Assembly: GCF_008122505.1 (NCBI RefSeq)
Contig: NZ_VSSB01000001.1
Location: 62,001-126,000 of the forward strand
Source: Agromyces mariniharenae
GTDB taxonomy: Bacteria > Actinomycetota > Actinomycetes > Actinomycetales > Microbacteriaceae
DNA length: 64,000 nt
Direction: 5' to 3'
Shown: positions 1 to 64,000 of the stretch, one piece after another
Layout: every line of letters begins with the position of its first letter
How positions within the stretch are numbered: the first letter of the stretch is position 1
The notes under the pieces: model-generated
The model's input: the letters and a program-made list of their open reading frames with translations, nothing else
Databases searched by the model: none
What the model was told of the DNA's origin: nothing
Translations under genes and position numbers: made by a program

Positions 1-1219
1 CGAGGCCCGCGAAGGCGAGGATGCCGGCGTAGAGGTACGGCCGCGGGATTCGCAGCACCTTCACCCACATCCCGACGAGCGGCAGGTTGAGCACGAGCAG
101 CAGGACGTTGCCGATGTAGAGGCTGGCGATCAGCGCCCACACGAGGCCCGGCTGGTTCTCGAACAGCAACGGGCCCGGCCGGATGCCGTACGACTGGAAC
201 GCGGACAGGATGATCGCGGCCGTGGCGGTGGTCGGCAGGCCGAGGGTCAGCAGCGGCACGAGGACGCCCGCAGCGGCCGCGTTGTTCGCGGACTCGGGTC
301 CGGCCACCCCCTCGATCGCGCCGCGTCCGAACTCCGCGCGAGCGGGTCCCTTCGCGAGCCGCCGCTCGGTCGCATAGGAAAGGAAGGTCGCGACATCCGC
401 CCCGCCGGCCGGGATGGTGCCGATCGGGAAGCCGATCGCCGTCCCCCGGAGCCACGGCCGCCAGGACCTGCGCAGGTCGGCGCGCGTGAGCCAGGTGCGC
501 CAGCCGCGCGTGACGGGGATCACGTTCACCGGCCCGTGGCGGAGGCGGGACGCGACGTAGAGCGTCTCGCCGAGCGCGAAGAGGCCGACGGCGATGAGCA
601 CCACGTCGATGCCGTCGGCCAGGGCCGGGATGCCGAACGTGTAGCGCTGCTGTCCGGAGAGCACCTCCGTGCCCACCAGCCCGAGCAGGAGCCCGAGCCC
701 CAGCGACACCAGGCCTCGCGGGACGCTCGAGCCGAGCAGCGCGCCCACGGTGAGGAACGCCACGACGATGAGGGCGAAGTAGTCGGCCGGGCCGAGTTGC
801 ACGGCGACGCTTGCGATGGTCGGCGCGAGGAACGTGAGCAGTACGGTGGCCACGGTCCCCGCGACGAACGAGCCGATGGCCGCGGTCGCGAGCGCGGCGG
901 CGCCGCGCCCGGCCTTCGCCATCCGGTTCCCCTCGAGCGCGGTGACGATGGAGGCGGACTCGCCCGGCGTGTTCAGGAGGATCGAGGTGGTCGAGCCCCC
1001 GTACATGCCGCCGTAGTAGATGCCGGCGAAGAGGATCAGCGCGCCCGTCGGGTCGAGCGAGTAGGTCAGGGGCAGCAGCAGCGCCACCGTCATGGCCGGC
1101 CCGATCCCGGGCAGCACGCCGACGGCGGTGCCGACGAAGACGCCGAAGAAGGCGTACAGCAGGTACTGCGGCTGGAGTGCGGTCGCGAAGCCCTCGAGCA
1201 GGGCGTTGAGGCTATCCAT
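1..1219 (-). CDS. tctA: Tripartite tricarboxylate transporter large permease TctA (3' part cut by window edge)
   Basis: About 406 residues are visible; the C-terminal part lies beyond the window. TctA is the large membrane subunit (usually about 500 residues, 10-12 helices) of a TTT-family secondary transporter that imports citrate or other carboxylates with a periplasmic-type receptor. The family signature GVLPGIGP is at residues 34-41 and the conserved [18 protein letters not shown] stretch is at 70-87. The ATG at 1219 overlaps the end of tctB by 8 bases, so tctC, tctB and tctA form one operon. The actual substrate cannot be told from sequence. Confidence 0.93.
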
Positions 1220-1802
1220 GGAGCACCGGGATCCAGTCGAGGAGCGGGCCGGCGGGGAGCGAGAGCCCGAGCCAGGCGCCGAAGACGAGTTGCGTGAGGA
1301 GCCCGAGTCCGAGCCCGCTGGGAGCGGCCACCCACCACCGCTTCGCCCCGAGCGCGAGCGCGGCTCCGGTGAAGAGGACCGCGACGGCGATCGGCCAGCC
1401 GGCCAGCTCGATGAGGACGAGCTGCGAGAGGAGGCACAGGACGAGCAGCAGGACGGTGCGCCAGTCGGTCTTCGCGGCCGGGTCGACGTCCTCCTCCTCC
1501 TCGGGGAGCCCGCGATGTCCGCGGGCGATCGCGACGATCACGGCCACGGATGCCGCGAGCAGGAGGGTGCCGACGAAGTAGGGGAAGAACCGGGGGCCGA
1601 GCACGCTCGACGACCCCGGCGGGACGCGGATGGAGCCGGCGGCGACGACCGCGTACACCCCGAGCGCCGCACACACCGCGGCGAAGGCGACCTCGCCGAC
1701 GATCCCGCACCGATCGCCGGGGACCGCCGCTCCGCCGTCCGGGGCCGCCGAGGGGCCCCCCGGCGCCGAGGCGCCGGGGGGTCCCGCGTGGCGATCGGTC
1801 AT
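1212..1802 (-). CDS. tctB: Tripartite tricarboxylate transporter small permease TctB
   Basis: 196-residue membrane protein with a Pro/Gly-rich cytoplasmic N-terminus of about 35 residues followed by four hydrophobic segments, as in TctB (DUF1468). It is the small permease subunit that works with TctA. Its start overlaps the tctC stop by 4 bases and its end overlaps tctA by 8, so the three genes are translationally coupled. Codons 8-16 lie in a 12-bp perfect hairpin (1756-1781) that may reduce expression of tctB and tctA relative to tctC. Sequence divergence in this family is high; identity rests on helices, length and position between tctC and tctA. Confidence 0.88.
1756..1781 (-). other. Strong hairpin at the tctC/tctB junction
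   Basis: CCCCCCGGCGCC at 1756-1767 and its exact complement at 1770-1781 are separated by only 2 bases. The structure sits 21-46 bases inside tctB, just after the tctC stop codon. A stem this stable in a polycistronic mRNA could slow ribosomes or protect the upstream tctC message from 3' decay, giving more receptor than permease. That role is inferred. Confidence 0.7.
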
Positions 1803-2866
1803 CGTGCGACCAGGCCGATCGACTCGAGCGTCGTCGTCACCTGGCCGATGTTCCCGTCCAGGAACGAGGCGAACTCGTCGCCGATGAGGAAGGCGTCCGC
1901 CCAGCCGCGCTCCTCGAGCGTGGACTGCCAGCTCTCGGAGTCGTGCAGCCCGGTGACGAGGTCCTGCAGCGCCTGCACCTCCGCATCGGTGAGCCCCGAC
2001 GGTGCGAGCAGCCCGCGCCAGTTGGTGAGCTCGACGTCGTAGCCCTCCTCGGCAAGGGTCGGGACGTCGGGCAGGACCTCCGACCGCTCCGCCCCCGACA
2101 CGGCGAGGGCGCGCAGCTCGCCGGCCTCGACCTGCTCGGCGAACTCGCCGACACCCGAGATGCCGGCGTTCACGGTGTTGCCGAGCAGCATCGTCACGGC
2201 CTCCCCACCGCCGGCGTTGGGGATGTAGTTCAGGGTGGACGGGATCTCATCCGGGGCCACGCCGGCCTCGGTCAGGAGCATGCCGGCGAGGATGTGGTCG
2301 GCGCCTCCGGCCGAGCCGCCCGTGACCGAGATCGCGGCGCCCTCGTCGACGATCGCGTCGACGAGGTCCTCCGTCGTCTCGTACTCCGATGACGCGGGCA
2401 CCACGATCACGAGCGGTTCCTCAGTGAGCTTCGCGACCGGGGTCAGGTCCTCGATGCGCACGTCGGACGCGTTGGTCTCGACCGCGCCGACCATGACGAG
2501 CCCGGTGACCATGAGCGTCGCCGCATCGCGTTCGTTCGCGAGCGCCGCGAGGCCGATGGTGCCGCCGGCGCCCGGAATGTTCTCGACCGGCGCCGAGCCC
2601 ACGAGGTCCTCGGCGACGAGCGCCTCCGAGGCGGCACGCGCGGTCTGGTCCCAGCCGCCACCCGGATCGGCGGGGGCGATGAGGTTGACGGACTCGAGGG
2701 CGACGGGGGCCTCACCCGCGTCGTCGGCGCCGGCGTCGGTCGGTGCGCAGCCGGCTGCGCCGATGGCCAGCACGATGCCGGCCGTCGCGAGGCCCGCCGT
2801 GCGGGCGAAGCGACGGGCAGGGCTGGTGGGGGTGGCCGCAGGGTGCGGCCGGAACGGTGATCGCAA
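1799..2866 (-). CDS. tctC: Tripartite tricarboxylate transporter substrate-binding lipoprotein TctC
   Basis: 355-residue extracytoplasmic receptor of the Bug/TctC family. The N-terminus has an Arg-rich stretch, a hydrophobic core and a lipobox ending GAAGC with Cys40, so it is probably a lipoprotein anchored outside the membrane. The mature part has the conserved NLIAPADPGGGWD segment that shapes the carboxylate pocket, and NIPGAGGTIG further on. It is the first gene of the tctCBA operon. The start appears to be TTG at 2866, preceded by a good ribosome site (GAGGAGGA at about 2871-2878). It faces the two-component system across 188 bases. Confidence 0.92.
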   Translation of the reverse strand: MRSPFRPHPAATPTSPARRFARTAGLATAGIVLAIGAAGCAPTDAGADDAGEAPVALESVNLIAPADPGGGWDQTARAASEALVAEDLVGSAPVENIPGAGGTIGLAALANERDAATLMVTGLVMVGAVETNASDVRIEDLTPVAKLTEEPLVIVVPASSEYETTEDLVDAIVDEGAAISVTGGSAGGADHILAGMLLTEAGVAPDEIPSTLNYIPNAGGGEAVTMLLGNTVNAGISGVGEFAEQVEAGELRALAVSGAERSEVLPDVPTLAEEGYDVELTNWRGLLAPSGLTDAEVQALQDLVTGLHDSESWQSTLEERGWADAFLIGDEFASFLDGNIGQVTTTLESIGLVAR

Positions 2867-2958
2867 AGACTCCTCCTCGAGTGCGCCGGCGTCGTCGCCG
2901 GTCCGAACGATCCGGTGGCTCAGACGGTAGGGCGCGGCATCCGACCTCGGAATGCTGC

Positions 2959-3007
2959 GGTCGTAAGGGTCGTATCGGTCGTATCGGTCGTTTCGGTCGC
3001 AATGGTC
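2959..3007. repeat. 9-bp direct repeats (iterons) between tctC and the sensor kinase gene
   Basis: Units GGTCGTAAG, GGTCGTATC, GGTCGTATC, GGTCGTTTC, GGTCGCAAT and the start of a sixth (GGTCAC) follow one another without gaps from 2959. They lie in the divergent promoter region of tctCBA and the CitA/CitB-type genes. Head-to-tail near-identical repeats here are a natural candidate binding array for the response regulator encoded at 4680-5372. Confidence 0.65.
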
Positions 3008-3042
3008 ACGGCGCAGGTCGGCCCCGCCTCTGCCCGATCGGG

Positions 3043-3048
3043 CACACT
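3043..3048 (+). promoter_or_regulatory. Possible -10 (CACACT) for the sensor kinase, leaderless
   Basis: The hexamer ends 6 bases before GTG 3055, the same spacing as in many other genes of the window. It lacks the first T of TANNNT, so support is modest. Confidence 0.35.
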
Positions 3049-3054
3049 GTTGGG

Positions 3055-4683
3055 GTGAGCCGGTCGATGTCGCTGCGCACGCAGTTGCTGCTGCTGCAGG
3101 TCGCCATCGTGCTCACGACCGTGATCGGCACGGGCGTCACCGCCGGATGGCTGCAGGAGCGGCAGCTGCGGGACGCGTACGAGGACCGCATGATCGCGGT
3201 CGCGCAGTCGGTCGCCGGCCTCCCCGCGATCACGGACGCCTTCGACGACGCGACGCCGTCCGAGGCGATCCAGCCCATCGCCGAGGTGGTGCGGCGCGCC
3301 TCGGACGTCACCTACGTCGTCGTCGCGAACGACGACGGCATCCGCTACTCCCACCCGAACCCGGCCCGGATCGGCGAGCGGGTTTCCACCGATCCGTCCA
3401 TCCCCCTGGCGGGCGAGATCTACGTCGGCACCCAGACGGGCACCCTCGGCGAGTCCTGGCGCGTCAAGGTGCCGATCTTCGCGGAGGACGGCGCCGTCAT
3501 GGGCCAGGTCTCGGTGGGCATCCTCGAGTCGGAGCTCCGCGAGGACTTCCTCGGCGGCCTGCCCGGCCTGCTGATCGCGCTCGGCGTCGCGTCGGTCGTC
3601 GGCGTGGTCGGCTCCGCGTGGATCGCACGATTGATCCGCCGCCGGATCTACGGCCTCGAACCCGACGAGATCCGGGGGCTCCTCGAGACCCGGGAGGCGA
3701 TGCTGCACGGCATCCGCGAAGGGCTGGTGGCCGTCGACGACCGCGGACGCATCGTCCTCGTGAACGACGCTGCAGCGCGCCTGCTCGACATCGACGATGC
3801 GGCCGCCACGCTCGGACGGCCCGTCGACGACGTGCTCGACTCGGAGCTCGCCGGGTTCATCACGACCGGGCACGACGTCGAGACCGCCGTCCTGTCGGGC
3901 GAGCGGGTGCTGCTCGTGCACGGGGATCGCATGCTGGTCGAGGGTCGCGACGTCGGCTCGATCGCGATCCTGCGCGATCGCACCGAGCTGGAGACGACGC
4001 TCCGCGAGCTCGAGGGCGCCCAGAGCCTCGCGGAGGACCTCAGGGCGGCCTCGCACGAGTTCGCCAACACGCTGCACGTCCTCAGCGGGCTGCTCGAGCT
4101 CGGGCACGTCGACGCTGCGCGCGCGTTCATCGACCGCGTCGGCTCGGGCGGCGCGATCTCCACCGTCGACGGCCAGGACGGGATCGACGAGGTGGAGCTC
4201 GCCGCGCTCCTGCTCGCCAAGCGGTCCCGGGCACAGGAGCTCGGCATCACGCTCACCGTCGCGTCGTCGTCGCGACTGGCGGCGGCTCCGCCCGACGCCC
4301 CGCGCGGCGACCTGCTCACGGTCGTCGGCAACCTGCTCGACAACGCGATCGAGGCGACCCTGCTCGGCGGCAACGTGAGCCTCGAGGTCCGTGACGACCT
4401 GGAGCCGGGACACGTCGTGGTGCGCGTCGACGACGACGGTCCGGGCATCCCCGCCGACCGCCGACGTGCCATCTTCGATGCCGACGTCAGCGACAAGGCG
4501 CCCGTTCCCGGCAAGGCCAGGCGGGGCATCGGGCTGACGATCGTGAAGCGCGTCGCCGAGCGACTCGGCGGCCAGGCGACCGCGGGGCGCTCCCCCGCCG
4601 GCGGCGCGGCGTTCACCGTGCGGCTGCCGTGGGCCGCCGCGCCCGCCGCCCACCGAGCGGAGCGGTCGGAGAGCCGCGTGTGA
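3055..4683 (+). CDS. CitA/DcuS-type sensor histidine kinase
   Basis: 542 residues from GTG 3055; an in-frame ATG at 3067 is the alternative. Order: helix 1 (about 8-31), an extracytoplasmic sensor of about 130 residues of the CitA/DcuS PDC fold, helix 2 (about 167-190), a cytoplasmic PAS region, the SpoOB-type phosphoacceptor helix with SHEFANTLHVLSGL (His near residue 334) and a HATPase_c domain with NLLDNAIEA and DDGPGIP boxes. The family senses di- and tricarboxylates. It overlaps the response regulator by 4 bases and is divergent from tctCBA, so it probably switches on that transporter. GTG 3055 was preferred because a CACACT -10-like hexamer ends 6 bases before it. Confidence 0.9.
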   Translation: MSRSMSLRTQLLLLQVAIVLTTVIGTGVTAGWLQERQLRDAYEDRMIAVAQSVAGLPAITDAFDDATPSEAIQPIAEVVRRASDVTYVVVANDDGIRYSHPNPARIGERVSTDPSIPLAGEIYVGTQTGTLGESWRVKVPIFAEDGAVMGQVSVGILESELREDFLGGLPGLLIALGVASVVGVVGSAWIARLIRRRIYGLEPDEIRGLLETREAMLHGIREGLVAVDDRGRIVLVNDAAARLLDIDDAAATLGRPVDDVLDSELAGFITTGHDVETAVLSGERVLLVHGDRMLVEGRDVGSIAILRDRTELETTLRELEGAQSLAEDLRAASHEFANTLHVLSGLLELGHVDAARAFIDRVGSGGAISTVDGQDGIDEVELAALLLAKRSRAQELGITLTVASSSRLAAAPPDAPRGDLLTVVGNLLDNAIEATLLGGNVSLEVRDDLEPGHVVVRVDDDGPGIPADRRRAIFDADVSDKAPVPGKARRGIGLTIVKRVAERLGGQATAGRSPAGGAAFTVRLPWAAAPAAHRAERSESRV

Positions 4684-5372
4684 CGGGCATCCGGGTCGTC
4701 ATCGTCGACGACGACTTCGCCGTCGCCGACGTTCATCGCGGCTTCGTCGACGCCATCGACGGCTTCACCGTCGTCGCCGTCGCCCACACGGGGTCGGAGG
4801 CCCTGGCTGCGATCGAAGCGCACCACCCCGACCTCGTGCTGCTCGACGTCTACCTTCCCGACCAGAGCGGCCTGGACGTGCTCCGCCAGCTCAGGGCGGC
4901 CGACGATCGCGTGGAGGTCATCGCGGTGACGGCCGCCCGCGACCTCGACTCCGTGCGCACGGCTCGCCTCCTCGGCGTGCGCCACTACCTCGTGAAGCCC
5001 TTCACCGGGGCGGTGCTCGCCGAACGCCTCGAGGAGGTGCGGCGCGGCATCACGGCCGACCGCGGTGCGGCGGCGGCGCCCCTCGACCAGCGCGCCGTCG
5101 ACCGGATGCTCGGCACAGCAGGTCCCGAGCGGCGTGCGCCGCTGCCGAAAGGCCTCTCGCGGCCCAGCCTCGATCGGGTCGCCGCTGCGCTCGCCGGCCT
5201 CGAGGGGGACGCCTCAGCCGCCGAGGTCGCCGCTGCCCTCGGGATGTCGCGGGTCAGTGCCCGCCGCTACCTCGAGCACCTCGTCGAGCTCGGCGCCGCC
5301 GAGGTGTCGCCGCGGTACGGATCGGCGGGACGGCCGGAGAACCGCTACCGCCGGCCCGGCCGTCGCCCCTGA
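4680..5372 (+). CDS. CitB/DcuR-type response regulator
   Basis: 230 residues from GTG 4680, whose first base falls in the last sense codon of the kinase gene (GTGA overlap). The receiver domain (1-120) has the acidic pair D10-D12, phosphoacceptor Asp56 in LLDVYLPD and the KP pair in LVKPF. The C-terminal part (about 160-225) is a helix-turn-helix (AAEVAAALGMSRVSARRYLEHL) of the kind found in CitB/DpiA/DcuR. Likely target: the divergent tctCBA promoter with its iterons. Confidence 0.9.
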   Translation: MTGIRVVIVDDDFAVADVHRGFVDAIDGFTVVAVAHTGSEALAAIEAHHPDLVLLDVYLPDQSGLDVLRQLRAADDRVEVIAVTAARDLDSVRTARLLGVRHYLVKPFTGAVLAERLEEVRRGITADRGAAAAPLDQRAVDRMLGTAGPERRAPLPKGLSRPSLDRVAAALAGLEGDASAAEVAAALGMSRVSARRYLEHLVELGAAEVSPRYGSAGRPENRYRRPGRRP

Positions 5373-5379
5373 GCCGCCC

Positions 5380-5895
5380 CTAGGCGAGGCGCGCGAGCGC
5401 GAGGCGAAGGGCCGCCTCGACGGTCGCCGCACGGATGGCCGCCCGGTCGCCCGTCAGCGCCAGGGCCATCGACTCCGACGGCCCGAGGCCCGACACCGCG
5501 ACGAAGGCCGTCCCCGGCTCGTGACCGTCCTGCTGGTCGGGTCCGGCCACGCCCGTCGTCGCCAGGCCGAGATCCGCCGGACGGCCGTCCACCGCGCACG
5601 CGTGACGGACGCCGTCCGCCATCGCCCGCGCGACGTCGGGATCGACGGCTCCGCGCTCGTCGAGCAACCGCTCGTCCACCCCGAGGAGGGCCGACTTGAG
5701 CGGCGTCGCGTAGGCGACGACGCCCCCGTTCAGCGCCACGGATGCACCGGGCACCGCGACGATCGCCGCCGTGAGGAGGCCACCCGTCAGCGACTCGGCG
5801 ACGGCGAGCGTGAGCCCTCGACGCGTGAGCTCCGCCACGAGCGCGACCGCGTCGGCTGCGGGTTCGGGCGGCGGCGGCATCCGCTCATCGACCAT
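5380..5895 (-). CDS. pncC: Nicotinamide-nucleotide amidohydrolase (CinA C-terminal domain, PncC)
   Basis: 171-residue stand-alone CinA C-terminal domain. Motifs AVAESLTGGLL, VVAYAT and TTGVAGPDQQDG match the family, which deamidates NMN to NaMN in pyridine-nucleotide salvage. There is no N-terminal molybdopterin-binding domain, as is usual in actinobacteria. It overlaps pgsA by 11 bases; a pgsA-cinA pair is standard in the phylum. The start may also be the in-frame ATG at 5880. Confidence 0.9.
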   Translation of the reverse strand: MVDERMPPPPEPAADAVALVAELTRRGLTLAVAESLTGGLLTAAIVAVPGASVALNGGVVAYATPLKSALLGVDERLLDERGAVDPDVARAMADGVRHACAVDGRPADLGLATTGVAGPDQQDGHEPGTAFVAVSGLGPSESMALALTGDRAAIRAATVEAALRLALARLA

Positions 5896-6496
5896 CGGCG
5901 TCGCTTCGATGCTCCCGGTTCAGGCGCACCGCGTCGCGCACGTAGAGCAGGCCGGACCAGACCGTGAGCACGAGCGCGATCGCCATGAGCACGGCGTTGA
6001 CCCACGCCATCCACTCGCCGAGCAGTGCGGGCAGCGGCGCCAGTGCGAACGAGATCGCGATCGACTGGGCGAGCGTCTTGAGCTTGCCGCCCGACGAGGC
6101 GGGGACCACGTTGCCGCGGCCGAGCTCGACGAAGCGCCAGATCGTGATGCCGACCTCGCGCACGACGATGAGCCCGGTGACCCACCACGGCACCTCGCCG
6201 AGGATCGAGAGGCAGACCAGCGCACCGCTCGTGAGCAGCTTGTCGGCGATGGGGTCGAGGATCTTGCCGAGGTCGGTGACCTGCCCGCGGCTGCGCGCGA
6301 GGTAGCCGTCGAGGCCGTCGGTCGAGATCGCGACGACGAAGAGCGCGGTGGCGATCCAGCGGAGGGCGCCGCCCTCGCCGGCGTCGGCCAGCAGCAGCCA
6401 GAAGAACACGGGTGCGAGCAGGATCCGCACCACCGTGATCGCGTTGGGAAGGTTCCAGTTGGCCGAGCGCGCCGGGCTGCCGGCGGAGGAGGTCAT
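5885..6496 (-). CDS. pgsA: CDP-diacylglycerol--glycerol-3-phosphate 3-phosphatidyltransferase
   Basis: 203-residue membrane enzyme of the CDP-alcohol phosphatidyltransferase family, committing CDP-diacylglycerol to phosphatidylglycerol synthesis. The signature D-x2-DG-x2-AR-x8-G-x3-D-x3-D is complete, with acidic residues at D60, D63, D81 and D85. Several transmembrane helices follow. The first codon is 7 bases downstream of a TATCCT hexamer, suggesting a leaderless transcript that continues into pncC. Confidence 0.93.
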   Translation of the reverse strand: MTSSAGSPARSANWNLPNAITVVRILLAPVFFWLLLADAGEGGALRWIATALFVVAISTDGLDGYLARSRGQVTDLGKILDPIADKLLTSGALVCLSILGEVPWWVTGLIVVREVGITIWRFVELGRGNVVPASSGGKLKTLAQSIAISFALAPLPALLGEWMAWVNAVLMAIALVLTVWSGLLYVRDAVRLNREHRSDADGR

Positions 6497-6503
6497 AGGG
6501 CCA

Positions 6504-6509
6504 AGGATA
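6504..6509 (-). promoter_or_regulatory. -10 element (TATCCT) for leaderless pgsA
   Basis: Minus-strand TATCCT ends 7 bases before ATG 6496, placing the transcript start at or next to the A of the start codon. Confidence 0.6.
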
Positions 6510-6520
6510 ACGGGCGGCGT

Positions 6521-9406
6521 TCAGTCGCGACCGGTCAGTCCCCAGGCGTCCTCGCCGGAGTCGCCGTCGACCTCCTCGAGTCCCTCGGGGATGCGGCCCA
6601 CGGGGTCGTCGTAGCGGTCGTCGGCGGCCCGCTGGGCGGCCGCGTGCGCCGCCGCCGAGGCGCTCATGCCAGAGGCGGGCGCAGCGGATGCCCCGCCGCC
6701 CGCGCCGCCCGCGGGCTCCTCGCCGCGCAGCCGCGCGAGCACGCCGGGCAGCTGCTCGGCAGTCACGAGCACGTCGCGGGCCTTCGATCCCTCGGACGGA
6801 CCGACGATCTCGCGCGACTCGAGCAGGTCCATGAGGCGGCCGGCCTTCGCGAAGCCCACGCGGAGCTTGCGCTGCAGCATCGACGTCGAGCCGAACTGGG
6901 TCGACACCACGAGCTCGGCGGCGGCGAGCAGCAGCTCGAGGTCGTCGCCGATGTCCGCGTCGATCTCCTTCTTCTCGACGGCGGCCGCGACATCCTGCCG
7001 GTACTCGGGACGCGCCTGCCGCGTGACGTGCGTGACGACCTTCTCGATCTCGGCCTCGCTCACCCACGCACCCTGCACGCGGATGGGCTTCGACGCGCCC
7101 ATCGGCAGGAAGAGGCCGTCGCCCTGGCCGATGAGCTTGTCGGCGCCCGGCTGGTCGAGGATGACGCGGGAGTCGGTGACGCTCGTCACGGCGAACGCGA
7201 GCCGCGACGGCACGTTGGCCTTGATGAGGCCCGTGACCACGTCGACCGACGGACGCTGCGTCGCGAGCACGAGGTGGATGCCGGAGGCACGGGCCAGCTG
7301 CGTGATGCGCACGATCGAGTCCTCGACGTCGCGCGGCGCGACCATCATGAGGTCGGCGAGCTCGTCGACGACGACGAGCAGGTAGGGGTACGGCTTGAGC
7401 TTGCGCTCCGAGCCGGCGGGCAGCACGATCTCGTCGTTGACGACGGCCTTGTTGAAGTCGTCGATGTGGCGGAACCCGAACGACGCGAGGTCGTCGTACC
7501 GCATGTCCATCTCCTTCACGACCCACTGCAGCGCCTCGGCGGCCTTCTTCGGGTTCGTGATGATGGGCGTGATGAGGTGCGGCACGCCGCCGTACGGCGC
7601 GAGCTCGACGCGCTTCGGGTCGATGAGCACCATGCGCACGTCGGCGGGCTTCGCCCGCATGAGCAGCGACGTGATCATCGAGTTCACGAAGCTCGACTTG
7701 CCCGAGCCGGTCGAGCCGGCCACGAGCAGGTGCGGCATCTTCGCGAGGTTCGCGACGACGTAGCCGCCGCCGACGTCCTTGCCGACGCCGATGGTCATCG
7801 GGTGCTTGGCGTTCACCGACGCCCCCGAGCGCAACACGTCGCCGAGCGTGACGATCTCGCGGTCGGCGTTCGGGATCTCGACGCCGATCGCGCTCTTGCC
7901 CGGGATCGGTGAGAGGATGCGCACCTCGTTCGACGCGACCGCGTACGAGAGGTTCTTCGACAGGGCCGTGACCCGCTCGACCTTCACCCCGGGCCCGAGC
8001 TCGATCTCGTACTGCGTCACGGTCGGGCCGCGGGAGAAGCCCGTGACCTTCGCGTCGACCTGGAACTGCTCGAGCACGCCCGTGATCTGACGCACGACGT
8101 CGTCGTTCGCCGCCGAGCGCGACTTCGCGGGCGCACCGGCCGCGAGGGTCGAGGAGGCCGGCAGGTGGTACGGGCGCTCGGGCACGGATGCCGCGGGGTC
8201 GCCGAGCGCGGCATCCGCGGCACCCGGCGCCCCGGGCTCGCCGTCGGCGGGCTCGTCGAACACCGAGAGCACGTTGGTCGCGCCGGCGTCGTCGCCGCGG
8301 AGGCCAGTGCCGCCGTGCGGCACGTCGCCGGTGAACGACTGGAGCGCCGACTCGGCCCGCTCGAGGTCGCCCATGACCTCGGTGCTGTAGGCGCCCGCGC
8401 CGCCGACGCCCTCGAGCGGCGACTCGAAGCTGCCCGCCGCGGATCCGGGGCCGAACACCTCGGTGATGCCGTCGACGCCGCCGGCCGCGAACGCGGGATC
8501 CTCCTCGCGGTTCGACGCGTTGCGGCGCCACCACGGCACGAGCCCGCCACGCTCGCCGTCGGGGTCGTCGATCCCGTCGAGCTCGGTCTGGACCGACTTG
8601 CCCTTGCGGCGCGACGCCTTGGCGTCGGCGGCCTCCTCGTCGGGCTCGGGCGCGCCGAAGAGCCAGACGTACAGCTCGCGGAAGCGAGCCGGGATCCGGT
8701 TCGGCGGGGTCTTCGTGATGATGAGGAGCGACAGCAGCAGGAGCAGGACGATGACGACCGCCGCGCCGACCTCGGTGATGAGGAGGATCAGCGGCTGCGC
8801 GAGCATCCAGCCGAGGATGCCGCCGGCGCGGGCGAGCACCGCCATGCCCTGGCTCGGCTCGGGCTGGCCGCCGAACAGGTGGCAGAGCCCCGAGACCGTG
8901 AGGAGCAGCAGGGAGAGCCCGATGCCGATGCGCGTGTTGTCGTGCACCGAGCTGGGGTGCCGGAACAGCCAGACCGCGAAGAGCAGCATGATGACGGGCA
9001 GCGCGAAGGCGACCCGTCCGAACAGCCCGCCGAAGGTCCACGCGTCGAACAGCTGCGCGACCGGGTCGTTGATGAAGAACCACTCGACGACCGCGCCCGC
9101 GATGGCGAGCAGCACGATGAAGAAGGGGAGGCCGTCGCGGCGTTCCTCCTTGGCGAGCGTCTCGGGACCGAGCGCGCGCGCGGCGCCGCCCGTGAGATGC
9201 GCGAGGCCCATCCAGGCGCGCACGAAGATGTTCGGGCCGTCGGAGGGAGACTTGGCCGGCTTCGCCTTCGCGGCGGCCGCGCGACCCGTGCCGCTCGAGC
9301 CGCGCGTGGTCGTCGCCGGCAGCTTCTTCGTGGGTGCGGTCTTGGAGCTCCCGCCGCGCCCGGACGCGCCCGAGGCACGCCCGTTCGACCTGGTGCTCGT
9401 AGCCAT
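6521..9406 (-). CDS. ftsK: DNA translocase FtsK/SpoIIIE
   Basis: 961 residues. A basic, Ala/Ser-rich N-terminus (1-60) precedes four or five transmembrane helices (about 95-232), an acidic variable linker (about 255-510), and the RecA-like motor with Walker [10 protein letters not shown] near residue 565 and Walker [11 protein letters not shown] near 680. The winged-helix gamma domain that reads KOPS-type sequences is at about 825-880 ([16 protein letters not shown]). A Gly/Ala-rich tail of about 80 residues follows. It pumps chromosome ends through the division septum. A TAACGT hexamer lies 7 bases before the ATG. Confidence 0.96.
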
Positions 9407-9413
9407 GCCCCCA

Positions 9414-9419
9414 ACGTTA
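9414..9419 (-). promoter_or_regulatory. -10 element (TAACGT) for leaderless ftsK
   Basis: Minus-strand hexamer ends 7 bases before ATG 9406. Confidence 0.55.
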
Positions 9420-9491
9420 CGGCCGACGGACGACGCCGGCCGACAGGACGCGGCGCATGTCCGCGATCGGCGAAACCGCGCGGATCGCGCC

Positions 9492-9983
9492 TTAGCGCAG
9501 CCTGCGCACCATCGTGTCGCGCCCGTCGCCGCTGCCGACGACGGCGAACCCCTCCGAGCGGTAGAGCGCTTCGGCGAAGTTGCCGTGCTCCACGCTCAGC
9601 GTGAGGCGGGCGAATCCGGCCGCGCGCGCGGCATCCGCCAGCGATTGCAGCAGCGCGCGACCGACCCCCTGCGCCCGCCAGAGGGGACGCACCCCGATGA
9701 TGAGCTCGGGCACGCCGCTGCCGATGAAGCCGTGCGCCGGGGCATCCGCGGCGAAGAGCCGGTACCAGGCGGCGCCGACCGGCTTGCCGTCGAGGTCGAG
9801 CGCCACCACGCCCTGGTCGGAGGGGCGCTGCCAGCCCGCGATGTAGCCACGATAGGCGGGGTCGGCGAGCACGACCGGACGGGGCCGGGTGACCCCCGCC
9901 CGCCAGTTCGCCGCCTCGACCACCATGTCCGCGAGGAACGCGCCGTCGCCGGGGATGGCCGGGCGGATGGTGAAGTCCGCCAT
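9492..9983 (-). CDS. GNAT-family N-acetyltransferase
   Basis: 163 residues with a GNAT fold. The acetyl-CoA loop is visible in [18 protein letters not shown] (motif A, Q/RxxGxG/A), and the C-terminal part has the usual [15 protein letters not shown] segment. The substrate is unknown. It lies between ftsK and RNase J in the same direction but has its own TAGCAT hexamer 6 bases before the start, so it is probably transcribed separately. Confidence 0.85.
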
Positions 9984-9989
9984 GCGCGG

Positions 9990-9995
9990 ATGCTA
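9990..9995 (-). promoter_or_regulatory. -10 element (TAGCAT) for the GNAT gene at 9492-9983
   Basis: Minus-strand hexamer ends 6 bases before ATG 9983; a leaderless transcript is expected. Confidence 0.5.
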
Positions 9996-10023
9996 CGCGG
10001 GGCGTGTTTCCGCGGTGTTTCTC

Positions 10024-10038
10024 CCCCAACGCTTGGGG
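10024..10038. terminator. Short hairpin downstream of RNase J
   Basis: CCCCAA-CGC-TTGGGG, a 6-bp stem in the 62-base gap after the RNase J gene. No T-run follows, so it is a weak candidate for a terminator. Confidence 0.35.
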
Positions 10039-10045
10039 CTGGCTG

Positions 10046-11722
10046 CTACGCCTCGATGACGAGCGGCACGAGCATCGGACGCCGACGGAGCCGACGGTTC
10101 ACCCACGTGCCGACCGTGCGCCGCACCGTCTGCTGCAGCGCGTGCTGGTCGCGGACGCCGTTCTGCGCCGCCTCGAGGAGCGCGGCCGAGATCTTCGGCT
10201 TGACCTCCTCGAACACGGCGTCGTCCTCGGCGAACCCGCGGGCGTGGATCTCGGGGCCGACGATGATGCGACCCGTCGAGGCGTCCACGACGATGATGAC
10301 CGAGATGAAGCCCTCCTCGCCGAGGATCCGGCGGTCCTTGAGGTCGGCGTCGGTGATCTCGCCGACAGTGGAGCCATCGACGTACACGAAGCCGAGGTCG
10401 AGCTGGCCGGTCACCCGCACGACGCCGTCGCGCAGGTCGTACACCGTGCCGTTCTCGCCGATGAACGTGTTCGCCTCGGGGATGCCCGTGTCCTGCGCGA
10501 GCTTCGCGTTCGCGAACAGGTGCCGGTACTCGCCGTGGATCGGCAGCACGTTGCGCGGCTTCAGGATGTTGTAGCAGTACAGCAGCTCCCCCGCCGCCGC
10601 GTGGCCCGAGACGTGCACCTTCGCGTTGCCCTTGTGCACGACGTTGGCGCCGAGCTTCGTGAGTCCGTCGATGACGCGGTACACGGCGTTCTCGTTGCCC
10701 GGGATGAGGCTGGACGCGAGGATGACCGTGTCGCCCTCGCCGATCTCGATCTGGTGGTCGCGATTGGCCATGCGCGAGAGCACGGCCATGGGCTCGCCCT
10801 GCGATCCCGTCGACATGTAGACGATCTCGTCGTCGGGGATGTCGCCGGCCTTCTTGTAGTCGACGAGCACGCCCTCTGGCACCTTCAGGTAGCCGAGCTC
10901 GGCCGCGATCGTCATGTTGCGCACCATGCTGCGCCCGAGGAGCGCCACTCGGCGGCCGTTGAAGGCCGCGGCGTCGAGCACCTGCTGCACGCGGTGCACG
11001 TGGCTCGAGAAGCTCGCGACGATGACACGCCGCGGCGAGCGGGCGATGACCTCGTCGAGCACGGGGCCGATCGAGCGCTCGAGCGGGGTGAAGCCCGGGA
11101 CATCCGCGTTGGTGGAATCGACCATGAAGAGGTCGACGCCTTCCTCGCCGAGGCGCGCGAACTCGCGCAGGTCGGTGAGCCGGCCGTCGAGCGGCAGCTG
11201 GTCCATCTTGAAGTCGCCGGTCGCGAGCACGGTGCCCGCGCGGGTCTTGATGGCCACGGCGAGGGCGTCGGGGATGGAGTGGTTCACCGCGACGAACTCG
11301 AGGTCGAACGGCCCGATCCGCTCGCGCTGCCCCTCGCTCACGGTGAGCGTGTAGGGCTGGATGCGGTGCTCCTTGAGCTTCGCCTCGACGAGGGCGAGCG
11401 TGAGCGTCGAGCCGATGAGCGGGATGTCGCGGCGCAGTCTCAGGAGATACGGCACCGAGCCGATGTGGTCCTCGTGGCCGTGCGTGAGCACGACGCCCAC
11501 GATGTCGTCGAGCCGCTCCCTCAGGAACCCGAAGTCGGGCAGGATCAGGTCGACGCCGGGCTGGTGCTCCTCGGGGAAGAGCACGCCGCAGTCGACGATG
11601 AGGATCTTGCCGTCGATCTCGTAGCTCGTCATGTTGCGGCCGACCTCGCCGAGGCCGCCGATGGGGATGATGCGCAGGGTCCCCGGATCGAGCGGCTCCG
11701 GTTCGATGACGACGTCGGGCAT
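10046..11722 (-). CDS. rnj: Ribonuclease J
   Basis: 558-residue metallo-beta-lactamase/beta-CASP ribonuclease with 5'-3' exo- and endonuclease activity in mRNA decay and rRNA maturation. The zinc motif HGHEDH is at residues 81-86 after IPIGGLGEVGRN. The beta-CASP region and the C-terminal domain are full length (family about 555). It has a ribosome site AAGGAGGG before ATG 11722 and follows dapA by 71 bases; the dapA-rnj pair is conserved in actinobacteria. Confidence 0.95.
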   Translation of the reverse strand: MPDVVIEPEPLDPGTLRIIPIGGLGEVGRNMTSYEIDGKILIVDCGVLFPEEHQPGVDLILPDFGFLRERLDDIVGVVLTHGHEDHIGSVPYLLRLRRDIPLIGSTLTLALVEAKLKEHRIQPYTLTVSEGQRERIGPFDLEFVAVNHSIPDALAVAIKTRAGTVLATGDFKMDQLPLDGRLTDLREFARLGEEGVDLFMVDSTNADVPGFTPLERSIGPVLDEVIARSPRRVIVASFSSHVHRVQQVLDAAAFNGRRVALLGRSMVRNMTIAAELGYLKVPEGVLVDYKKAGDIPDDEIVYMSTGSQGEPMAVLSRMANRDHQIEIGEGDTVILASSLIPGNENAVYRVIDGLTKLGANVVHKGNAKVHVSGHAAAGELLYCYNILKPRNVLPIHGEYRHLFANAKLAQDTGIPEANTFIGENGTVYDLRDGVVRVTGQLDLGFVYVDGSTVGEITDADLKDRRILGEEGFISVIIVVDASTGRIIVGPEIHARGFAEDDAVFEEVKPKISAALLEAAQNGVRDQHALQQTVRRTVGTWVNRRLRRRPMLVPLVIEA

Positions 11723-11793
11723 GGGCCCTCCTTACGTTGCGGTGTTCAGTTCGTGCGGGCCGTCACGGCGCCGCGGATGCCTCGTGGCGCGCG

Positions 11794-12768
11794 TCAGCGC
11801 GTCGTGCCCGCGACCTTCGGCAGCGCGCCGCCCGCGGCGGCGTTGCGGTCGGGACGGAAGTTGTGGAAGTCGGCGCCGGGGATGCCCTGGACGAGGTCGA
11901 TCTCGTCCTCGATGAGGGCGGCCTCCCACTCCTCGGGGCCGACGAGCGGCAGTCGCACGCGCGGGCTGCCGATGCGGCCGAGCCCGTGCAGGATGTACTT
12001 CGCCGCGACCGTGCCGGGCACGTGCGTCATGACCGCGCGCACGAGCGGCTCGAGCCGCTGGTGCTCGGCCGTGGCCGTGGTCAGGTCGCCGGCGTTCACG
12101 GCGTCGACGATCGTGCGGTACGGCGCGGGCGCGATGTTCGCGGTGACGCCGATGAGGCCCGTCGCCCCGATCGCGAGGTGCGGCAGCACGTTCGCGTCGT
12201 CGCCCGAGAAGTACATGAGGTCGGTCTGGTTGAGCACGCGGCTCACCTCGCTGAAGTCGCCCTTGGCGTCCTTGATCGCGAGGATGTTCGGGTGCTTGGC
12301 GAGCCGCAGGATCGTCTCGTACTTGATCGGCACGCCCGTGCGCCCGGGGATGTCGTAGAGGATGACGGGGAGGTCCGTGGCATCCGCCACCAGCCGGAAG
12401 TGCGTGAGGATGCCGGCCTGCGTGGGCTTGTTGTAGTACGGCGTGACGATCATGATGCCGTCGGCGCCGGCCTGCTCGGAGTGCCTGTAGAGCTCGATCG
12501 CGTGCGCGGTCTCGTTCGAGCCGCCGCCCGTGATGATCTTCGCGCGCCCGCCCGCAACGTCCTTTCCGACCTCGACGAGCCGGATCTTCTCGGGGTCGGT
12601 GAGCGTGCTCGTCTCGCCGGTCGTCCCCGTGACGACGATGCCGTCGGCGCCGGCGGTGATGACGTCGTCGATGTGCTTCTCGACCCCGGGCCAATCGACC
12701 TCGCCGTCCGCCGTCATCGGCGTGACGAGCGCGACGAGCACCTGTCCGAAGGGGTTGTCCTGAGCCAC
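11794..12768 (-). CDS. dapA: 4-Hydroxy-tetrahydrodipicolinate synthase
   Basis: 324 residues. DapA condenses pyruvate and aspartate semialdehyde in the lysine/diaminopimelate pathway. The TTGETSTL segment, Tyr139 in LYDIPGRTG and Schiff-base Lys166 in LAIKDAKGD are present. The reading frame stays open upstream to an ATG at 12993, but GTG 12768 is chosen because TAGCCT ends exactly 7 bases before it and the protein then starts VAQDNPFGQ as in relatives. dapB is at 17.9 kb. Confidence 0.94.
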   Translation of the reverse strand: MAQDNPFGQVLVALVTPMTADGEVDWPGVEKHIDDVITAGADGIVVTGTTGETSTLTDPEKIRLVEVGKDVAGGRAKIITGGGSNETAHAIELYRHSEQAGADGIMIVTPYYNKPTQAGILTHFRLVADATDLPVILYDIPGRTGVPIKYETILRLAKHPNILAIKDAKGDFSEVSRVLNQTDLMYFSGDDANVLPHLAIGATGLIGVTANIAPAPYRTIVDAVNAGDLTTATAEHQRLEPLVRAVMTHVPGTVAAKYILHGLGRIGSPRVRLPLVGPEEWEAALIEDEIDLVQGIPGADFHNFRPDRNAAAGGALPKVAGTTR

Positions 12769-12775
12769 GTGCTCA

Positions 12776-12781
12776 AGGCTA
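12776..12781 (-). promoter_or_regulatory. -10 element (TAGCCT) for leaderless dapA
   Basis: Minus-strand TAGCCT ends 7 bases before GTG 12768. This fixes the dapA start and also shows that dapA does not depend on readthrough from the genes to its right. Confidence 0.6.
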
Positions 12782-13192
12782 TCGGGTCGCCCGCCCGCAC
12801 CGCTCCCACTGACGCTGGGCGGCGCAGAGGTCGACGACGGCCCGATTCCCCATCGACGGACTTCGAGGCTGATGCAGCCGCACGTGATCCCAATCACACT
12901 CGGGCTTCCGCGCCATCGCGTTCGCGGGCAGCTCGACGTGCAGGACGCCCGCATCGTCGACCGCCTCGCCATGGAAGCGGAGGGCGCTCGCACACGCCAA
13001 CCGCCCGCCCAGGCTGCATGCTCGCAGCACGTCGGCGTCGGTCTCGGGCAGCGCGTACCACGCCTGACGCACTCGGATCAGTCGACCGTGCGCGACCAGG
13101 ATGCGAACGGCTTCGTCATCGAGTCCGATCCTCCGCAGATCGGATCTGCGTGCGATACCGCCGAGTTCCGCTGTCTCACGCTCGAATCTCAC
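12779..13192 (-). pseudogene. Remnant of an AbiEi-like/DUF559 nuclease-family protein
   Basis: About 137 residues if read from GTG 13192; the frame is open further upstream without a convincing start. The visible part (GGIARRSDLRRIG, GRLIRVRQAWYALP, GGRLACASALRFHG) matches the N-terminal winged-helix half of a protein family common in Microbacteriaceae that normally continues into a DUF559 nuclease domain to about 300 residues. Here the frame stops soon after VVDLCAAQRQ, so the nuclease half is missing. It ends 10 bases before dapA. Most likely a decaying gene; expression is doubtful. Confidence 0.5.
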
Positions 13193-13691
13193 CGCCCGAG
13201 TCTCGCCGTCCACCCTCCCTGCCCGTCGCGCCGAACTCGCTTTCGTGGAGATCGACGCGGATACGCCACTGTGCAGGACGACTCCGCAGTCGATGCCGAG
13301 TGCCCCCTTCCTCCGAGGATGAGCGGAGCTGCTCCGAACCACGCGCGCGATACCCTCGCCCAGGCATTCCGACCCGGAGAAGATGAGCTCACACTCCCGA
13401 AGACTCCCGAGGACAAGGACGCACCCCCGGCAACTCCTGAGAACAAGGACGGGTATGAATGCCACAGCACGTACGGGCATCAACGCCAAGGACCAAGTGC
13501 GGGCATCACGCCGCTGGATGGGAGAGCACCATCGTCGACGCGGCGCGGCGCGGCGCGATGCGATGTCCTTGTCTTCAGGAGTCTCGGGGACCAGAGGGGT
13601 CGTGGGCCCGCCGGACGGTACCTGCGTCAAGGGATCACGTCGATGGCTCAGGAGGTCGGACCATCGTCAGCGTGCCGGAGGGCGCGGCGGG
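13193..13691. other. Gene-free interval with short dispersed repeats
   Basis: No convincing gene lies between the remnant and folA. Codon bias collapses here compared with the flanks. The interval holds copies of an 18-bp element (see 13403-13582). Nothing else recognisable. Confidence 0.5.
13403..13582. repeat. Three copies of an 18-bp element, two direct and one inverted
   Basis: Copy A ACTCCCGAGGACAAGGAC (13403-13420), copy B ACTCCTGAGAACAAGGAC (13433-13450) and, inverted, copy C at 13565-13582 reading ACTCCTGAAGACAAGGAC on the minus strand. Copies differ at 2-3 positions. A partial copy ACTCCCGAAG (13393-13402) abuts copy A. The direct plus inverted arrangement is REP-like and could fold in RNA. 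Confidence 0.6.
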
Positions 13692-14273
13692 TCAGGCGCG
13701 GAGGTAGCGGAGGAAGCGGTACTCGAGGCCCGAGCGGGAGGGGAGCCAGCCCGTGGGCGGGTCGACGTGGGCGAGGTGCCATTCCGTGGAGTCGATCCGG
13801 GGTGCCGGCGTGTCGCCGGGCTCGGGCACCACCGCGTCGCCGCCGCCCGGCGCGCGCAGCTCGGTGACCTCGAGGCGGTCGGCCGTCGGCATGAGCTGGC
13901 CGAAGAGGTCGGCGCCGCCGATGACCCAGGTCCACGGCGGGTCTCCGGCCGCGGCGAGCGCGAGGGCGTCGTCGACGGATGCCGCGCGCACAGCGCCGTC
14001 GGCGGCCCACGTGTCGTTGCGCGTCACCACGATGTTGGTCCGTCGGGGCAGGGGGCGGAACCGCGGGGGGAGGGACTCCCACGTGCGGCGCCCCATGACC
14101 ACGGGCGCGCCGAGCGTGACCTCCTTGAAGTGCGCCAGGTCCTCGGGCACGTGCCAGGGCATGCCGCCGTCGCGGCCGATGATGCCCGCGGACTCCGCCC
14201 AGATCAGTCCGATGCGCGACCGGCCCCCAGGCGCAGGGCGCTGCGCCGCGGCATCCGCACCGCTCGTCGTCAT
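13692..14273 (-). CDS. folA: Dihydrofolate reductase
   Basis: 193 residues. DHFR regenerates tetrahydrofolate after thymidylate synthesis. After an N-terminal extension of about 18 residues come [27 protein letters not shown] (catalytic acid Glu44) and [12 protein letters not shown], then the NADPH-site [11 protein letters not shown]. The ATG at 14273 overlaps the thyA stop (ATGA), giving a coupled thyA-folA operon in which the two enzymes act in sequence. The frame is open far upstream, but only as a shadow of thyA. Confidence 0.93.
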
Positions 14274-15079
14274 ACGGCGACGGCCGCGCGGATCGCCGGG
14301 TGGTGCTGGTAGCCCTCGACGACGAAGTCGTCGAATTCGTAGTCGAAGATCGAGTCGGGCCTGCGCGCGAACCGCAGCCTGGGCGCGGGGTAGGGATCGC
14401 GCGAGAGCTGCTCGGTCACCTGCTCGACGTGGTTGTCGTAGATGTGGCAGTCGCCGCCCGTCCAGACGAAGTCGCCGACCTCGAGGCCCGTCTGCTGGGC
14501 GACCATGTGCGTGAGCAAGGCGTAGGACGCGATGTTGAACGGGACGCCGAGGAACAGGTCGGCGCTGCGCTGGTAGAGCTGGCACGACAACCGGCCGTCG
14601 GCCACGTAGAACTGGAACAGCGCGTGGCACGGCGCGAGCGCCATGTCGGGGATGTCGGCGGGGTTCCACGCCGAGACGATCAGCCGGCGGGAGTCGGGGT
14701 TCACCCGGATCTGCTCGATCACCTGCGAGATCTGGTCGATGGTGTCGCCGCCCGGGGTCGGCCAGGAGCGCCACTGCACGCCGTAGACGGGACCGAGCTC
14801 GCCCGCGGCATCCGCCCACTCGTCCCAGATGCTGACGCCGTGCTCCTGCAACCACCCGACGTTGGAGTCGCCGCGCAGGAACCAGAGCAGCTCGTACGCG
14901 ATCGACTTGAAGTGCACGCGCTTGGTGGTGACGAGCGGGAAGCCCTGCGCGAGGTCGAACCGCAGCTGCCGCCCGAAGACGCTGCGCGTGCCGGTGCCCG
15001 TGCGGTCCGTCTTGTGCGTGCCGTGCTCGAGCACGTCGCGGAGGAGGTCTTCGTAGGGCGTCTGGATCGTCGCGGCCAT
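14270..15079 (-). CDS. thyA: Thymidylate synthase (ThyA type)
   Basis: 269 residues, usual ThyA length. It makes dTMP from dUMP with methylenetetrahydrofolate. Catalytic Cys151 lies in LAPCHALFQ; the phosphate-binding Arg pair is in [12 protein letters not shown], and [12 protein letters not shown] and DCHIYDNH are present. ATG 15079 is chosen over the longer 15109 option because TACCAT ends 7 bases before it. First gene of the thyA-folA operon. Confidence 0.96.
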
Positions 15080-15086
15080 CGCGTCG

Positions 15087-15092
15087 ATGGTA
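15087..15092 (-). promoter_or_regulatory. -10 element (TACCAT) for leaderless thyA
   Basis: Minus-strand hexamer ends 7 bases before ATG 15079. Confidence 0.5.
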
Positions 15093-15147
15093 ACCCCGCC
15101 GTGCGTCATCCGCCGTCACACCGGGCCGGGCGGATGCCGCGTCGGCG

Positions 15148-15153
15148 TAGCAT
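15148..15153 (+). promoter_or_regulatory. -10 element (TAGCAT) for the thioredoxin-like gene
   Basis: The hexamer ends 6 bases before ATG 15160, indicating a leaderless transcript. Confidence 0.55.
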
Positions 15154-15159
15154 CCCCGC

Positions 15160-15639
15160 ATGGACTGGCCGGCTGCGCTCATCGCCGCCGTCGCGCTGCC
15201 CGCGGCGGCCGCGGCGATCGGCCTCGCGTGGAGGTCGCGCGCCGGACGCGTCCGCACCGTCCACGACGGCGGCCGAGCCGGCGACGACGCCGCGACGTCG
15301 ACGACCGCGACCGCGAGCCGCGACCTCGGCGTCGCGACCGAGGCCTTCGGCGACTCGGCGACGCTCGTGCAGTTCTCCACCGCCTACTGCAGCCGCTGCC
15401 CCGCCACGGCGCGCGAGCTCGCGTCGATCGCCGACGACTACCCCGGCGTGCGCCACGTCGAGGTCGACCTCACGCACCGGCCCGAGGTTGCCGACCGGTT
15501 CCGCGTGCTGCAGACGCCCACCACGCTCATCCTCGACGCGCGAGGTGCGACGACGGCCCGCATCGCCGGGGTCCCCCGGTCGCACGAGGTGCGCGACCGC
15601 CTCGACGAACTCACCGGGAGGTCCCGTGTCCCATCCTGA
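15160..15639 (+). CDS. Membrane-anchored thioredoxin-like protein
   Basis: 159 residues. One N-terminal helix (about 4-22) is followed by a thioredoxin fold with the redox motif YCSRCPAT (CxxC, but CSRC rather than CGPC) and the cis-Pro segment QTPTTLILD. It overlaps the next gene, a DUF4395 membrane protein, by 14 bases; this pair is common in actinobacteria and suggests the two act together in an extracytoplasmic or membrane redox process. Which substrate it reduces is not known. Confidence 0.85.
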   Translation: MDWPAALIAAVALPAAAAAIGLAWRSRAGRVRTVHDGGRAGDDAATSTTATASRDLGVATEAFGDSATLVQFSTAYCSRCPATARELASIADDYPGVRHVEVDLTHRPEVADRFRVLQTPTTLILDARGATTARIAGVPRSHEVRDRLDELTGRSRVPS

Positions 15640-16084
15640 ACCCGCCGGCATCGATCCGCGCGGTCCCCGCTTCACCGCGGGCATCACGGCCGTGCTGCTC
15701 CTCGTCGTCGCCGTGCTCGGCTTCGGCGGCGCCGACCTCGCCGCGTGGCTGCTGCTCGCGGGCCTCGCCGCGCTGTTCGCCTGGGGCGCGTTCGCGGGGG
15801 TGCGGCGGCATCCGTTCGGCCTGCTCTTCAAGCGGTTCGTGCGACCCCGCCTCGCTCCGCCCGACGAGCTCGAGGACCCGCGGCCGCCGACCTTCGCCCA
15901 GGGCGTCGGGTTCGCGGTGACTGTCGCCGGCGTGCTGCTGGGGGCGATCGGACTGCAGCTCGCGGTGCCCGTCGCGGCTTCGCTGGCGTTCGTCGCGGCC
16001 TTCCTCAACGCCGTGTTCGGCTACTGCCTCGGCTGCCAGCTGTACCTCCTGCTGGTGCGCGCGCGAGTCATCCCCAGGACCTGA
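15626..16084 (+). CDS. DUF4395 family membrane protein
   Basis: 152 residues from GTG 15626, preceded by GGGAGG. It contains four predicted helices (about 19-50 and 94-145) and the conserved C-terminal FGYCLGCQLYLL, in which two cysteines (CLGC) could take part in thiol exchange. Its position directly overlapping a thioredoxin-like gene supports a redox partnership. Function not established. Confidence 0.8.
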   Translation: MSHPEPAGIDPRGPRFTAGITAVLLLVVAVLGFGGADLAAWLLLAGLAALFAWGAFAGVRRHPFGLLFKRFVRPRLAPPDELEDPRPPTFAQGVGFAVTVAGVLLGAIGLQLAVPVAASLAFVAAFLNAVFGYCLGCQLYLLLVRARVIPRT

Positions 16085-16105
16085 CGACGCCGGTGCCCCC
16101 CGGGC

Positions 16106-16111
16106 TAGGCT
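16106..16111 (+). promoter_or_regulatory. -10 element (TAGGCT) upstream of the OsmC-family gene
   Basis: TAGGCT lies 29 bases before ATG 16140, leaving room for a short leader with the strong ribosome site GAGGAGGAGG. Confidence 0.45.
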
Positions 16112-16139
16112 GGGATCCCGGCTCGAGGAGGAGGACCAC

Positions 16140-16562
16140 ATGGCACTGACGTCTGAAGCGACCACCATCTGGAAGGGCACGCTGTTCGAGGGGTCCGGCG
16201 ACGTGTCCCTGGACTCGTCGGGGCTCGCGACCTTCGGGGTGAACTGGGACGCACGGGCGGCGGGCGTGGCCAACACGACGAATCCCGAGGAGCTCCTCGC
16301 CGCCTCGCACTCCGCGTGCTTCTGCATGGCGCTCTCGCTCGCGCTCGCGCAGGCCGGCCACCCGGCCGAGAGCATCCAGGCCACCGCGGCCGTGACGTTC
16401 GAGGCGGGTCGCGGAGTGCTCGGCAGCCACCTGCTCGTCAGCGCACGCGTGCCCGGCATCACCGAGGAGGAGTTCGAGCGCTTCGCCGACGACGCCAAGG
16501 CGAACTGCCCCATCTCGCAGGCGCTCGCCATCCCGATCACGATCGAAGCCGAGCTCGCCTGA
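16140..16562 (+). CDS. OsmC-family peroxiredoxin
   Basis: 140 residues. The two reactive cysteines of OsmC are present: Cys60 in SHSACFC and a second near residue 127 in KANCPISQAL. The family reduces organic hydroperoxides with a thiol partner. A strong ribosome site precedes the ATG. The epimerase-like gene starts one base after its stop, so the two are co-transcribed. Confidence 0.92.
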   Translation: MALTSEATTIWKGTLFEGSGDVSLDSSGLATFGVNWDARAAGVANTTNPEELLAASHSACFCMALSLALAQAGHPAESIQATAAVTFEAGRGVLGSHLLVSARVPGITEEEFERFADDAKANCPISQALAIPITIEAELA

Positions 16563-16563
16563 C

Positions 16564-17466
16564 GTGCGGATCCTCATCGCCGGCGCCTCCGGATTCCTCG
16601 GAACGGCCCTCACCGAGCGGCTCACCGCCGAGGGCCACCAGGTCGTGCGGCTGGTGCGACACCGTGCGCAGGGCGCGGATGAGGCATCCTGGTCGCCGGC
16701 GTCGGGGATCATCGACTTCACCGTCATGGACCGTGTCGACGCGGTCGTCAACCTGTCGGGCGCCTCGCTCGCCCGGCTGCCGTGGACGAAGGGCTACCGC
16801 GGCGAGATCGTCGACTCGCGCGTGACGGCGACGCGCACGCTCGCCGATGCGATGCGCAAGGCGCGGCGCCCGCCGGCGGTGTTCCTCAGCGCGTCCGCGG
16901 TCGGCTACTACGGCGACCGTCCCGGCGAGCTGCTGACGGAGTTCTCGAGTGCGGGCTCGGGCTTCCTCGCCGAGGTCGTCCAGCGCTGGGAGGGCGCGGC
17001 CTCGCTCGCACCCGACGAGACCCGCACGGTCGTCTTCCGAACGGGCATCGTGGTCGGCCACGGCGGCGCCATGCAGCGCATCGGCACCCTCACCCGGTTC
17101 GGGCTGTCGGGCCGCCTCGGAACGGGCGGCCAGCACTGGCCGTGGATCTCGCTGCACGACGAGATCGCCGGCATCGCGCACCTGCTCACGTCGCACCTCT
17201 CGGGCGCCGTGAACCTCGCCGGCCCGACGCCCGCCACCGCCGATCGCGTGATGACCGCGATGGCCGAGCGGATGCACCGCCCCTACACGTTCGCGGTGCC
17301 CGAGCGCATGCTCGAGCTCGCGCTCGGCCGCGCCGCCGACGAACTGCTGCTCTCGAGCCAGAAGGTGCGGCCGCAGCGCCTCATCGACGACGGCTTCCGC
17401 TTCGAGCACGTGACCGTCGAGTCGGCGCTCGACGCGATGCTCAGCGCTCCGCGCGCTCGAGCGTGA
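16564..17466 (+). CDS. TIGR01777-family SDR epimerase-like protein (YfcH/SDR39U1 type)
   Basis: 300 residues from GTG 16564. A Rossmann NAD(P) motif GASGFLGTAL is at 7-16, and the family signatures LSASAVGYYGDR and GSGFLAEVVQRWE follow, then a C-terminal DUF1731 domain. Members are related to sugar-nucleotide epimerases, but their substrate is unknown. Its last 26 bases overlap convergently with the gene at 17441-17881. Confidence 0.9.
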   Translation: MRILIAGASGFLGTALTERLTAEGHQVVRLVRHRAQGADEASWSPASGIIDFTVMDRVDAVVNLSGASLARLPWTKGYRGEIVDSRVTATRTLADAMRKARRPPAVFLSASAVGYYGDRPGELLTEFSSAGSGFLAEVVQRWEGAASLAPDETRTVVFRTGIVVGHGGAMQRIGTLTRFGLSGRLGTGGQHWPWISLHDEIAGIAHLLTSHLSGAVNLAGPTPATADRVMTAMAERMHRPYTFAVPERMLELALGRAADELLLSSQKVRPQRLIDDGFRFEHVTVESALDAMLSAPRARA

Positions 17467-17881
17467 TCGCGCGGCGCACGGCGCTGCGCGCGCGTCGGCG
17501 GTCGCCCGCGGCGTCGTAGGCGAGGCCGAGGCGCAGCCAGGCGCGCCACGAGTCGGGTTCGGCCTCGGCCGCCTCGCGGAACGCGGGGAACGCGGTATCC
17601 GCACCGGCGCGCTCGGCACGGCCGCTCGGTGTGGTCGGGATGCCGAGGTCGAGCCCGTCCTCGGCCTCGAGGCGCCGCATGAGCGCCTGCGACTGCACGC
17701 CGAACGCGATCTCGCGCCACAGCGCCCACGCCGCGATGACCGGCAGCACGATGAGCGCAATGCCGATGCCCACGGCGACGGGCTCGCCGGTGGCCACGAA
17801 CTGCACCGCCCGCCAGCCGACGAGCACGAGGTAGATCGCGAGCAGCACCGCCATGAGGATGGCGCCCGCACGCGTGGTCAC
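17441..17881 (-). CDS. Small membrane protein with a TPR-like C-terminus
   Basis: 146 residues: two helices (about 8-28 and 37-56) and a cytoplasmic tail with one TPR-like unit (WRAWLRLGLAYDAAGDRRRA). It overlaps the dapB stop by 4 bases, so it is transcribed with dapB, and its 3' end overlaps the plus-strand gene. This tandem with dapB is seen in relatives, but no function is known to me. Confidence 0.7.
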   Translation of the reverse strand: MTTRAGAILMAVLLAIYLVLVGWRAVQFVATGEPVAVGIGIALIVLPVIAAWALWREIAFGVQSQALMRRLEAEDGLDLGIPTTPSGRAERAGADTAFPAFREAAEAEPDSWRAWLRLGLAYDAAGDRRRARSAVRRAITLERAER

Positions 17882-18627
17882 GGGGCGCCCGGGAGCCCGA
17901 GGTCGAGCAGCGCGTCGAGGCCGACGATCACGCCCGAGGCCGACGGCGCGCGTCGCAGCGCGAGCAGGATGCCCTGCTCGTAGGCGGACGACGACACGGT
18001 CGAGTGCGCGATCGTGAGCGTCTCGCCGTCGCCGCCGAGCACCACGCGCTGCTCGGCGAGAAGGCCGTTGAGGCGCAGGCTGTGCACCGGCACGCCCGAG
18101 ACGAGCTGGCCGCGGGCGCGCTGGTCGGCGTGCGGCGCCGACACCGGTCCGATCGCGGCGCGGGCCTCGCCGATGAGCTCGGCGGTCCGCACGGCGGTGC
18201 CCGAGGGGGAGTCGACCTTGCCGGCGTGGTGCGCCTCGACGATCTCGATCGAGTCGAAGAAGCGCGCCGCGAGGGCCGCGAAGGCGGTGCCGAGCACGCT
18301 GCCGATCGAGAAGTTCGGGATGAACAGCACCGCGCCGGCGTCGTCGTGGCCGCGCACGAACTGCGCGATCTCGGCGATGCGGTCGTGCGACCAGCCCGAG
18401 GTGCCCACGACGATCGGGATGCCGGCGCCCGTGGCGAACTCCACGATGCCGGCGCTGGCGGCCGGGTGCGTGACGTCGAGCGCGACGTCGGCGCCGAGCA
18501 TCTCGTCGAGCTCGGAGCTCGAATCGAGCGCCGCATGCAGTTCGAGGTCGTCGGATGCCTCGATGAGGTCGATCGCCAGGCGTCCCATCTTGCCCGTGGC
18601 TCCGGCCACGGCGACCCGTATCGTCAC
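17878..18627 (-). CDS. dapB: 4-Hydroxy-tetrahydrodipicolinate reductase
   Basis: 249 residues from GTG 18627. DapB reduces the DapA product with NAD(P)H in lysine/diaminopimelate synthesis. VAVAGATGKMGR (cofactor loop), VVGTSGWS and the catalytic EAHHAGKVDSPSGTA are present. A longer reading from GTG 18636 is possible, but the TAGGGT hexamer overlaps that codon and ends 7 bases before 18627, which supports the shorter form. Confidence 0.94.
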   Translation of the reverse strand: MTIRVAVAGATGKMGRLAIDLIEASDDLELHAALDSSSELDEMLGADVALDVTHPAASAGIVEFATGAGIPIVVGTSGWSHDRIAEIAQFVRGHDDAGAVLFIPNFSIGSVLGTAFAALAARFFDSIEIVEAHHAGKVDSPSGTAVRTAELIGEARAAIGPVSAPHADQRARGQLVSGVPVHSLRLNGLLAEQRVVLGGDGETLTIAHSTVSSSAYEQGILLALRRAPSASGVIVGLDALLDLGLPGAP

Positions 18628-18634
18628 GTGCTTC

Positions 18635-18640
18635 ACCCTA
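18635..18640 (-). promoter_or_regulatory. -10 element (TAGGGT) for leaderless dapB
   Basis: Minus-strand hexamer overlaps the upstream GTG 18636 and lies 7 bases before GTG 18627, deciding the start. Confidence 0.55.
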
Positions 18641-18673
18641 GCAAGGGCGATCGGATGCCCCGCCCGGCCGCCC

Positions 18674-18679
18674 TAGGCT
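18674..18679 (+). promoter_or_regulatory. -10 element (TAGGCT) for the GNAT gene at 18686
   Basis: The hexamer ends 6 bases before the ATG; a leaderless transcript is expected. Confidence 0.6.
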
Positions 18680-18685
18680 GGGGCC

Positions 18686-19165
18686 ATGCGGTTCCGAGAG
18701 GTCGACGTCACGAGCGCCGAGGCGCTCGCCCTGCTCGATGCGTACTTCGCCGAACGCGCGGCCGGGTTTCCGGTCGAGCAGGGCGCGTACCGCCCGACGT
18801 ATCCCACGTCGGAGCAGTTCACGCCGCCCGCCGGCGTGTTCCTCGTCGTCGAGGACGACGACGGGGAGGTCATCGGCTGCGGCGGCGTGCGTCGCATCCA
18901 GCGCCGGCCCGAGACGTACGAGGTGCGCTTCGAGGTGAAGCACCTCTGGCTCTCGCCGAACGCGCGCGGCAAGGGCGCCGGGCGGCAGCTGCTCCACGAG
19001 CTCGAGCGTCGCGCCATCGGGTTCGGCGCCCAGGAGCTCGTGCTCGACACGAACGCGAGCCTCGAGGCTGCCGGCGGACTCTACCGCTCGAGCGGCTACG
19101 TCGAGGTCGAGCCCTACAACGCGAACCCGAACGCGACGCACTGGTACGGCAAGCGCGTCGGCTGA
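18686..19165 (+). CDS. GNAT-family N-acetyltransferase
   Basis: 159 residues with the acetyl-CoA motif LWLSPNARGKGAGRQLL and the late strand-helix GGLYRSSGYVEVE. The single domain resembles small-molecule or amino-acid acetyltransferases; the substrate is unknown. It is divergent from dapB with only about 58 bases between. Confidence 0.87.
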   Translation: MRFREVDVTSAEALALLDAYFAERAAGFPVEQGAYRPTYPTSEQFTPPAGVFLVVEDDDGEVIGCGGVRRIQRRPETYEVRFEVKHLWLSPNARGKGAGRQLLHELERRAIGFGAQELVLDTNASLEAAGGLYRSSGYVEVEPYNANPNATHWYGKRVG

Positions 19166-19192
19166 GCCGGCGCGGGCGTGGGCACGCGCGCC

Positions 19193-19795
19193 CTACAGCG
19201 CGTACTGCTCGGGCAGTCCCGTGCGCAGCTCGGGCGGCAGGTGCGCCATGTCGTTGTGCACGAGCAGGCTCCATGGGCGCCCGCTCTTCTGCGTGAGCAC
19301 CGTGAGCCCGCAGTTCGCCTGGTTGATCGAGAGCCAGCGCCAGTCGGGCGCACCGAGCGCCTCGCGCACGAGCCACGCGATGACGAAGTTGTGCGTGATG
19401 AGCAGGTCGTGGCGGTCTTCGCGGTGCGACCGCAGGAACTCCGCCGCGGCATCCGCCATCTGCGCAGTGCCCGCCTCGATCTGCGCCTCGGTGACCGACC
19501 CGAAGAAGCCCTCGTACGCCTTCGGCGTCTCGGGCGCCGGACCCGACGGGATGCAGTCGAACAGCAGCGCCGACGGCTCGGGCTCGAGGGCGGGCATCTT
19601 CGCCGCGATGATCGCCGCGGTCTCGGCGGCCCGCTGCAGCGGCGAGTGCCATGCGTGGTCGAACGGCACGCCGCCGAGGCGTTCGCCCAGCAGCTCCGCC
19701 TGGCGGCGGCCGCGCGGCGAGAGGGGTCCGTCGGGCATGCCGTGCTCCGCATCGAGCTGCTCGCCGTGGCGGACGAGGTAGAGGTGGTGTGGCAC
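19193..19795 (-). CDS. Histidine phosphatase family protein
   Basis: 200 residues from GTG 19795, with the ribosome site AGGAAAGCAGGA just before it. The catalytic LVRHGEQ is at residues 7-13 and the second histidine lies in ITHNFV, as in the phosphoglycerate-mutase-like superfamily. It follows the M16 peptidase gene by 56 bases on the same strand. Substrate unknown. Confidence 0.88.
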   Translation of the reverse strand: MPHHLYLVRHGEQLDAEHGMPDGPLSPRGRRQAELLGERLGGVPFDHAWHSPLQRAAETAAIIAAKMPALEPEPSALLFDCIPSGPAPETPKAYEGFFGSVTEAQIEAGTAQMADAAAEFLRSHREDRHDLLITHNFVIAWLVREALGAPDWRWLSINQANCGLTVLTQKSGRPWSLLVHNDMAHLPPELRTGLPEQYAL

Positions 19796-19851
19796 GGTCC
19801 TGCTTTCCTGTGCTGCGTCGCGGTCGTGGACTGCGTCGGTCGGATCCGGCG

Positions 19852-21237
19852 TCAGGCGACGTCGGTGCCGGCGGCGATCTCGTCGACCGCGCCGTGGAGC
19901 GCCGCCTCGTCGGTCGCGCCCACGGCGACCAGTGAGAACGGCCGGGAGACGAGGTCGGCCGCGAGCGCCTGCACGTCGTCGACGGTGACGAGCGAGATGC
20001 GGCGGAGGGCCTCGTCGAGGTCGGCGAACTCGCCGAGCGTGAGCTCGGCACGCCCGAGCCGGGACATGCGGGTGTCGGAGTCCTCGAGCGCGAGCGCCGA
20101 TGCGCCCGCGAGCTGGCCGGAGGCGCGACGCAGCTCGTCGTCGGTGACGCCGTGCTCGGCGACGCGCTCGAGCTCGGTGCGCATGAGTCCGGCGACGGTG
20201 CCGGCCTTGGACGGGGCGCACCCGGCGTACATGCCGAACAGGCCCGCGTCGGAGTAGGCCGGCGCGAACGAGTAGACCGCGTAGGCGAGCCCGCGCCGCT
20301 CGCGCACCTGCTGGAAGAGCCGCGACGACATCCCCGAGCCGAAGATCGCGTTGAGCACGCTCATGGTGGAGCGGCGCTCGTCGGTCGCGACGATGCCGGG
20401 CACCCCGAGCAGCAGGTTGACCTGCTCGATCGGGCGCTCGACGACCGTGAGCGGGGTGCCGGACGCGAGCATCGCGGGCGACTCGCTGCGTCGGTCGAGG
20501 GGCGCGGCCTCGACGCCGAGGTCCCAGCCGTGCCGGGTGAGCGCCGCCGTGAGGTCGGCGACGAGGGCGTCGTGGTCGACGGCGCCCGCCACCGTGACCA
20601 CCAGGTCCTGCGGCCGGTAGTTGGCGCGGTAGTGCTCCCACACGGCGTTGCGGGTGGCGGCGCGGATGGTCACGGGGTCGCCGCCGATCGGGCGGCCGAG
20701 CGGATGCTCCCCCAGCACGGCCTCGAAGAACTTCTCGTTCGCGACGTCGGCGGGGTCGTCGCCGGCCATCGAGAGCTCCTCGAGGATGACGCCGCGCTCG
20801 TTGTCGAACTCGACCGGGTCGAGCAGCGACGACGTGAACATGTCGGCGAGCACCTCGACGGCCATCGGGAGGTCGCGATCCTGCACCTTGGCGTAGTAGC
20901 AGGTGTACTCCTTGGCCGTGAGCGCGTTGTGCTCGCCCCCGACGGCGTCGAACGAGATCGCGATGTCGAGGGCCGTGCGGCTCGTGGTGCCCTTGAACAG
21001 CAGGTGCTCGAGGAAGTGCGTGGAGCCGTACGTCGCGGGGTGCGCGGCATCCGCGTGCTGCTCGTCGCGCGAGCCCACCGCGACCCAGAAGCCGACGGTG
21101 ACGCTGCGACTGCCGGGCACGTGCTCGGAGAGGACCCGCACGCCAGAGGGGAGCACGCTGCGCCGAACCCGCGCGTCGCCTGCTGCCGTGAACGAGAGTT
21201 CGGCCTGGCCGAGTGGGAGGTCGACGGCGCCGTTCAT
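19852..21237 (-). CDS. M16 family zinc metallopeptidase (PepR-like)
   Basis: 461 residues, two M16 domains. The inverted zinc motif HFLEH is at 74-78, with the distal glutamate in ERGVILEEL near 154. The C-terminal half lacks zinc ligands, as usual. In mycobacteria and streptomycetes the orthologue sits directly downstream of pnp; here about 19 kb of other genes separate them. TAGGCT ends 7 bases before the ATG. Confidence 0.93.
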   Translation of the reverse strand: MNGAVDLPLGQAELSFTAAGDARVRRSVLPSGVRVLSEHVPGSRSVTVGFWVAVGSRDEQHADAAHPATYGSTHFLEHLLFKGTTSRTALDIAISFDAVGGEHNALTAKEYTCYYAKVQDRDLPMAVEVLADMFTSSLLDPVEFDNERGVILEELSMAGDDPADVANEKFFEAVLGEHPLGRPIGGDPVTIRAATRNAVWEHYRANYRPQDLVVTVAGAVDHDALVADLTAALTRHGWDLGVEAAPLDRRSESPAMLASGTPLTVVERPIEQVNLLLGVPGIVATDERRSTMSVLNAIFGSGMSSRLFQQVRERRGLAYAVYSFAPAYSDAGLFGMYAGCAPSKAGTVAGLMRTELERVAEHGVTDDELRRASGQLAGASALALEDSDTRMSRLGRAELTLGEFADLDEALRRISLVTVDDVQALAADLVSRPFSLVAVGATDEAALHGAVDEIAAGTDVA

Positions 21238-21244
21238 CCCGAAC

Positions 21245-21250
21245 AGCCTA
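21245..21250 (-). promoter_or_regulatory. -10 element (TAGGCT) for leaderless M16 peptidase gene
   Basis: Minus-strand hexamer ends 7 bases before ATG 21237. A promoter of its own fits the loss of linkage to pnp. Confidence 0.6.
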
Positions 21251-21300
21251 TGTCACGACGCCCTCGATGGGCAGGGCGGGCCGAGACGTGTCGGCGCGGC

Positions 21301-22395
21301 TCAGGCGGAGGCGCGGTCGAGCTCGACGAGCTCCGATCGGTGCAGCTCCACGGATGCCGCGGCGATGAGCGCCTCGACCTGGTCGGGCCGCGTGGCGCTC
21401 GCCACCGGCGCGACGACGGTGGGCTTCGCGAGGAGCCACGCCAGCGCGATCGACGCGGGCTGCACGCCGTGCGCGAAGGCGATCTCGTCGACGGCGGCCA
21501 GCACGCGGTGGCCGCGGCGGCCGAGGTGCTTCGCGACCCGGTGGCCGCGGGCGTCGTGCCGTACGTCGGCGCGACGACGCACCTGCCCGCCGAGGAAGCC
21601 GTTGGCGAGCGCGAAGTACGGCAGCACCGCGAGGCCCTGCGCGTGCGCGACGAGCTCGGTGGCGCCCTCGAACGGCTTGCGCTCCATCAGGTTGTAGCGC
21701 GTCGTCAGCAGCTCGAATCTCGGCAGTCCGTTCGCAGCCAGCACCCGCGCCTCGATGAGGCGCTCGGGCGAGAAGTCGGCCGCGCCGATCGCGAGCACCT
21801 TGCCGGCCGTGATGAGCGCGTCGACCTCGCCGAGGCTCTCCTCGAGCGGCACCTCGGGGTCGTCGCCGTGGAAGAACAGCACGTCGATCCGATCGGTGCC
21901 GAGTCGCTGGAGCGAGTCGTCGACGGCCGCGCGGATGTCGACCGGCGCGAGCCCGCGGTGGTCGGGGTGGCGACCGACCTTCGTCATGACCCGCATGCGG
22001 TCACGCGTGTTCCGGTCCCGCATCCACGAGCCGAGGATGCACTCGCTGCGACCCGCCGCGTAGCTGTCGGCCGTGTCGACGAGGTCGCCGCCGACGCCGG
22101 CGAATCGGTCGAGCACGTCGAACGCCTCGTTGCGGCCGAGCGTCCACCCGAAGGTGCTGCCGCCGAGCGCGAGCGGATGCGTCGCCATTCCGGTGTCGCC
22201 GAGCGGTCGCCGCACCGGGACCATGATCGGCCCCGACATGGTGTTCGTCTCGACCGTCTCGACGCGAAGCGCCGGCGTCGTCGTCGAGGCGGTGACGCTC
22301 GTCGCGTCGTCGATCGCGGTCGTGATGCCGCCCTCGACGAGCGTCGCCCCCGCGACGCTCGCCGTGTGGGCGCGCTGGATGTGCCGTCGTGCCAC
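21301..22395 (-). CDS. Aldo/keto reductase
   Basis: 364 residues from GTG 22395, which has a strong ribosome site (GAGGAGGA). The AKR barrel begins near residue 62 with LGDTGMATHPLALGG; the catalytic tetrad is visible as DTADSY (Asp, Tyr), VMTKVG (Lys) and VLFFHGDD (His). The 50-residue Thr/Val-rich N-terminus is unusual for the family (about 310-330 residues); the in-frame ATG at 22239 would remove it. Substrate unknown. It lies downstream of the CitE-like gene with a 187-base gap. Confidence 0.85.
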   Translation of the reverse strand: MARRHIQRAHTASVAGATLVEGGITTAIDDATSVTASTTTPALRVETVETNTMSGPIMVPVRRPLGDTGMATHPLALGGSTFGWTLGRNEAFDVLDRFAGVGGDLVDTADSYAAGRSECILGSWMRDRNTRDRMRVMTKVGRHPDHRGLAPVDIRAAVDDSLQRLGTDRIDVLFFHGDDPEVPLEESLGEVDALITAGKVLAIGAADFSPERLIEARVLAANGLPRFELLTTRYNLMERKPFEGATELVAHAQGLAVLPYFALANGFLGGQVRRRADVRHDARGHRVAKHLGRRGHRVLAAVDEIAFAHGVQPASIALAWLLAKPTVVAPVASATRPDQVEALIAAASVELHRSELVELDRASA

Positions 22396-22419
22396 GCGTC
22401 CTCCTCCCCAGGATTGACT

Positions 22420-22437
22420 CCGAGGATACGTCCTCGG
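22420..22437. promoter_or_regulatory. Inverted repeat upstream of the aldo/keto reductase
   Basis: CCGAGGA-TACG-TCCTCGG, a perfect 7-4-7 palindrome 25 bases before GTG 22395. It could be an operator or a short mRNA hairpin. Confidence 0.45.
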
Positions 22438-22582
22438 GGTACTTGTCCCCCGGAAGAACGGGTGAACCGTTACCGAATCGTTTGCGCTTCCGGTACGGCG
22501 TGTCCCCCGAATGCAGGACATGGCGCGTGATATGTGCCCATCTCGGGGGGCGAAGCGCAGGGTGGGAGGTTGAGGAGGAGGT

Positions 22583-23398
22583 TCAGCGGCCGGCGCGGCG
22601 CACGACGGCCTCCGCCTGGCGCAGCAGCGGCGCGTCGACCATCGCGCCGCGGAAGGCGAACACCCCCGGCTCGTGGGCGGCCGCCGCGAGCACGGCTCGC
22701 GCCCACTCCAGCCGCTCGGGATCGGGCCGGAACGCGTCGCGCACGACGGGCACCTGGGACGGGTGGATGCACGCGGTGGCCGAGAAGCCGACCGCCGCGG
22801 CATCCGTCGCCTCGGCCCGCAGGCCGTCGAGGTCGCCGATCTCGAGGTGCACGGTGTCGATCGCCGCGACCTCGTGCGCACCCGCCGCGAGCAGCACCTG
22901 GGACCTGGCGTGCGTCGCGACGTCGCGGTACCGGCCGTCGGCGTGCCGGCTCGAGGACCCGCCGAGCGACGCGACGAGGTCCTCAGCCCCCCACATGAGC
23001 GCGGAGACGTTCGGGAGCGCGGCGACCTCGGCCGCGGCGAGCACGCCGCGCGCGGTCTCGCAGAGCGCGATGACCTCGAAGTCCTCGAGGTCGACGAGGT
23101 CGGCGGTGCCCTCGCACTTCGCGAGCATCACGGTGCGGTACTCCGTGGCGGCGACCGCCGCGAGGTCGTCGGCGAAGTCGGGGCCGCCGGCCGGGTTCAC
23201 GCGCACGATGACGCGCTCGGGGTCGAGGCGGGACTCGACGAGCGCGAGGCGCGCGGCGCGCTTGTCGGCATCGGCGACGGCGTCCTCGAGGTCGAGGATC
23301 ACTGCATCGGCCCGCTCGGCGGCCTTCGCGTACCGGTCGGGGCGATCGGCCGGGCAGAACAGCAGCGCCGGGCCGAAGCGGAACGGCGGGTGCGTCAT
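22583..23398 (-). CDS. citE: CitE-like CoA-ester lyase (HpcH/HpaI aldolase family)
   Basis: 271 residues. Motifs [33 protein letters not shown] and the metal-site MWGAEDL match CitE-like lyases. The nearest functional model is M. tuberculosis Rv2498c, shown to cleave (R)-HMG-CoA-type and citramalyl-CoA substrates in leucine and itaconate breakdown; the same neighbours are found here (MaoC hydratase, acyl-CoA dehydrogenase, carboxylase alpha), which supports that role over citrate lyase. It starts inside the maoC stop (4-base overlap). The stand-alone gene lacks citrate-lyase alpha and gamma partners. Confidence 0.88.
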
Positions 23399-23934
23399 CC
23401 GTCGCTCCCGGATGCCGCGGCCGCGCCGTCGCCGCCGAGCCCCTGCTGCTCGCCCGCCTCGCGCGTCCACACGAGCATCGTGCGCGACGCCGTGGCGACG
23501 ACCACGCCGTCCTGGTTGCGCGCGGTGTGCCCGAGCACGACGATGCCCTCCCCGGGCCGCGAGGACGACAGCCGCTTGGACTCGACGACGCTCTCGCCGT
23601 AGAGGGTGTCGCCCACGAACACCGGGTTCGGGAACGCGACCGCCCCGAACCCGAGGTTGGCGACGAGCGTGCCCTGCGTCAGCTGCGCAACGGACTGGCC
23701 GACGAGCGTCGACAGCGTGAACAGCGAGTTCACGAGGATGCGGCCGAACGGCTGGCGCGCCGACCAGGCCGCGTCGAGGTGCAGCGGCTGCGGGTTCATG
23801 GTGAGCGTGGTGAAGAGCACGTTGTCGGCCTCCGTCACGGTGCGGCCCGGGCGGTGCAGGTAGCGCACGCCCTCCTCGAACTCCTCGAACCAGAGTCCGC
23901 GCTGCACGACCTCGCGCATCGGGGCATCCGTCAT
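23395..23934 (-). CDS. MaoC-family dehydratase (Rv2499c-like)
   Basis: 179-residue single hot-dog domain. The catalytic region reads [16 protein letters not shown] with the conserved His; the usual Asp is replaced by Asn, as in this subgroup. In M. tuberculosis the orthologous position is held by Rv2499c, an itaconyl-CoA-type hydratase acting with the CitE-like lyase. Overlaps citE by 4 bases and follows the dehydrogenase by 33. Confidence 0.87.
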
Positions 23935-23967
23935 GACGCTCGTTCCTTCCCGGCGGCCGAGCCGCCC

Positions 23968-25131
23968 CTATCCGGCCAGCCCGAGCTCGCGGGCGATGAC
24001 CATGAGCTGCACCTCGTTCGTGCCCTCGCCGATCTCGAGGATCTTCGAGTCACGGTAGTGCCGGGCCACGGTCGTCTCGTTCATGAAGCCCATGCCGCCG
24101 AAGATCTGGGTCGCATCACGGGCGTTCAGCATGGCGGCGTCGCTCGAGACGAGCTTGGCGATCGCGGCCTCCTTCTTGAACGGGAGGCCGGCATCGGCCC
24201 GGCGGGCGGCGTCGTGCCAGGCGAGGCGGGCGGTGTGCACGCGGGCCTGCATCCCGGCGATGGTGAACGCGATGTACTGGTGGCTCGCGATGGGCACGCC
24301 GAAGACGTTGCGGGTCTTCGCGTAGGCCAGCGCCTCGTCGAGGCATCCCTGGGCCGCGCCCGTCGCGAGCGCGGCGATCGCGATGCGGCCCTCGTCGAGC
24401 GCTTGGAGGAAGTTGGCGAAGCCGCGTCCGCGCTCGCCGAGCAGGTTGGCGGCCGGCACGCGGACGTCGTCGAACGTCAGCGGGTGGGTGTCGGACGCGC
24501 GCCAGCCGGACTTGTCGTAGCCCGGGCCGACCGTGAAGCCGGGCGTACCGTTCGGCACGATGATCGTGGAGAGCTCCTTCGAAGTGGAGCCGTCGGGGCG
24601 CGTGCGCTCGCCGGTGACCGCCGTGACGGTGACGAACGACGTGATCGGCGTGCCCGAGTTGGTGATGAACTGCTTCGACCCGTTGATGACCCACTCGTCG
24701 CCGTCGAGCACGGCCGTGGTGCGGGTGGCGCCGGCGTCGGATCCGGCCTCGGGCTCGGTGAGGCCGAAGCCGGCGAGGGCGCGGCCTGCGACGAGGTCGG
24801 GCAGGAACTGCGCCTTCTGCTCCTCGGTGCCGTGGCGGTAGATCGGCATCGCGCCGAGGCCGACGGCGGCCTCGAGGGTGATCGCGATCGACTGGTCGAC
24901 GCGGGCGAGCGCCTCGATCGCGAGGCACAGCGCCATGTAGTCGCCGCCCTGGCCCCCGACCTCCTCGGGGAACGGCAGGCCGAAGAGCCCGAGCTCGCCC
25001 ATCTGCGCGACGACGTCCATCGACAGTTCGTGCGTTCGGTCGGCCTCGTAGGCCTGCGGCGCGACGACGGTGTCGGCGAACTCGCAGACCATGTCGTACA
25101 GCTGCTGTTCCTCGTCGGTCAGGTCGTGCAT
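23968..25131 (-). CDS. Acyl-CoA dehydrogenase (FadE19/isovaleryl-CoA type)
   Basis: 387 residues, full length for the family. Segments GFGLTEPEAGSDAG, GSKQFITNSG and the C-terminal ILEIGEGTNEVQ (catalytic Glu before Gly-Thr) are clear. In this operon it probably oxidises isovaleryl-CoA and related branched acyl-CoAs, passing electrons to ETF. ATG 25131 has AGGAG four bases upstream; another ATG at 25143 overlaps the carboxylase stop and would add four residues. Confidence 0.92.
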   Translation of the reverse strand: MHDLTDEEQQLYDMVCEFADTVVAPQAYEADRTHELSMDVVAQMGELGLFGLPFPEEVGGQGGDYMALCLAIEALARVDQSIAITLEAAVGLGAMPIYRHGTEEQKAQFLPDLVAGRALAGFGLTEPEAGSDAGATRTTAVLDGDEWVINGSKQFITNSGTPITSFVTVTAVTGERTRPDGSTSKELSTIIVPNGTPGFTVGPGYDKSGWRASDTHPLTFDDVRVPAANLLGERGRGFANFLQALDEGRIAIAALATGAAQGCLDEALAYAKTRNVFGVPIASHQYIAFTIAGMQARVHTARLAWHDAARRADAGLPFKKEAAIAKLVSSDAAMLNARDATQIFGGMGFMNETTVARHYRDSKILEIGEGTNEVQLMVIARELGLAG

Positions 25132-25139
25132 GGTGCTCC

Positions 25140-27209
25140 TCATTCCTGGTCGGATGCGTTCGCGACGGCGCCCTCGTGAGGGCCGTCGATGGACTGGGGT
25201 CCGGATGCCGCGGGGTGCGGCTCGATGCGCGCGACCGCCTGGTCGCGGCTCACGAGGTCGCCCACGGCGACGCTCAGGCGCACGGTGCCGTCGACGGCGG
25301 CGACGACGCGGTGCTCCATCTTCATCGCCTCGATGGCGACGATGGCGTCGCCCTCCTCGACGCGGTCGCCGTCGGCGGCGAACACCGCGGTGACGGTGCC
25401 CGGCATGGGCGAGCGCAGGTCGGGCTCGGCGGCGAGGCCGCCGCGTTCGGTCGCGGCGCGCCGCTGCTCGGCGCGGGCGCGACGATCGATGCGCACGAAG
25501 GCGACCGACTCGCCGTCGCCGTGCACCCAGACCGCTCCGTCGTCGCCGACCCGGACGACCGAGTCGGCCGGGCGTGCGGCCGCACCGTCGGGCTCGGCCA
25601 CGACCGTGCGGACGTCGTGCGGATGATCGCGGGGGGCGAGCAGCACCTCGACGTGGCGGACGGATCCCGGACGCCAGCCCGCGGCCGACTGCCAGGCCGT
25701 CGGTCCTCCGTCGGACGACGTGAGCCGGTCGGCGACGTCGTCGCTCGCGAATCGGAGCGCCGCCGCATCGACGAGCCACGGCGACACGGCGGCGGCGTCG
25801 CCCTCGGGCATCCGATCGATGAGTCCGGTGTCGAGGTCGCCGGCCTGCACGGCGGGATCGGCCAGCAGCCGCCGAAGGAAGGCGATGTTCGTGTCGACGC
25901 CGAGCACGACGGTGTCGACGAGTGCCCGGTCGAGTCGGTCGAGCGCCTCGGCGCGATCGGAGCCGAACGTGATCACCTTGGCGATCATCGGGTCGTAGTG
26001 GGCGGTGATCTCGAGGCCCTCGTCGATGCCGGCGTCGACGCGCACGCCGTCGCCGACCGGGGCACGCCAGGCGAGCACCTCACCGGTGGACGGGAGGAAG
26101 CCGCGGTGCGGCGTCTCCGCGTAGACGCGGGCCTCGATCGCGTGCCCGTGCAGCTCGATGTCCTGCTGCGTGATCGCGAGCGGCTCGCCGGCGGCGATCC
26201 GGAGCTGCTGCTCCACGAGGTCGATGCCGGTGACGAGCTCGGTCACGGGGTGCTCGACCTGGAGTCGCGTGTTCATCTCGATGAAGAAGAACTCGTCGGG
26301 CGCGGCATCCGACACCAGGAACTCGACCGTGCCCGCGCCGAGGTAGTCGACGCTGCGGGCTGCGTCGCACGCCGCCTGTCCGATGCGCGAACGCGTCGCG
26401 GCGTCGAGCAGCGGCGAGGGCGCCTCCTCGATGACCTTCTGGTGACGGCGCTGCAGCGAGCACTCGCGCTCGCCGAGGTGCACGACGGTGCCGTGGGCGT
26501 CGGCGAGCACCTGCACCTCGATGTGGCGCGGGCGCTCGATGAGTCGCTCGATGAGCATCGTGTCGTCGCCGAACGCGGCGAGGGCGATGCGGCGGGCCGC
26601 GGGCAGCGCGGCGGCGAGCTCGTCGGCGTCACGCGCGACCTGCATGCCCTTGCCGCCGCCGCCCGCCGAGGGCTTCACGAGCAGCGGGAAGCCGACCGAC
26701 GCGGACGCGGCGATGAGCGCCTCGTCGTCGAGCGTGGGGTCGGCGATGCCGGGCACGGTCGGCACGCCGGATGCCTCGACGTGCCGCTTCGCGCGGATCT
26801 TGTCGCCCATCACCTCGAGCGCCTCGATGCCGGGACCGACGAACACCAGCCCGGCATCGCGGCACGCCTCGGCGAACCCGGCGTGCTCGGAGAGGAATCC
26901 GTAGCCAGGGTGGATCGCCTCGGCGCCGGTCTCGAGGGCGGCGGCGACGATGCGCTCGGGGTCGAGGTAGCTCTCGGTCGCGGGGGCCGGGCCGATGCGC
27001 ACGGCCTCGTCGGCGAGTCGCACGTGCGGCGCGTCGGCGTCGGCATCGGAGTACACGGCGATCGAGCGGATGCCGAGGCGGCGCAGCGTGCGGATGACCC
27101 GGACGGCGATCTCACCGCGGTTGGCGACCAGCACGCGTTCGAACGGGCGGGGTGCGGAGCTTCGCATCGGTTCCGATGCCCGATCGGGTGGGCTCGTGAG
27201 CGTGACCAT
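25140..27209 (-). CDS. accA1: Acyl-CoA carboxylase alpha subunit, biotin carboxylase plus biotin carrier (methylcrotonyl-CoA type)
   Basis: 689 residues: biotin carboxylase domain (from [15 protein letters not shown] near residue 27, ATP-grasp GGGGKGM), a variable middle, and a C-terminal biotinyl domain with EAMKMEH, whose Lys carries biotin. With the beta subunit encoded at 32.5-34.1 kb it should carboxylate 3-methylcrotonyl-CoA in leucine breakdown, by analogy with AccA1/AccD1 of M. tuberculosis. ATG 27209 has AGAGAGG five bases upstream; other in-frame starts exist at 27257 and 27167. First gene of the unit running to citE, below two TetR-type operators. Confidence 0.93.
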
Positions 27210-27211
27210 CC

Positions 27212-27228
27212 GCGCCTCTCTGCGACGT
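27212..27228 (-). repeat. Leader segment identical to one before etfB
   Basis: The 17 bases ACGTCGCAGAGAGGCGC (minus strand) containing the accA1 ribosome site recur exactly at 30871-30887 ahead of the etfB leader. Together with similar operators further up, this suggests a duplicated promoter-leader cassette. Confidence 0.7.
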
Positions 27229-27240
27229 CGTCCGCGCGCC

Positions 27241-27266
27241 ATCCAGTTAGCGCGCACTAACTGGAT
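27241..27266. promoter_or_regulatory. TetR-type operator 1 upstream of accA1
   Basis: ATCCAGTTAGCGCGCACTAACTGGAT is a 26-bp palindrome with one mismatched pair, core GTTAGCG-CG-CACTAAC. It lies 32 bases before the accA1 start and 5 bases from a second copy. Confidence 0.7.
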
Positions 27267-27271
27267 TCGAT

Positions 27272-27287
27272 GTTAGCGGTCGCTAAC
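27272..27287. promoter_or_regulatory. TetR-type operator 2 upstream of accA1
   Basis: GTTAGCG-GT-CGCTAAC is a perfect 7-2-7 palindrome. Its centre is 26 bases from that of operator 1, so two dimers could sit on the same or nearly the same face. Confidence 0.72.
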
Positions 27288-27301
27288 TGAAATGACAAGA
27301 G

Positions 27302-29056
27302 TCAGCGGCCCACCTTGCCGAACATCCCCGCGATCGGCGCGAGCAGCGAGGGGCGGGCGGCGACCCACGCCGCCGCGATGACCACGAGCGACGCGACGAA
27401 GATCCAGAAGCCGAGCCAGCCGTCGGCGTCTTGCGCCGCGTACATGTGGTTGAGGTTGCGCAGCGCCCCGGTCAGGAGGACGAGGGTGACGTGCACCACG
27501 ATGAAGGCGACGAAGTACAGCATGACCGGGAAGTGCACGGCCCGCGCCCACTCGACGGGATAGACGCGGTTGAGCGTCGTCGCCTGCTTCGGCCACAGCC
27601 CCGACATGCGCACGCCGGTCAGCGCCGCGAGGGGTGCCGCGATGAAGATCGTCACGAAGTAGGCGAGCACCTGGAGGCTGTTGTAGTTCACCCAGCCGTT
27701 CTCGAGCGGCCAGTCCAGCGACAGGTACTGCAGCAGGGCCGAGATCGCGTTCGGCACGATCTCCCAGCTCGTCGGCACGACGCGCATCCACTGCCCGGTC
27801 GCGAACAGCAGCACGACGAAGACGAGGCCGTTCACGAGCCACAGGATGTCGAGCGACTGGTGGAACCACAGGTTCAGGCTGATCCGGCCCTGCCCGCCCT
27901 TCGCCCAGCGCGGCGTCCAGTAGGCCGGGGGTCGCTGCTCGGTGCGGACCAGCAATCCCGAGCGGATGATCAGCACGATGAGGAAGACGTTGAAGAAGTG
28001 CTGCCAGCCGAGCCAGGCCGGCAGGCCCACCGGCGCGCCCTCGGGAAGGGGCGTCTCGCCGGGGTAGGTCGCGAGGAAGTCCTGCATGAGGTCCAGGCCC
28101 ATGAACCACCGCGTGAGCTGCACGACGATGGTCGCGGCGCCGATGATCGCGAGGATGCCGACGACGGATGCCCCGACCCATTGCCTGGGGGTCAGCGGGC
28201 CGTAGCGCTTCGGGGCGGGCTTCGAGGGGGCGGTCGGTGCCGCGGCCGGCGCGGCGGGCGCCGCCGCGGGCTCAGGCGGCGCGGCCGGCTCGGACGGTCG
28301 GGTGGGCGCTGCGGGCGCCGTCGCCACGGATGCCGCGGGCGCCGTGGATGCTGCGGGCGCCGCGGTCACGGGAGTGGGGGCTGCGGGCGCCGGCTCGACG
28401 GCCTCGGCGGGCGGTGCGGATGCGGCCACCGGCACGGCGGGCGCGGGCTCGGCGATCGGTGCGGATGCCGCCGCCGCCGGAGCGCGGGCCGGGGGCGCGG
28501 ACCCGGCCATCGGTGCGACCGCCGACGCCGGCGGCCATGGCTCGCCCCCGGCGACCCTCGGGAGCCCGCGGCGAAGCGCGGTGCCGGTCGCTGCCGTCGC
28601 CGCAGCGGCGGCCGCTGCGAGTTGCGGTGCAGCGGCCGTCGCGGCCGCCGGCGCCGCGGTCGGGACCGCGGCGGGCTCGATCATGGCTGCGGGCTGCGGG
28701 GCGGCCGCGGCATCCGTCACCTCGATCGTCTCAGCACGGGCCGCCTCGCCGGCCTCCGGCCACGGCCGGCCGCCCCGCACGCGAGGAAGTCCGCTTCGAA
28801 GCCGGCGAACCGACGCCGCGGCGACCGGCGCGACGGCGACCGCCTCCTGGGTCGACACGGCCGGAGCAATCGCCACCGCTGCGGCGGGAGCCGCCGGGGT
28901 CGACGCGACCGGCGCCTCCGCAGAGGCAGCCGACACAGCGGCCGCTTCGACCGACGCCGCCCGGGCGCCGCCGGGCGCGTCGCCGGCGGGCGGCCAGGGC
29001 TCACCGCCGCGCTGGCGCGGCAGTCCCCTGCGCAGGCTCCGCACGTTCGCGGCCAC
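27302..29056 (-). CDS. b-type cytochrome membrane protein with LRRGLPRxxGGxPWP repeats, linked to etfBA
   Basis: 584 residues from GTG 29056. The first 285 residues are Ala/Pro-rich and carry three copies of an LRxGLPRxxGGxPWP motif at 8-22, 86-100 and 161-175, about 76 residues apart. The rest is a membrane domain with hydrophobic segments near 295-315, 352-372, 402-420, 462-482, 508-530 and 548-567. Histidines H353, H399, H508 and H522 sit in or at the edges of helices and could ligate two haems, as in cytochrome b561/formate-dehydrogenase-gamma-like proteins. It starts 3 bases after etfA, so it may accept electrons from ETF. The repeat function is unknown to me. Confidence 0.75.
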
Positions 29057-29059
29057 GGG

Positions 29060-30046
29060 TCACCGCTTCCGTTCGGCGAGTGCGCTGATCAGCTGCGGGA
29101 CCACGGTGAAGACGTCGCCGACGACGCCGAAGTCGGCGACCTCGAAGATCGGTGCGTCGGGGTCCTTGTTCACGGCGACGATGTTCTTGGCCGTCTGCAT
29201 GCCGGCGCGGTGCTGGATGGCGCCCGAGATGCCGAGGGCGACGTACAGCTGCGGCGAGACGGACACACCGGTCTGCCCGACCTGGGCGGTCGCCGGGATG
29301 TAGCCGGCGTCGACCGCCGCGCGCGACGCGCCGATGGCGGCGCCGAGGGCGTCGGCGAGCTCCTCGACGAGCGCGAACTTCTCGGCCGAGCCGAGGCCGC
29401 GACCGCCCGAGACGACTCGCTTCGCCCCCCGCAGCTCGGGTCGGCTCGACGTCTCGGTCACCGCCTCGACCGACTCGATGGTCGCGGATGCCGCGCCCGA
29501 GGCCGTCACCTCGAGCGTCTCGAGGACGACGGGGCGGGCTTCGGCGCGCGCGTCGACGGCGCCCTGGCGCACGGTCACGACGATCGGTCCGAACGTCGCC
29601 GCGGAGTCGACGTTGTACGCGCCCCCGTAGACCGAGTGGCGGACGACGACGCCCTCGTCGTCGCGCGAGACGCCGATCGCGTCCACGGCGATCGGCGCGC
29701 CGGTGCGGGCGGCGAACCGGCCGGCGATGTCGCGGCCGTCGATCGAGTTCGAGACGAGCACCGCCTCGGGCGCGACGGTCGCCGCAGCCGCGGCGAGCGC
29801 GTCGACGTGCGGGATCGTGAGCTCGGACTGCGTCGAGGCCGTCTCGACGGCGAGCACCCGGTCGGCCCCGAGCGCGGCGGCCTGCTCGGCGAGCGACTGC
29901 GCCTGGCCTGGTGCGGTGACGGCGAGCGCGACCGGCGTGCCGATCTGCGAGGCGGTCGCGAGGAGGCCGGCCGCGCTCGTCGCGAGCTCACCGGTCGGCG
30001 TCGCCTCGAGCACGACGAGGATCGAGTCTGCGGGATAGTCGGTCAT
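29060..30046 (-). CDS. etfA: Electron transfer flavoprotein alpha subunit
   Basis: 328 residues. The C-terminal FAD-binding domain has the conserved [33 protein letters not shown] and [12 protein letters not shown] segments. The heterodimer with EtfB collects electrons from acyl-CoA dehydrogenases such as the one at 24 kb. It follows etfB by 10 bases and has the ribosome site GAGAGGA before the ATG. Confidence 0.96.
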
Positions 30047-30056
30047 GATCGTCCTC

Positions 30057-30833
30057 TCAGACCAGCCGGTTCTCGATCAGGAACTCGGCGATCCTGGTGC
30101 CGCCGTCGCCCTCGTCCGTGATCTTGACCCCCGCGCTGCGCGGGGGCTTCTCGGCGATGGCGGTCATGATCGACATGGCGACCGAGAGGTCCTCGGGCTC
30201 GATGCCGAGGTCGGCGGCGCTCAGCGTCTCGAACGGCTTCTTCTTCGCGGCCATGATGCCCTTGAAGTTCGGGAAGCGGGCGTCGGGGAGCGCCTCGGTG
30301 ATCGAGATGACGGCCGGCAACGGCGCGCTCACGCGCATGGTGCCGCCCTCGACGTTTCGCGTTCCCGACACCGAACCGTCGGAGATCTCGACCGAGGAGA
30401 GGGCGGTCGCGTTCGGCACCTCGAGCAGCTCGGCGAGCATGGCGGGGATCACGCCGCCGCTGCCGTCGGTCGAGAGGTTGCCGGTGATGACGAGGTCGAA
30501 CCCGGTGCGCCGGATCGCCGCGGCGAGGGTGCGCGCGGTGAGGCCGAGGTCCGCGGCCGCGAGGCCGGGGTCGGCGATGTGCACGGCCGATGCGGCTCCC
30601 ATCGCGAGGCCCTTGCGGATGGTCGTCGCGGCGCTCTCGGGCGCCATCGACATCGCGACCACCTCGACGTCGTCGTGCGCGTCGGCGTGGGCCAGTGCCA
30701 CCTCGAGGGCGCGCTCGCTGATCTCGTCGAGCACCGCCTCGCTCGCGGCGCGATCGGCGAGCCCCGTCTCGAGGTCGAGCTTGCGTTCCCCGTAGGTGTC
30801 GGGGACCTCCTTCACGAGGACGACGATCTTCAT
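30057..30833 (-). CDS. etfB: Electron transfer flavoprotein beta subunit
   Basis: 258 residues beginning [15 protein letters not shown] as in bacterial EtfB, with the AMP-binding-side segment [19 protein letters not shown]. First gene of etfB-etfA-cytochrome. A 12-codon leader reading frame (30830-30868) with a good ribosome site ends in an ATGA overlap with the etfB start, so etfB may be translated by coupling. A TetR-type operator lies about 100 bases upstream. Confidence 0.95.
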
Positions 30834-30868
30834 CGGGCCCGGCTCCCCGGCGTGCTCAGCATGGCCAT
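30830..30868 (-). CDS. 12-residue leader peptide overlapping etfB
   Basis: ATG at 30868 opens a 12-codon frame ([12 protein letters not shown]) whose TGA overlaps the etfB ATG by ATGA. Its ribosome site AGAGAGG lies 5 bases upstream and is identical in sequence and spacing to that of accA1. It may be a true coupling leader or the remains of a duplicated accA1-like start. The etfB start itself has no good ribosome site, which favours coupling. Confidence 0.45.
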   Translation of the reverse strand: MAMLSTPGSRAR

Positions 30869-30870
30869 CG

Positions 30871-30887
30871 GCGCCTCTCTGCGACGT
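30871..30887 (-). repeat. Leader segment identical to one before accA1
   Basis: Second copy of the 17-base ACGTCGCAGAGAGGCGC (minus strand) found at 27212-27228. Confidence 0.7.
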
Positions 30888-30928
30888 GCTTCGCGCGCTC
30901 GACGTGAGCGCGCATGAATCGAAACTAG

Positions 30929-30944
30929 GTTAGTGGCCGTTAAC
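30929..30944. promoter_or_regulatory. TetR-type operator upstream of etfB
   Basis: GTTAGTG-GC-CGTTAAC, two mismatches from a perfect 7-2-7 palindrome and clearly related to those before accA1 and accD1. The flank TAACTGAGATGGCAAG also resembles TAACTGAAATGACAAG beside the accA1 operator. Confidence 0.62.
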
Positions 30945-30967
30945 TGAGATGGCAAGCAGCGCCACGG

Positions 30968-31540
30968 TCAGCGCGTGCCGGATGCCGCGACGGCGTCGGC
31001 GAGGCGCTCGATGCCGAACTCGAATGCGCGGTCGACGTCGCCGCCGAGCCGGAAGGCGCCGGCGAGCTCCATGCTCACGAACCCGTTGGCCCAGGCCGTG
31101 AACGTGCGGGCGGCGTCGAGCGCGTGCTCCTCGCCCGCCAGTTCGGCTGAGACCGCAAGGACCGACGCGCTCGACCGCGCCAGCGAGTCGGGATCGAGGC
31201 GGAGCTCGGCGCCCGGCGCGAAGATCAGCCGGAACGCCACCGGCCGCCGCCGGGCGAATGCGCGGACCGCACGTGCCATCGCCCGCAGCCGCGCTCGCGG
31301 ATCGCCGTCGCGAGCGTCGGGCGCCGCGTCGATGGAGTCGCCGAGCTCGCGCAGCGTGGCGTCGGCCACGAGCGTGATGAGCGCGTCGCGGTTGCTCACG
31401 CGCTTGTAGAGCGACGGCGCGCGCACGCCGACGCGCGTGGCGACCGCCTGCATGGTGAGGCCGTCGAGGCCGTCGCGCTCGAGGAGCTCGCGCCCCGCCT
31501 CGACGATCTCGGCGAGCGACGTGCGATCGGGTGTCGGCAT
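30968..31540 (-). CDS. TetR-family regulator of the divergent MBL hydrolase
   Basis: 190 residues from ATG 31540, which has GGAGG six bases upstream; an in-frame ATG at 31558 is less likely. The N-terminal helix-turn-helix reads MQAVATRVGVRAPSLYKRVSNRDALI, typical of TetR proteins with a WHG-type ligand domain. A perfect 9-3-9 palindrome lies between it and the divergent hydrolase gene, so it probably represses both. Not likely to be the regulator of the GTTAGYG sites, which are different. Confidence 0.85.
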   Translation of the reverse strand: MPTPDRTSLAEIVEAGRELLERDGLDGLTMQAVATRVGVRAPSLYKRVSNRDALITLVADATLRELGDSIDAAPDARDGDPRARLRAMARAVRAFARRRPVAFRLIFAPGAELRLDPDSLARSSASVLAVSAELAGEEHALDAARTFTAWANGFVSMELAGAFRLGGDVDRAFEFGIERLADAVAASGTR

Positions 31541-31581
31541 GTGGTCCTCCGGGTTCATCGGTCGATCTCCAGTATCGGCTA

Positions 31582-31611
31582 TTGACCGTAGCCATCATAG
31601 CTATGTATCAT
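31582..31611 (+). promoter_or_regulatory. Promoter of the MBL hydrolase gene
   Basis: TTGACC (31582-31587), an 18-base spacer and TATCAT (31606-31611). The -10 lies inside the palindrome at 31597-31617, so bound regulator would block it. Confidence 0.55.
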
Positions 31612-31617
31612 AGCTAT
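31597..31617. promoter_or_regulatory. Operator between the TetR gene and the MBL hydrolase gene
   Basis: ATAGCTATG-TAT-CATAGCTAT, a perfect 9-3-9 palindrome in an AT-rich patch that stands out from the GC-rich surroundings. It covers the -10 of the hydrolase and a minus-strand TATGAT (31594-31599) that could serve the regulator gene. Confidence 0.75.
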
Positions 31618-31652
31618 CGTCCACCCCAGCCACCCCAGATCGAGGATCCAGG

Positions 31653-32378
31653 ATGCAACTCCGCCCCAACCTCCACCGCGTCGGCAACGACATCGTCGCC
31701 GTCTACCTCGTCGACACGCCCGAGGGCGTCACCGTCATCGACGCCGGTCTCGCCGGGCAGTGGTCCGACTTCACCGCCGAGCTCGCCGCCATGGGCCGCT
31801 CGGTCGACGACGTGCGCGGCGTCGTGCTGACGCACGGCGACAGCGACCACATCGGCTTCGCCGAGCGCCTCCGCCGCGACCACGGCGTGCCGGTCCACGT
31901 GCACGAAGCGGATGCCGCGCGCGCCCGCGGCGAGGTCTCGACCAAGCCCGAGTGGGGGCACCTGAAGCTCGGCGCCACCGCGAAGTTCCTCTGGTACGCG
32001 ATGCGCAAGAACGGCCTGCGCACCACGCCGGTCGCCGAGGTCGTCACCGTGCGCGACGGCGACGTGCTCGACCTCCCGGGCTCGCCGCGGGTCATCGGAC
32101 TGCCCGGCCACTCCCCCGGCAGCATCGCCATCCACGTGCCCGCGGTCGACGCGGTGTTCGTCGGCGACGCGCTCACCACGCGGCACGTGCTCACCGGCGC
32201 GCAGGGCCCGCAGCCGGCACCGTTCACCGACGACCCGGCCGGCGCGATCTCCTCGCTCCAGCGGCTCACCGGGCTCGGGGCGACGTGGGTGCTGCCCGGC
32301 CACGGCACGCCGTGGAACGACGGCGTCGACGAGGCCGTGCGACGCGTCACCGCGGCGGCGGGGCATCCGGCGACCTGA
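31653..32378 (+). CDS. MBL-fold metallo-hydrolase
   Basis: 241 residues. The metal motif reads THGDSDH (60-66), so the second His of HxHxDH is Asp, a known variant; LPGHSPGS and VLPGHGTPW supply further ligands. It may be a lactonase or thioesterase-like hydrolase; the substrate is unknown. It is divergent from its probable TetR repressor and convergent with accD1. Confidence 0.85.
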   Translation: MQLRPNLHRVGNDIVAVYLVDTPEGVTVIDAGLAGQWSDFTAELAAMGRSVDDVRGVVLTHGDSDHIGFAERLRRDHGVPVHVHEADAARARGEVSTKPEWGHLKLGATAKFLWYAMRKNGLRTTPVAEVVTVRDGDVLDLPGSPRVIGLPGHSPGSIAIHVPAVDAVFVGDALTTRHVLTGAQGPQPAPFTDDPAGAISSLQRLTGLGATWVLPGHGTPWNDGVDEAVRRVTAAAGHPAT

Positions 32379-32488
32379 ACACCGCAGCGGCTGCGCCACT
32401 CCGACGCCACCTGCGCCATGTCGACTGGCGCGCGGGCGGGCGAAGTGGCGCAACGGGCCTCAGGCCCCATGGGGGCGGGGCCCTCGAG

Positions 32489-34096
32489 TCACATCCGGAA
32501 CAGGCCGAACGCGGGCTCGGGCAGCGGCGTGCGGCTCGCGAGCTCCAGCGCCAGGCCGAGCACGGTGCGAGTGTCGGCGGGATCGATGATCCCGTCGTCC
32601 CAGAGCCGGGCCGTCGAGTGGTACGGGCTCCCCTGGTGCTCGTACTGCTCGCGGATCGGGGCCTTGAACGCCTGCTCCGCGTCATCCGACCACGCTTCGC
32701 CCCGCACCGCGAGCTGGTCGCGCTTGACGGTCGAGAGCACGGACGCCGCCTGCTCGCCCCCCATCACCGAGATGCGCGCGTTCGGCCACATCCACAGGAA
32801 CCGCGGCGAGTACGCCCGGCCGCACATGGAGTAGTTGCCGGCGCCGAACGAGCCGCCGATGACGACCGTCAGCTTCGGCACGCGGGTCGTGGCGACCGCG
32901 GTGACCATCTTCGCGCCGTGCTTCGCGATGCCGCCGGCCTCCGCGTCGCGACCGACCATGAAGCCCGAGATGTTCTGCAGGAAGACGAGCGGGATGCCGC
33001 GCTGGTCGCAGAGCTCGATGAAGTGCGCGCCCTTCATGGCGGACTCGCTGAACAGCACGCCGTTGTTCGCGACGATGCCGACCGGGTGGCCGTCGATGTG
33101 GGCGAAGCCCGTGACGAGCGTGTCGCCGTACTCGGGCTTGAACTCGTTGAACTCGCTCGCGTCGACCAGCCGCGCGATGACCTCGTGCACGTCGTAGGGC
33201 TGCTGCACGTCGACGGGCACGGCGGCGAGGAGGTCGCCCGGGTCGACGGCGGGCGGACGCGACTCCCGCACCGCCCAGGCGCGTTCGGCCGGCTGCGGGA
33301 GGGTCGCCACCATGTCGCGCACCAGCTCGAGCGCGTGCTCGTCGTCGTCGGCCAGGTGGTCGGTGACGCCCGAGATGCGCGAGTGCAGGTCGCCGCCGCC
33401 GAGTTCTTCGGGGGTGACCACCTCGCCGATGGCGGCCTTCACGAGCGGCGGCCCGCCGAGGAAGATGGTGCCCTGGTTGCGCACGATCACGGTCTCGTCG
33501 CTCATCGCGGGCACGTACGCGCCGCCCGCGGTGCACGAGCCGAGCACGGCGGCGAGCTGCGGGATGCGCATCGACGAGAGCTGCGCCTGGTTGTAGAAGA
33601 TGCGGCCGAAGTGGTCGCGGTCGGGGAAGACCTCGTCCTGCATGGGCAGGAAGGCGCCGCCCGAGTCGACGAGGTAGACGCAAGGGAGGCGGTGCTCGCG
33701 GGCGACCTCCTGCGCGCGCAGGTGCTTCTTGACGGTCATCGGGTAGTACGTTCCGCCCTTGACCGTCGCGTCGTTGCAGACGACCACGACCGGCCGGCCC
33801 TGCACGAGTCCCACGCCCGTGATGATGCCGGCTCCCGGCGAGTCGCCGTCGTACAGCCCGTCGGCGGCGAGCGGCGAGAGCTCGAGGAACGGGCTGCCCT
33901 CGTCGAGCAGCCGATCGACGCGGTCGCGGGGCAGCAGCTTGCCACGCGAGACGTGCCGTTCGCGGGATGCCTCGGGCCCGCCGAGAGCGGCCGTGGCGAG
34001 CTTCTCGCGCAGCTCGCGCACGAGCTCCGCGTGCCCGGCGGCGTAGCGCCGCGCCGTGTCGCTCGAGGGGTCGATGCCCGTCGTGAGGGTCGTCAT
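32489..34096 (-). CDS. accD1: Acyl-CoA carboxylase beta subunit, carboxyltransferase (methylcrotonyl-CoA type)
   Basis: 535 residues, the length of methylcrotonyl-CoA carboxylase beta. Both crotonase-like halves are present, with oxyanion-hole regions around [16 protein letters not shown] and [16 protein letters not shown]. It pairs with the alpha subunit at 25.1-27.2 kb, though the genes are 5 kb apart and separately promoted. Start at ATG 34096; the frame stays open to ATG 34147 next to the operator. It is divergent from the TetR gene at 34200. Confidence 0.93.
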
Positions 34097-34151
34097 GCGC
34101 CTGCCCGTCTTCGTCGACGGCGCGCCCTCTTGTGCGGGGCACGCCATTTCG

Positions 34152-34167
34152 GTTAGTGTTCACTAAC
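34152..34167. promoter_or_regulatory. TetR-type operator between accD1 and its TetR gene
   Basis: GTTAGTG-TT-CACTAAC, a perfect 7-2-7 palindrome of the same family as those before accA1 and etfB. It is 55 bases from the accD1 start and 32 from the regulator start, fitting repression of both. Confidence 0.75.
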
Positions 34168-34179
34168 TCGATTCCCGAT

Positions 34180-34195
34180 GTTAGCGAGCACCCAC
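34180..34195. promoter_or_regulatory. Degenerate second operator next to the TetR start
   Basis: GTTAGCG-AG-CACCCAC keeps one good half-site; its centre is 28 bases from the perfect site. It ends 4 bases before ATG 34200, suggesting autoregulation. Confidence 0.45.
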
Positions 34196-34199
34196 GGAC

Positions 34200-34859
34200 A
34201 TGGCAAGCACCCTCGACGACGCGGCGATCCCCCTCGCGGGCGCGCCGGCCGACGCGCAGCCGACCGGGCTGCCGCGCACCGAGCGCGGGCGCCTCAAGGC
34301 CGATCGCCGCGCGGCGATCCTGAGCTCGGCCGCGACCCTGTTCGCCGAGCGCGGCTACGCCGGCGTCACCATCGAAGACCTGGGCGCCGCCGTCGGCGTG
34401 TCGGGTCCGGCCGTCTACCGGCACTTCCCGGGCAAGGCCGCCGTGCTCGCCGCCATCCTCGAAGGCGCGAGCCGATCGCTGCTCGAGGGTGCGGAGCTCG
34501 TCCTCCGCGACGCCCCCGACGCGGCCGCGGCGCTCCGCTCGCTCATCCGCTTCCACGTCGACTTCGCCCTCGGCGAGGCCGACGTCATCGTCGTGCAGGA
34601 CCGCGAGCTCGAGCAGCTCGACGGCGGCGCGCGGCACGAGGTGCGCTCGCTCCAGCGGCGCTACGTCGAGCACTGGGTGGACACCCTCTCCCGACTCCGG
34701 CCCGATCGGGCCGAGACGGAGCTCAGGTTCCGGGCACACGCCGCCTTCGGACTCCTGAACTCCACTCCGCACAGCGCCCGCATCCCTGGGCGCAGACCCG
34801 CCGACGGCACCATCCGCGGCATCCTGGAGGAGATGACATGGGCGAGCCTCATGTCGTGA
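34200..34859 (+). CDS. TetR-family regulator of branched-chain catabolism (BkaR/Rv2506-like)
   Basis: 219 residues. After a 35-residue variable N-terminus comes a TetR DNA-binding domain with ILSSAATLFAERGYAGVTIEDLG and VSGPAVYRHFPGKAAVL. In M. tuberculosis a TetR protein (Rv2506, BkaR) beside the equivalent carboxylase/ketoacid genes represses them. Here it is divergent from accD1 with two operator copies between. It is the best candidate to bind all GTTAGYG sites in the window. It overlaps the following acetyltransferase gene by 22 bases. Confidence 0.87.
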   Translation: MASTLDDAAIPLAGAPADAQPTGLPRTERGRLKADRRAAILSSAATLFAERGYAGVTIEDLGAAVGVSGPAVYRHFPGKAAVLAAILEGASRSLLEGAELVLRDAPDAAAALRSLIRFHVDFALGEADVIVVQDRELEQLDGGARHEVRSLQRRYVEHWVDTLSRLRPDRAETELRFRAHAAFGLLNSTPHSARIPGRRPADGTIRGILEEMTWASLMS

Positions 34860-35320
34860 CCCTGCGCGCGACCCGCGACGGGGATCTCGATGCACTGTTC
34901 GCCTTCGAGCAGGACGAGGCGGCCGTGCAGATGGCCGCCTTCACGCCGCCCGACCCGACCGACCGCGCCACGTTCGACGCCCACTGGCGTCGGCTCCTCG
35001 CCGACCCCTCGGTCGACGCGCGCACGGTGCGCGCCGACGGCGCCGTGGTGGGCAGCGTCGCCCGCTGGTACGACGAGGGCACGGCCGAGATGACCTACTG
35101 GATCGACCCGGCGCACTGGGGCGAGGGCATCGGCAGCCGCGCGGTGCGGCTCTTCCTCGACGCCGTGCACGATCGACCCGTGCGCGTGCGCGTTGCCGCT
35201 GACAACGCGCGGTCGATCGCGATCGTCGAGAAGCTCGGCTTCGTGCAGGTCGCCACCGAGCTGAGCTTCGCGAACGCACGCGGCATCGAGGTCGAGGAGC
35301 GGATCTACCGCCTCGACTGA
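34838..35320 (+). CDS. GNAT-family N-acetyltransferase (RimJ/RimL-like)
   Basis: 160 residues. VTLRATRDGDLDALFAFEQDE at the start, DPAHWGEGIGSRAVRLFLD (acetyl-CoA loop) and NARSIAIVEKLGFVQVA are typical of the Acetyltransf_3 subgroup. GGAGG precedes ATG 34838, and the 22-base overlap with the TetR gene implies co-transcription. Substrate unknown. Confidence 0.86.
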   Translation: MGEPHVVTLRATRDGDLDALFAFEQDEAAVQMAAFTPPDPTDRATFDAHWRRLLADPSVDARTVRADGAVVGSVARWYDEGTAEMTYWIDPAHWGEGIGSRAVRLFLDAVHDRPVRVRVAADNARSIAIVEKLGFVQVATELSFANARGIEVEERIYRLD

Positions 35321-35336
35321 GCGGTGATCGGCGACG

Positions 35337-35645
35337 TCAGGCCGGCGTCGCGCCGAGCTCGTCGGCGATCGCGCGGATGCGCAGCGCGAGCGCCACGTCG
35401 CGCCGCGTGACCCCGCCGACGTCGTGGGACGTCAGTGCGAACTCGACGTGGCCCCACGCCAGCCGGACGTCGGGGTGGTGGTTCAGCTCTTCGGCGACGT
35501 CGGCGACCGCGTCCACGAACTGCACCGCGCTGCGGAAGTCCGCCGTCGTGAAGGCGCCCACGAGGTGGCTCTGCGAGTTGCGGAACCCCGAGCCCGCGAG
35601 GGTCGCTTCGGTCTCGGCCGGCGAGAGGATGCTGCGTGCGTCCAT
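35337..35645 (-). CDS. 4a-Hydroxytetrahydrobiopterin dehydratase (pterin carbinolamine dehydratase)
   Basis: 102 residues with the catalytic signature ELNHHPDV and the later LTSHDVGGVTRRDVALA. The enzyme recycles pterin cofactor after aromatic amino acid hydroxylation, but no hydroxylase is in the window; stand-alone copies are common and their role is often unclear. ATG 35645 is preferred to 35654 for ribosome-site spacing (GGGAGG). Confidence 0.88.
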   Translation of the reverse strand: MDARSILSPAETEATLAGSGFRNSQSHLVGAFTTADFRSAVQFVDAVADVAEELNHHPDVRLAWGHVEFALTSHDVGGVTRRDVALALRIRAIADELGATPA

Positions 35646-35673
35646 ACGCTCCATCCTCCCGCCGATCGCGACG

Positions 35674-37119
35674 TCACGCCATGGTCAGCGCCAGCCCCGG
35701 CTCGCGGAGGATCGCGCCGATGTCGGCGAGGAACCGCGAGCCCTGCTCGCCGTCGACCAGGCGGTGGTCGAACGAGAGGCTCAGCGTCATGAGCTCGCGC
35801 AGCGCGATCTCGCCGCGGTGCTCCCACGGCTGGCGTCGCACGGCGCCCATGGCGAGGATGGCCGCCTCGCCCGGGTTCAGGATCGGCGTGCCCGCGTCGA
35901 TGCCGAAGACGCCGATGTTCGTGATCGAGATCGTGCCGCCCGAGAGGTCGGCCGGCGGCGTGCGCCCGGCGCGGGCGGTCTCGGCGAGCGCGGAGATCGC
36001 GTCGGCGAGCTCGATGAGCGTCATCCGCTCGGCGCCCTTGACGTTCGGCACCACGAGCCCGCGACCGGTCGCCGCAGCGATGCCCAGGTTGACGCCGCCG
36101 TACTGCACGATCTCCTGCGCACCCTCGTCCCACCGCGAGTTCACCTCGGGCGTGCGGCGCGCAGCGATGCAGACGGCCTTCGCGACCACGGTGAGCGGCG
36201 TCACCTTGTGACCGGCGAACGCGCGGTCGTCGCGGATGCCGCGCAGGAGCTCCATGGTCGCGGTCACGTCGACGGTGAGGAACTCCGTCACGTGCGGGGC
36301 CGTGAACGCGCTCTGCACCATGGCCGCCGCGGTGTGCTTGCGCACGCCCTTGATCGGGATGCGCGTCTCGGCGGGTCGTTCGGCGCCCGCGCCGGCGACC
36401 GTCGGAGCGCTCGGAGCGCCGCCTGCGATCCCCGCAGGGGCGACGGGCGGCTCGGCGGTCGCGGGTGCACCGGATGCCACGGCCTCGACGTCGGCACGCG
36501 TGATGAGCCCGCGCTCCCCCGTGCCGTTCACGGTCGCGAGGTCGATGCCGAGGTCGCGCGCGAGCTTGCGCACGGGCGGGGTCGAGCGCGGACGCTCGGG
36601 CGCACCCGTCGAGAGGTCGGTCGACGGCGGCGTCACCGACGCCGCAGCACCGGCGGGCGGTGCGTCGAGGTCGGTCGCCGCCCCTTTCTCGGGGACCGAA
36701 GGCACGAGGTCGGCCGCGAGCGCGCTGCGTCGGGCGCGGCGCTTCGGCCCGCCCTCGTCGCGGGCGCCGTAGCCCACGAGGTTGGGTCCGGGCGCGACGT
36801 CGGCCTCGGGCGCCGGCGCGGGCTCGGCGGTCGCCCGGGCGTCGGTCGCGGCATCCGCGGGACCGCCCTCGCCTGCGCCCTCGCCCGTGTCGCACGAGAA
36901 CAGCGGCTCGCCGACGTTCACGGTCTCGCCCTCGGCGGCGTGCAGCGCCGTGATGACGCCCGAGTACGGCGACGGCAGCTCGACGACGGCCTTCGCCGTC
37001 TCGACGTCGGCGATGATCTGGTTGAGCTCGACGCGGTCGCCGACCGCGACGCGCCAGGCCACGATCTCGGACTCGGTGAGGCCCTCGCCGAGGTCGGGAA
37101 GCGGGAACTCCCTGATCAT
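35674..37119 (-). CDS. bkdC: Branched-chain 2-oxoacid dehydrogenase E2 (dihydrolipoamide acyltransferase)
   Basis: 481 residues: lipoyl domain (1-80, with DVETAKAVVELP carrying the lipoyl Lys), an Ala/Pro-rich linker, an E3-binding domain (VRKLARDLGIDLATVNGTG) and the catalytic core ending in LSFDHRLVDGEQG (His and Asp of the active site). It transfers acyl groups to CoA. ATG 37119 is preferred; GTG 37128 overlapping the E1 beta stop is possible. No E3 gene is seen in the window. Confidence 0.94.
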   Translation of the reverse strand: MIREFPLPDLGEGLTESEIVAWRVAVGDRVELNQIIADVETAKAVVELPSPYSGVITALHAAEGETVNVGEPLFSCDTGEGAGEGGPADAATDARATAEPAPAPEADVAPGPNLVGYGARDEGGPKRRARRSALAADLVPSVPEKGAATDLDAPPAGAAASVTPPSTDLSTGAPERPRSTPPVRKLARDLGIDLATVNGTGERGLITRADVEAVASGAPATAEPPVAPAGIAGGAPSAPTVAGAGAERPAETRIPIKGVRKHTAAAMVQSAFTAPHVTEFLTVDVTATMELLRGIRDDRAFAGHKVTPLTVVAKAVCIAARRTPEVNSRWDEGAQEIVQYGGVNLGIAAATGRGLVVPNVKGAERMTLIELADAISALAETARAGRTPPADLSGGTISITNIGVFGIDAGTPILNPGEAAILAMGAVRRQPWEHRGEIALRELMTLSLSFDHRLVDGEQGSRFLADIGAILREPGLALTMA

Positions 37120-37124
37120 TCCGG

Positions 37125-38131
<1,007 letters not shown>

Positions 38132-38135
<4 letters not shown>

Positions 38136-39274
38136 CGTGCGGCTCCTTCGCCGGATGCCGCGGCGCCCTCGTCGAACATGGCGAGGTAGCGGGCGTAGTG
38201 GTCGCGCTGCCGCGCGAGGTGCGTGTTGGGCTCGGCGTAGACGTGGTCGAAGACCGTCATGGCGTCGGGGTCGGGGATGGTCGTGATCGCCGCGCGGAGC
38301 TCCGCCGCGACACGGCCGGCCTCCTCGGCGACCTCGCGCTCGAGCGCCTCGGTGTCGAAGCCCGTCGACGCGAGCAGCGTGAGCACGCGCGCGAGCGGGT
38401 CGCGGGCGCCCCACTCGGCGAGCTCCTCCTCGGTGCGGTAGCGCTTCGGGTCGTCGGCGGTCGTGTGCGGACCGAGGCGGTAGGTCACGGCCTCGATGAG
38501 CGTCGGGCCCTCGCCCCGGCGCGCGCGGTCGAGCGCGATGCGGGTGGCGGCGAGCACGGCGAGCACGTCGTTGCCGTCGACGCGGATGCCGGGCATGCCG
38601 AAGCCGTCGGCTCGGCGCGCGAGCGGCTGCTTCGACTGCAGGCCAACTGGCTCGGAGATGGCCCACTGGTTGTTCTGGCAGAAGAACACGACCGGCGCGT
38701 CGAAGCTCGCGGCGAAGATGAACGCCTCGTTCACGTCGCCCTCGCTCGTGGCGCCATCGCCGAAGTACGCGATGGTCGCGGTGTCGGTGCCCTCCCAGGC
38801 CGCGCCCATGGCGTAGCCGGTCGCGTGGAGCGCCTGCGCGCCGATGATGATCTGCGGCACGGCCATGTTGTGGTCGTAGGGGTTCCAGCCGGATGCCGCG
38901 GAGCCGCGCCAGACGCGCAGCAGGTCGGCGGCGCTCACGCCGCGGCACCACGCCACGGCGTGCTCGCGGTAGCTCGAGAACACGAAGTCGTCGTCGCGCA
39001 GGCCGCGGGCGGAGCCGATCTGGGCGGCCTCCTGGCCCATGAGCGGCGGCCAGAGTCCGAGCTCGCCCTGGCGCTGCAGCGCGGTGGCCTCGGTGTCGAT
39101 GCGGCGCACGATCGCCATGTCGCGGTAGAGCCGGCCGAGGGCGGCGGTGTCGACGTCGGCGACCCACGGGTCGAACTCGGCGTCGGTGCGGCGCTCGCCG
39201 GCAGGGGTGACGAGCTGCACGAAGTGATCGGGTCGGGTGAGGAGCCCGGTTGCGTCTCGGTCGGATGGGGTCAT
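38132..39274 (-). CDS. bkdA: Branched-chain 2-oxoacid dehydrogenase E1 alpha
   Basis: 380 residues. TPP-binding motif GDGATSEGDVNEAF to FFCQNNQWAIS and the phosphorylation-loop equivalent TYRLGPHTTADDPKRY are clear. ATG 39274 has CGAGGA six bases upstream; the frame remains open to 39373. First gene of the E1 alpha-E1 beta-E2 operon and divergent from an Lrp regulator. Confidence 0.95.
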
Positions 39275-39367
39275 CGTCGATCCTCGCTCTCGGCGGGCTG
39301 CCTTGTGGGCGTGCCCGCGCCCGGCGGCTCTGCCGGATACCGTGAGACTACGTCGATATGTCACTGC

Positions 39368-39394
39368 GCTCAAGTTGCGACGAACGCGTTGAGC
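39368..39394. promoter_or_regulatory. Inverted repeat between bkdA and the Lrp gene
   Basis: GCTCAA and TTGAGC separated by 15 bases (centre 39381), in the divergent control region. Lrp-type regulators bind such spaced, imperfect palindromes, so this is a candidate site. Confidence 0.45.
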
Positions 39395-39426
39395 ATGTTG
39401 CCAAGCACCTCCCCCCTGTCCGGTGC

Positions 39427-39432
39427 TATCGT
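39427..39432 (+). promoter_or_regulatory. Possible -10 (TATCGT) for the Lrp gene
   Basis: The hexamer ends 8 bases before ATG 39441; short leader or leaderless. Confidence 0.4.
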
Positions 39433-39440
39433 GTGGCGAT

Positions 39441-39905
39441 ATGAACGGCTACGACTCCGTGGACCGGGCACTGCTCGCGGCCCTCGCGGCGGACCCCAGG
39501 GCGACCGTCGTGGCCCTCGCCGATCGGCTCGCGCTGTCGCGCAACACGGTGCAGGCGCGCATGGCGCGGCTCGAGGCATCCGGGGCCTTCCTCTCCTTCG
39601 AGCGGAGCATCGATCCGGTGCCGCTCGGCTACCCGCTCGAGGCGTTCATCTCGGTGCACGTGCGGCAGAAGCAGCTCGCCGAGGTGGTCGAGCGGATCGC
39701 GCTCATCCCCGAGGTGATCCAGGCGCACGGGCTCTCGGGCACGGTCGACCTGCTCGTGCGGGTGGTGTGCCGCGACGCGCACGACCTCTTCCGCATCGAC
39801 GGCGTCATCCTCGAGATCGACGGTGTCGAGCGCACCGAGACCTCCCTCGCGATGGGCGAGCTGATCCCCTACCGGCTCGCCCCCCTCCTCGACCAGCGGG
39901 GCTGA
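39441..39905 (+). CDS. Lrp/AsnC-family regulator (probable BkdR)
   Basis: 154 residues: winged-helix N-terminus (LLAALAADPRATVVALADRL, LSRNTVQARMARLEASG) and a C-terminal RAM ligand domain (AHGLSGTVDLLVRVVCRD). Divergence from the 2-oxoacid dehydrogenase operon is the arrangement of BkdR, which responds to branched-chain amino acids. ATG 39441 is chosen over 39423 because of the TATCGT hexamer and conserved domain boundary. Confidence 0.88.
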   Translation: MNGYDSVDRALLAALAADPRATVVALADRLALSRNTVQARMARLEASGAFLSFERSIDPVPLGYPLEAFISVHVRQKQLAEVVERIALIPEVIQAHGLSGTVDLLVRVVCRDAHDLFRIDGVILEIDGVERTETSLAMGELIPYRLAPLLDQRG

Positions 39906-39910
39906 CGTCC

Positions 39911-40801
39911 ATGCGCGTCGCGGTGCTGCGGTGCGAGCGGCTCCCGAGCTTCGTCGACTGGGAGATCCCCGACGTGGAGGCGCTCTTCGACGACGACCGC
40001 CGGCTGCTCGAGGCCTTCGCCGAGCGCGGCGTCGACGCCGAGCCCGTGGCCTGGTCGCGCCCCGACGTCGACTGGGCCGCCTACGACGTGGCGCTGCTGC
40101 GCAGCACCTGGGACTACGTCGACCATCTCGGCGAGTTCCTCGACGTCACCGGCGGGATCGCCCGATCGCGGTGCATGCTGCTCAACCCGGTCGGGGCCGT
40201 GCACTGGAACGCCGACAAGCACTACCTCGACGACCTCGACCGGATCGGCGTGCCGATCGTGCCGCTCGTGCGCGGCACGGCGGCCGAGGCATCCCGCCTG
40301 CTCACGGCGGTGTCCGAGGCGGGCTGGCACGAGCTCGTGCTGAAGCCCGCGATCGGCGTGGGCGGCTCGGGCGTCGTGCGCACGGATGCCGCGGGGCTCG
40401 CCGACGCGCTCGGCGCCATGGCGCCCGCCACCGAGGTCATGGTGCAGCCGTTCGCGGACGCGATCGTCGGCGAGGGCGAGCTGTCGTTCGCGTTCCTCGG
40501 CGGGGCGCCGAGCCATGCGCTGCGCAAGCGGCCGGCCGCGGGCGACTTCCGCGCCCACGGGATCTACGGCGGCACGGTCGAGCGCGTCGACCCCGATCCC
40601 GCCGACGTCGCGGCGGTCGCGACGATGCTCGATCGGCTCCCGTTCGACGTGCTCTACGCCCGGTTCGACGTCGTGCGCTTCGGCGGGCGCCTCGCGGTGC
40701 TCGAGCTCGAGCTCATCGAGCCGATGCTCTACCTCGGCCTCGCGCCGGGCAGCGCGGGGCGCCTCGCGGATGCGACGATCGCGCGGCTCGGCACCGCGTG
40801 A
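39911..40801 (+). CDS. ATP-grasp domain protein
   Basis: 296 residues. The N-terminal half contains LLRSTWDYV and the ATP-grasp core has LVLKPAIGVGGSGVVR (phosphate-binding loop), EVMVQPFAD, GEGELSFAFLGG and LELELIEPML (metal-binding). It resembles RimK/glutathione-synthetase-like ligases that join a carboxylate to an amine; the substrates are unknown. It starts 5 bases after the Lrp gene. Confidence 0.85.
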   Translation: MRVAVLRCERLPSFVDWEIPDVEALFDDDRRLLEAFAERGVDAEPVAWSRPDVDWAAYDVALLRSTWDYVDHLGEFLDVTGGIARSRCMLLNPVGAVHWNADKHYLDDLDRIGVPIVPLVRGTAAEASRLLTAVSEAGWHELVLKPAIGVGGSGVVRTDAAGLADALGAMAPATEVMVQPFADAIVGEGELSFAFLGGAPSHALRKRPAAGDFRAHGIYGGTVERVDPDPADVAAVATMLDRLPFDVLYARFDVVRFGGRLAVLELELIEPMLYLGLAPGSAGRLADATIARLGTA

Positions 40802-40831
40802 CGCGACCCGCACCAGGCACCCGCGAGACGA

Positions 40832-40868
40832 CGGATGCCCGCCCCGAACGAGTCGGGACGGGCATCCG
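40832..40868. terminator. Bidirectional terminator hairpin
   Basis: CGGATGCCCG-C-CCCGA, a 5-base loop, then TCGGG-A-CGGGCATCCG: a 15-bp stem with one mismatch, between the convergent ATP-grasp and pnp genes. Confidence 0.7.
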
Positions 40869-40884
40869 GTGATGCGGCGACGGA

Positions 40885-43167
<2,283 letters not shown>

Positions 43168-43189
43168 GAGGTCTTCTCCTTTGTTTTAC

Positions 43190-43212
43190 GTCGCCCCCGT
43201 CGTGGGCGCGAC
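43190..43212 (-). promoter_or_regulatory. Hairpin in the pnp leader
   Basis: GTCGCGCCC and GGGGGCGAC (minus strand), separated by 5 bases and pairing except for one internal mismatch, end 22 bases before the TTG start. In other bacteria a leader hairpin next to pnp is the site of autogenous control; the same role here is inferred. Confidence 0.4.
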
Positions 43213-43498
43213 TCATACGTCAGGAGCAGGAACAGGCATTACGAAACGCATCAGGCGATGTGCTCACGCTGGCCACCAGTAGAAGTCCACCACTCGATCG
43301 CGATTGGTGATCCACCACAGGGGACCAGCTTCCTGCCGGCCTGCTCCGTGTGTGCTCGAGGTGAGCACGGTGCTCGATGTGCAGTTGTGCCGCCGGGATC
43401 CGAGCGGATGCGATACCGCTTCACGGCACCCCGGACGGCGGTGGCCCATCGGGCGACCGGTCCCAGCCTAGCAGAGCGGTCCCGCGCGGCATCCGTGC

Positions 43499-43504
43499 CA
43501 GACT
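43499..43504 (+). promoter_or_regulatory. -10-like element (CAGACT) for the DUF5302 gene
   Basis: The hexamer ends 7 bases before ATG 43512; leaderless transcript likely. Confidence 0.45.
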
Positions 43505-43511
43505 CGGGGAC

Positions 43512-43703
43512 ATGACTTCCGACGAGCAGAGCACCACGGGACCCTCCGAGGAGACCAAGCGCAAGTTCCGCGAGGCGCTCGATCGCAAGAACAAGGCCTC
43601 GAAGCAGCGCGAGGGCGAGTCCCACCTCGACGGCACGTCGGGCGCGAACCACACGCACGGCCCCGTCGACCACAAGCGGGAGTTCCGCCGCAAGAGCGGC
43701 TGA
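43512..43703 (+). CDS. DUF5302 family small protein
   Basis: 63 residues, highly charged: KRKFREALDRKNKAS is the family signature, followed by a His/Gly-rich tail ending HKREFRRKSG. Short conserved actinobacterial proteins of this type have no known role. It stands alone between pnp and the glycosyltransferase fusion. Confidence 0.8.
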   Translation: MTSDEQSTTGPSEETKRKFREALDRKNKASKQREGESHLDGTSGANHTHGPVDHKREFRRKSG

Positions 43704-43715
43704 GCGCCCGTACCG

Positions 43716-45707
43716 CTAGCTCGCGTCGACGCTCCGACCCCGACGGGACCCGGCATCGACCGGCTGGAGCGTCGGCCGCTTCGGATCCCGCCCGTCGCCG
43801 GCGGTGCGCCCGCGGAGTCGCCGCAGCACCCACGGGGTCGCATGGCGCGCCAGCCACTCGGCATCGCCGACCGGCCGGTCGGGGGCCACGCCGTCGTCGT
43901 GCACCGCCCGCTCGAGGCGCTCGAGCGCCGCGGCATCGGGGACGCCCAGCACTCCGGCCGCCGCGTAGGCGAGCGCGCGGTGCCCGGCCGAGTTCAGGTG
44001 CACCCGGTCGGCGCTCCACATCGCGGGTTCGACGAGTCCGGGATTCGAGCGCACGTCGAGGAGCCGCACACCCGCCTGGTCGACGATCGCGGCGAGATGC
44101 TCGGCGAACGTCGCGAACCGCGTCTCGAACAGGCGCGCCGCAGGACGGGCCGGCATGAACGGCGTGACGAGCAGCACGTCGGCGCCGGTTTCGCGAACGG
44201 CGAGCACCGCCTCCCCGACCCGGGTCGCCAGGCCCGCGGCATCCGCCCGGCGGCCGACGAGGTCGTTGGCGCCGATGAGCACGCTGACGAGGTCGGCCCC
44301 GAGGTCGACGGCCGAGGGCAGCTGGTCCTCGACGGCGTCGGCGACCTTGCGACTCCGCACCGCGAGATTGGCGTACTCGACCGGGGCATCGGCGGGGCTC
44401 GCGAGCGCGAGCAGCAGGGCGAGGCGGTCGGCCCACCCGCGGTACTCCCCCGCCGGCATGCGCGAGGTGTCGCAGAGCCCCTCGGTGAGCGAATCGCCGA
44501 CGGCGACGTAGCGCCGCCAGCGGGGCGGCGTCACGACGGATGCCGCGGGCGCACGATCGACGGTCGTGATCGGCTCGCGGCGCCCGGGGCCGGCGCGATT
44601 CGCCACCACGTCCTCGTAGTGGCCGATGAGCTCGTCGCCGAGCACGTCCCAGCCGCGGCCTCGGACCGCCTCCCGTGCCCGCACGCCGAAGGCGCGCCGC
44701 TTGGCGTCGTCGCCCGCGAGGTCGCGCACGCGCTCGCGGAGCTCGACGAGGTCGCCCGGCCGGTACAGCCAGCCGTCGACGCTCGAGCGCACGAGATCGA
44801 GCGGTCCGCCGGCGCCCGTCGCGACGACGGGCACGCCGCTCGCGAGCGCCTCCTGCACGGTCTGGCAGAACGTCTCGCGCTCCCCCGGGTGCACGAACAC
44901 GTCGAGGCTCGCCATCGCCTCGGCGAGCGCGTCGCCGCCGAGGAAGCCCGTGAAACGCGCCTCGGGCAGGAGCCGCTCCAGGGCGGGACGTGACGGTCCG
45001 TCGCCGATGACGACGAGGCGCACGCCCGGCAGCGCCGTGAGCGCCCGGAGGTCCTCGACCTGCTTCTCGGGAGCGAGGCGGCCGACGTAGCCCACGATCA
45101 CCTCGCCGGGCGCCGCGACCTCGCGACGCCAGCGCTCGCTCCGGCGCCCGGGGGCGAATCGCTCGGTGTCGACGCCGCGGCGCCAGATGCGGACGCGGTC
45201 GTCCTCCACGCCGGCCGACGCGAGGCGCTCCACGGCGGACGACGACGGCGCGAGCGTCAGGGTCGCGCGGCGGTGCAGGCGGCCCAGGTGGCGCATGAGT
45301 GCGGGCGCGGCGCCGGGCACGCCGTACTTCTCCGCGTAGGCCGGGATGTCGGTCTGGTACACGGCCACGGAGGGGATGCCGAGTGGCTCGGCCGCCGCGA
45401 GCCCGCGCCAGCCGAGCACGAACGGGGACGCGAGGTGCATGACGTCGGCGCCGTGCTCGCGCAGCACGGCCGACAGTCGCTGCGTCGTCGCGAGCGTGAC
45501 GCGCACGTCGGGGTAGCTCGGCAGCGGCACCGACGGCAGCAGCACGGTCTGCGCACCGTGCAGCGGACGGTCGATGGGCCCGGAGCGCGGGGCGACGACG
45601 AGGGCCTCGTGTCCGCGCCGCTCGAGGTGCCGCAGCACCTGGAGCAGCGAGTGGGTCACGCCGTTCATGTGCGGGAGGAACGATTCGGCGAGGAGGGCGA
45701 CCTTCAC
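43716..45707 (-). CDS. Fusion of a GT4 glycosyltransferase and an SGNH/GDSL hydrolase
   Basis: 663 residues from GTG 45707. Residues 1-372 are a GT4 (GT-B) glycosyltransferase: HMNGVTHS at 13-20 as in GDP-mannose-dependent MgtA/PimB-type enzymes, VGRLAPEKQ near 208-216 and the E-x7-E pair E278/E286. A linker of about 25 residues leads to an SGNH hydrolase (398-600) with GDSLTE (Ser406), GAND (Asn481) and DRVHLN (Asp567, His570). The pairing suggests one protein that both adds and trims or deacylates a glycoconjugate. The frame is open upstream; CACGCT ends 6 bases before GTG 45707. The C-terminal 60 residues are basic. Confidence 0.85.
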   Translation of the reverse strand: MKVALLAESFLPHMNGVTHSLLQVLRHLERRGHEALVVAPRSGPIDRPLHGAQTVLLPSVPLPSYPDVRVTLATTQRLSAVLREHGADVMHLASPFVLGWRGLAAAEPLGIPSVAVYQTDIPAYAEKYGVPGAAPALMRHLGRLHRRATLTLAPSSSAVERLASAGVEDDRVRIWRRGVDTERFAPGRRSERWRREVAAPGEVIVGYVGRLAPEKQVEDLRALTALPGVRLVVIGDGPSRPALERLLPEARFTGFLGGDALAEAMASLDVFVHPGERETFCQTVQEALASGVPVVATGAGGPLDLVRSSVDGWLYRPGDLVELRERVRDLAGDDAKRRAFGVRAREAVRGRGWDVLGDELIGHYEDVVANRAGPGRREPITTVDRAPAASVVTPPRWRRYVAVGDSLTEGLCDTSRMPAGEYRGWADRLALLLALASPADAPVEYANLAVRSRKVADAVEDQLPSAVDLGADLVSVLIGANDLVGRRADAAGLATRVGEAVLAVRETGADVLLVTPFMPARPAARLFETRFATFAEHLAAIVDQAGVRLLDVRSNPGLVEPAMWSADRVHLNSAGHRALAYAAAGVLGVPDAAALERLERAVHDDGVAPDRPVGDAEWLARHATPWVLRRLRGRTAGDGRDPKRPTLQPVDAGSRRGRSVDAS

Positions 45708-45713
45708 GACTCC

Positions 45714-45719
45714 AGCGTG
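45714..45719 (-). promoter_or_regulatory. Possible -10 (CACGCT) for the GT4-SGNH fusion gene
   Basis: Minus-strand hexamer ends 6 bases before GTG 45707; weak match to TANNNT. Confidence 0.3.
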
Positions 45720-45910
45720 AGGGCGTCGCCGGCCGACGGGTGCCCGGATCGAGCCCGATCGCCGAGGATTCATCGACTCGTCGGACGCCGTTCGCCGGCT
45801 CGTCGCCGGGGCGTCGGCTCGCGGCATCCGACCGTCAACCCCTCGCGCGCGGCCCGCCGACGGCGGATGATGGGGCCTGAGGGAAACCCGTCTGTTTGAG
45901 GAGGAGCACC

Positions 45911-46114
45911 ATGTCATCCGTCGCAAGGGTCACCACCATCACCGTCCGTTCGGACAAGAGCTTCGAGGACGCCGTCGCGGTCGGCATCGAGCGGGCCGCG
46001 CAGACCCTGCGCCACGTGAGCGGCGCCTGGGTGAAGGAGCAGAAGGTCGAGGCGACCGAGGGCAAGATCACCGCCTGGTCGGTCGTCCTCGAGGTCAGCT
46101 TCGTGCTCGACTGA
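45911..46114 (+). CDS. Dodecin family flavin-binding protein
   Basis: 67 residues, the usual dodecin length. SFEDAVAVGIERAAQTLRHVSGAWVKEQKV contains the flavin-stacking Trp and the helix that builds the dodecameric shell. It stores or buffers riboflavin/FMN. GAGGAGGAG lies 5 bases before ATG 45911. Confidence 0.93.
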   Translation: MSSVARVTTITVRSDKSFEDAVAVGIERAAQTLRHVSGAWVKEQKVEATEGKITAWSVVLEVSFVLD

Positions 46115-46158
46115 CGGCAGCGGTCGGCGACGGCGACGATGCCGGCTCGGAACGGGGG

Positions 46159-46180
46159 CGGGAGGGCCTCAGCCCTCCCG
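46159..46180. terminator. Bidirectional terminator after dodecin
   Basis: CGGGAGGGC-CTCA-GCCCTCCCG, a 9-bp perfect stem with a 4-base loop between two convergent genes. Confidence 0.7.
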
Positions 46181-46207
46181 TCCCGTCCTTCGTGACTCGG
46201 GGTGCGA

Positions 46208-46702
46208 TCAGAAGCTGAAGCTTCCGGGAATGGCGAGGAACGCGCCGCTCGTTTCGTCTTCGATCGAGATGTCCGACCAGGTACCCGAGATCAGCGTCGC
46301 CTTCTGTCCCTTCGGGCAGTCGAGCACGGATGCCGCGGCCGGCGGGCTGAGCGGCAGCGAGCCGACGACGTTGCCGTTCTTGCCGGCGGTGAAGTCGTCA
46401 CTGTTCGAGAACTCGTCAGAGATGGTGGTCTTCTTCGGGTCGCTCGGCACGTTGTTGCCGCCGTTGACGCACGAGAAGGTCGCGTCGAGGTGCGCGGTGA
46501 CCGTGATGGTCTCCACCGAACCTGACTCGAGGCCGGCCTCCTTGAAGTCGACGACCAGTGAGGTCCCGTCGAGCGACGCAGTCGTCGCGTTCTTGATGAA
46601 GTGCGGACTGCCGGCGACCGCGGGTCCGGCGCCGACGAGCACGAGGGCGACCGCGGCTACGGCTGCGGCAGCCGCTGTGGCAATGCGGTGGTGGATGGAC
46701 AT
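46208..46702 (-). CDS. Secreted protein of unknown function
   Basis: 164 residues from ATG 46702 (AAGGA upstream). A signal peptide with an Ala-rich core ends near AGPAVA at residue 30, so the mature part begins GSPHFIKNATTASLDG. Two cysteines (in FSCVNGG and VLDCPKG) may form a disulfide in an all-beta domain. Proteins of this type occur in actinobacteria without known role. No partner gene is linked. Confidence 0.7.
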   Translation of the reverse strand: MSIHHRIATAAAAAVAAVALVLVGAGPAVAGSPHFIKNATTASLDGTSLVVDFKEAGLESGSVETITVTAHLDATFSCVNGGNNVPSDPKKTTISDEFSNSDDFTAGKNGNVVGSLPLSPPAAASVLDCPKGQKATLISGTWSDISIEDETSGAFLAIPGSFSF

Positions 46703-46861
46703 GGAGGTTCCTTCCGATCGGGTTGTCGAACCGGTGGCTCGGCCGCATCGGGTCGCGACCCCCGTGGCCCGCTCGATCGGAACTGCGCGCGGCGTTCGCG
46801 GCCCATCGGCCGCGCCCCCATGGCAACGGTACGCGCCCGCTCCAACAGTCGGTAGACGAGA

Positions 46862-46900
46862 ATGAGCTTTCCTCATGAAATGTCCCCCCATCTGGGGACA
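46862..46900. promoter_or_regulatory. Adjacent inverted repeats in the region upstream of the secreted protein and dedA genes
   Basis: ATGAG-CTTTC-CTCAT (46862-46876) and TGTCCCC-CCATCT-GGGGACA (46881-46900) lie in the 296-base divergent gap. Both are perfect; either could be an operator. No other feature is seen in the gap. Confidence 0.4.
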
Positions 46901-46986
46901 CCCGCCCGGTCGTGGGTCGATGTCGCGCTCGACGACATCCGGCTCGCCCGACACCGTCTCGTCGCCGGCCGTTCACGTTCCCTCGG

Positions 46987-46992
46987 TAGAAC
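46987..46992 (+). promoter_or_regulatory. Possible -10 (TAGAAC) for the DedA-family gene
   Basis: The hexamer ends 6 bases before GTG 46999. Confidence 0.35.
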
Positions 46993-46998
46993 GGCCGG

Positions 46999-47640
46999 GT
47001 GGATGCTGCGTGGGTCGCCGGCCTCGCGGCCTCGCCGTGGCTCGTGCCCGCGTTGTTCGCGCTCGTCGTCGGCGACGCGTTCCTCGTCGTCCTCCCGAGC
47101 GAGACGGCGGTCGTGGCGCTCGGCGCGCTGTGGGCGAGCGAGGGGGCACCACCCCTGCTCGCCGTGGTCGTCGCGGCCGCCGCGGGCGCAGTCGTCGGCG
47201 ACGGCCTGTGCTACCTCATCGGGCGCCGCATCGGCCTGGACCGGTGGCGCTGGCAGCGCGAGGGTCGCGCCGCGGCGGCGATCACCCGCGCCCGGGCCAC
47301 GGTGCACCGGCGCGCGGCCGTGCTCGTGTTCACGGCACGGTACGTGCCGTTCGCCCGCATCGCCGTGAACCTCGCGGCTGGGGCCGGACGGGTGCCGCTG
47401 CGGCACTACCTGCCGCTCTCGCTCGCGGCGGGCATCGCGTGGGCGCTCTACAACGTCGGCGTCGGCGCCATCGTCGGGAGCGCGTTCCGCGACGCCCCGC
47501 TCGTCGCGGTGGCGGTCTCGATCCCGATCGCGATCGCACTCGGGCTCCTCGTCGACCGGGTCGTCGCGGGGCTCGACGCCAGGACGGCGCCGAGCCCCGA
47601 CGGCGATTCCGGGCCTACTCCCCCGCGAGACCGCCGATGA
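46999..47640 (+). CDS. DedA family (VTT-domain) membrane protein
   Basis: 213 residues from GTG 46999. FLVVLPSETAVVALGALW and the re-entrant ARYVPFARIAVNLAAGAGRV segment with conserved Arg and Gly are DedA hallmarks; four or five helices. The family moves phospholipids or undecaprenyl phosphate across the membrane. Its end overlaps the convergent reductase gene by 26 bases. Confidence 0.88.
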   Translation: MDAAWVAGLAASPWLVPALFALVVGDAFLVVLPSETAVVALGALWASEGAPPLLAVVVAAAAGAVVGDGLCYLIGRRIGLDRWRWQREGRAAAAITRARATVHRRAAVLVFTARYVPFARIAVNLAAGAGRVPLRHYLPLSLAAGIAWALYNVGVGAIVGSAFRDAPLVAVAVSIPIAIALGLLVDRVVAGLDARTAPSPDGDSGPTPPRDRR

Positions 47641-48253
47641 GGTGGCCCATCGGCCGATCGAGCGCGAACGGGTCGTTCACGAGCTCGGAACGGTCGGTGC
47701 GCTCGACGAGGTCGGCGAGCTCGCTCGCGCCGCGGAAGACGCGGTCGGGCAGCGAGCGCACGCCGTCGCCGGCCTCGCCCGTGCCGCCCCAGTCGCTCGT
47801 CGCGGCGAAGACACCGGTCGTGACCGGGATCGCGTGCAGGTAGGTGAACAGCGGGCGGATCGCGTAGTCGATCGCGAGCGAGTGGCGCGGGGTGCCGCCG
47901 GTCGCCCCGATCAGCACGGGCAGGTCGGTGAGCGCCTGCGGGTCGATCACGTCGATGAACGACTTGAACAGGCCCGCATAGCTCGTCGTGAAGATCGGCG
48001 TGACGGCGATGAGGCCGTCGGCCGACGCCACGGCGTCGAGCGCCTCCTGCAGCTTCGGCGGGGCGAAGCCCATGAGCAGGTGGTTCGTGATGTCGTGCGC
48101 GAGATCGCGCAGCTCGAACGTCTGCACCTCCACGTCGACGCCCCGCTCGCGCAGGATGCCGAGGGTGTCGGCGGCGAGCCGGTCGGCCAGCTGGCGGGTC
48201 GAGCTCGGGGTCGAGAGCCCCGCCGAGACGACGACGATCTTCTTCGTGCTCAT
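47615..48253 (-). CDS. CE1759-type FMN reductase
   Basis: 212-residue flavodoxin-like NAD(P)H-dependent FMN reductase, with VVVSAGLSTPSSTRQLADRL (flavin phosphate site) and VTPIFTTSYAGLFKSFIDV. The ATG overlaps the stop of the luciferase-like gene by 4 bases; the reductase presumably supplies reduced FMN to that monooxygenase. Confidence 0.9.
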   Translation of the reverse strand: MSTKKIVVVSAGLSTPSSTRQLADRLAADTLGILRERGVDVEVQTFELRDLAHDITNHLLMGFAPPKLQEALDAVASADGLIAVTPIFTTSYAGLFKSFIDVIDPQALTDLPVLIGATGGTPRHSLAIDYAIRPLFTYLHAIPVTTGVFAATSDWGGTGEAGDGVRSLPDRVFRGASELADLVERTDRSELVNDPFALDRPMGHLIGGLAGE

Positions 48254-49488
48254 CGCACGACCTCCTTGGTGGCGGCGGGGCCGAAGGCCGAGCCGCGCTG
48301 GTTCGAGGGCGAGGACGCGGCGGGCGCGGCCTGCTCGGCGTCCTGGTAGGGCGAGCCGAGGGTCAGGTTGTCGCCGCGGTTGGCGTTGGGCGTCGCCTGG
48401 CGGGGCGCCTCGTCGCCGTACTTCGCGCGCACGAGCGACGCGTGCGTGGGCGCGTCGGGCACGTCGGCGGGGCGGTCCTTCGCGAACTCCTCGCGCAGCA
48501 CCGGCACGACCTCGCCGCCGAGCAGGTCGAGCTGCTCGAGCACGGTCTTCAGCGGGAGCCCGGCGTGGTCGATGAGCCAGAGCTGGCGCTGGTAGTCGCC
48601 GACGTAGTCGCGGAAGCCGAGCGTGCGGTCGATGACCTCCTGCGGGCTGCCCACGGTGAGCGGGGTCTGCTGGCTGAACTCCTCGAGGCTGGGGCCGTGG
48701 CCGTAGACCGGCGCGTTGTCGAAGTACGGACGGAAGTCGCGCACGGCGTCCTGCGAGTTCTTGCGCATGAACACCTGGCCGCCGAGGCCGACGATCGCCT
48801 GCGCGGCGGTGCCGTGGCCGTGGTGCTCGAAGCGCTGGCGGTACAGCGCGATCATGCGCTGCGTGTGCGAGGCGGGCCAGAAGATGTGGTTCGCGAAGAA
48901 GCCGTCGCCGTAGAACGCGGCCTGCTCGGCGATCTCGGGGCTGCGGATGGAACCGTGCCACACGAACGGCGGCACGCCGTCGAGGGGGCGCGGGGTCGAC
49001 GTGAAGCCCTGGAGCGGGGTGCGGAACTTGCCCTCCCAGTCGACGACGTCCTCGCGCCAGAGGCGGTGCAGCAGCTCGTAGGACTCGAGGGTGATCGGCA
49101 GGCCCTGGCGGATGTCCTTGCCGAACCACGGGTACACGGGGCCGGTGTTGCCGCGGCCGAGCATGAGGTCGGCGCGGCCGCCAGACACGTGCTGCAGCAT
49201 CGCGTAGTCCTCGGCGATCTTGACCGGGTCGTTGGTCGTGATCAGCGTGGTCGCGGTCGACAGCTGCAACGTCGACGTCTGGCCGGCGATGTAGGCGAGG
49301 GTCGTGGTGGGCGACGACGACCAGAACGGCGGGTTGTGGTGCTCACCGAGCGCGAAGACGTCGAGTCCGACCTCCTCCGCGTGCTTGGCGATCGTCAGCG
49401 TCGCCTGGATCCGCTCGGCCTCGGTCGGGGTTCGACCGGTCGTGGGGTCCTGCGTGATGTCGCTGACCGTGAAGATTCCGAACTGCAT
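48250..49488 (-). CDS. CE1758-type FMN-dependent luciferase-like monooxygenase
   Basis: 412-residue TIM-barrel oxidoreductase of the bacterial luciferase superfamily: FALGEHHNPPFW, TSTLQLSTATTLI and RADLMLGRGNTGPVYPWFG. ATG 49488 has AGGAGGG four bases upstream. The substrate is unknown; coupled reductase and monooxygenase genes like these are found in many actinobacteria. Confidence 0.9.
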   Translation of the reverse strand: MQFGIFTVSDITQDPTTGRTPTEAERIQATLTIAKHAEEVGLDVFALGEHHNPPFWSSSPTTTLAYIAGQTSTLQLSTATTLITTNDPVKIAEDYAMLQHVSGGRADLMLGRGNTGPVYPWFGKDIRQGLPITLESYELLHRLWREDVVDWEGKFRTPLQGFTSTPRPLDGVPPFVWHGSIRSPEIAEQAAFYGDGFFANHIFWPASHTQRMIALYRQRFEHHGHGTAAQAIVGLGGQVFMRKNSQDAVRDFRPYFDNAPVYGHGPSLEEFSQQTPLTVGSPQEVIDRTLGFRDYVGDYQRQLWLIDHAGLPLKTVLEQLDLLGGEVVPVLREEFAKDRPADVPDAPTHASLVRAKYGDEAPRQATPNANRGDNLTLGSPYQDAEQAAPAASSPSNQRGSAFGPAATKEVVR

Positions 49489-49581
49489 CTCGCCCTCCTG
49501 GGCTCTTCCTGCTACTCCATGCGTTTGCATGCAATCGTATCGAACGGATGCCCCGTCGAATTTATTCCCTCATCGTTTCCG

Positions 49582-50349
49582 TCACGTCCGCGCGAGCTCG
49601 AGCACCCGCTCCGCGGCATCCGCGAGCGCGACCCCGTAGCCCCGGCCGTGGCCCGCGGCGTGCACGGCGAGCGGATGCAGCTGATGCAGCGGGACGCGCT
49701 CGCGCCACCCCGCTCGCAGGGGCGCCGCCGCGTCGTACGCGGCGAGCACGGCGTCGAGGTGCGGACAGCCGAAGAGCGCGAGCATCGCGAGGTCGGTCTC
49801 GCGGTGGCCGCCGTGCGCCGCCGGGTCGATGAGCACGACGCCGCGTGCCGACCAGAGCACGTTGCCGTTCCAGAGGTCGCCGTGCAGGCGGGCGGGCGGC
49901 TCGTCGTCGTCGAACGCACCCGCCGCGATGACCTCGAGCGCCGCGCGCACGAGTCGGCCCTCCGCCGGCGTCGTGTCGCCCACCTCCTCGGCGATCCCGA
50001 GGTACGGCAGCACGCGGTCGCGCGCGTAGAACACGCCCCAGGTGCGCTCGGATGCCGCGGGGAGCCGGCGTCGGCCGATGAACATCGTCCCGTGCCACCC
50101 GTCGGGCGGGGCGCCGAACGCCCGGGCGCCGGCGGCGTGCGTGCGGGCGAGGGCGGCACCGAACGCCTGCGCCGCCGCACGGTCGGGACGCGTCTCCTCG
50201 ACGCGCTCGAGCTCGATCCGCCCGGGCGACACGGCCGCGACGCCCACCGTGCCGGCGCCGCCCGCCGCGGCCAACCACGCCAGGCCGGCCGCCTCCGCCT
50301 CGAAGAAGCCGTCGGGGGCATCCGCCCGGCGCTTCACGATCGTTCGCAC
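49582..50349 (-). CDS. Fructosamine kinase family protein
   Basis: 255 residues from GTG 50349. The APH-like fold has the catalytic HGDLWNGNVLW and metal-site LIDPAAHGGHRETDLAML, as in fructosamine/ketosamine-3-kinases, which start repair of glycated proteins or amines. GTG 50349 is chosen because CAGACT ends 6 bases before it. Confidence 0.88.
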   Translation of the reverse strand: MRTIVKRRADAPDGFFEAEAAGLAWLAAAGGAGTVGVAAVSPGRIELERVEETRPDRAAAQAFGAALARTHAAGARAFGAPPDGWHGTMFIGRRRLPAASERTWGVFYARDRVLPYLGIAEEVGDTTPAEGRLVRAALEVIAAGAFDDDEPPARLHGDLWNGNVLWSARGVVLIDPAAHGGHRETDLAMLALFGCPHLDAVLAAYDAAAPLRAGWRERVPLHQLHPLAVHAAGHGRGYGVALADAAERVLELART

Positions 50350-50355
50350 CGGGAC

Positions 50356-50361
50356 AGTCTG
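50356..50361 (-). promoter_or_regulatory. -10-like element (CAGACT) for the fructosamine kinase gene
   Basis: Minus-strand hexamer ends 6 bases before GTG 50349. Confidence 0.45.
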
Positions 50362-50370
50362 GCGCACGGA

Positions 50371-50402
50371 CGCGGGGCCCGCCGCATGCGACGGGCCCCG
50401 CG
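50371..50402 (-). terminator. Terminator hairpin downstream of the M28 aminopeptidase
   Basis: CGCGGGGCCCG and its exact complement flank a 10-base loop: an 11-bp stem 15 bases past the aminopeptidase stop. Confidence 0.7.
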
Positions 50403-50417
50403 GATCTCGACCGTGGA

Positions 50418-52034
50418 TCAGTCGGTCTCGGTGGGACCGTGGTCGTGGTCGTGCTCGAGACCACCCGCGTCGCCGTTGACGACGCCCTCGGGTCCCGCGG
50501 GTGCCGGCAGGGTCAGGCCGCCGGGCACCGGGACGCCGACGACGCCGTTCACGGACTCCGTCGAGTACGCGTAGGCGAGCACCGCGAGGGCGATCGCGTC
50601 GACGTTGACGTCGAACGCCGCCATGTTGATGTTGTCGAGCGTGTCGCACGCCTGGTGGTAGCACTGGTCGTACGACTCACCGGCGACGCCGCCCCAGATC
50701 GCCTGCTGCTCGGCGGTCTTGACGACCTCGGCGCCCGTGAAGAGGCCACCCGCCGGGATGCCCACGCGGATGAAGGCGTCGTAGTCGCTCCGGCCGCTGA
50801 ACTGCGCGTCGTCGTACGGCTGGCCGACCGACGTGTAGTAGCTCTCGAAGAGGTCCTCGATCTGCACCGAGCCGTCGGGGATCGGCACGCCCTGCGGGGC
50901 GTTCCAGCCGGTCTCGTCGCCGTCGTACACCATGAAGATGTGGTTGGGCGACGCCACCATGTCGAAGTTCAGGTAGAGCGCGATGCGGTCGCGCTCCTCC
51001 TGGCTGAGCTCGGCGACGTACTCCTCGGAGCCGATCAGGCCGGCCTCCTCGGCGCCCCACCACGCGAGGCGCACGGTGTTCTGCGGCTCGAGCTTCGAGA
51101 TGCTCTGGGCGAGCTCGAGCAGCGAGGCCGATCCGCTGCCGTTGTCGTTGATGCCGGGCCCGGCCTGCACGCTGTCGAGGTGCGCACCCGCCATCACCAC
51201 GTTGTCGTCGTTCACGCCGGACTTCTCGGCGATGACGTTCTTCTGCGGACGCGACTCGGGCGCGGGCACGAAGACGTGCGCGGACGAGCCGGCCTGCGAG
51301 AGGGCGACGCCCTGCTGGTAGCTCGCGCCGACGACGGGGATGTCGACCACGTTGGAGCCGCCGAGCGTGCCGACGATGAGCCCGTTGCGAGCATCGGTCG
51401 CGTCGTTGCCCTGGTTGAAGATGATCACGCCGGCGGCACCGGCGGCATCGGCGTTGATCGCCTTGTCGGCGAAGGGGCAGGTGCCGCGCTGGATCAGCGC
51501 GATGCTCCCGGCCGGGAAGGCGGCGAAGTCCGCCGGCTCGCATCCGCTCGTGCTCGTGTTGCCGATGCCGAGCTGGATGTCCACGGGGACGACCGCGGCG
51601 GTGACGTTCCCGGGCCCGCTACCGGTGAACGGCCCGGTCGGGTACTCCGCGTTGACCGGGGTCAGCTGGGTGAGCGTCGACGGCCCGACATAGGTGAAGG
51701 GGAACTCGTCGATCGACACGTTCCAGCCCGCGGCCTCGAGCGTCTCGACCACGTAGTCGACGCTCGCCTCGTAGCCGGGTGTGCCCGCGGCCCGGGTGTC
51801 CCCGTTCGCATCGGCGATCGCCTGGAGCGCCTCGAGGTGTTCGCGTGCTCCGTCGGCGTCGACGCACTCGAGCAGCTTCGACACCGTGTTGTTGTTCCGG
51901 TTGTCGCACTTCGCCGCGGGGGCGGGAGCGGCGGCGAGCGCGGCGCCGGTCGGAACGAGGGCGATGGTGAAGGCCGCCGCCGTCGCGATCGCGAGCGTGC
52001 GGGCGCGCCTGGAAAGTGGTGCAGATGGGTACAT
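50418..52034 (-). CDS. Secreted M28 family aminopeptidase with PA domain
   Basis: 538 residues from ATG 52034 (ribosome site GAAGGGA). A signal peptide ends near residue 35 (GAALAAAPA). A PA domain (about 140-270, with IALIQRGTCPFADKA) is inserted before the zinc core: GAHLDSV, GINDNGSGS, WGAEEAGLIG, LNFDMV and CYHQACD provide His, Asp, Glu, Asp and His. It resembles Streptomyces-type leucine aminopeptidases and would trim peptides outside the cell. The acidic, His-rich tail (HDHDHGP) is unusual and may bind metal. Confidence 0.92.
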   Translation of the reverse strand: MYPSAPLSRRARTLAIATAAAFTIALVPTGAALAAAPAPAAKCDNRNNNTVSKLLECVDADGAREHLEALQAIADANGDTRAAGTPGYEASVDYVVETLEAAGWNVSIDEFPFTYVGPSTLTQLTPVNAEYPTGPFTGSGPGNVTAAVVPVDIQLGIGNTSTSGCEPADFAAFPAGSIALIQRGTCPFADKAINADAAGAAGVIIFNQGNDATDARNGLIVGTLGGSNVVDIPVVGASYQQGVALSQAGSSAHVFVPAPESRPQKNVIAEKSGVNDDNVVMAGAHLDSVQAGPGINDNGSGSASLLELAQSISKLEPQNTVRLAWWGAEEAGLIGSEEYVAELSQEERDRIALYLNFDMVASPNHIFMVYDGDETGWNAPQGVPIPDGSVQIEDLFESYYTSVGQPYDDAQFSGRSDYDAFIRVGIPAGGLFTGAEVVKTAEQQAIWGGVAGESYDQCYHQACDTLDNINMAAFDVNVDAIALAVLAYAYSTESVNGVVGVPVPGGLTLPAPAGPEGVVNGDAGGLEHDHDHGPTETD

Positions 52035-52172
52035 CGTCTTCCCTTCCGTGCGAGTGTCCTCGTTGACACTCGTCTGGGGGAGCCTAAGCGGAGCCCGTGC
52101 GCGGGCGGAAGCCCCGCACCCGAAATGCCCCGCCCCGCGCACGATTGCTGCGTGGTCGCGCTCCCCGCTGGC

Positions 52173-52178
52173 TAGACT
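52173..52178 (+). promoter_or_regulatory. -10 element (TAGACT) for the GT2 gene
   Basis: It ends 5 bases before GTG 52184 and 8 before ATG 52187. Confidence 0.5.
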
Positions 52179-52186
52179 CTGCCGTG

Positions 52187-52987
52187 ATGGGCACGATTTC
52201 GGTCATCATCCCGTGTCTCGACGACGCGGGTTTCCTCGTCGCCTGCCTCGACGCCCTGGCGAGGCAGACCCGCCCGGCCGACGAGGTCATCGTCGTCGAC
52301 AACGGCTCCACGGATGCCTCGGTCGAGGTCGCGCTCGCCGCCGGCGCCCGCGTGGTCGACCAGCCCGTGCGCGGCATCTGGCCGGCGACCGCGGCCGGAT
52401 TCGACGCGGCATCCGGCGACGTGCTGGCCCGCCTCGACACCGATTCGGTGCCCGCGCCCGACTGGCTCGAGCGCATCGAGCAGCGGATGTCGCGCCGCGA
52501 CCACCCGACGGTCGTGACCGGCACGGGGGCGTTCTACGGGCAGACCGCGCCGCGCCGCTGGATCGCCCGGTACGTCTACCTCGGGGGGTACTTCACCGTG
52601 ATCGGCGCGCTGCTGGGGCATCCGCCGATCTACGGATCGAACTACGCCATCCGCGCCGATGCGTGGCTCGTGCTGCGCGACGTCGTGCACCGCGATCGCC
52701 CAGACCTGCACGACGACCTCGACCTCGCGTGGTGGCTGCGCCCCGGCATGACGGTCGTGTACGACCGGTCGCTCGTGGTGGGCGTCTCGGCGCGGCCGTT
52801 CGACAGCTTCGCCGAGCTGCGCCGGCGCGTGCGCATGGCGTTCCACACGCTCGGCGTCGAGTGGCGCGCGTGGCCGCCGTTGGAGCGACGCGCCGACCGG
52901 CGGATCGAGGTCGACCTCGTGTCGCCCGCCATGCTCGCCGAGGCGACGGATCCCGACGGCGACGGCGAGCGGCCGCTGCCCGCCTGA
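52187..52987 (+). CDS. Family 2 glycosyltransferase
   Basis: 266 residues. SVIIPCLDDAGFLVACLDAL, VVDNGSTDAS and RLDTDSVPAPDW (nucleotide-metal DxD) are GT2 features; FYGQTAPRRWIARY and DDLDLAWWLRPG follow. No transmembrane helix is obvious. Acceptor unknown. GTG 52184, one codon upstream, is an equally plausible leaderless start. Confidence 0.88.
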   Translation: MGTISVIIPCLDDAGFLVACLDALARQTRPADEVIVVDNGSTDASVEVALAAGARVVDQPVRGIWPATAAGFDAASGDVLARLDTDSVPAPDWLERIEQRMSRRDHPTVVTGTGAFYGQTAPRRWIARYVYLGGYFTVIGALLGHPPIYGSNYAIRADAWLVLRDVVHRDRPDLHDDLDLAWWLRPGMTVVYDRSLVVGVSARPFDSFAELRRRVRMAFHTLGVEWRAWPPLERRADRRIEVDLVSPAMLAEATDPDGDGERPLPA

Positions 52988-52993
52988 CCGGGC

Positions 52994-53983
52994 CTACGGC
53001 ACGGAATCGGTCTGTTCGAAGAGCTCCCGCATGTCGCGTACGAGCTGGTGCGGCGCCGTCTCGCACGGGCTGTGCCCGGTCGCGTAGACCGCGAGCCGCG
53101 CCCCGATCCGCTGCGCGAACCGCTCGTGCAGCTCGCGCGGCCACAGGTCGTGTGCCCCGACGGCAACGAGCTTCGGCACGGGCGACGCGGCGAGGCGCGC
53201 CCGCAGGTCGGGCGTGCGCATCATCAGCCCGATGATGTCGTCGACGCTCTCCCGACGGGTCAGCGCGAACCGCTCGCGCACGAACGCGAGGCGCCGCGGC
53301 GGCACCTTGTTGAGGTTGTTGCGGATGCCCCAGAGCATGAGCGCCGCGCCCTGCCGCGGCGACGTGAACCCGCTGATCGGCCCGATCCGCTTCACCCCCC
53401 GGAAGGCCTGCCCGGGCTCGGGTGGCGCGCTCAGCAGGGTGAGGCTCGCGAACCGGTCGGGGCGCTCGAGCAGCGCGAGCTCGGCGAGCGTGGCCGCGAA
53501 GCTGTAGCCCAGCACGTGCGCGTCGCCGGCGCCGTCGTCGAGCACCGCGAGCAGGTCGTCGAGGAAGAGGCGCTCGTCGTAGCGGCTGCGCGGCGGGTCG
53601 AGGTTCCACGGTCCGGCGTTCCACGACTCGTACTGCCCGGCGAGGTCGTAGGACTCCACCCGGAATCCGGCGTCGGCCAGGAGCGGCATCATGAGGACGA
53701 AGTCCTCCTTCGATCCCGTCGCGCCGGGTACGAGCACGACACGGGGCCCGTCGGCCGGGCCGAGCGCGACGCGCGCGAGCGGACCGCTGGGCGCCGCGAA
53801 CTCGGTCCGCTCGGTGCCGGGCGGGAAGGCGCGCCAGTCGAGGTCGGGGATGGCGGCGTCGAGCGCGAGGGCCTCGCCGCCGGGCACGGCCTCGTGCGAC
53901 GGCACCGCCTCGTTCACGGGCACGTCGTCGGGCGACGCGCCGCGCCGACGGAACGAACCGAGCACCCCTCCGAATGCGACCAC
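52994..53983 (-). CDS. Alpha/beta hydrolase
   Basis: 329 residues from GTG 53983. LVPGATGSKEDFVLM (oxyanion), nucleophile elbow GYSFAA and the late ATGHSPCETAPHQL (catalytic His) define the fold. Substrate unknown. It faces the thioredoxin gene; both appear leaderless. Confidence 0.85.
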   Translation of the reverse strand: MVAFGGVLGSFRRRGASPDDVPVNEAVPSHEAVPGGEALALDAAIPDLDWRAFPPGTERTEFAAPSGPLARVALGPADGPRVVLVPGATGSKEDFVLMMPLLADAGFRVESYDLAGQYESWNAGPWNLDPPRSRYDERLFLDDLLAVLDDGAGDAHVLGYSFAATLAELALLERPDRFASLTLLSAPPEPGQAFRGVKRIGPISGFTSPRQGAALMLWGIRNNLNKVPPRRLAFVRERFALTRRESVDDIIGLMMRTPDLRARLAASPVPKLVAVGAHDLWPRELHERFAQRIGARLAVYATGHSPCETAPHQLVRDMRELFEQTDSVP

Positions 53984-53989
53984 GCCACG

Positions 53990-53995
53990 AGGATA
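53990..53995 (-). promoter_or_regulatory. -10 element (TATCCT) for the alpha/beta hydrolase
   Basis: Minus-strand hexamer ends 6 bases before GTG 53983. Confidence 0.5.
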
Positions 53996-54052
53996 CTCGC
54001 GGCGTGCGGGTCGCCCACAGCGAACACCGGGCGATCCCCCGCCCGGCCGACA

Positions 54053-54058
54053 TAGGGT
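54053..54058 (+). promoter_or_regulatory. -10 element (TAGGGT) for leaderless trxA
   Basis: The hexamer ends 6 bases before ATG 54065. Confidence 0.55.
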
Positions 54059-54064
54059 GGTCGC

Positions 54065-54463
54065 ATGGCTACCGTGGCGCTCACCCTTGACGACTTCGAG
54101 AAGACCATCCTCGAGGGCGGCACCGTCCTCGTCGACTTCTGGGCGGAGTGGTGCGGTCCCTGCCGCCAGTTCGCGCCGAACTACGAGGCGGCGTCCGAGG
54201 CGAACCCCGACCTCGTCTTCGCGAAGGTCGACACCGAGGACCAGCAGCAGCTCGCCGCCGCGATGAACATCACGTCGATCCCCACGATCATGGCGTTCAA
54301 GGACGGCATCGGCGTGTTCGCGCAGGCCGGCGCACTCCCCCGTCCGATGCTCGACGACCTCATCTCCCAGGTGCGGGCGCTCGACATGGACCGCGTGCGC
54401 GCCGAGCTCGCGCAGCGCGAGACCGAGCAGGCGGTCGGCTCCTCGCAGGCCACCGAGGGCTGA
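54065..54463 (+). CDS. trxA: Thioredoxin
   Basis: 132 residues with the classic active site FWAEWCGPCRQFAP and cis-Pro in TSIPTIMAFKDG. It is a general cytoplasmic disulfide reductase. A 20-residue Glu/Gln-rich C-terminal tail extends beyond the usual 107 residues. No thioredoxin reductase is nearby. Confidence 0.93.
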   Translation: MATVALTLDDFEKTILEGGTVLVDFWAEWCGPCRQFAPNYEAASEANPDLVFAKVDTEDQQQLAAAMNITSIPTIMAFKDGIGVFAQAGALPRPMLDDLISQVRALDMDRVRAELAQRETEQAVGSSQATEG

Positions 54464-54472
54464 GCCCGGCGC

Positions 54473-55075
54473 TCAGGCGTCGAGGCCTTCGAGCCCGCTG
54501 AGGTCGAGATCGATGCCGTAGGGGCGTGATGCGCCCGTGATGATCGCGGGGACGCGCACGTAGGTCCCCCGCTCGCGCAGCCCGTCGAGCAGGTCGACCC
54601 AGCGGTCCTCGGCGACCCGGCCCAGGAAGCCGGCGTGGCGTGGACGGTCGCCGCCCACGAGCTGCACGCCGATGCGGTACCGGCGCTTCAGCCACCGGCT
54701 CGCACGGGGCACGAGCACGGCGTGCTGCTCGGCGCCGCCGTAGAGCCGCGCCAGCTCAATCGCGGGCTGGTGCCGGTTCGCCTCGTCGACGGGCACGACC
54801 GAACGCACCTCCCGCTCGCGTCGGGGCGCGTCGAGCACGTCGAGTCCCTCGAGCGTGGAGAGGTCGCCCCACCGGTCGGGGTTCGTGCGCCGGGCGCTGC
54901 GGACGAGCGAGACGATGAGCCATGCGATCGCGAGGCCGATGACCACCATGTAGGGCCAGAACACCGCGGGCGGGCCCTCGGGCCGGACCACCCCGGTCAG
55001 CAGGAGCAGCCCGATGAGCACGAGGAACGGGAGCGGCTCCCAGGCGAGCAGGGGCTTCGAACGGGGAGCGGGCAT
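54473..55075 (-). CDS. Membrane protein of unknown function
   Basis: 200 residues: two helices (about 13-30 and 38-59) then a 140-residue soluble part (DRWGDLSTLEGLDVLDAPRR, WLKRRYRIGVQLVGG) I do not recognise. TAGCCT ends 7 bases before ATG 55075, so the start is well supported. It is convergent with trxA. Confidence 0.7.
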   Translation of the reverse strand: MPAPRSKPLLAWEPLPFLVLIGLLLLTGVVRPEGPPAVFWPYMVVIGLAIAWLIVSLVRSARRTNPDRWGDLSTLEGLDVLDAPRREREVRSVVPVDEANRHQPAIELARLYGGAEQHAVLVPRASRWLKRRYRIGVQLVGGDRPRHAGFLGRVAEDRWVDLLDGLRERGTYVRVPAIITGASRPYGIDLDLSGLEGLDA

Positions 55076-55082
55076 GCCTCTC

Positions 55083-55088
55083 AGGCTA
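55083..55088 (-). promoter_or_regulatory. -10 element (TAGCCT) for the gene at 54473-55075
   Basis: Minus-strand hexamer ends 7 bases before ATG 55075. It overlaps the stop region of the upstream gene. Confidence 0.5.
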
Positions 55089-55092
55089 TCGC

Positions 55093-55980
55093 TCAGCGCA
55101 GGCCGGGCAGCCGCGCTGCGACCTCGTCGAGCACGGCTTCGTCGGCGGCGTAGAGGCCGTGTTCGCGCGGCCAGTGCGACACGACGTCGGTGAACCCGAG
55201 TTCCGCGGCCCGGCCCACGGCGTCCTCGAACGCCCGGACGCTCGCGAGGCTGTGGAACGCCTCGGAATCGAGCGAGAGCGTGCGGGCGATCGTCGACGGA
55301 TCGCGGCCGATCGCGTCGCACGCGTCGTCGAGCCGCGCCGAGAGCTCGCCCGCCGCGCGCCACCACGACTGGGCGTCGTCGCCGTCGCGCGACGTGGTGA
55401 CCCAGCCGTCGCCGAGGCGGGCGGCCAGCGCGAGCGCCTTCGGTCCGTTCGCGGCGAGGTGCAGCGGCATCCGCGGATGCTGCGACGGCTCGCCGACCAT
55501 GCGTGCACTCGACGCGGTGTACCAGGATCCCTCGAACGAGACGCCGCCCGACCCGGGCGCCTCGAACCGCAGCAGCACGTCGAGCGCCTCGACGAACTCG
55601 GCGTACCGCTCGAACCGCTCGCGGGGCGTCAGCTCGGGTTGGCCGAGCACGTACGCGTCGAACCCGGTGCCGCCCGAGCCGAGGCCGAGCAGCACGCGGC
55701 CGCCCGCGACCTGGTCGACCGTGGCGATGTCCTTCGCGAACGGCACGGGATGGCGGTAGTTCGGCGACGCGACGAACGTGCCGAGCCCGATGCGGCTCGT
55801 GACGGTCGCCGCGGCGGTCAGCGTCGGGACCGTCGCGTGCCAGCGTTCGCCCGCGAGGCCGCGCCACGCGAGGTGGTCGTAGGTCCACGCGTGGTCGAAC
55901 CCGTACTCCTCGGCCGCGCGCCAGCGTCTCGCCGCCTCGGGCCAGTCGTACTGGGGCAGGATGACGACGCCGAACCGCAT
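55093..55980 (-). CDS. LLM-class (F420-type) oxidoreductase
   Basis: 295-residue luciferase-like TIM barrel: RFGVVILPQYDWPEA, YDHLAWRG, GTFVASPNYRHPVPFAKD and GRVLLGLGSGGTGFDA match actinobacterial F420-dependent members; cofactor choice is inferred. TAGGCT ends 7 bases before the ATG. Substrate unknown. Confidence 0.87.
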   Translation of the reverse strand: MRFGVVILPQYDWPEAARRWRAAEEYGFDHAWTYDHLAWRGLAGERWHATVPTLTAAATVTSRIGLGTFVASPNYRHPVPFAKDIATVDQVAGGRVLLGLGSGGTGFDAYVLGQPELTPRERFERYAEFVEALDVLLRFEAPGSGGVSFEGSWYTASSARMVGEPSQHPRMPLHLAANGPKALALAARLGDGWVTTSRDGDDAQSWWRAAGELSARLDDACDAIGRDPSTIARTLSLDSEAFHSLASVRAFEDAVGRAAELGFTDVVSHWPREHGLYAADEAVLDEVAARLPGLR

Positions 55981-55987
55981 GGGCCCG

Positions 55988-55993
55988 AGCCTA
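55988..55993 (-). promoter_or_regulatory. -10 element (TAGGCT) for the LLM oxidoreductase
   Basis: Minus-strand hexamer ends 7 bases before ATG 55980; it lies over the end of the EamA gene. Confidence 0.55.
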
Positions 55994-56971
55994 GCGTCGG
56001 TCGGCGGATGCCGCGGAGGCGGGCACGGGTTCGCCGCCGAGCTCGACGGCGACGCCGGCCGGCTCGGGCGCAGGGCGCTCCATGCGCACGCAGATGATGC
56101 CGCCGAGGATCAACAGGCCGCCGAGGATCTGCAGCGGACCGAGCGCCTCGCCGATGAGGATCCAGCCGACGATGCCCGCGAACACCACCTCGGAGAGGCC
56201 GAGGAATGCCGCGAGGCGCGAGCCGAGCATTCGGATGGCGGCGAGGCCCGCCACGTAGGCGAACGCCGTCGAGACCGCGCCGACCGTGAGCAGCGGCACC
56301 CACCACGGCGCCGTGCCGCCGAGGAACGGGACGTCGGTGAGCGTCGCCTCCATCGGGAGCAGGCCCACGAGCCCGGTGAGCGCGAGCGCGATCGCGCCGA
56401 CGACGAACCCGGCAGCGATGAGCGCCACGGGCGGGAGCTGCTCGGCGGCGCGCTCGCCGATCGCGTAGTAGACGCAGACGCCGATCATCGCCACGGCCGC
56501 GAACAGCAGCCCGAGGGGGTCGAGCGAGCCGCCGCCCGGCCCGATGACGAGCACGAGCCCGGCGATGGCGAGCACCGAGCCGGCGAGGACGATGCGCTGC
56601 GGCATCCGTCGCGTGCGCACCCAGGCGAAGAGCACGAGCGCGATGGGCGCGAGGTACTCGATGAGGAGCGTCATCGAGACGGGGATGCGCTCGAGCGAGG
56701 CGTAGAACGCGAACTGCACGCCGGCGACGGCGACGAGGCCGTAGACGAGCACCGTCCACTTCGCGCGCCAGAGCGGGCGCAGGTCGAAGCGGAGGGCGAT
56801 GAGTCCCGGCACGGCGAGCAGCAGGGCCGCCACGGTGATGCGCGCGAGCACGGCCGCCCCGGGCGACCAACCGCTCTCGAGGAGCGGCTTCACGAACACG
56901 CCGCCGGCGCCGAACGCGAGCCCGGCCGCGAGGCCGAGCGCGATGCCGATCAGGCCTCGCGATGCGCGCAT
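55991..56971 (-). CDS. EamA family transporter (drug/metabolite exporter)
   Basis: 326 residues with ten hydrophobic segments in two EamA repeats (ERIPVSMTLLIEYLAPIAL; LAAFLGLSEVVFAGIVGWI). ATG 56971 has GGGGAGG five bases upstream; the frame is open to 57025. It exports an unknown small molecule. The divergent CGNR gene may regulate it. Confidence 0.9.
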   Translation of the reverse strand: MRASRGLIGIALGLAAGLAFGAGGVFVKPLLESGWSPGAAVLARITVAALLLAVPGLIALRFDLRPLWRAKWTVLVYGLVAVAGVQFAFYASLERIPVSMTLLIEYLAPIALVLFAWVRTRRMPQRIVLAGSVLAIAGLVLVIGPGGGSLDPLGLLFAAVAMIGVCVYYAIGERAAEQLPPVALIAAGFVVGAIALALTGLVGLLPMEATLTDVPFLGGTAPWWVPLLTVGAVSTAFAYVAGLAAIRMLGSRLAAFLGLSEVVFAGIVGWILIGEALGPLQILGGLLILGGIICVRMERPAPEPAGVAVELGGEPVPASAASADRR

Positions 56972-57065
56972 GGCCGCCTCCCCGGAAAGTTCGTGGATGT
57001 CGGCGCCGTCATGGGCGAACGCCATTATGCTGATGACGTTACCGGAGCAGGATGTCAGGAGTCAA

Positions 57066-57614
57066 ATGATTTTCACCGATGACACGACCGCGGCGCTGAA
57101 CTTCGTCGCGGCGCTCGCCGACACGGTGCCCGAGGCCTCCGAGTCCGGCGAGGACGAGCTCGCCACGACGGCCCAGCTCGACGCCCTGCTCGACGCGTGG
57201 CTCTACTCCGGACGGCGCGACGGCGACGCCCGCGAGCTCGCCGAGGTCGTCGCCGCGCGCGAGCGGCTGCGCGCGCTGTGGGCGCTCGACCGCGACGACG
57301 CGGTCGTCGAGGTGAACGCGATCCTCACCGAGTCGAGGGCGATCCCCCGCCTGGTGCGGCACGACACGCTCGACTGGCACATCCACGCCACGTCGCTCGA
57401 CGCGCCGCTCGCCGAGCGCATCCTCGTCGAGGCGGCGATGGCGCTCGTCGACGTCATCCGCGCCGACGAGGCCGACCGCATGCGGGCGTGCGCCGCCGAC
57501 GACTGCACGGGCATCTTCCTCGACCTCTCGAAGAACGGCTCCCGCCGCTTCTGCTCGACGCGGTGCGGCAATCGCATGGCCGTGCGAGCGTACCGGGCGC
57601 GCAGCACGGGATAG
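57066..57614 (+). CDS. CGNR zinc-finger regulator
   Basis: 182 residues: an N-terminal ABATE-like ligand domain and a C-terminal zinc finger with CAADDC and CSTRCGNR, the family signature, followed by a basic RAYRARSTG tail that binds DNA. ATG 57066 has CAGGAG upstream. It is divergent from the EamA exporter, the usual layout of a regulator and its target. Confidence 0.9.
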   Translation: MIFTDDTTAALNFVAALADTVPEASESGEDELATTAQLDALLDAWLYSGRRDGDARELAEVVAARERLRALWALDRDDAVVEVNAILTESRAIPRLVRHDTLDWHIHATSLDAPLAERILVEAAMALVDVIRADEADRMRACAADDCTGIFLDLSKNGSRRFCSTRCGNRMAVRAYRARSTG

Positions 57615-57652
57615 CGCCGGTCGCGGCATCCGCCCGCGGCATCGACACATGA

Positions 57653-57690
57653 CGAAGGCCCCCACCGTGCATGCACGGTGGGGGCCTTCG
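57653..57690. terminator. Perfect 38-bp palindromic terminator
   Basis: The sequence is its own reverse complement over 38 bases (CGAAGGCCCCCACCGTGCA and complement) between the convergent CGNR and rpsO genes. It should end transcription from both sides. Confidence 0.8.
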
Positions 57691-57732
57691 CAAGAAGTTC
57701 GCGGTATCAGCGAGAGCCGCGTCGAATGACGC

Positions 57733-58002
57733 TTAGCGGCGCAGGCCGAGACGCTCGATGAGCGAGCGGTAGCGGTTGATGTCCACGTCGGCGAGGTAGC
57801 CGAGCAGACGACGACGCTGACCGACGAGGAGCAGCAGGCCACGACGCGAGTGGTGGTCGTGCTTGTGCTCCTTGAGGTGCTCGGTGAGGTCCTTGATGCG
57901 CTTGGTGAGCAGCGCGATCTGGACCTCGGGGGATCCAGTGTCACCGGGGTGCGTCGCGTACTCTTCGATGATCGCCTTCTTGACATCTGCTTCAAGTGCC
58001 AT
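57733..58002 (-). CDS. rpsO: 30S ribosomal protein S15
   Basis: 89 residues, normal S15 length, with [23 protein letters not shown] and [21 protein letters not shown]. It binds 16S rRNA early in small-subunit assembly. In most actinobacteria rpsO lies directly upstream of pnp; here 14.5 kb separate them. Confidence 0.98.
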
Positions 58003-58189
58003 AGATGGGATCCCCTTTCTCCTCGTTGCGCGCTGCCCGGGGCCTTGTGCCTGGGCTCTCTTGATGCGCGGCCGTCATGACGGCAACCTGAAGAGTCTAC
58101 CAGAGCGGATGCCGCGCGGCCGACGACCCCGACGCCGGCGCCGGGCACGCCCCCCACTCTGGCGACTGCCCGGCGTGGCCGCCGCGGAG

Positions 58190-58195
58190 TAGCGT
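58190..58195 (+). promoter_or_regulatory. Possible -10 (TAGCGT) for the gene at 58205
   Basis: The hexamer ends 9 bases before GTG 58205. Confidence 0.4.
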
Positions 58196-58204
58196 TCGGG
58201 CCAG

Positions 58205-59041
58205 GTGGTCGAGATGCCCCCGGACGACGCACGATCGGAGCTCGAGGCGAGAGTGTACTCCCGCGCCGGGGCCGACGAGCCGCGCGTCGAGCGGTTCGAT
58301 CCCGAGACCGGCGACACGCTCGTCGTCTCGGAGAGCGAGTGGCTGCTGCTGCAGGCCGACCGGGCCGCGCGATCGGCGACAGGCGATGCGGAGTCGGCGT
58401 CGGCGGACGAGTCGGCCGCGGAGGCGTTCGTCGCCGAGCAAGGCCCATCGGATGCCGCGACAGGGCGACGCTGGCGGCCGGCCACGACGACGGTCGTCGC
58501 CGCGATGGTCGGGCTCGCCGCAGGGGCCGCCCTGGTCGCCGGCGGGCTCTGGGCTGCCGGCACGACCCAGCAGGCGCCGACGCTCGAGCTGGCGATCACC
58601 CCCGCGCCGACGGCGTCGGAGATGCTCGCCGACGAGACGCTCTACAGCGCCGCGGCGCTCGAGATCTTCCGGGATCCGGCCCGCGACCCCGGCTCGCTCC
58701 CGTCGTGGCTGCGCGAGGTGTTCCCCGAAGCCCGGGTGGCGCGACTCGTCGCCGCGGCCGACGGGCCGATCCCGGGCGTGAGCGTGTACGCGGCCACGAC
58801 CGACTACACGACTGCGTGCCTCATCGTGCGCCTGGATGCGAGCGGGATGGTGTGGAACTGCCGCCCGATCCGGAACGTGCTCGAGGACGGGATGCGCCTG
58901 CACGCCCCGATCCCCGCGAACGTCGGCACGGATGCCGACCTCGACGGCGACGGCATCTCGGGCGATGCCTCGCGCACCGACCTGCTCACCGTCGACTGGC
59001 ATGCCGACGGCTCGTTCGACGTGCGGCGCACGTCGGGGTGA
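58205..59041 (+). CDS. Single-pass membrane protein of unknown function
   Basis: 278 residues from GTG 58205 (ATG 58214 also possible). An acidic cytoplasmic part (1-95) precedes one helix (about 97-117) and an exported Ala/Thr-rich domain with VYAATTDYTTACLIVRL and, near the end, DADLDGDGISGD, which looks like a calcium-binding Asp loop. I know no family for it. Confidence 0.72.
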   Translation: MVEMPPDDARSELEARVYSRAGADEPRVERFDPETGDTLVVSESEWLLLQADRAARSATGDAESASADESAAEAFVAEQGPSDAATGRRWRPATTTVVAAMVGLAAGAALVAGGLWAAGTTQQAPTLELAITPAPTASEMLADETLYSAAALEIFRDPARDPGSLPSWLREVFPEARVARLVAAADGPIPGVSVYAATTDYTTACLIVRLDASGMVWNCRPIRNVLEDGMRLHAPIPANVGTDADLDGDGISGDASRTDLLTVDWHADGSFDVRRTSG

Positions 59042-59055
59042 GATCGTGCGCCGGC

Positions 59056-60021
59056 TCAGGTCGTCGTGTCGATGACGAGCTTCCCGTGCACGTCGCCGGC
59101 GCCGATCCGGCGCAGCGCTTCGGGCACCTCGGCCAGCGGCAGCACGGCATCGATCACCGGATGCACCTCGCCCTCCGCCACGCCGGCGTCGAGCTCCTCC
59201 AGTCCCTCGTTGGGCTTCGCCGCCAGCAACCGGTACGACCGCCCGTCACGCCCGAGCCGGGAGCCGAACGCGAACGTCGCGAGGATGATGCCCATGCGGC
59301 CGCCGATGATCACGAACCGTCCGCCGGGCGCCAGCATGGCCTGGTACTCGCGCAGGCGGCGCTGCGCGACGAGCTCGATGATCGCGTCGTAGCCGCCGTC
59401 GGGCGGCACGGCCGCCGCGGCATCCGCGAGGTCGATCGCGTGCGTCGCGCCGAGCCCGGTGAGCAGCTCGAGCTTGTCGGCGCGATCGACGGCCGTGACG
59501 ATCGCGCCCGCGCGATGCGCGAGCTGCACGGCGAGCGTGCCCGCTCCCCCGCCGGCGCCGTTCACGAGCACCCGGTCCCCTCGGCCGACCTTCGCGAGGG
59601 CGAGCCCCTGCACCGCGAGACCGCCGGCCTGCGGCAGCGCGGCGGCGTCGACGAAGCCGATGGCGTCGGGGATGCGCCGCAACGCCGTCGCATCAGCGGC
59701 GACGAACTCGGCGAAGCCGCCCCAGCCGGCGCCCGAGAGGTCGCCGTGCACGCGGTCGCCGACGGCGAACCCGCTCGCGCCCTCGCCGAGGGCGACCACC
59801 TCGCCCGCGACGTCCGCACCGAGCACGCGCATGCGCGGTCGGAACAAGCCGCCCATGCGGGCGAACAACGGGCGCCCGCGCAGCAGGTCCCAGTCCCACG
59901 AGTTCACGGATGCCGCGTGCACCCGCACGAGTACCTGCCCGGGGCCGGGCTCGGGTCTCGGCGCGTCGACGAGGCGCAGGCGCTCAGGGCCGCCGTACCG
60001 CTCGTACCGCACCGCCCGCAT
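59056..60021 (-). CDS. NAD(P)-dependent MDR-family oxidoreductase (quinone oxidoreductase-like)
   Basis: 321 residues. The GroES-like N-terminus (VRVHAASVNSWDWDLLRG, GADVAGEVVALG) lacks the zinc ligands of alcohol dehydrogenases, and the Rossmann half has VNGAGGGAGTLAVQLA. It probably reduces quinones or enones with NADPH. TAGGCT ends 6 bases before the ATG. Confidence 0.88.
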   Translation of the reverse strand: MRAVRYERYGGPERLRLVDAPRPEPGPGQVLVRVHAASVNSWDWDLLRGRPLFARMGGLFRPRMRVLGADVAGEVVALGEGASGFAVGDRVHGDLSGAGWGGFAEFVAADATALRRIPDAIGFVDAAALPQAGGLAVQGLALAKVGRGDRVLVNGAGGGAGTLAVQLAHRAGAIVTAVDRADKLELLTGLGATHAIDLADAAAAVPPDGGYDAIIELVAQRRLREYQAMLAPGGRFVIIGGRMGIILATFAFGSRLGRDGRSYRLLAAKPNEGLEELDAGVAEGEVHPVIDAVLPLAEVPEALRRIGAGDVHGKLVIDTTT

Positions 60022-60027
60022 GCCGCG

Positions 60028-60033
60028 AGCCTA
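60028..60033 (-). promoter_or_regulatory. -10 element (TAGGCT) for the MDR oxidoreductase
   Basis: Minus-strand hexamer ends 6 bases before ATG 60021. Confidence 0.55.
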
Positions 60034-60112
60034 TCGAGGTGCGGTGCCCGACCGGGGCGGGAATGCCCGGTCGACGCGTCCGCGGAATACCGACGGGGCC
60101 ACGCCGGTTCCG

Positions 60113-61246
60113 ATGCATGTGGATGTGATCGAGGTGGACGTCGCCGTGATCGGCGCCGGGCAGGCAGGCCTCTCGGCCGCCCACCACCTGCAGCGCCGCG
60201 GTTTCGTGCCCGTGACGCGCGAGCCGTCGGCCGACCGCACGTTCGTGGTGCTCGACGCGAACGCCGCTCCCGGAGGCGCCTGGCAGCATCGCTGGGCATC
60301 CCTGCGCATGGCGACCGTCAACGGCATCCACGAGCTGCCCGGCTTCCCGGTGCCGCCCGCGGACCCGGCCATGCCGAGCCGCGACGCGCTGCCCCCGTAC
60401 TTCGCGGAGTACGAGCGGCGCTTCGACCTCGAGGTGCAGCGTCCGGTGTCGGTCCGCGCGGTGCGCCGCGCCGACGACGACCCCGACGGGCGCCTCCTCG
60501 TCGAGACCGACCGGGGCACGTGGGCCGCACGCTACGTCATCAACGCGACCGGCACCTGGACCCGCCCGTTCCGTCCGTACTACCCCGGCATCGAGCGGTT
60601 CCGCGGGCGGCAGCTGCACGTGGCCGACTACGTCTCGGCCGAGGAGTTCACGGGCGAGCGCGTCGTCATCGTGGGCGCCGGCGTGTCGGCCGTGCAGCTG
60701 CTCGACGAGATCTCGCATGTCGCCGAGACCGTCTGGATGACGCGACGCGAGCCAGAGTGGGTCGAGGAGGACTTCGACCTCGCCGCGCGCAGCGCGGCGA
60801 TCGCGGGCGTCGAGGCGCGCGTGCGTCGCGGCCTGCCGCCGGGCAGCGTCATCGCCGTCACCGGGATGCACTGGACGCCGTGGGCACGGGCGGCGCAGGC
60901 GCGCGGCGCGCTGGTGCGGCATCCGATGTTCGCGTCGATCGAGGAGCACGGCGTGCGCATGCCCGACGGCTCGTTCATCGCGGCCGACGTCATCCTGTGG
61001 GCGACCGGGTTCCGCCCGGCGCTCGACCACCTCGCACCCCTCAGGCTGCGGACGCCCGAGGGCGGCTTCCGCGTCGCCGACACGCGGTCGCTCGACGAGC
61101 CGCGGCTGTTCCTCATCGGCTACGGGCCGTCGCAGTCCACGGTCGGCGCGAACCGCGCCGGGCGCGCGGCCGTGCAGCAGATCGTGATGGCGGAGCAGGC
61201 ACGTCGAGACGGGGTCGCAACCGCCGTCGCGGCATCCGCGGCCTGA
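60113..61246 (+). CDS. FAD-dependent monooxygenase-like oxidoreductase (CzcO/FMO type)
   Basis: 377 residues with two nucleotide-binding motifs: VIGAGQAGLSAAHHL (FAD) near residue 12 and VIVGAGVSAVQLL (NADPH) near 184, plus GGAWQHRW and the ATGFRP loop. The architecture matches flavin monooxygenases and CzcO-like oxidoreductases. Substrate unknown. Confidence 0.87.
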   Translation: MHVDVIEVDVAVIGAGQAGLSAAHHLQRRGFVPVTREPSADRTFVVLDANAAPGGAWQHRWASLRMATVNGIHELPGFPVPPADPAMPSRDALPPYFAEYERRFDLEVQRPVSVRAVRRADDDPDGRLLVETDRGTWAARYVINATGTWTRPFRPYYPGIERFRGRQLHVADYVSAEEFTGERVVIVGAGVSAVQLLDEISHVAETVWMTRREPEWVEEDFDLAARSAAIAGVEARVRRGLPPGSVIAVTGMHWTPWARAAQARGALVRHPMFASIEEHGVRMPDGSFIAADVILWATGFRPALDHLAPLRLRTPEGGFRVADTRSLDEPRLFLIGYGPSQSTVGANRAGRAAVQQIVMAEQARRDGVATAVAASAA

Positions 61247-61269
61247 TTGCCGACCCGCGGCGGCGGGGG

Positions 61270-61275
61270 CAGACT
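61270..61275 (+). promoter_or_regulatory. -10-like element (CAGACT) for the DUF488 gene
   Basis: The hexamer ends 6 bases before ATG 61282. Confidence 0.45.
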
Positions 61276-61281
61276 GGCGGC

Positions 61282-61647
61282 ATGGCGTTCACGATGAAGC
61301 GCGTGTACGAGCCCGCCGAGGCATCCGACGGCTATCGCGTGCTCGTCGACCGCCTCTGGCCCCGCGGCGTGAAGAAGGAGCGCGCGGAGCTCGACGAGTG
61401 GGACAAGGACGTCGCGCCCTCCCCCGAACTGCGCACCGAATGGCACCACCACCGTGAGCGGTTCGACGAATTCGCTGCCCGGTACCGCGCGGAGCTCGAC
61501 GCGGGCGAGGCCGCGAAGGCCCTCCTCGAGGCGGGTCGGGAGCACGACCGCGTGACCCTCGTGTTCGCCGCGCGCGACGAGCAGGTCAACCACGTCAGCG
61601 TGCTGCTCGGGTGGCTGGCCGACCACGGGGCATCCGTCGAGTCCTAG
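61282..61647 (+). CDS. DUF488 family protein
   Basis: 121 residues. MKRVYEPAEASDGYRVLVDR, LWPRGVKKE and the His-rich EWHHHRERF define the DUF488 (YeaO-like) family; members are small soluble proteins of unknown role, sometimes linked to DNA repair or stress. Confidence 0.87.
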   Translation: MAFTMKRVYEPAEASDGYRVLVDRLWPRGVKKERAELDEWDKDVAPSPELRTEWHHHRERFDEFAARYRAELDAGEAAKALLEAGREHDRVTLVFAARDEQVNHVSVLLGWLADHGASVES

Positions 61648-61732
61648 GGCGACGGATGCCGCGGGCGGCCCCTTGCAGGTGCACGGGCGGCGGCGTAGCG
61701 TGCCGAGAAACGCGAGGAAGTGAGCAATCACC

Positions 61733-62182
61733 ATGATCACGAAGAGGCACGCTCGGACCGCGGCACTGACGATCGCCGCCGCAGCCGCACTCACCTTCGC
61801 CGGCGCCGGCGCGGCCCAGGCCGCACCCGCCATCCCGCTCACGGGCGGGCAGGAGGCGCCGAAGCCGAACAACTTCGGCGCGCACGGCTCGTTCAGTTAC
61901 GAGATCGACGACGACCTCAACGAGTTCTGCTACACGCTCGACGTGACGGGACTCTCCGCACCGGCGACCGCTGCGCACGTGCACGTCGCGCCACGCAATG
62001 TCCCGGGTCCGGTCGTCGTCCCGCTGGTCGTGCCGAATGAGACCGACTTCTCGGTCAGCGGCTGCACCATCGTGAACAACGAGGCACTGCTGGACGACAT
62101 CGCGGCGAACCCTGGCGCGTACTACGTCAACGTGCACAACGCGAACAACATGCCTGGGGAGATCCGGGGCCAGCTGAAGTAG
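61733..62182 (+). CDS. Secreted CHRD-domain protein
   Basis: 149 residues. The signal peptide ends at AGAAQA near residue 30; the mature part is a CHRD domain with PLTGGQEAPKPN, GLSAPATAAHVHVA and NMPGEIRGQL. CHRD domains occur in exported bacterial proteins and animal chordin; the bacterial role is unknown. Two cysteines may form a disulfide. The GAGGAAG ribosome site is rather far (about 12 bases) from the ATG. Confidence 0.85.
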   Translation: MITKRHARTAALTIAAAAALTFAGAGAAQAAPAIPLTGGQEAPKPNNFGAHGSFSYEIDDDLNEFCYTLDVTGLSAPATAAHVHVAPRNVPGPVVVPLVVPNETDFSVSGCTIVNNEALLDDIAANPGAYYVNVHNANNMPGEIRGQLK

Positions 62183-62251
62183 CACCGGCCACAGGGCGCC
62201 GCCTCACGCCGTTCGGTGGTCGGATCTTCACGTGACCCGGGAGGTCGCGCC

Positions 62252-62719
62252 ATGATGACCACCGAGCGACGAATCGAGGAGCGCACCGGATACCCGCCGC
62301 CCGCGCTCACCGCAGCGGTGCTCGCGGTCCTCGCGATCGTGCTCGCCGTGGTCGGGGTCTGGGCGCTCGCCGAGACGTCGGCCCGCGCGTTCGCGACCTA
62401 CACCCCGGTCGAGGCGTCCGTCGTCGACGAGCACGGCGAGCGGCTGGTCGTCGCCGACCGGCGCGGCAACCGCACCGAGACGGTCCGCGTCGTGAGCGTC
62501 GAGCTCCCCGACGGCGCGCGTGCCGACCTGCGCAGCGCCGACCTCGGCGTCGGCACGACCGCGACGGTCTACCTGAGCAGCACGGGGACGGTGTCCGAGT
62601 CGCCGCCCGAGCCGCCGAGCCTCCTGGAATGGATGATCGGCGCGGCGGCCGTGGTTGCTGCGGTCGTGCTCGGGGTCCTGTCGGTGCGCGTCGTGCTGCG
62701 GTTGCGCAGATCCTCTTGA
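62252..62719 (+). CDS. Two-helix membrane protein, DUF3592-like
   Basis: 155 residues from ATG 62252 (GGGAGG seven bases upstream). Helices at about 16-40 and 125-145 flank an extracytoplasmic beta-rich part (VEASVVDEHGERLVVADRRG; GTTATVYLSSTG) that resembles DUF3592. Function unknown. Confidence 0.72.
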   Translation: MMTTERRIEERTGYPPPALTAAVLAVLAIVLAVVGVWALAETSARAFATYTPVEASVVDEHGERLVVADRRGNRTETVRVVSVELPDGARADLRSADLGVGTTATVYLSSTGTVSESPPEPPSLLEWMIGAAAVVAAVVLGVLSVRVVLRLRRSS

Positions 62720-62794
62720 CGGTGTGGCGTTTCAGGCGATGATCGGCGCTTTCCGGCTCATCGCGGTGTCAGTGGGTCCTGTTTGGATGGACCC

Positions 62795-64000
62795 ATGCCC
62801 GCCTCCCTCGACCTCGCGCATGAAGCGGCGCTCGAGGCGGAGTTGGCGGCGATCTCCACGTTCGAGACGGCGATCCGGCAGCTCCAGGCCCGGGCAGTAC
62901 CGGTGCATCCAGCGGGCTCGCGAGCTCGGGGCCGACGTCGAGCGCGTGACCGAGTCGAGCACCCCGCGCGAGCGCGACATGGCGAAGCGCTCGTTCGTCG
63001 CCGAACTCGCGACGACGCTCGGGCGGCACGAGGCATCCGCTTCGCGTCTCGTTGCCGAGGCCGAACGACTCACCGGTCCCCGCCACGCGACGCTCGACGC
63101 GCTGGCGGCGGGAGAGCTCGCGCTCACGCAGGTGCGCTCGGTGCTCGAACTGACGCACGACCTTCCGGTCGAGGTCGCCGACGCGGTCGAGCAGGTCGCC
63201 CTCGATGCGGCATCGGCCGCGGCGGCGAACGGCGTCGTGTCCACGAACGCCGACGTCCGGCGGCGCATGCGCCGCGTGCGCGAGCGGCTGCACCCCCAGC
63301 CGTTGGCCGATCGACGAGCGCGCGCCGTCGACGATCGGCGCGTCTGCCTCGATCCCGCACCCGACGGCATGGCGTGGCTGAGCCTGCACCTCGAGGCCGA
63401 GCGCGCCGTCGCGATCGACGCGCGCCTCACCGCGCTCGCGGCGCGCCCGACCGAAGCCGGCGACATGCGCACGTCACTGCAACGCGCCGTCGACGTCGCG
63501 GCCGATCTGCTGCTCGGCGGTGGGCTGCTCGGCGGTGGGCTGCTCGGCGGTGGGCTGCTCGGCGGTGGGCTGCTCGACGACGAGCGCACGCGCCACGACG
63601 CTACCGTCATCGGCGCAGTGGTGCCCCGCATCAACGTGACCGTGCCGGTGCTGACGCTGCTCGGGCTCGATGACGAGCCGGCCGAGCTCGAGGGGTACGG
63701 CCCGATCGACCCCGAGACCGCCCGGCTGCTCACCGTGCACGCGCCGTGGATACGTCGCATCCTGGTGCACCCCGAGACCGGCGCCGTGGTGAGCTACGGC
63801 CGCGAGCGCTATCGAGTGCCGGCCGATCTCGCCGGGCTCGTGCGGTTCCGCGACGGGCAGTGCCGTTTTCCGGGCTGCTCACGGCCCGCCACGCACGCCG
63901 ATCTCGACCACACCACGGCCTTCGCACGCGGGGGCACGACCTCCGCGACGAACCTCGCGGCGCTCTGCGAACCTCACCATCACCTCAAGCACGAGAGCAG
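62795..64000 (+). pseudogene. DUF222/HNH endonuclease, frameshifted and cut by the window end
   Basis: The first 33 codons from ATG 62795 (MPASLDLAHEAALEAELAAI...) are in one frame; from 62895 the normal DUF222 sequence continues in the +1 frame (QYRCIQRARELGADVERV) to the end of the window. One extra G in the CGGGCAG run (62892-62894) explains it: removing a G restores the family consensus. The HNH motif (CRFPGC, DLDHTTAFARGGTTS, NLAALCEPHHHLKH) is complete as far as visible. Such genes are multicopy in Microbacteriaceae. Mutation, programmed shift and sequencing error cannot be told apart. Confidence 0.75.
63511..63570 (+). repeat. Four perfect 15-bp tandem repeats inside the HNH endonuclease gene
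   Basis: TGCTCGGCGGTGGGC occurs four times without gaps, encoding a run of LLGGG units. The unit length is a multiple of 3, so copy changes would keep frame. Confidence 0.85.

Follow-up and report, generated by a model that had tools for sequence, protein, structure and literature searches.

Among the closest described counterparts of the locus reported here are two kinds of enzyme: ETF-QO (ETFDH), which has FAD plus 4Fe-4S, and the EtfD/EMO/FadF proteins (PDB 9ojn), ETF:menaquinone oxidoreductases with CCG iron-sulfur domains and haem b. In a recent study (PMC13083937, EMBO J 2026), mycobacterial EtfD was proposed to pass ETF electrons to menaquinone by way of Fe-S clusters and a single haem b. 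The same study describes "conserved interspersed repeats" in the C-terminal disordered region of EtfD and an AlphaFold3 model that places the contact of ETF with EtfD in that region. A literature search over titles and the openings of abstracts found no ETF-linked cytochrome of the kind described below, nor any description of the ETF-to-quinone route in Agromyces, Microbacterium, Arthrobacter and other carriers of the operon. Our genome comparisons suggest that this cytochrome of Agromyces-group soil bacteria replaces the known enzymes by which electrons released from fats and amino acids enter respiration, and the operon finding reaches wider than the window sequence alone could show.

Gene Organization and Regulatory Context

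The window, a stretch of 64,000 nucleotides, lies in an Agromyces host genome of 4.08 Mb (3 contigs) with a single ETF pair. Its relevant features were as follows.

30057..30833, minus strand: etfB, ETF beta subunit (258 aa; PF01012, 109.2 bits)
29060..30046, minus strand: etfA, ETF alpha subunit (328 aa; PF00766, 115.9 bits; PF01012, 89.1 bits)
27302..29056, minus strand: ETF-linked cytochrome b (584 aa, GTG start; PF01292)
30968..31558, minus strand: TetR-family regulator, 5' of the etf operon (PF00440/PF13305)
23968..25131, minus strand: acyl-CoA dehydrogenase, likely electron donor for the ETF of the window (PF00441/02770/02771)
25140..27134, minus strand: biotin-dependent acyl-CoA carboxylase alpha subunit, start uncertain
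32489..34096, minus strand: acyl-CoA carboxyltransferase subunit whose start is uncertain (its longer form gives 516 bits with PF01039)
30929..30944: palindrome GTTAGTGGCCGTTAAC just ahead of etfB, a likely operator
27246..27287: a pair of GTTAG-N7-TAAC palindromes preceding the operon of carboxylase and acyl-CoA dehydrogenase
34152..34167: a further GTTAG-N7-TAAC palindrome, between the carboxyltransferase gene and a second TetR gene

The three genes of the operon were separated by gaps of 10 and 3 bases, and the ORF coordinates thus bore out the spacing given in an earlier note on this DNA. In one etf-linked public record, a protein of the 584-aa type was annotated merely as "cytochrome b/b6 domain-containing protein". 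The window has four copies of the palindrome GTTAG-N7-TAAC (at 27246, 27272, 30929 and 34152), each just 5' of the etf operon or of one of the two carboxylase genes, with 8 strand-matches at no more than one mismatch against 0.33 expected. From this common palindrome, the operon probably belongs to one regulon with the acyl-CoA dehydrogenase and carboxylase genes, and the pathway served is probably leucine-type breakdown.

Membrane Domain and Predicted Haem Ligands

Residues 352-536 of the 584-aa protein matched PF01292 (cytochrome b561/Ni-hydrogenase cytochrome b, Ni_hydr_CYTB) with 36.3 bits, above the curated Pfam cut-off of 30.1, and this was the sole Pfam domain found. The model of the hydrogenase b-type cytochrome (TIGR02125) gave 9.6 of 121.5 bits and did not reach its cut-off. 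Six long membrane helices were predicted within residues 290-566. The four histidines named in the earlier note, H353, H399, H508 and H522, were found at those positions and conserved in all 50 aligned sequences (the window's own included, down to 32% identity); H537 was not conserved in this alignment. In a second alignment H399 was kept in 16 of 17 rows, because the most distant row was shifted by one residue. The codons are listed below, with membrane sides that follow the predicted topology.

27998..28000, minus strand: His353, predicted outer haem ligand
27860..27862, minus strand: His399, predicted inner (cytoplasmic side) haem ligand
27533..27535, minus strand: His508, predicted inner haem ligand
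27491..27493, minus strand: His522, predicted outer haem ligand

The four histidines may hold two haem b groups. The AlphaFold2 model of the membrane part folded alone had good confidence (mean pLDDT 87.8). Foldseek with the full AlphaFold2 model gave no significant match; a second aligner, re-aligning Foldseek's own list, returned significant matches for the predicted fold, and superoxide oxidase was among the nearest.

N-Terminal Tail and Its Repeats

28202..29056, minus strand: tail rich in Ala and Pro, residues 1-285, for which no secondary structure is predicted (pLDDT blocks 36-63)
28991..29035, minus strand: repeat 1, residues 8-22
28757..28801, minus strand: repeat 2, residues 86-100
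28532..28576, minus strand: repeat 3, residues 161-175

The tail is of low complexity, with 55% Ala plus Pro, and is predicted to be disordered. The three LRxGLPRxxGGxPWP motifs pointed out earlier were recovered, with starts at residues 8, 86 and 161 and spacings of 78 and 75, and the tail tryptophans (W21, W99 and W174) were confined to them. Among 72 etf-linked proteins, the core R.G[LM]PR was present in at least one copy in every protein and in three copies in 49, with a median spacing of 75 and the first copy usually about 8 residues after the protein start. The GGxPWP half was missing in several Arthrobacter and other relatives. Across 69 of these 72 tails (the landmark pattern did not match the other three), the relaxed full motif was counted 162 times and the relaxed core 194 times, where residue shuffles gave 0.0 and 0.09. 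The tail repeats are not chance. Four etf-linked Agromyces cytochromes (G001, G006, G016 and G024) had no repeats, and tail-less etf-linked cytochromes exist.

Among the 60 relatives, the repeat profile alone matched 21, namely 19 Agromyces, all at etf-linked loci, and, weakly, 2 other genomes; in the family it matched 21 of 150 genomes. Both counts are lower bounds, since only part of the candidates was scored per genome. The 23 stretches fetched represented 19 of the 21 repeat-positive genomes, the own genome and G073 being left out; in G073 the repeat matches fell between its ETF and cytochrome positions. etfB, etfA and the cytochrome were all present in 22 of the 23 stretches, namely in all 21 with E ≤ 1.1e-5 and in one of the two weaker, the exception being L229 (E 3.9e-4). 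The motif search proposed in the earlier note thus led back to the operon. Three stretches of weak matches from the search of the 60 relatives contained no etfB, etfA or cytochrome. No relative of the tail was found among solved structures.

The tails of EtfD offered a comparison. From the 198-genome survey described below, 25 EtfD loci were inspected, picked with a preference for long frames, and 22 were usable for tails (L168, L244 and L249 were left out). C-terminal tails of more than 100 residues occurred in 6 of the 22, all from family f18 and two cut by contig ends. These long tails held 7, 12 and 3 copies of PSWE or 9, 9 and 3 copies of DPWD, and all their tryptophans but one sat in these repeats. 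The cytochrome tail likewise reserves its tryptophans for repeats, although the motifs of the two tails have little beyond Pro and Trp in common. Since Trp-bearing repeats stand on disordered tails of two unrelated putative ETF dehydrogenases, docking of ETF is the most economical reading, to which we give about even odds. Repeats that bind another protein, the membrane surface or acyl-CoA dehydrogenases are a serious competitor, with somewhat less than an even chance: the repeats are basic and carry Trp-Pro, and the existence of tail-less etf-linked cytochromes fits such a partner too. However, in the genomes searched the strong repeat matches adjoined etfBA and were sited on the cytochrome save for one decayed-looking copy, and some EtfDs, which serve ETF, carry Trp repeats of their own.

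Linkage to etfBA

Among the 60 genomes (own included), the membrane part was present in 38: 35 of the 37 Agromyces and 3 of the 23 remaining genomes; ETF alpha was present in 41, 23 of them Agromyces. In all 23 ETF-bearing Agromyces, comparison by eye showed the cytochrome immediately downstream of etfA and in the same orientation, in agreement with the co-occurrence that had been anticipated. No linked etfBA-cytochrome set was found in the 14 Agromyces genomes without ETF: eleven had one cytochrome elsewhere (about 54-60% identity), two had none, and G014 had one copy of about 54-60% identity and one close copy ending at a contig end. A repeat-less unlinked cytochrome was present in 34 of the 37 Agromyces genomes, with ETF or not (in the host at C1:732813-733664, 56% identical). 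Therefore, the idea of an ETF-specific cytochrome core was rejected, as repeat-less copies occur in ETF-free genomes. The comparison of the 23 with the 14 genomes indicates that ETF and the linked cytochrome go together and that the unlinked copy is kept regardless. The earlier note had held that homologues regularly found away from etfBA would speak against its proposal; the repeat-less copies, which do lie away from etfBA, speak partly against it. At 13 unlinked loci compared by eye (one a molybdopterin fusion), no neighbour was common to all. A membrane protein of 254-266 residues recurred beside the unlinked copy in L033, L047 and L049, and close relatives share neighbours.

A scan of species genomes in GTDB confirmed 517 loci, of which the 80 best were analysed. 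etfA lay directly upstream on the same strand in 72 of these 80 (etfB in 71), five lacked the flank, and three were unlinked (L124, L151 and L158). The 80 loci spanned Agromyces, Microbacterium, Arthrobacter, Pseudarthrobacter, Glutamicibacter, Sinomonas, Georgenia, Cryobacterium, Herbiconiux and other genera. Open frames of 836-1149 aa at three loci suggested an EtfA-cytochrome fusion, which was dismissed as the upstream part was etfA DNA in another frame.

The neighbours bear on the direction of electron flow. Cytochromes of this type are reversible in principle, and the protein could oxidise menaquinol and reduce ETF for an acyl-CoA reductase or another reductive enzyme. EtfA does score on the model of the acryloyl-CoA reductase ETF, but with 182.6 of 600 bits, far under the cut-off. 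Against such reverse flow, the window has catabolic-looking neighbours (acyl-CoA dehydrogenase and carboxylases), and of the 72 etf-linked loci 36 had enoyl-CoA hydratase upstream and 32 had acyl-CoA dehydrogenase. In addition, EtfD, which the close cytochrome excludes in the genomes searched, works oxidatively (PMC13083937). We regard reverse flow as very improbable.

Phylogenetic Trees

In the cytochrome tree, the repeat-bearing etf-linked proteins fell mostly in one set (SH-aLRT 98), apart from the unlinked copies. This set comprised 90 rows, 83 linked, 1 not linked and 6 unknown, with L153 just outside. A second etf-linked set, of four repeat-less Agromyces, lay beside the unlinked copies, and L175 stood apart. 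The supported branches require at least two changes of the linked/unlinked label. The EtfA tree had 74 rows, with L100-L164 reduced to one third. A 100/99 branch in this tree separated all 53 cytochrome-linked EtfAs from all 11 that belong to EtfD genomes; therefore, ETF and acceptor travel together. The 6 EtfAs from genomes with an unlinked cytochrome fell with those of the EtfD genomes, which argues against a simple rule for unlinked cases.

The cytochrome might instead serve another partner, for example a molybdopterin oxidoreductase, or have a superoxide- or ferric-reductase role, and be merely co-transcribed with etfBA. Two distant relatives that were inspected carry a fused PF00174 molybdopterin domain, ETF-free genomes contain repeat-less copies on their own, and the nearest folds include superoxide oxidase. 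Nevertheless, within the DNA examined, no relative of those two molybdopterin domains was found at 121 loci (8 without established etf linkage). The co-inheritance with ETF, the exclusion of EtfD and the clustering of etf-linked cytochromes and their EtfAs in the trees also argue for ETF as the partner, and another partner is unlikely.

Exclusion of EtfD and Absence of ETF-QO in Agromyces

The earlier claim that the window has no ETF-QO gene extends to the whole host genome, in which neither PF05187, the ETF-QO ferredoxin domain, nor PF02754 was matched. PF05187 was likewise missing from the 584-aa protein, and the CCG and 4Fe-4S domains of EtfD/EMO/FadF were not among its domains. A survey of the order covered 198 genomes of completeness ≥95, in which a close cytochrome was a match of more than 300 bits and a protein counted as EtfD-like when its CCG match covered 258 nt or more and its frame measured 580 aa or more. 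A close cytochrome was found in 49 genomes, ETF alpha in 150 and EtfD-like proteins in 51, all of them ETF-bearing. EtfD occurred in 0 of the 49 close-cytochrome genomes and PF05187 in 0 of 37 Agromyces, as raw genome counts uncorrected for kinship, the survey of 198 covering EtfD and the PF05187 search the Agromyces. Within that coverage, neither other kind of ETF dehydrogenase stood alongside the close cytochrome. Weaker cytochrome matches were present in 15 further genomes, 7 of which had EtfD; ten of these matches (130-230 bits, frames of 502-639 aa) are probably of the molybdopterin-fused kind. The cytochrome was linked to ETF in 29 of the 49 genomes, and G128, with etfA and cytochrome each near a contig end, is likely the thirtieth. 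Among the 60 relatives, EtfD-like proteins occurred in 10 ETF-bearing genomes without the cytochrome and in none with it; five ETF-bearing genomes had neither.

Of eight CCG loci inspected, five encoded membrane-plus-Fe-S proteins, one of which was compared and matched PDB 9ojn with 713 bits; the three excluded ones were GlcF-like. A long-frame CCG match alone was rejected as an EtfD call, since frames of 587-752 aa were seen for GlcF-like proteins too.

Shared ancestry alone, with no functional replacement, might produce such an exclusion, as the genomes are akin and some families (f1, f16 and f18) are uniform. However, families f3, f7 and f9 contained both cytochrome and EtfD genomes (the f3 cytochromes being unlinked), and in genus g7 the cytochrome was present in 11 genomes (linked in 8) and EtfD in 5, never both in one genome searched. 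Ancestry as the whole explanation therefore has a very low probability in our estimate. The best EtfA fell below 1e-31, a threshold picked after the data were seen, in 71 genomes: 34 with the cytochrome, 36 with EtfD and 1 with neither. Two observations speak against the reading of the cytochrome as the ETF acceptor: 56 of the 150 ETF-bearing genomes have neither acceptor, nearly all with a lower-scoring EtfA, and the repeat-less copy persists without ETF.

Proposed Function

We propose that the cytochrome is an ETF:menaquinone oxidoreductase and that the operon encodes ETF together with its own membrane acceptor, with a probability of about 0.7. Acyl-CoA dehydrogenases, probably of branched-chain amino-acid breakdown, would load ETF with electrons, and reduced ETF would meet the six-helix cytochrome on the cytoplasmic face. 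Single electrons would pass to the inner haem (H399/H508), then to the outer haem (H353/H522) and on to menaquinone at a putative quinone site. As the electrons would run from inside to outside, the membrane potential would aid the energetically uphill transfer from acyl-CoA to menaquinone, whose potential is low. The three Trp-bearing repeats of the tail, which is predicted to be disordered and cytoplasmic, may each bind ETF weakly and together increase its concentration near the cytochrome. More tentatively, and with less than even confidence, the whole may be a third, unrelated class of ETF dehydrogenase, in which the ETF flavin directly feeds a transmembrane di-haem wire with a core inverted relative to formate dehydrogenase and acyl-CoA oxidation by menaquinone is driven by the membrane potential; disordered Trp-repeat tails that arose separately on the cytochrome and on EtfD may be a general means of fishing ETF. 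If the proposal is true, this would be the simplest ETF:quinone oxidoreductase to our knowledge, and it would test the need for Fe-S clusters or a second flavin in ETF oxidation. Together with the EtfD tails, it would present a case of separately evolved repeat tails.

Comparison with Known Systems

FdnI, HyaC and other PF01292 proteins share with the cytochrome the Pfam family, a similar core fold and four conserved histidines. In contrast to FdnI and HyaC, the cytochrome has ETF as gene partner, a repeat tail of 285 residues and an additional helix at the N-terminus. Judging from the predicted topology and that of FdnI, this helix probably turns the core over in the membrane compared with FdnI. 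Cytochromes b fused to a molybdopterin oxidoreductase domain are about 32-50% identical in the membrane part, but the fusions carry PF00174 and lacked ETF linkage in the two inspected (L038 and L181). ETF-QO does the job that the cytochrome would do; the cytochrome has no FAD or Fe-S domain. With EtfD/EMO/FadF the cytochrome would share both job and partner: EtfD has a membrane haem b beside the quinone, some members have a long disordered tail of interspersed repeats, and none was in the same genome as the cytochrome among those searched. The cytochrome differs in lacking CCG and Fe-S domains, in having two predicted haem sites where EtfD has one haem, and in bearing its tail, with different repeats, at the N-terminus instead of the C-terminus. 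Compared with these systems, the operon suggests a third, non-homologous kind of ETF:menaquinone oxidoreductase, a di-haem wire that would do the job of ETF-QO or EtfD without flavin or Fe-S cluster.

Palindromes near the acyl-CoA/ETF cluster

The palindrome GTTAG-N7-TAAC was present in four copies, as follows.

27246-27261, palindrome GTTAG-N7-TAAC, copy 1 of 4
27272-27287, palindrome GTTAG-N7-TAAC, copy 2 of 4
30929-30944, palindrome GTTAG-N7-TAAC, copy 3 of 4
34152-34167, palindrome GTTAG-N7-TAAC, copy 4 of 4

All four copies preceded genes belonging to the acyl-CoA/ETF cluster, and two TetR genes lay close to them. The palindrome is probably an operator common to the genes of this cluster.

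Cytochrome copies and their linkage to etfBA

A second copy of the cytochrome was found in the same genome (C1:732813-733664; locus L033, 8805-9791), which possessed no repeats and was not linked to ETF. Such an unlinked copy without repeats was also retained in ETF-free Agromyces. In three genomes of family f6 (L035, L036, and L182), the unlinked cytochrome and etfBA shared a strand and were separated by about 9 kb.

More than one etfB-etfA-cytochrome set was present in some genomes. Genome G232 carried three separate sets (L173, L174, and L175), and locus L209 contained two sets that bore the same motifs, lay inverted relative to each other and were separated by about 2 kb, apparently a recent inverted duplication. 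At L204 (G012:C35), the tail motifs beside a second etfBA were spread over two reading frames and the membrane part of the cytochrome was not found there, so this set looks decayed.

Furthermore, the mobilizable Cnuibacter plasmid NZ_CP020716.1 (L205) harbored etfA and a tailless cytochrome b of 302 residues, with thiolase, CoA-transferase, and carboxylase genes as neighbours. Distant relatives of the cytochrome were fused to a PF00174 molybdopterin oxidoreductase domain (L038, 7204-8982; L181, 6033-7673).

Tails of EtfD

The EtfD proteins of family f18 (L234-L237, L240, and L242) had long C-terminal tails with recurring PSWE or DPWD motifs, in which all the tail tryptophans except one were located.
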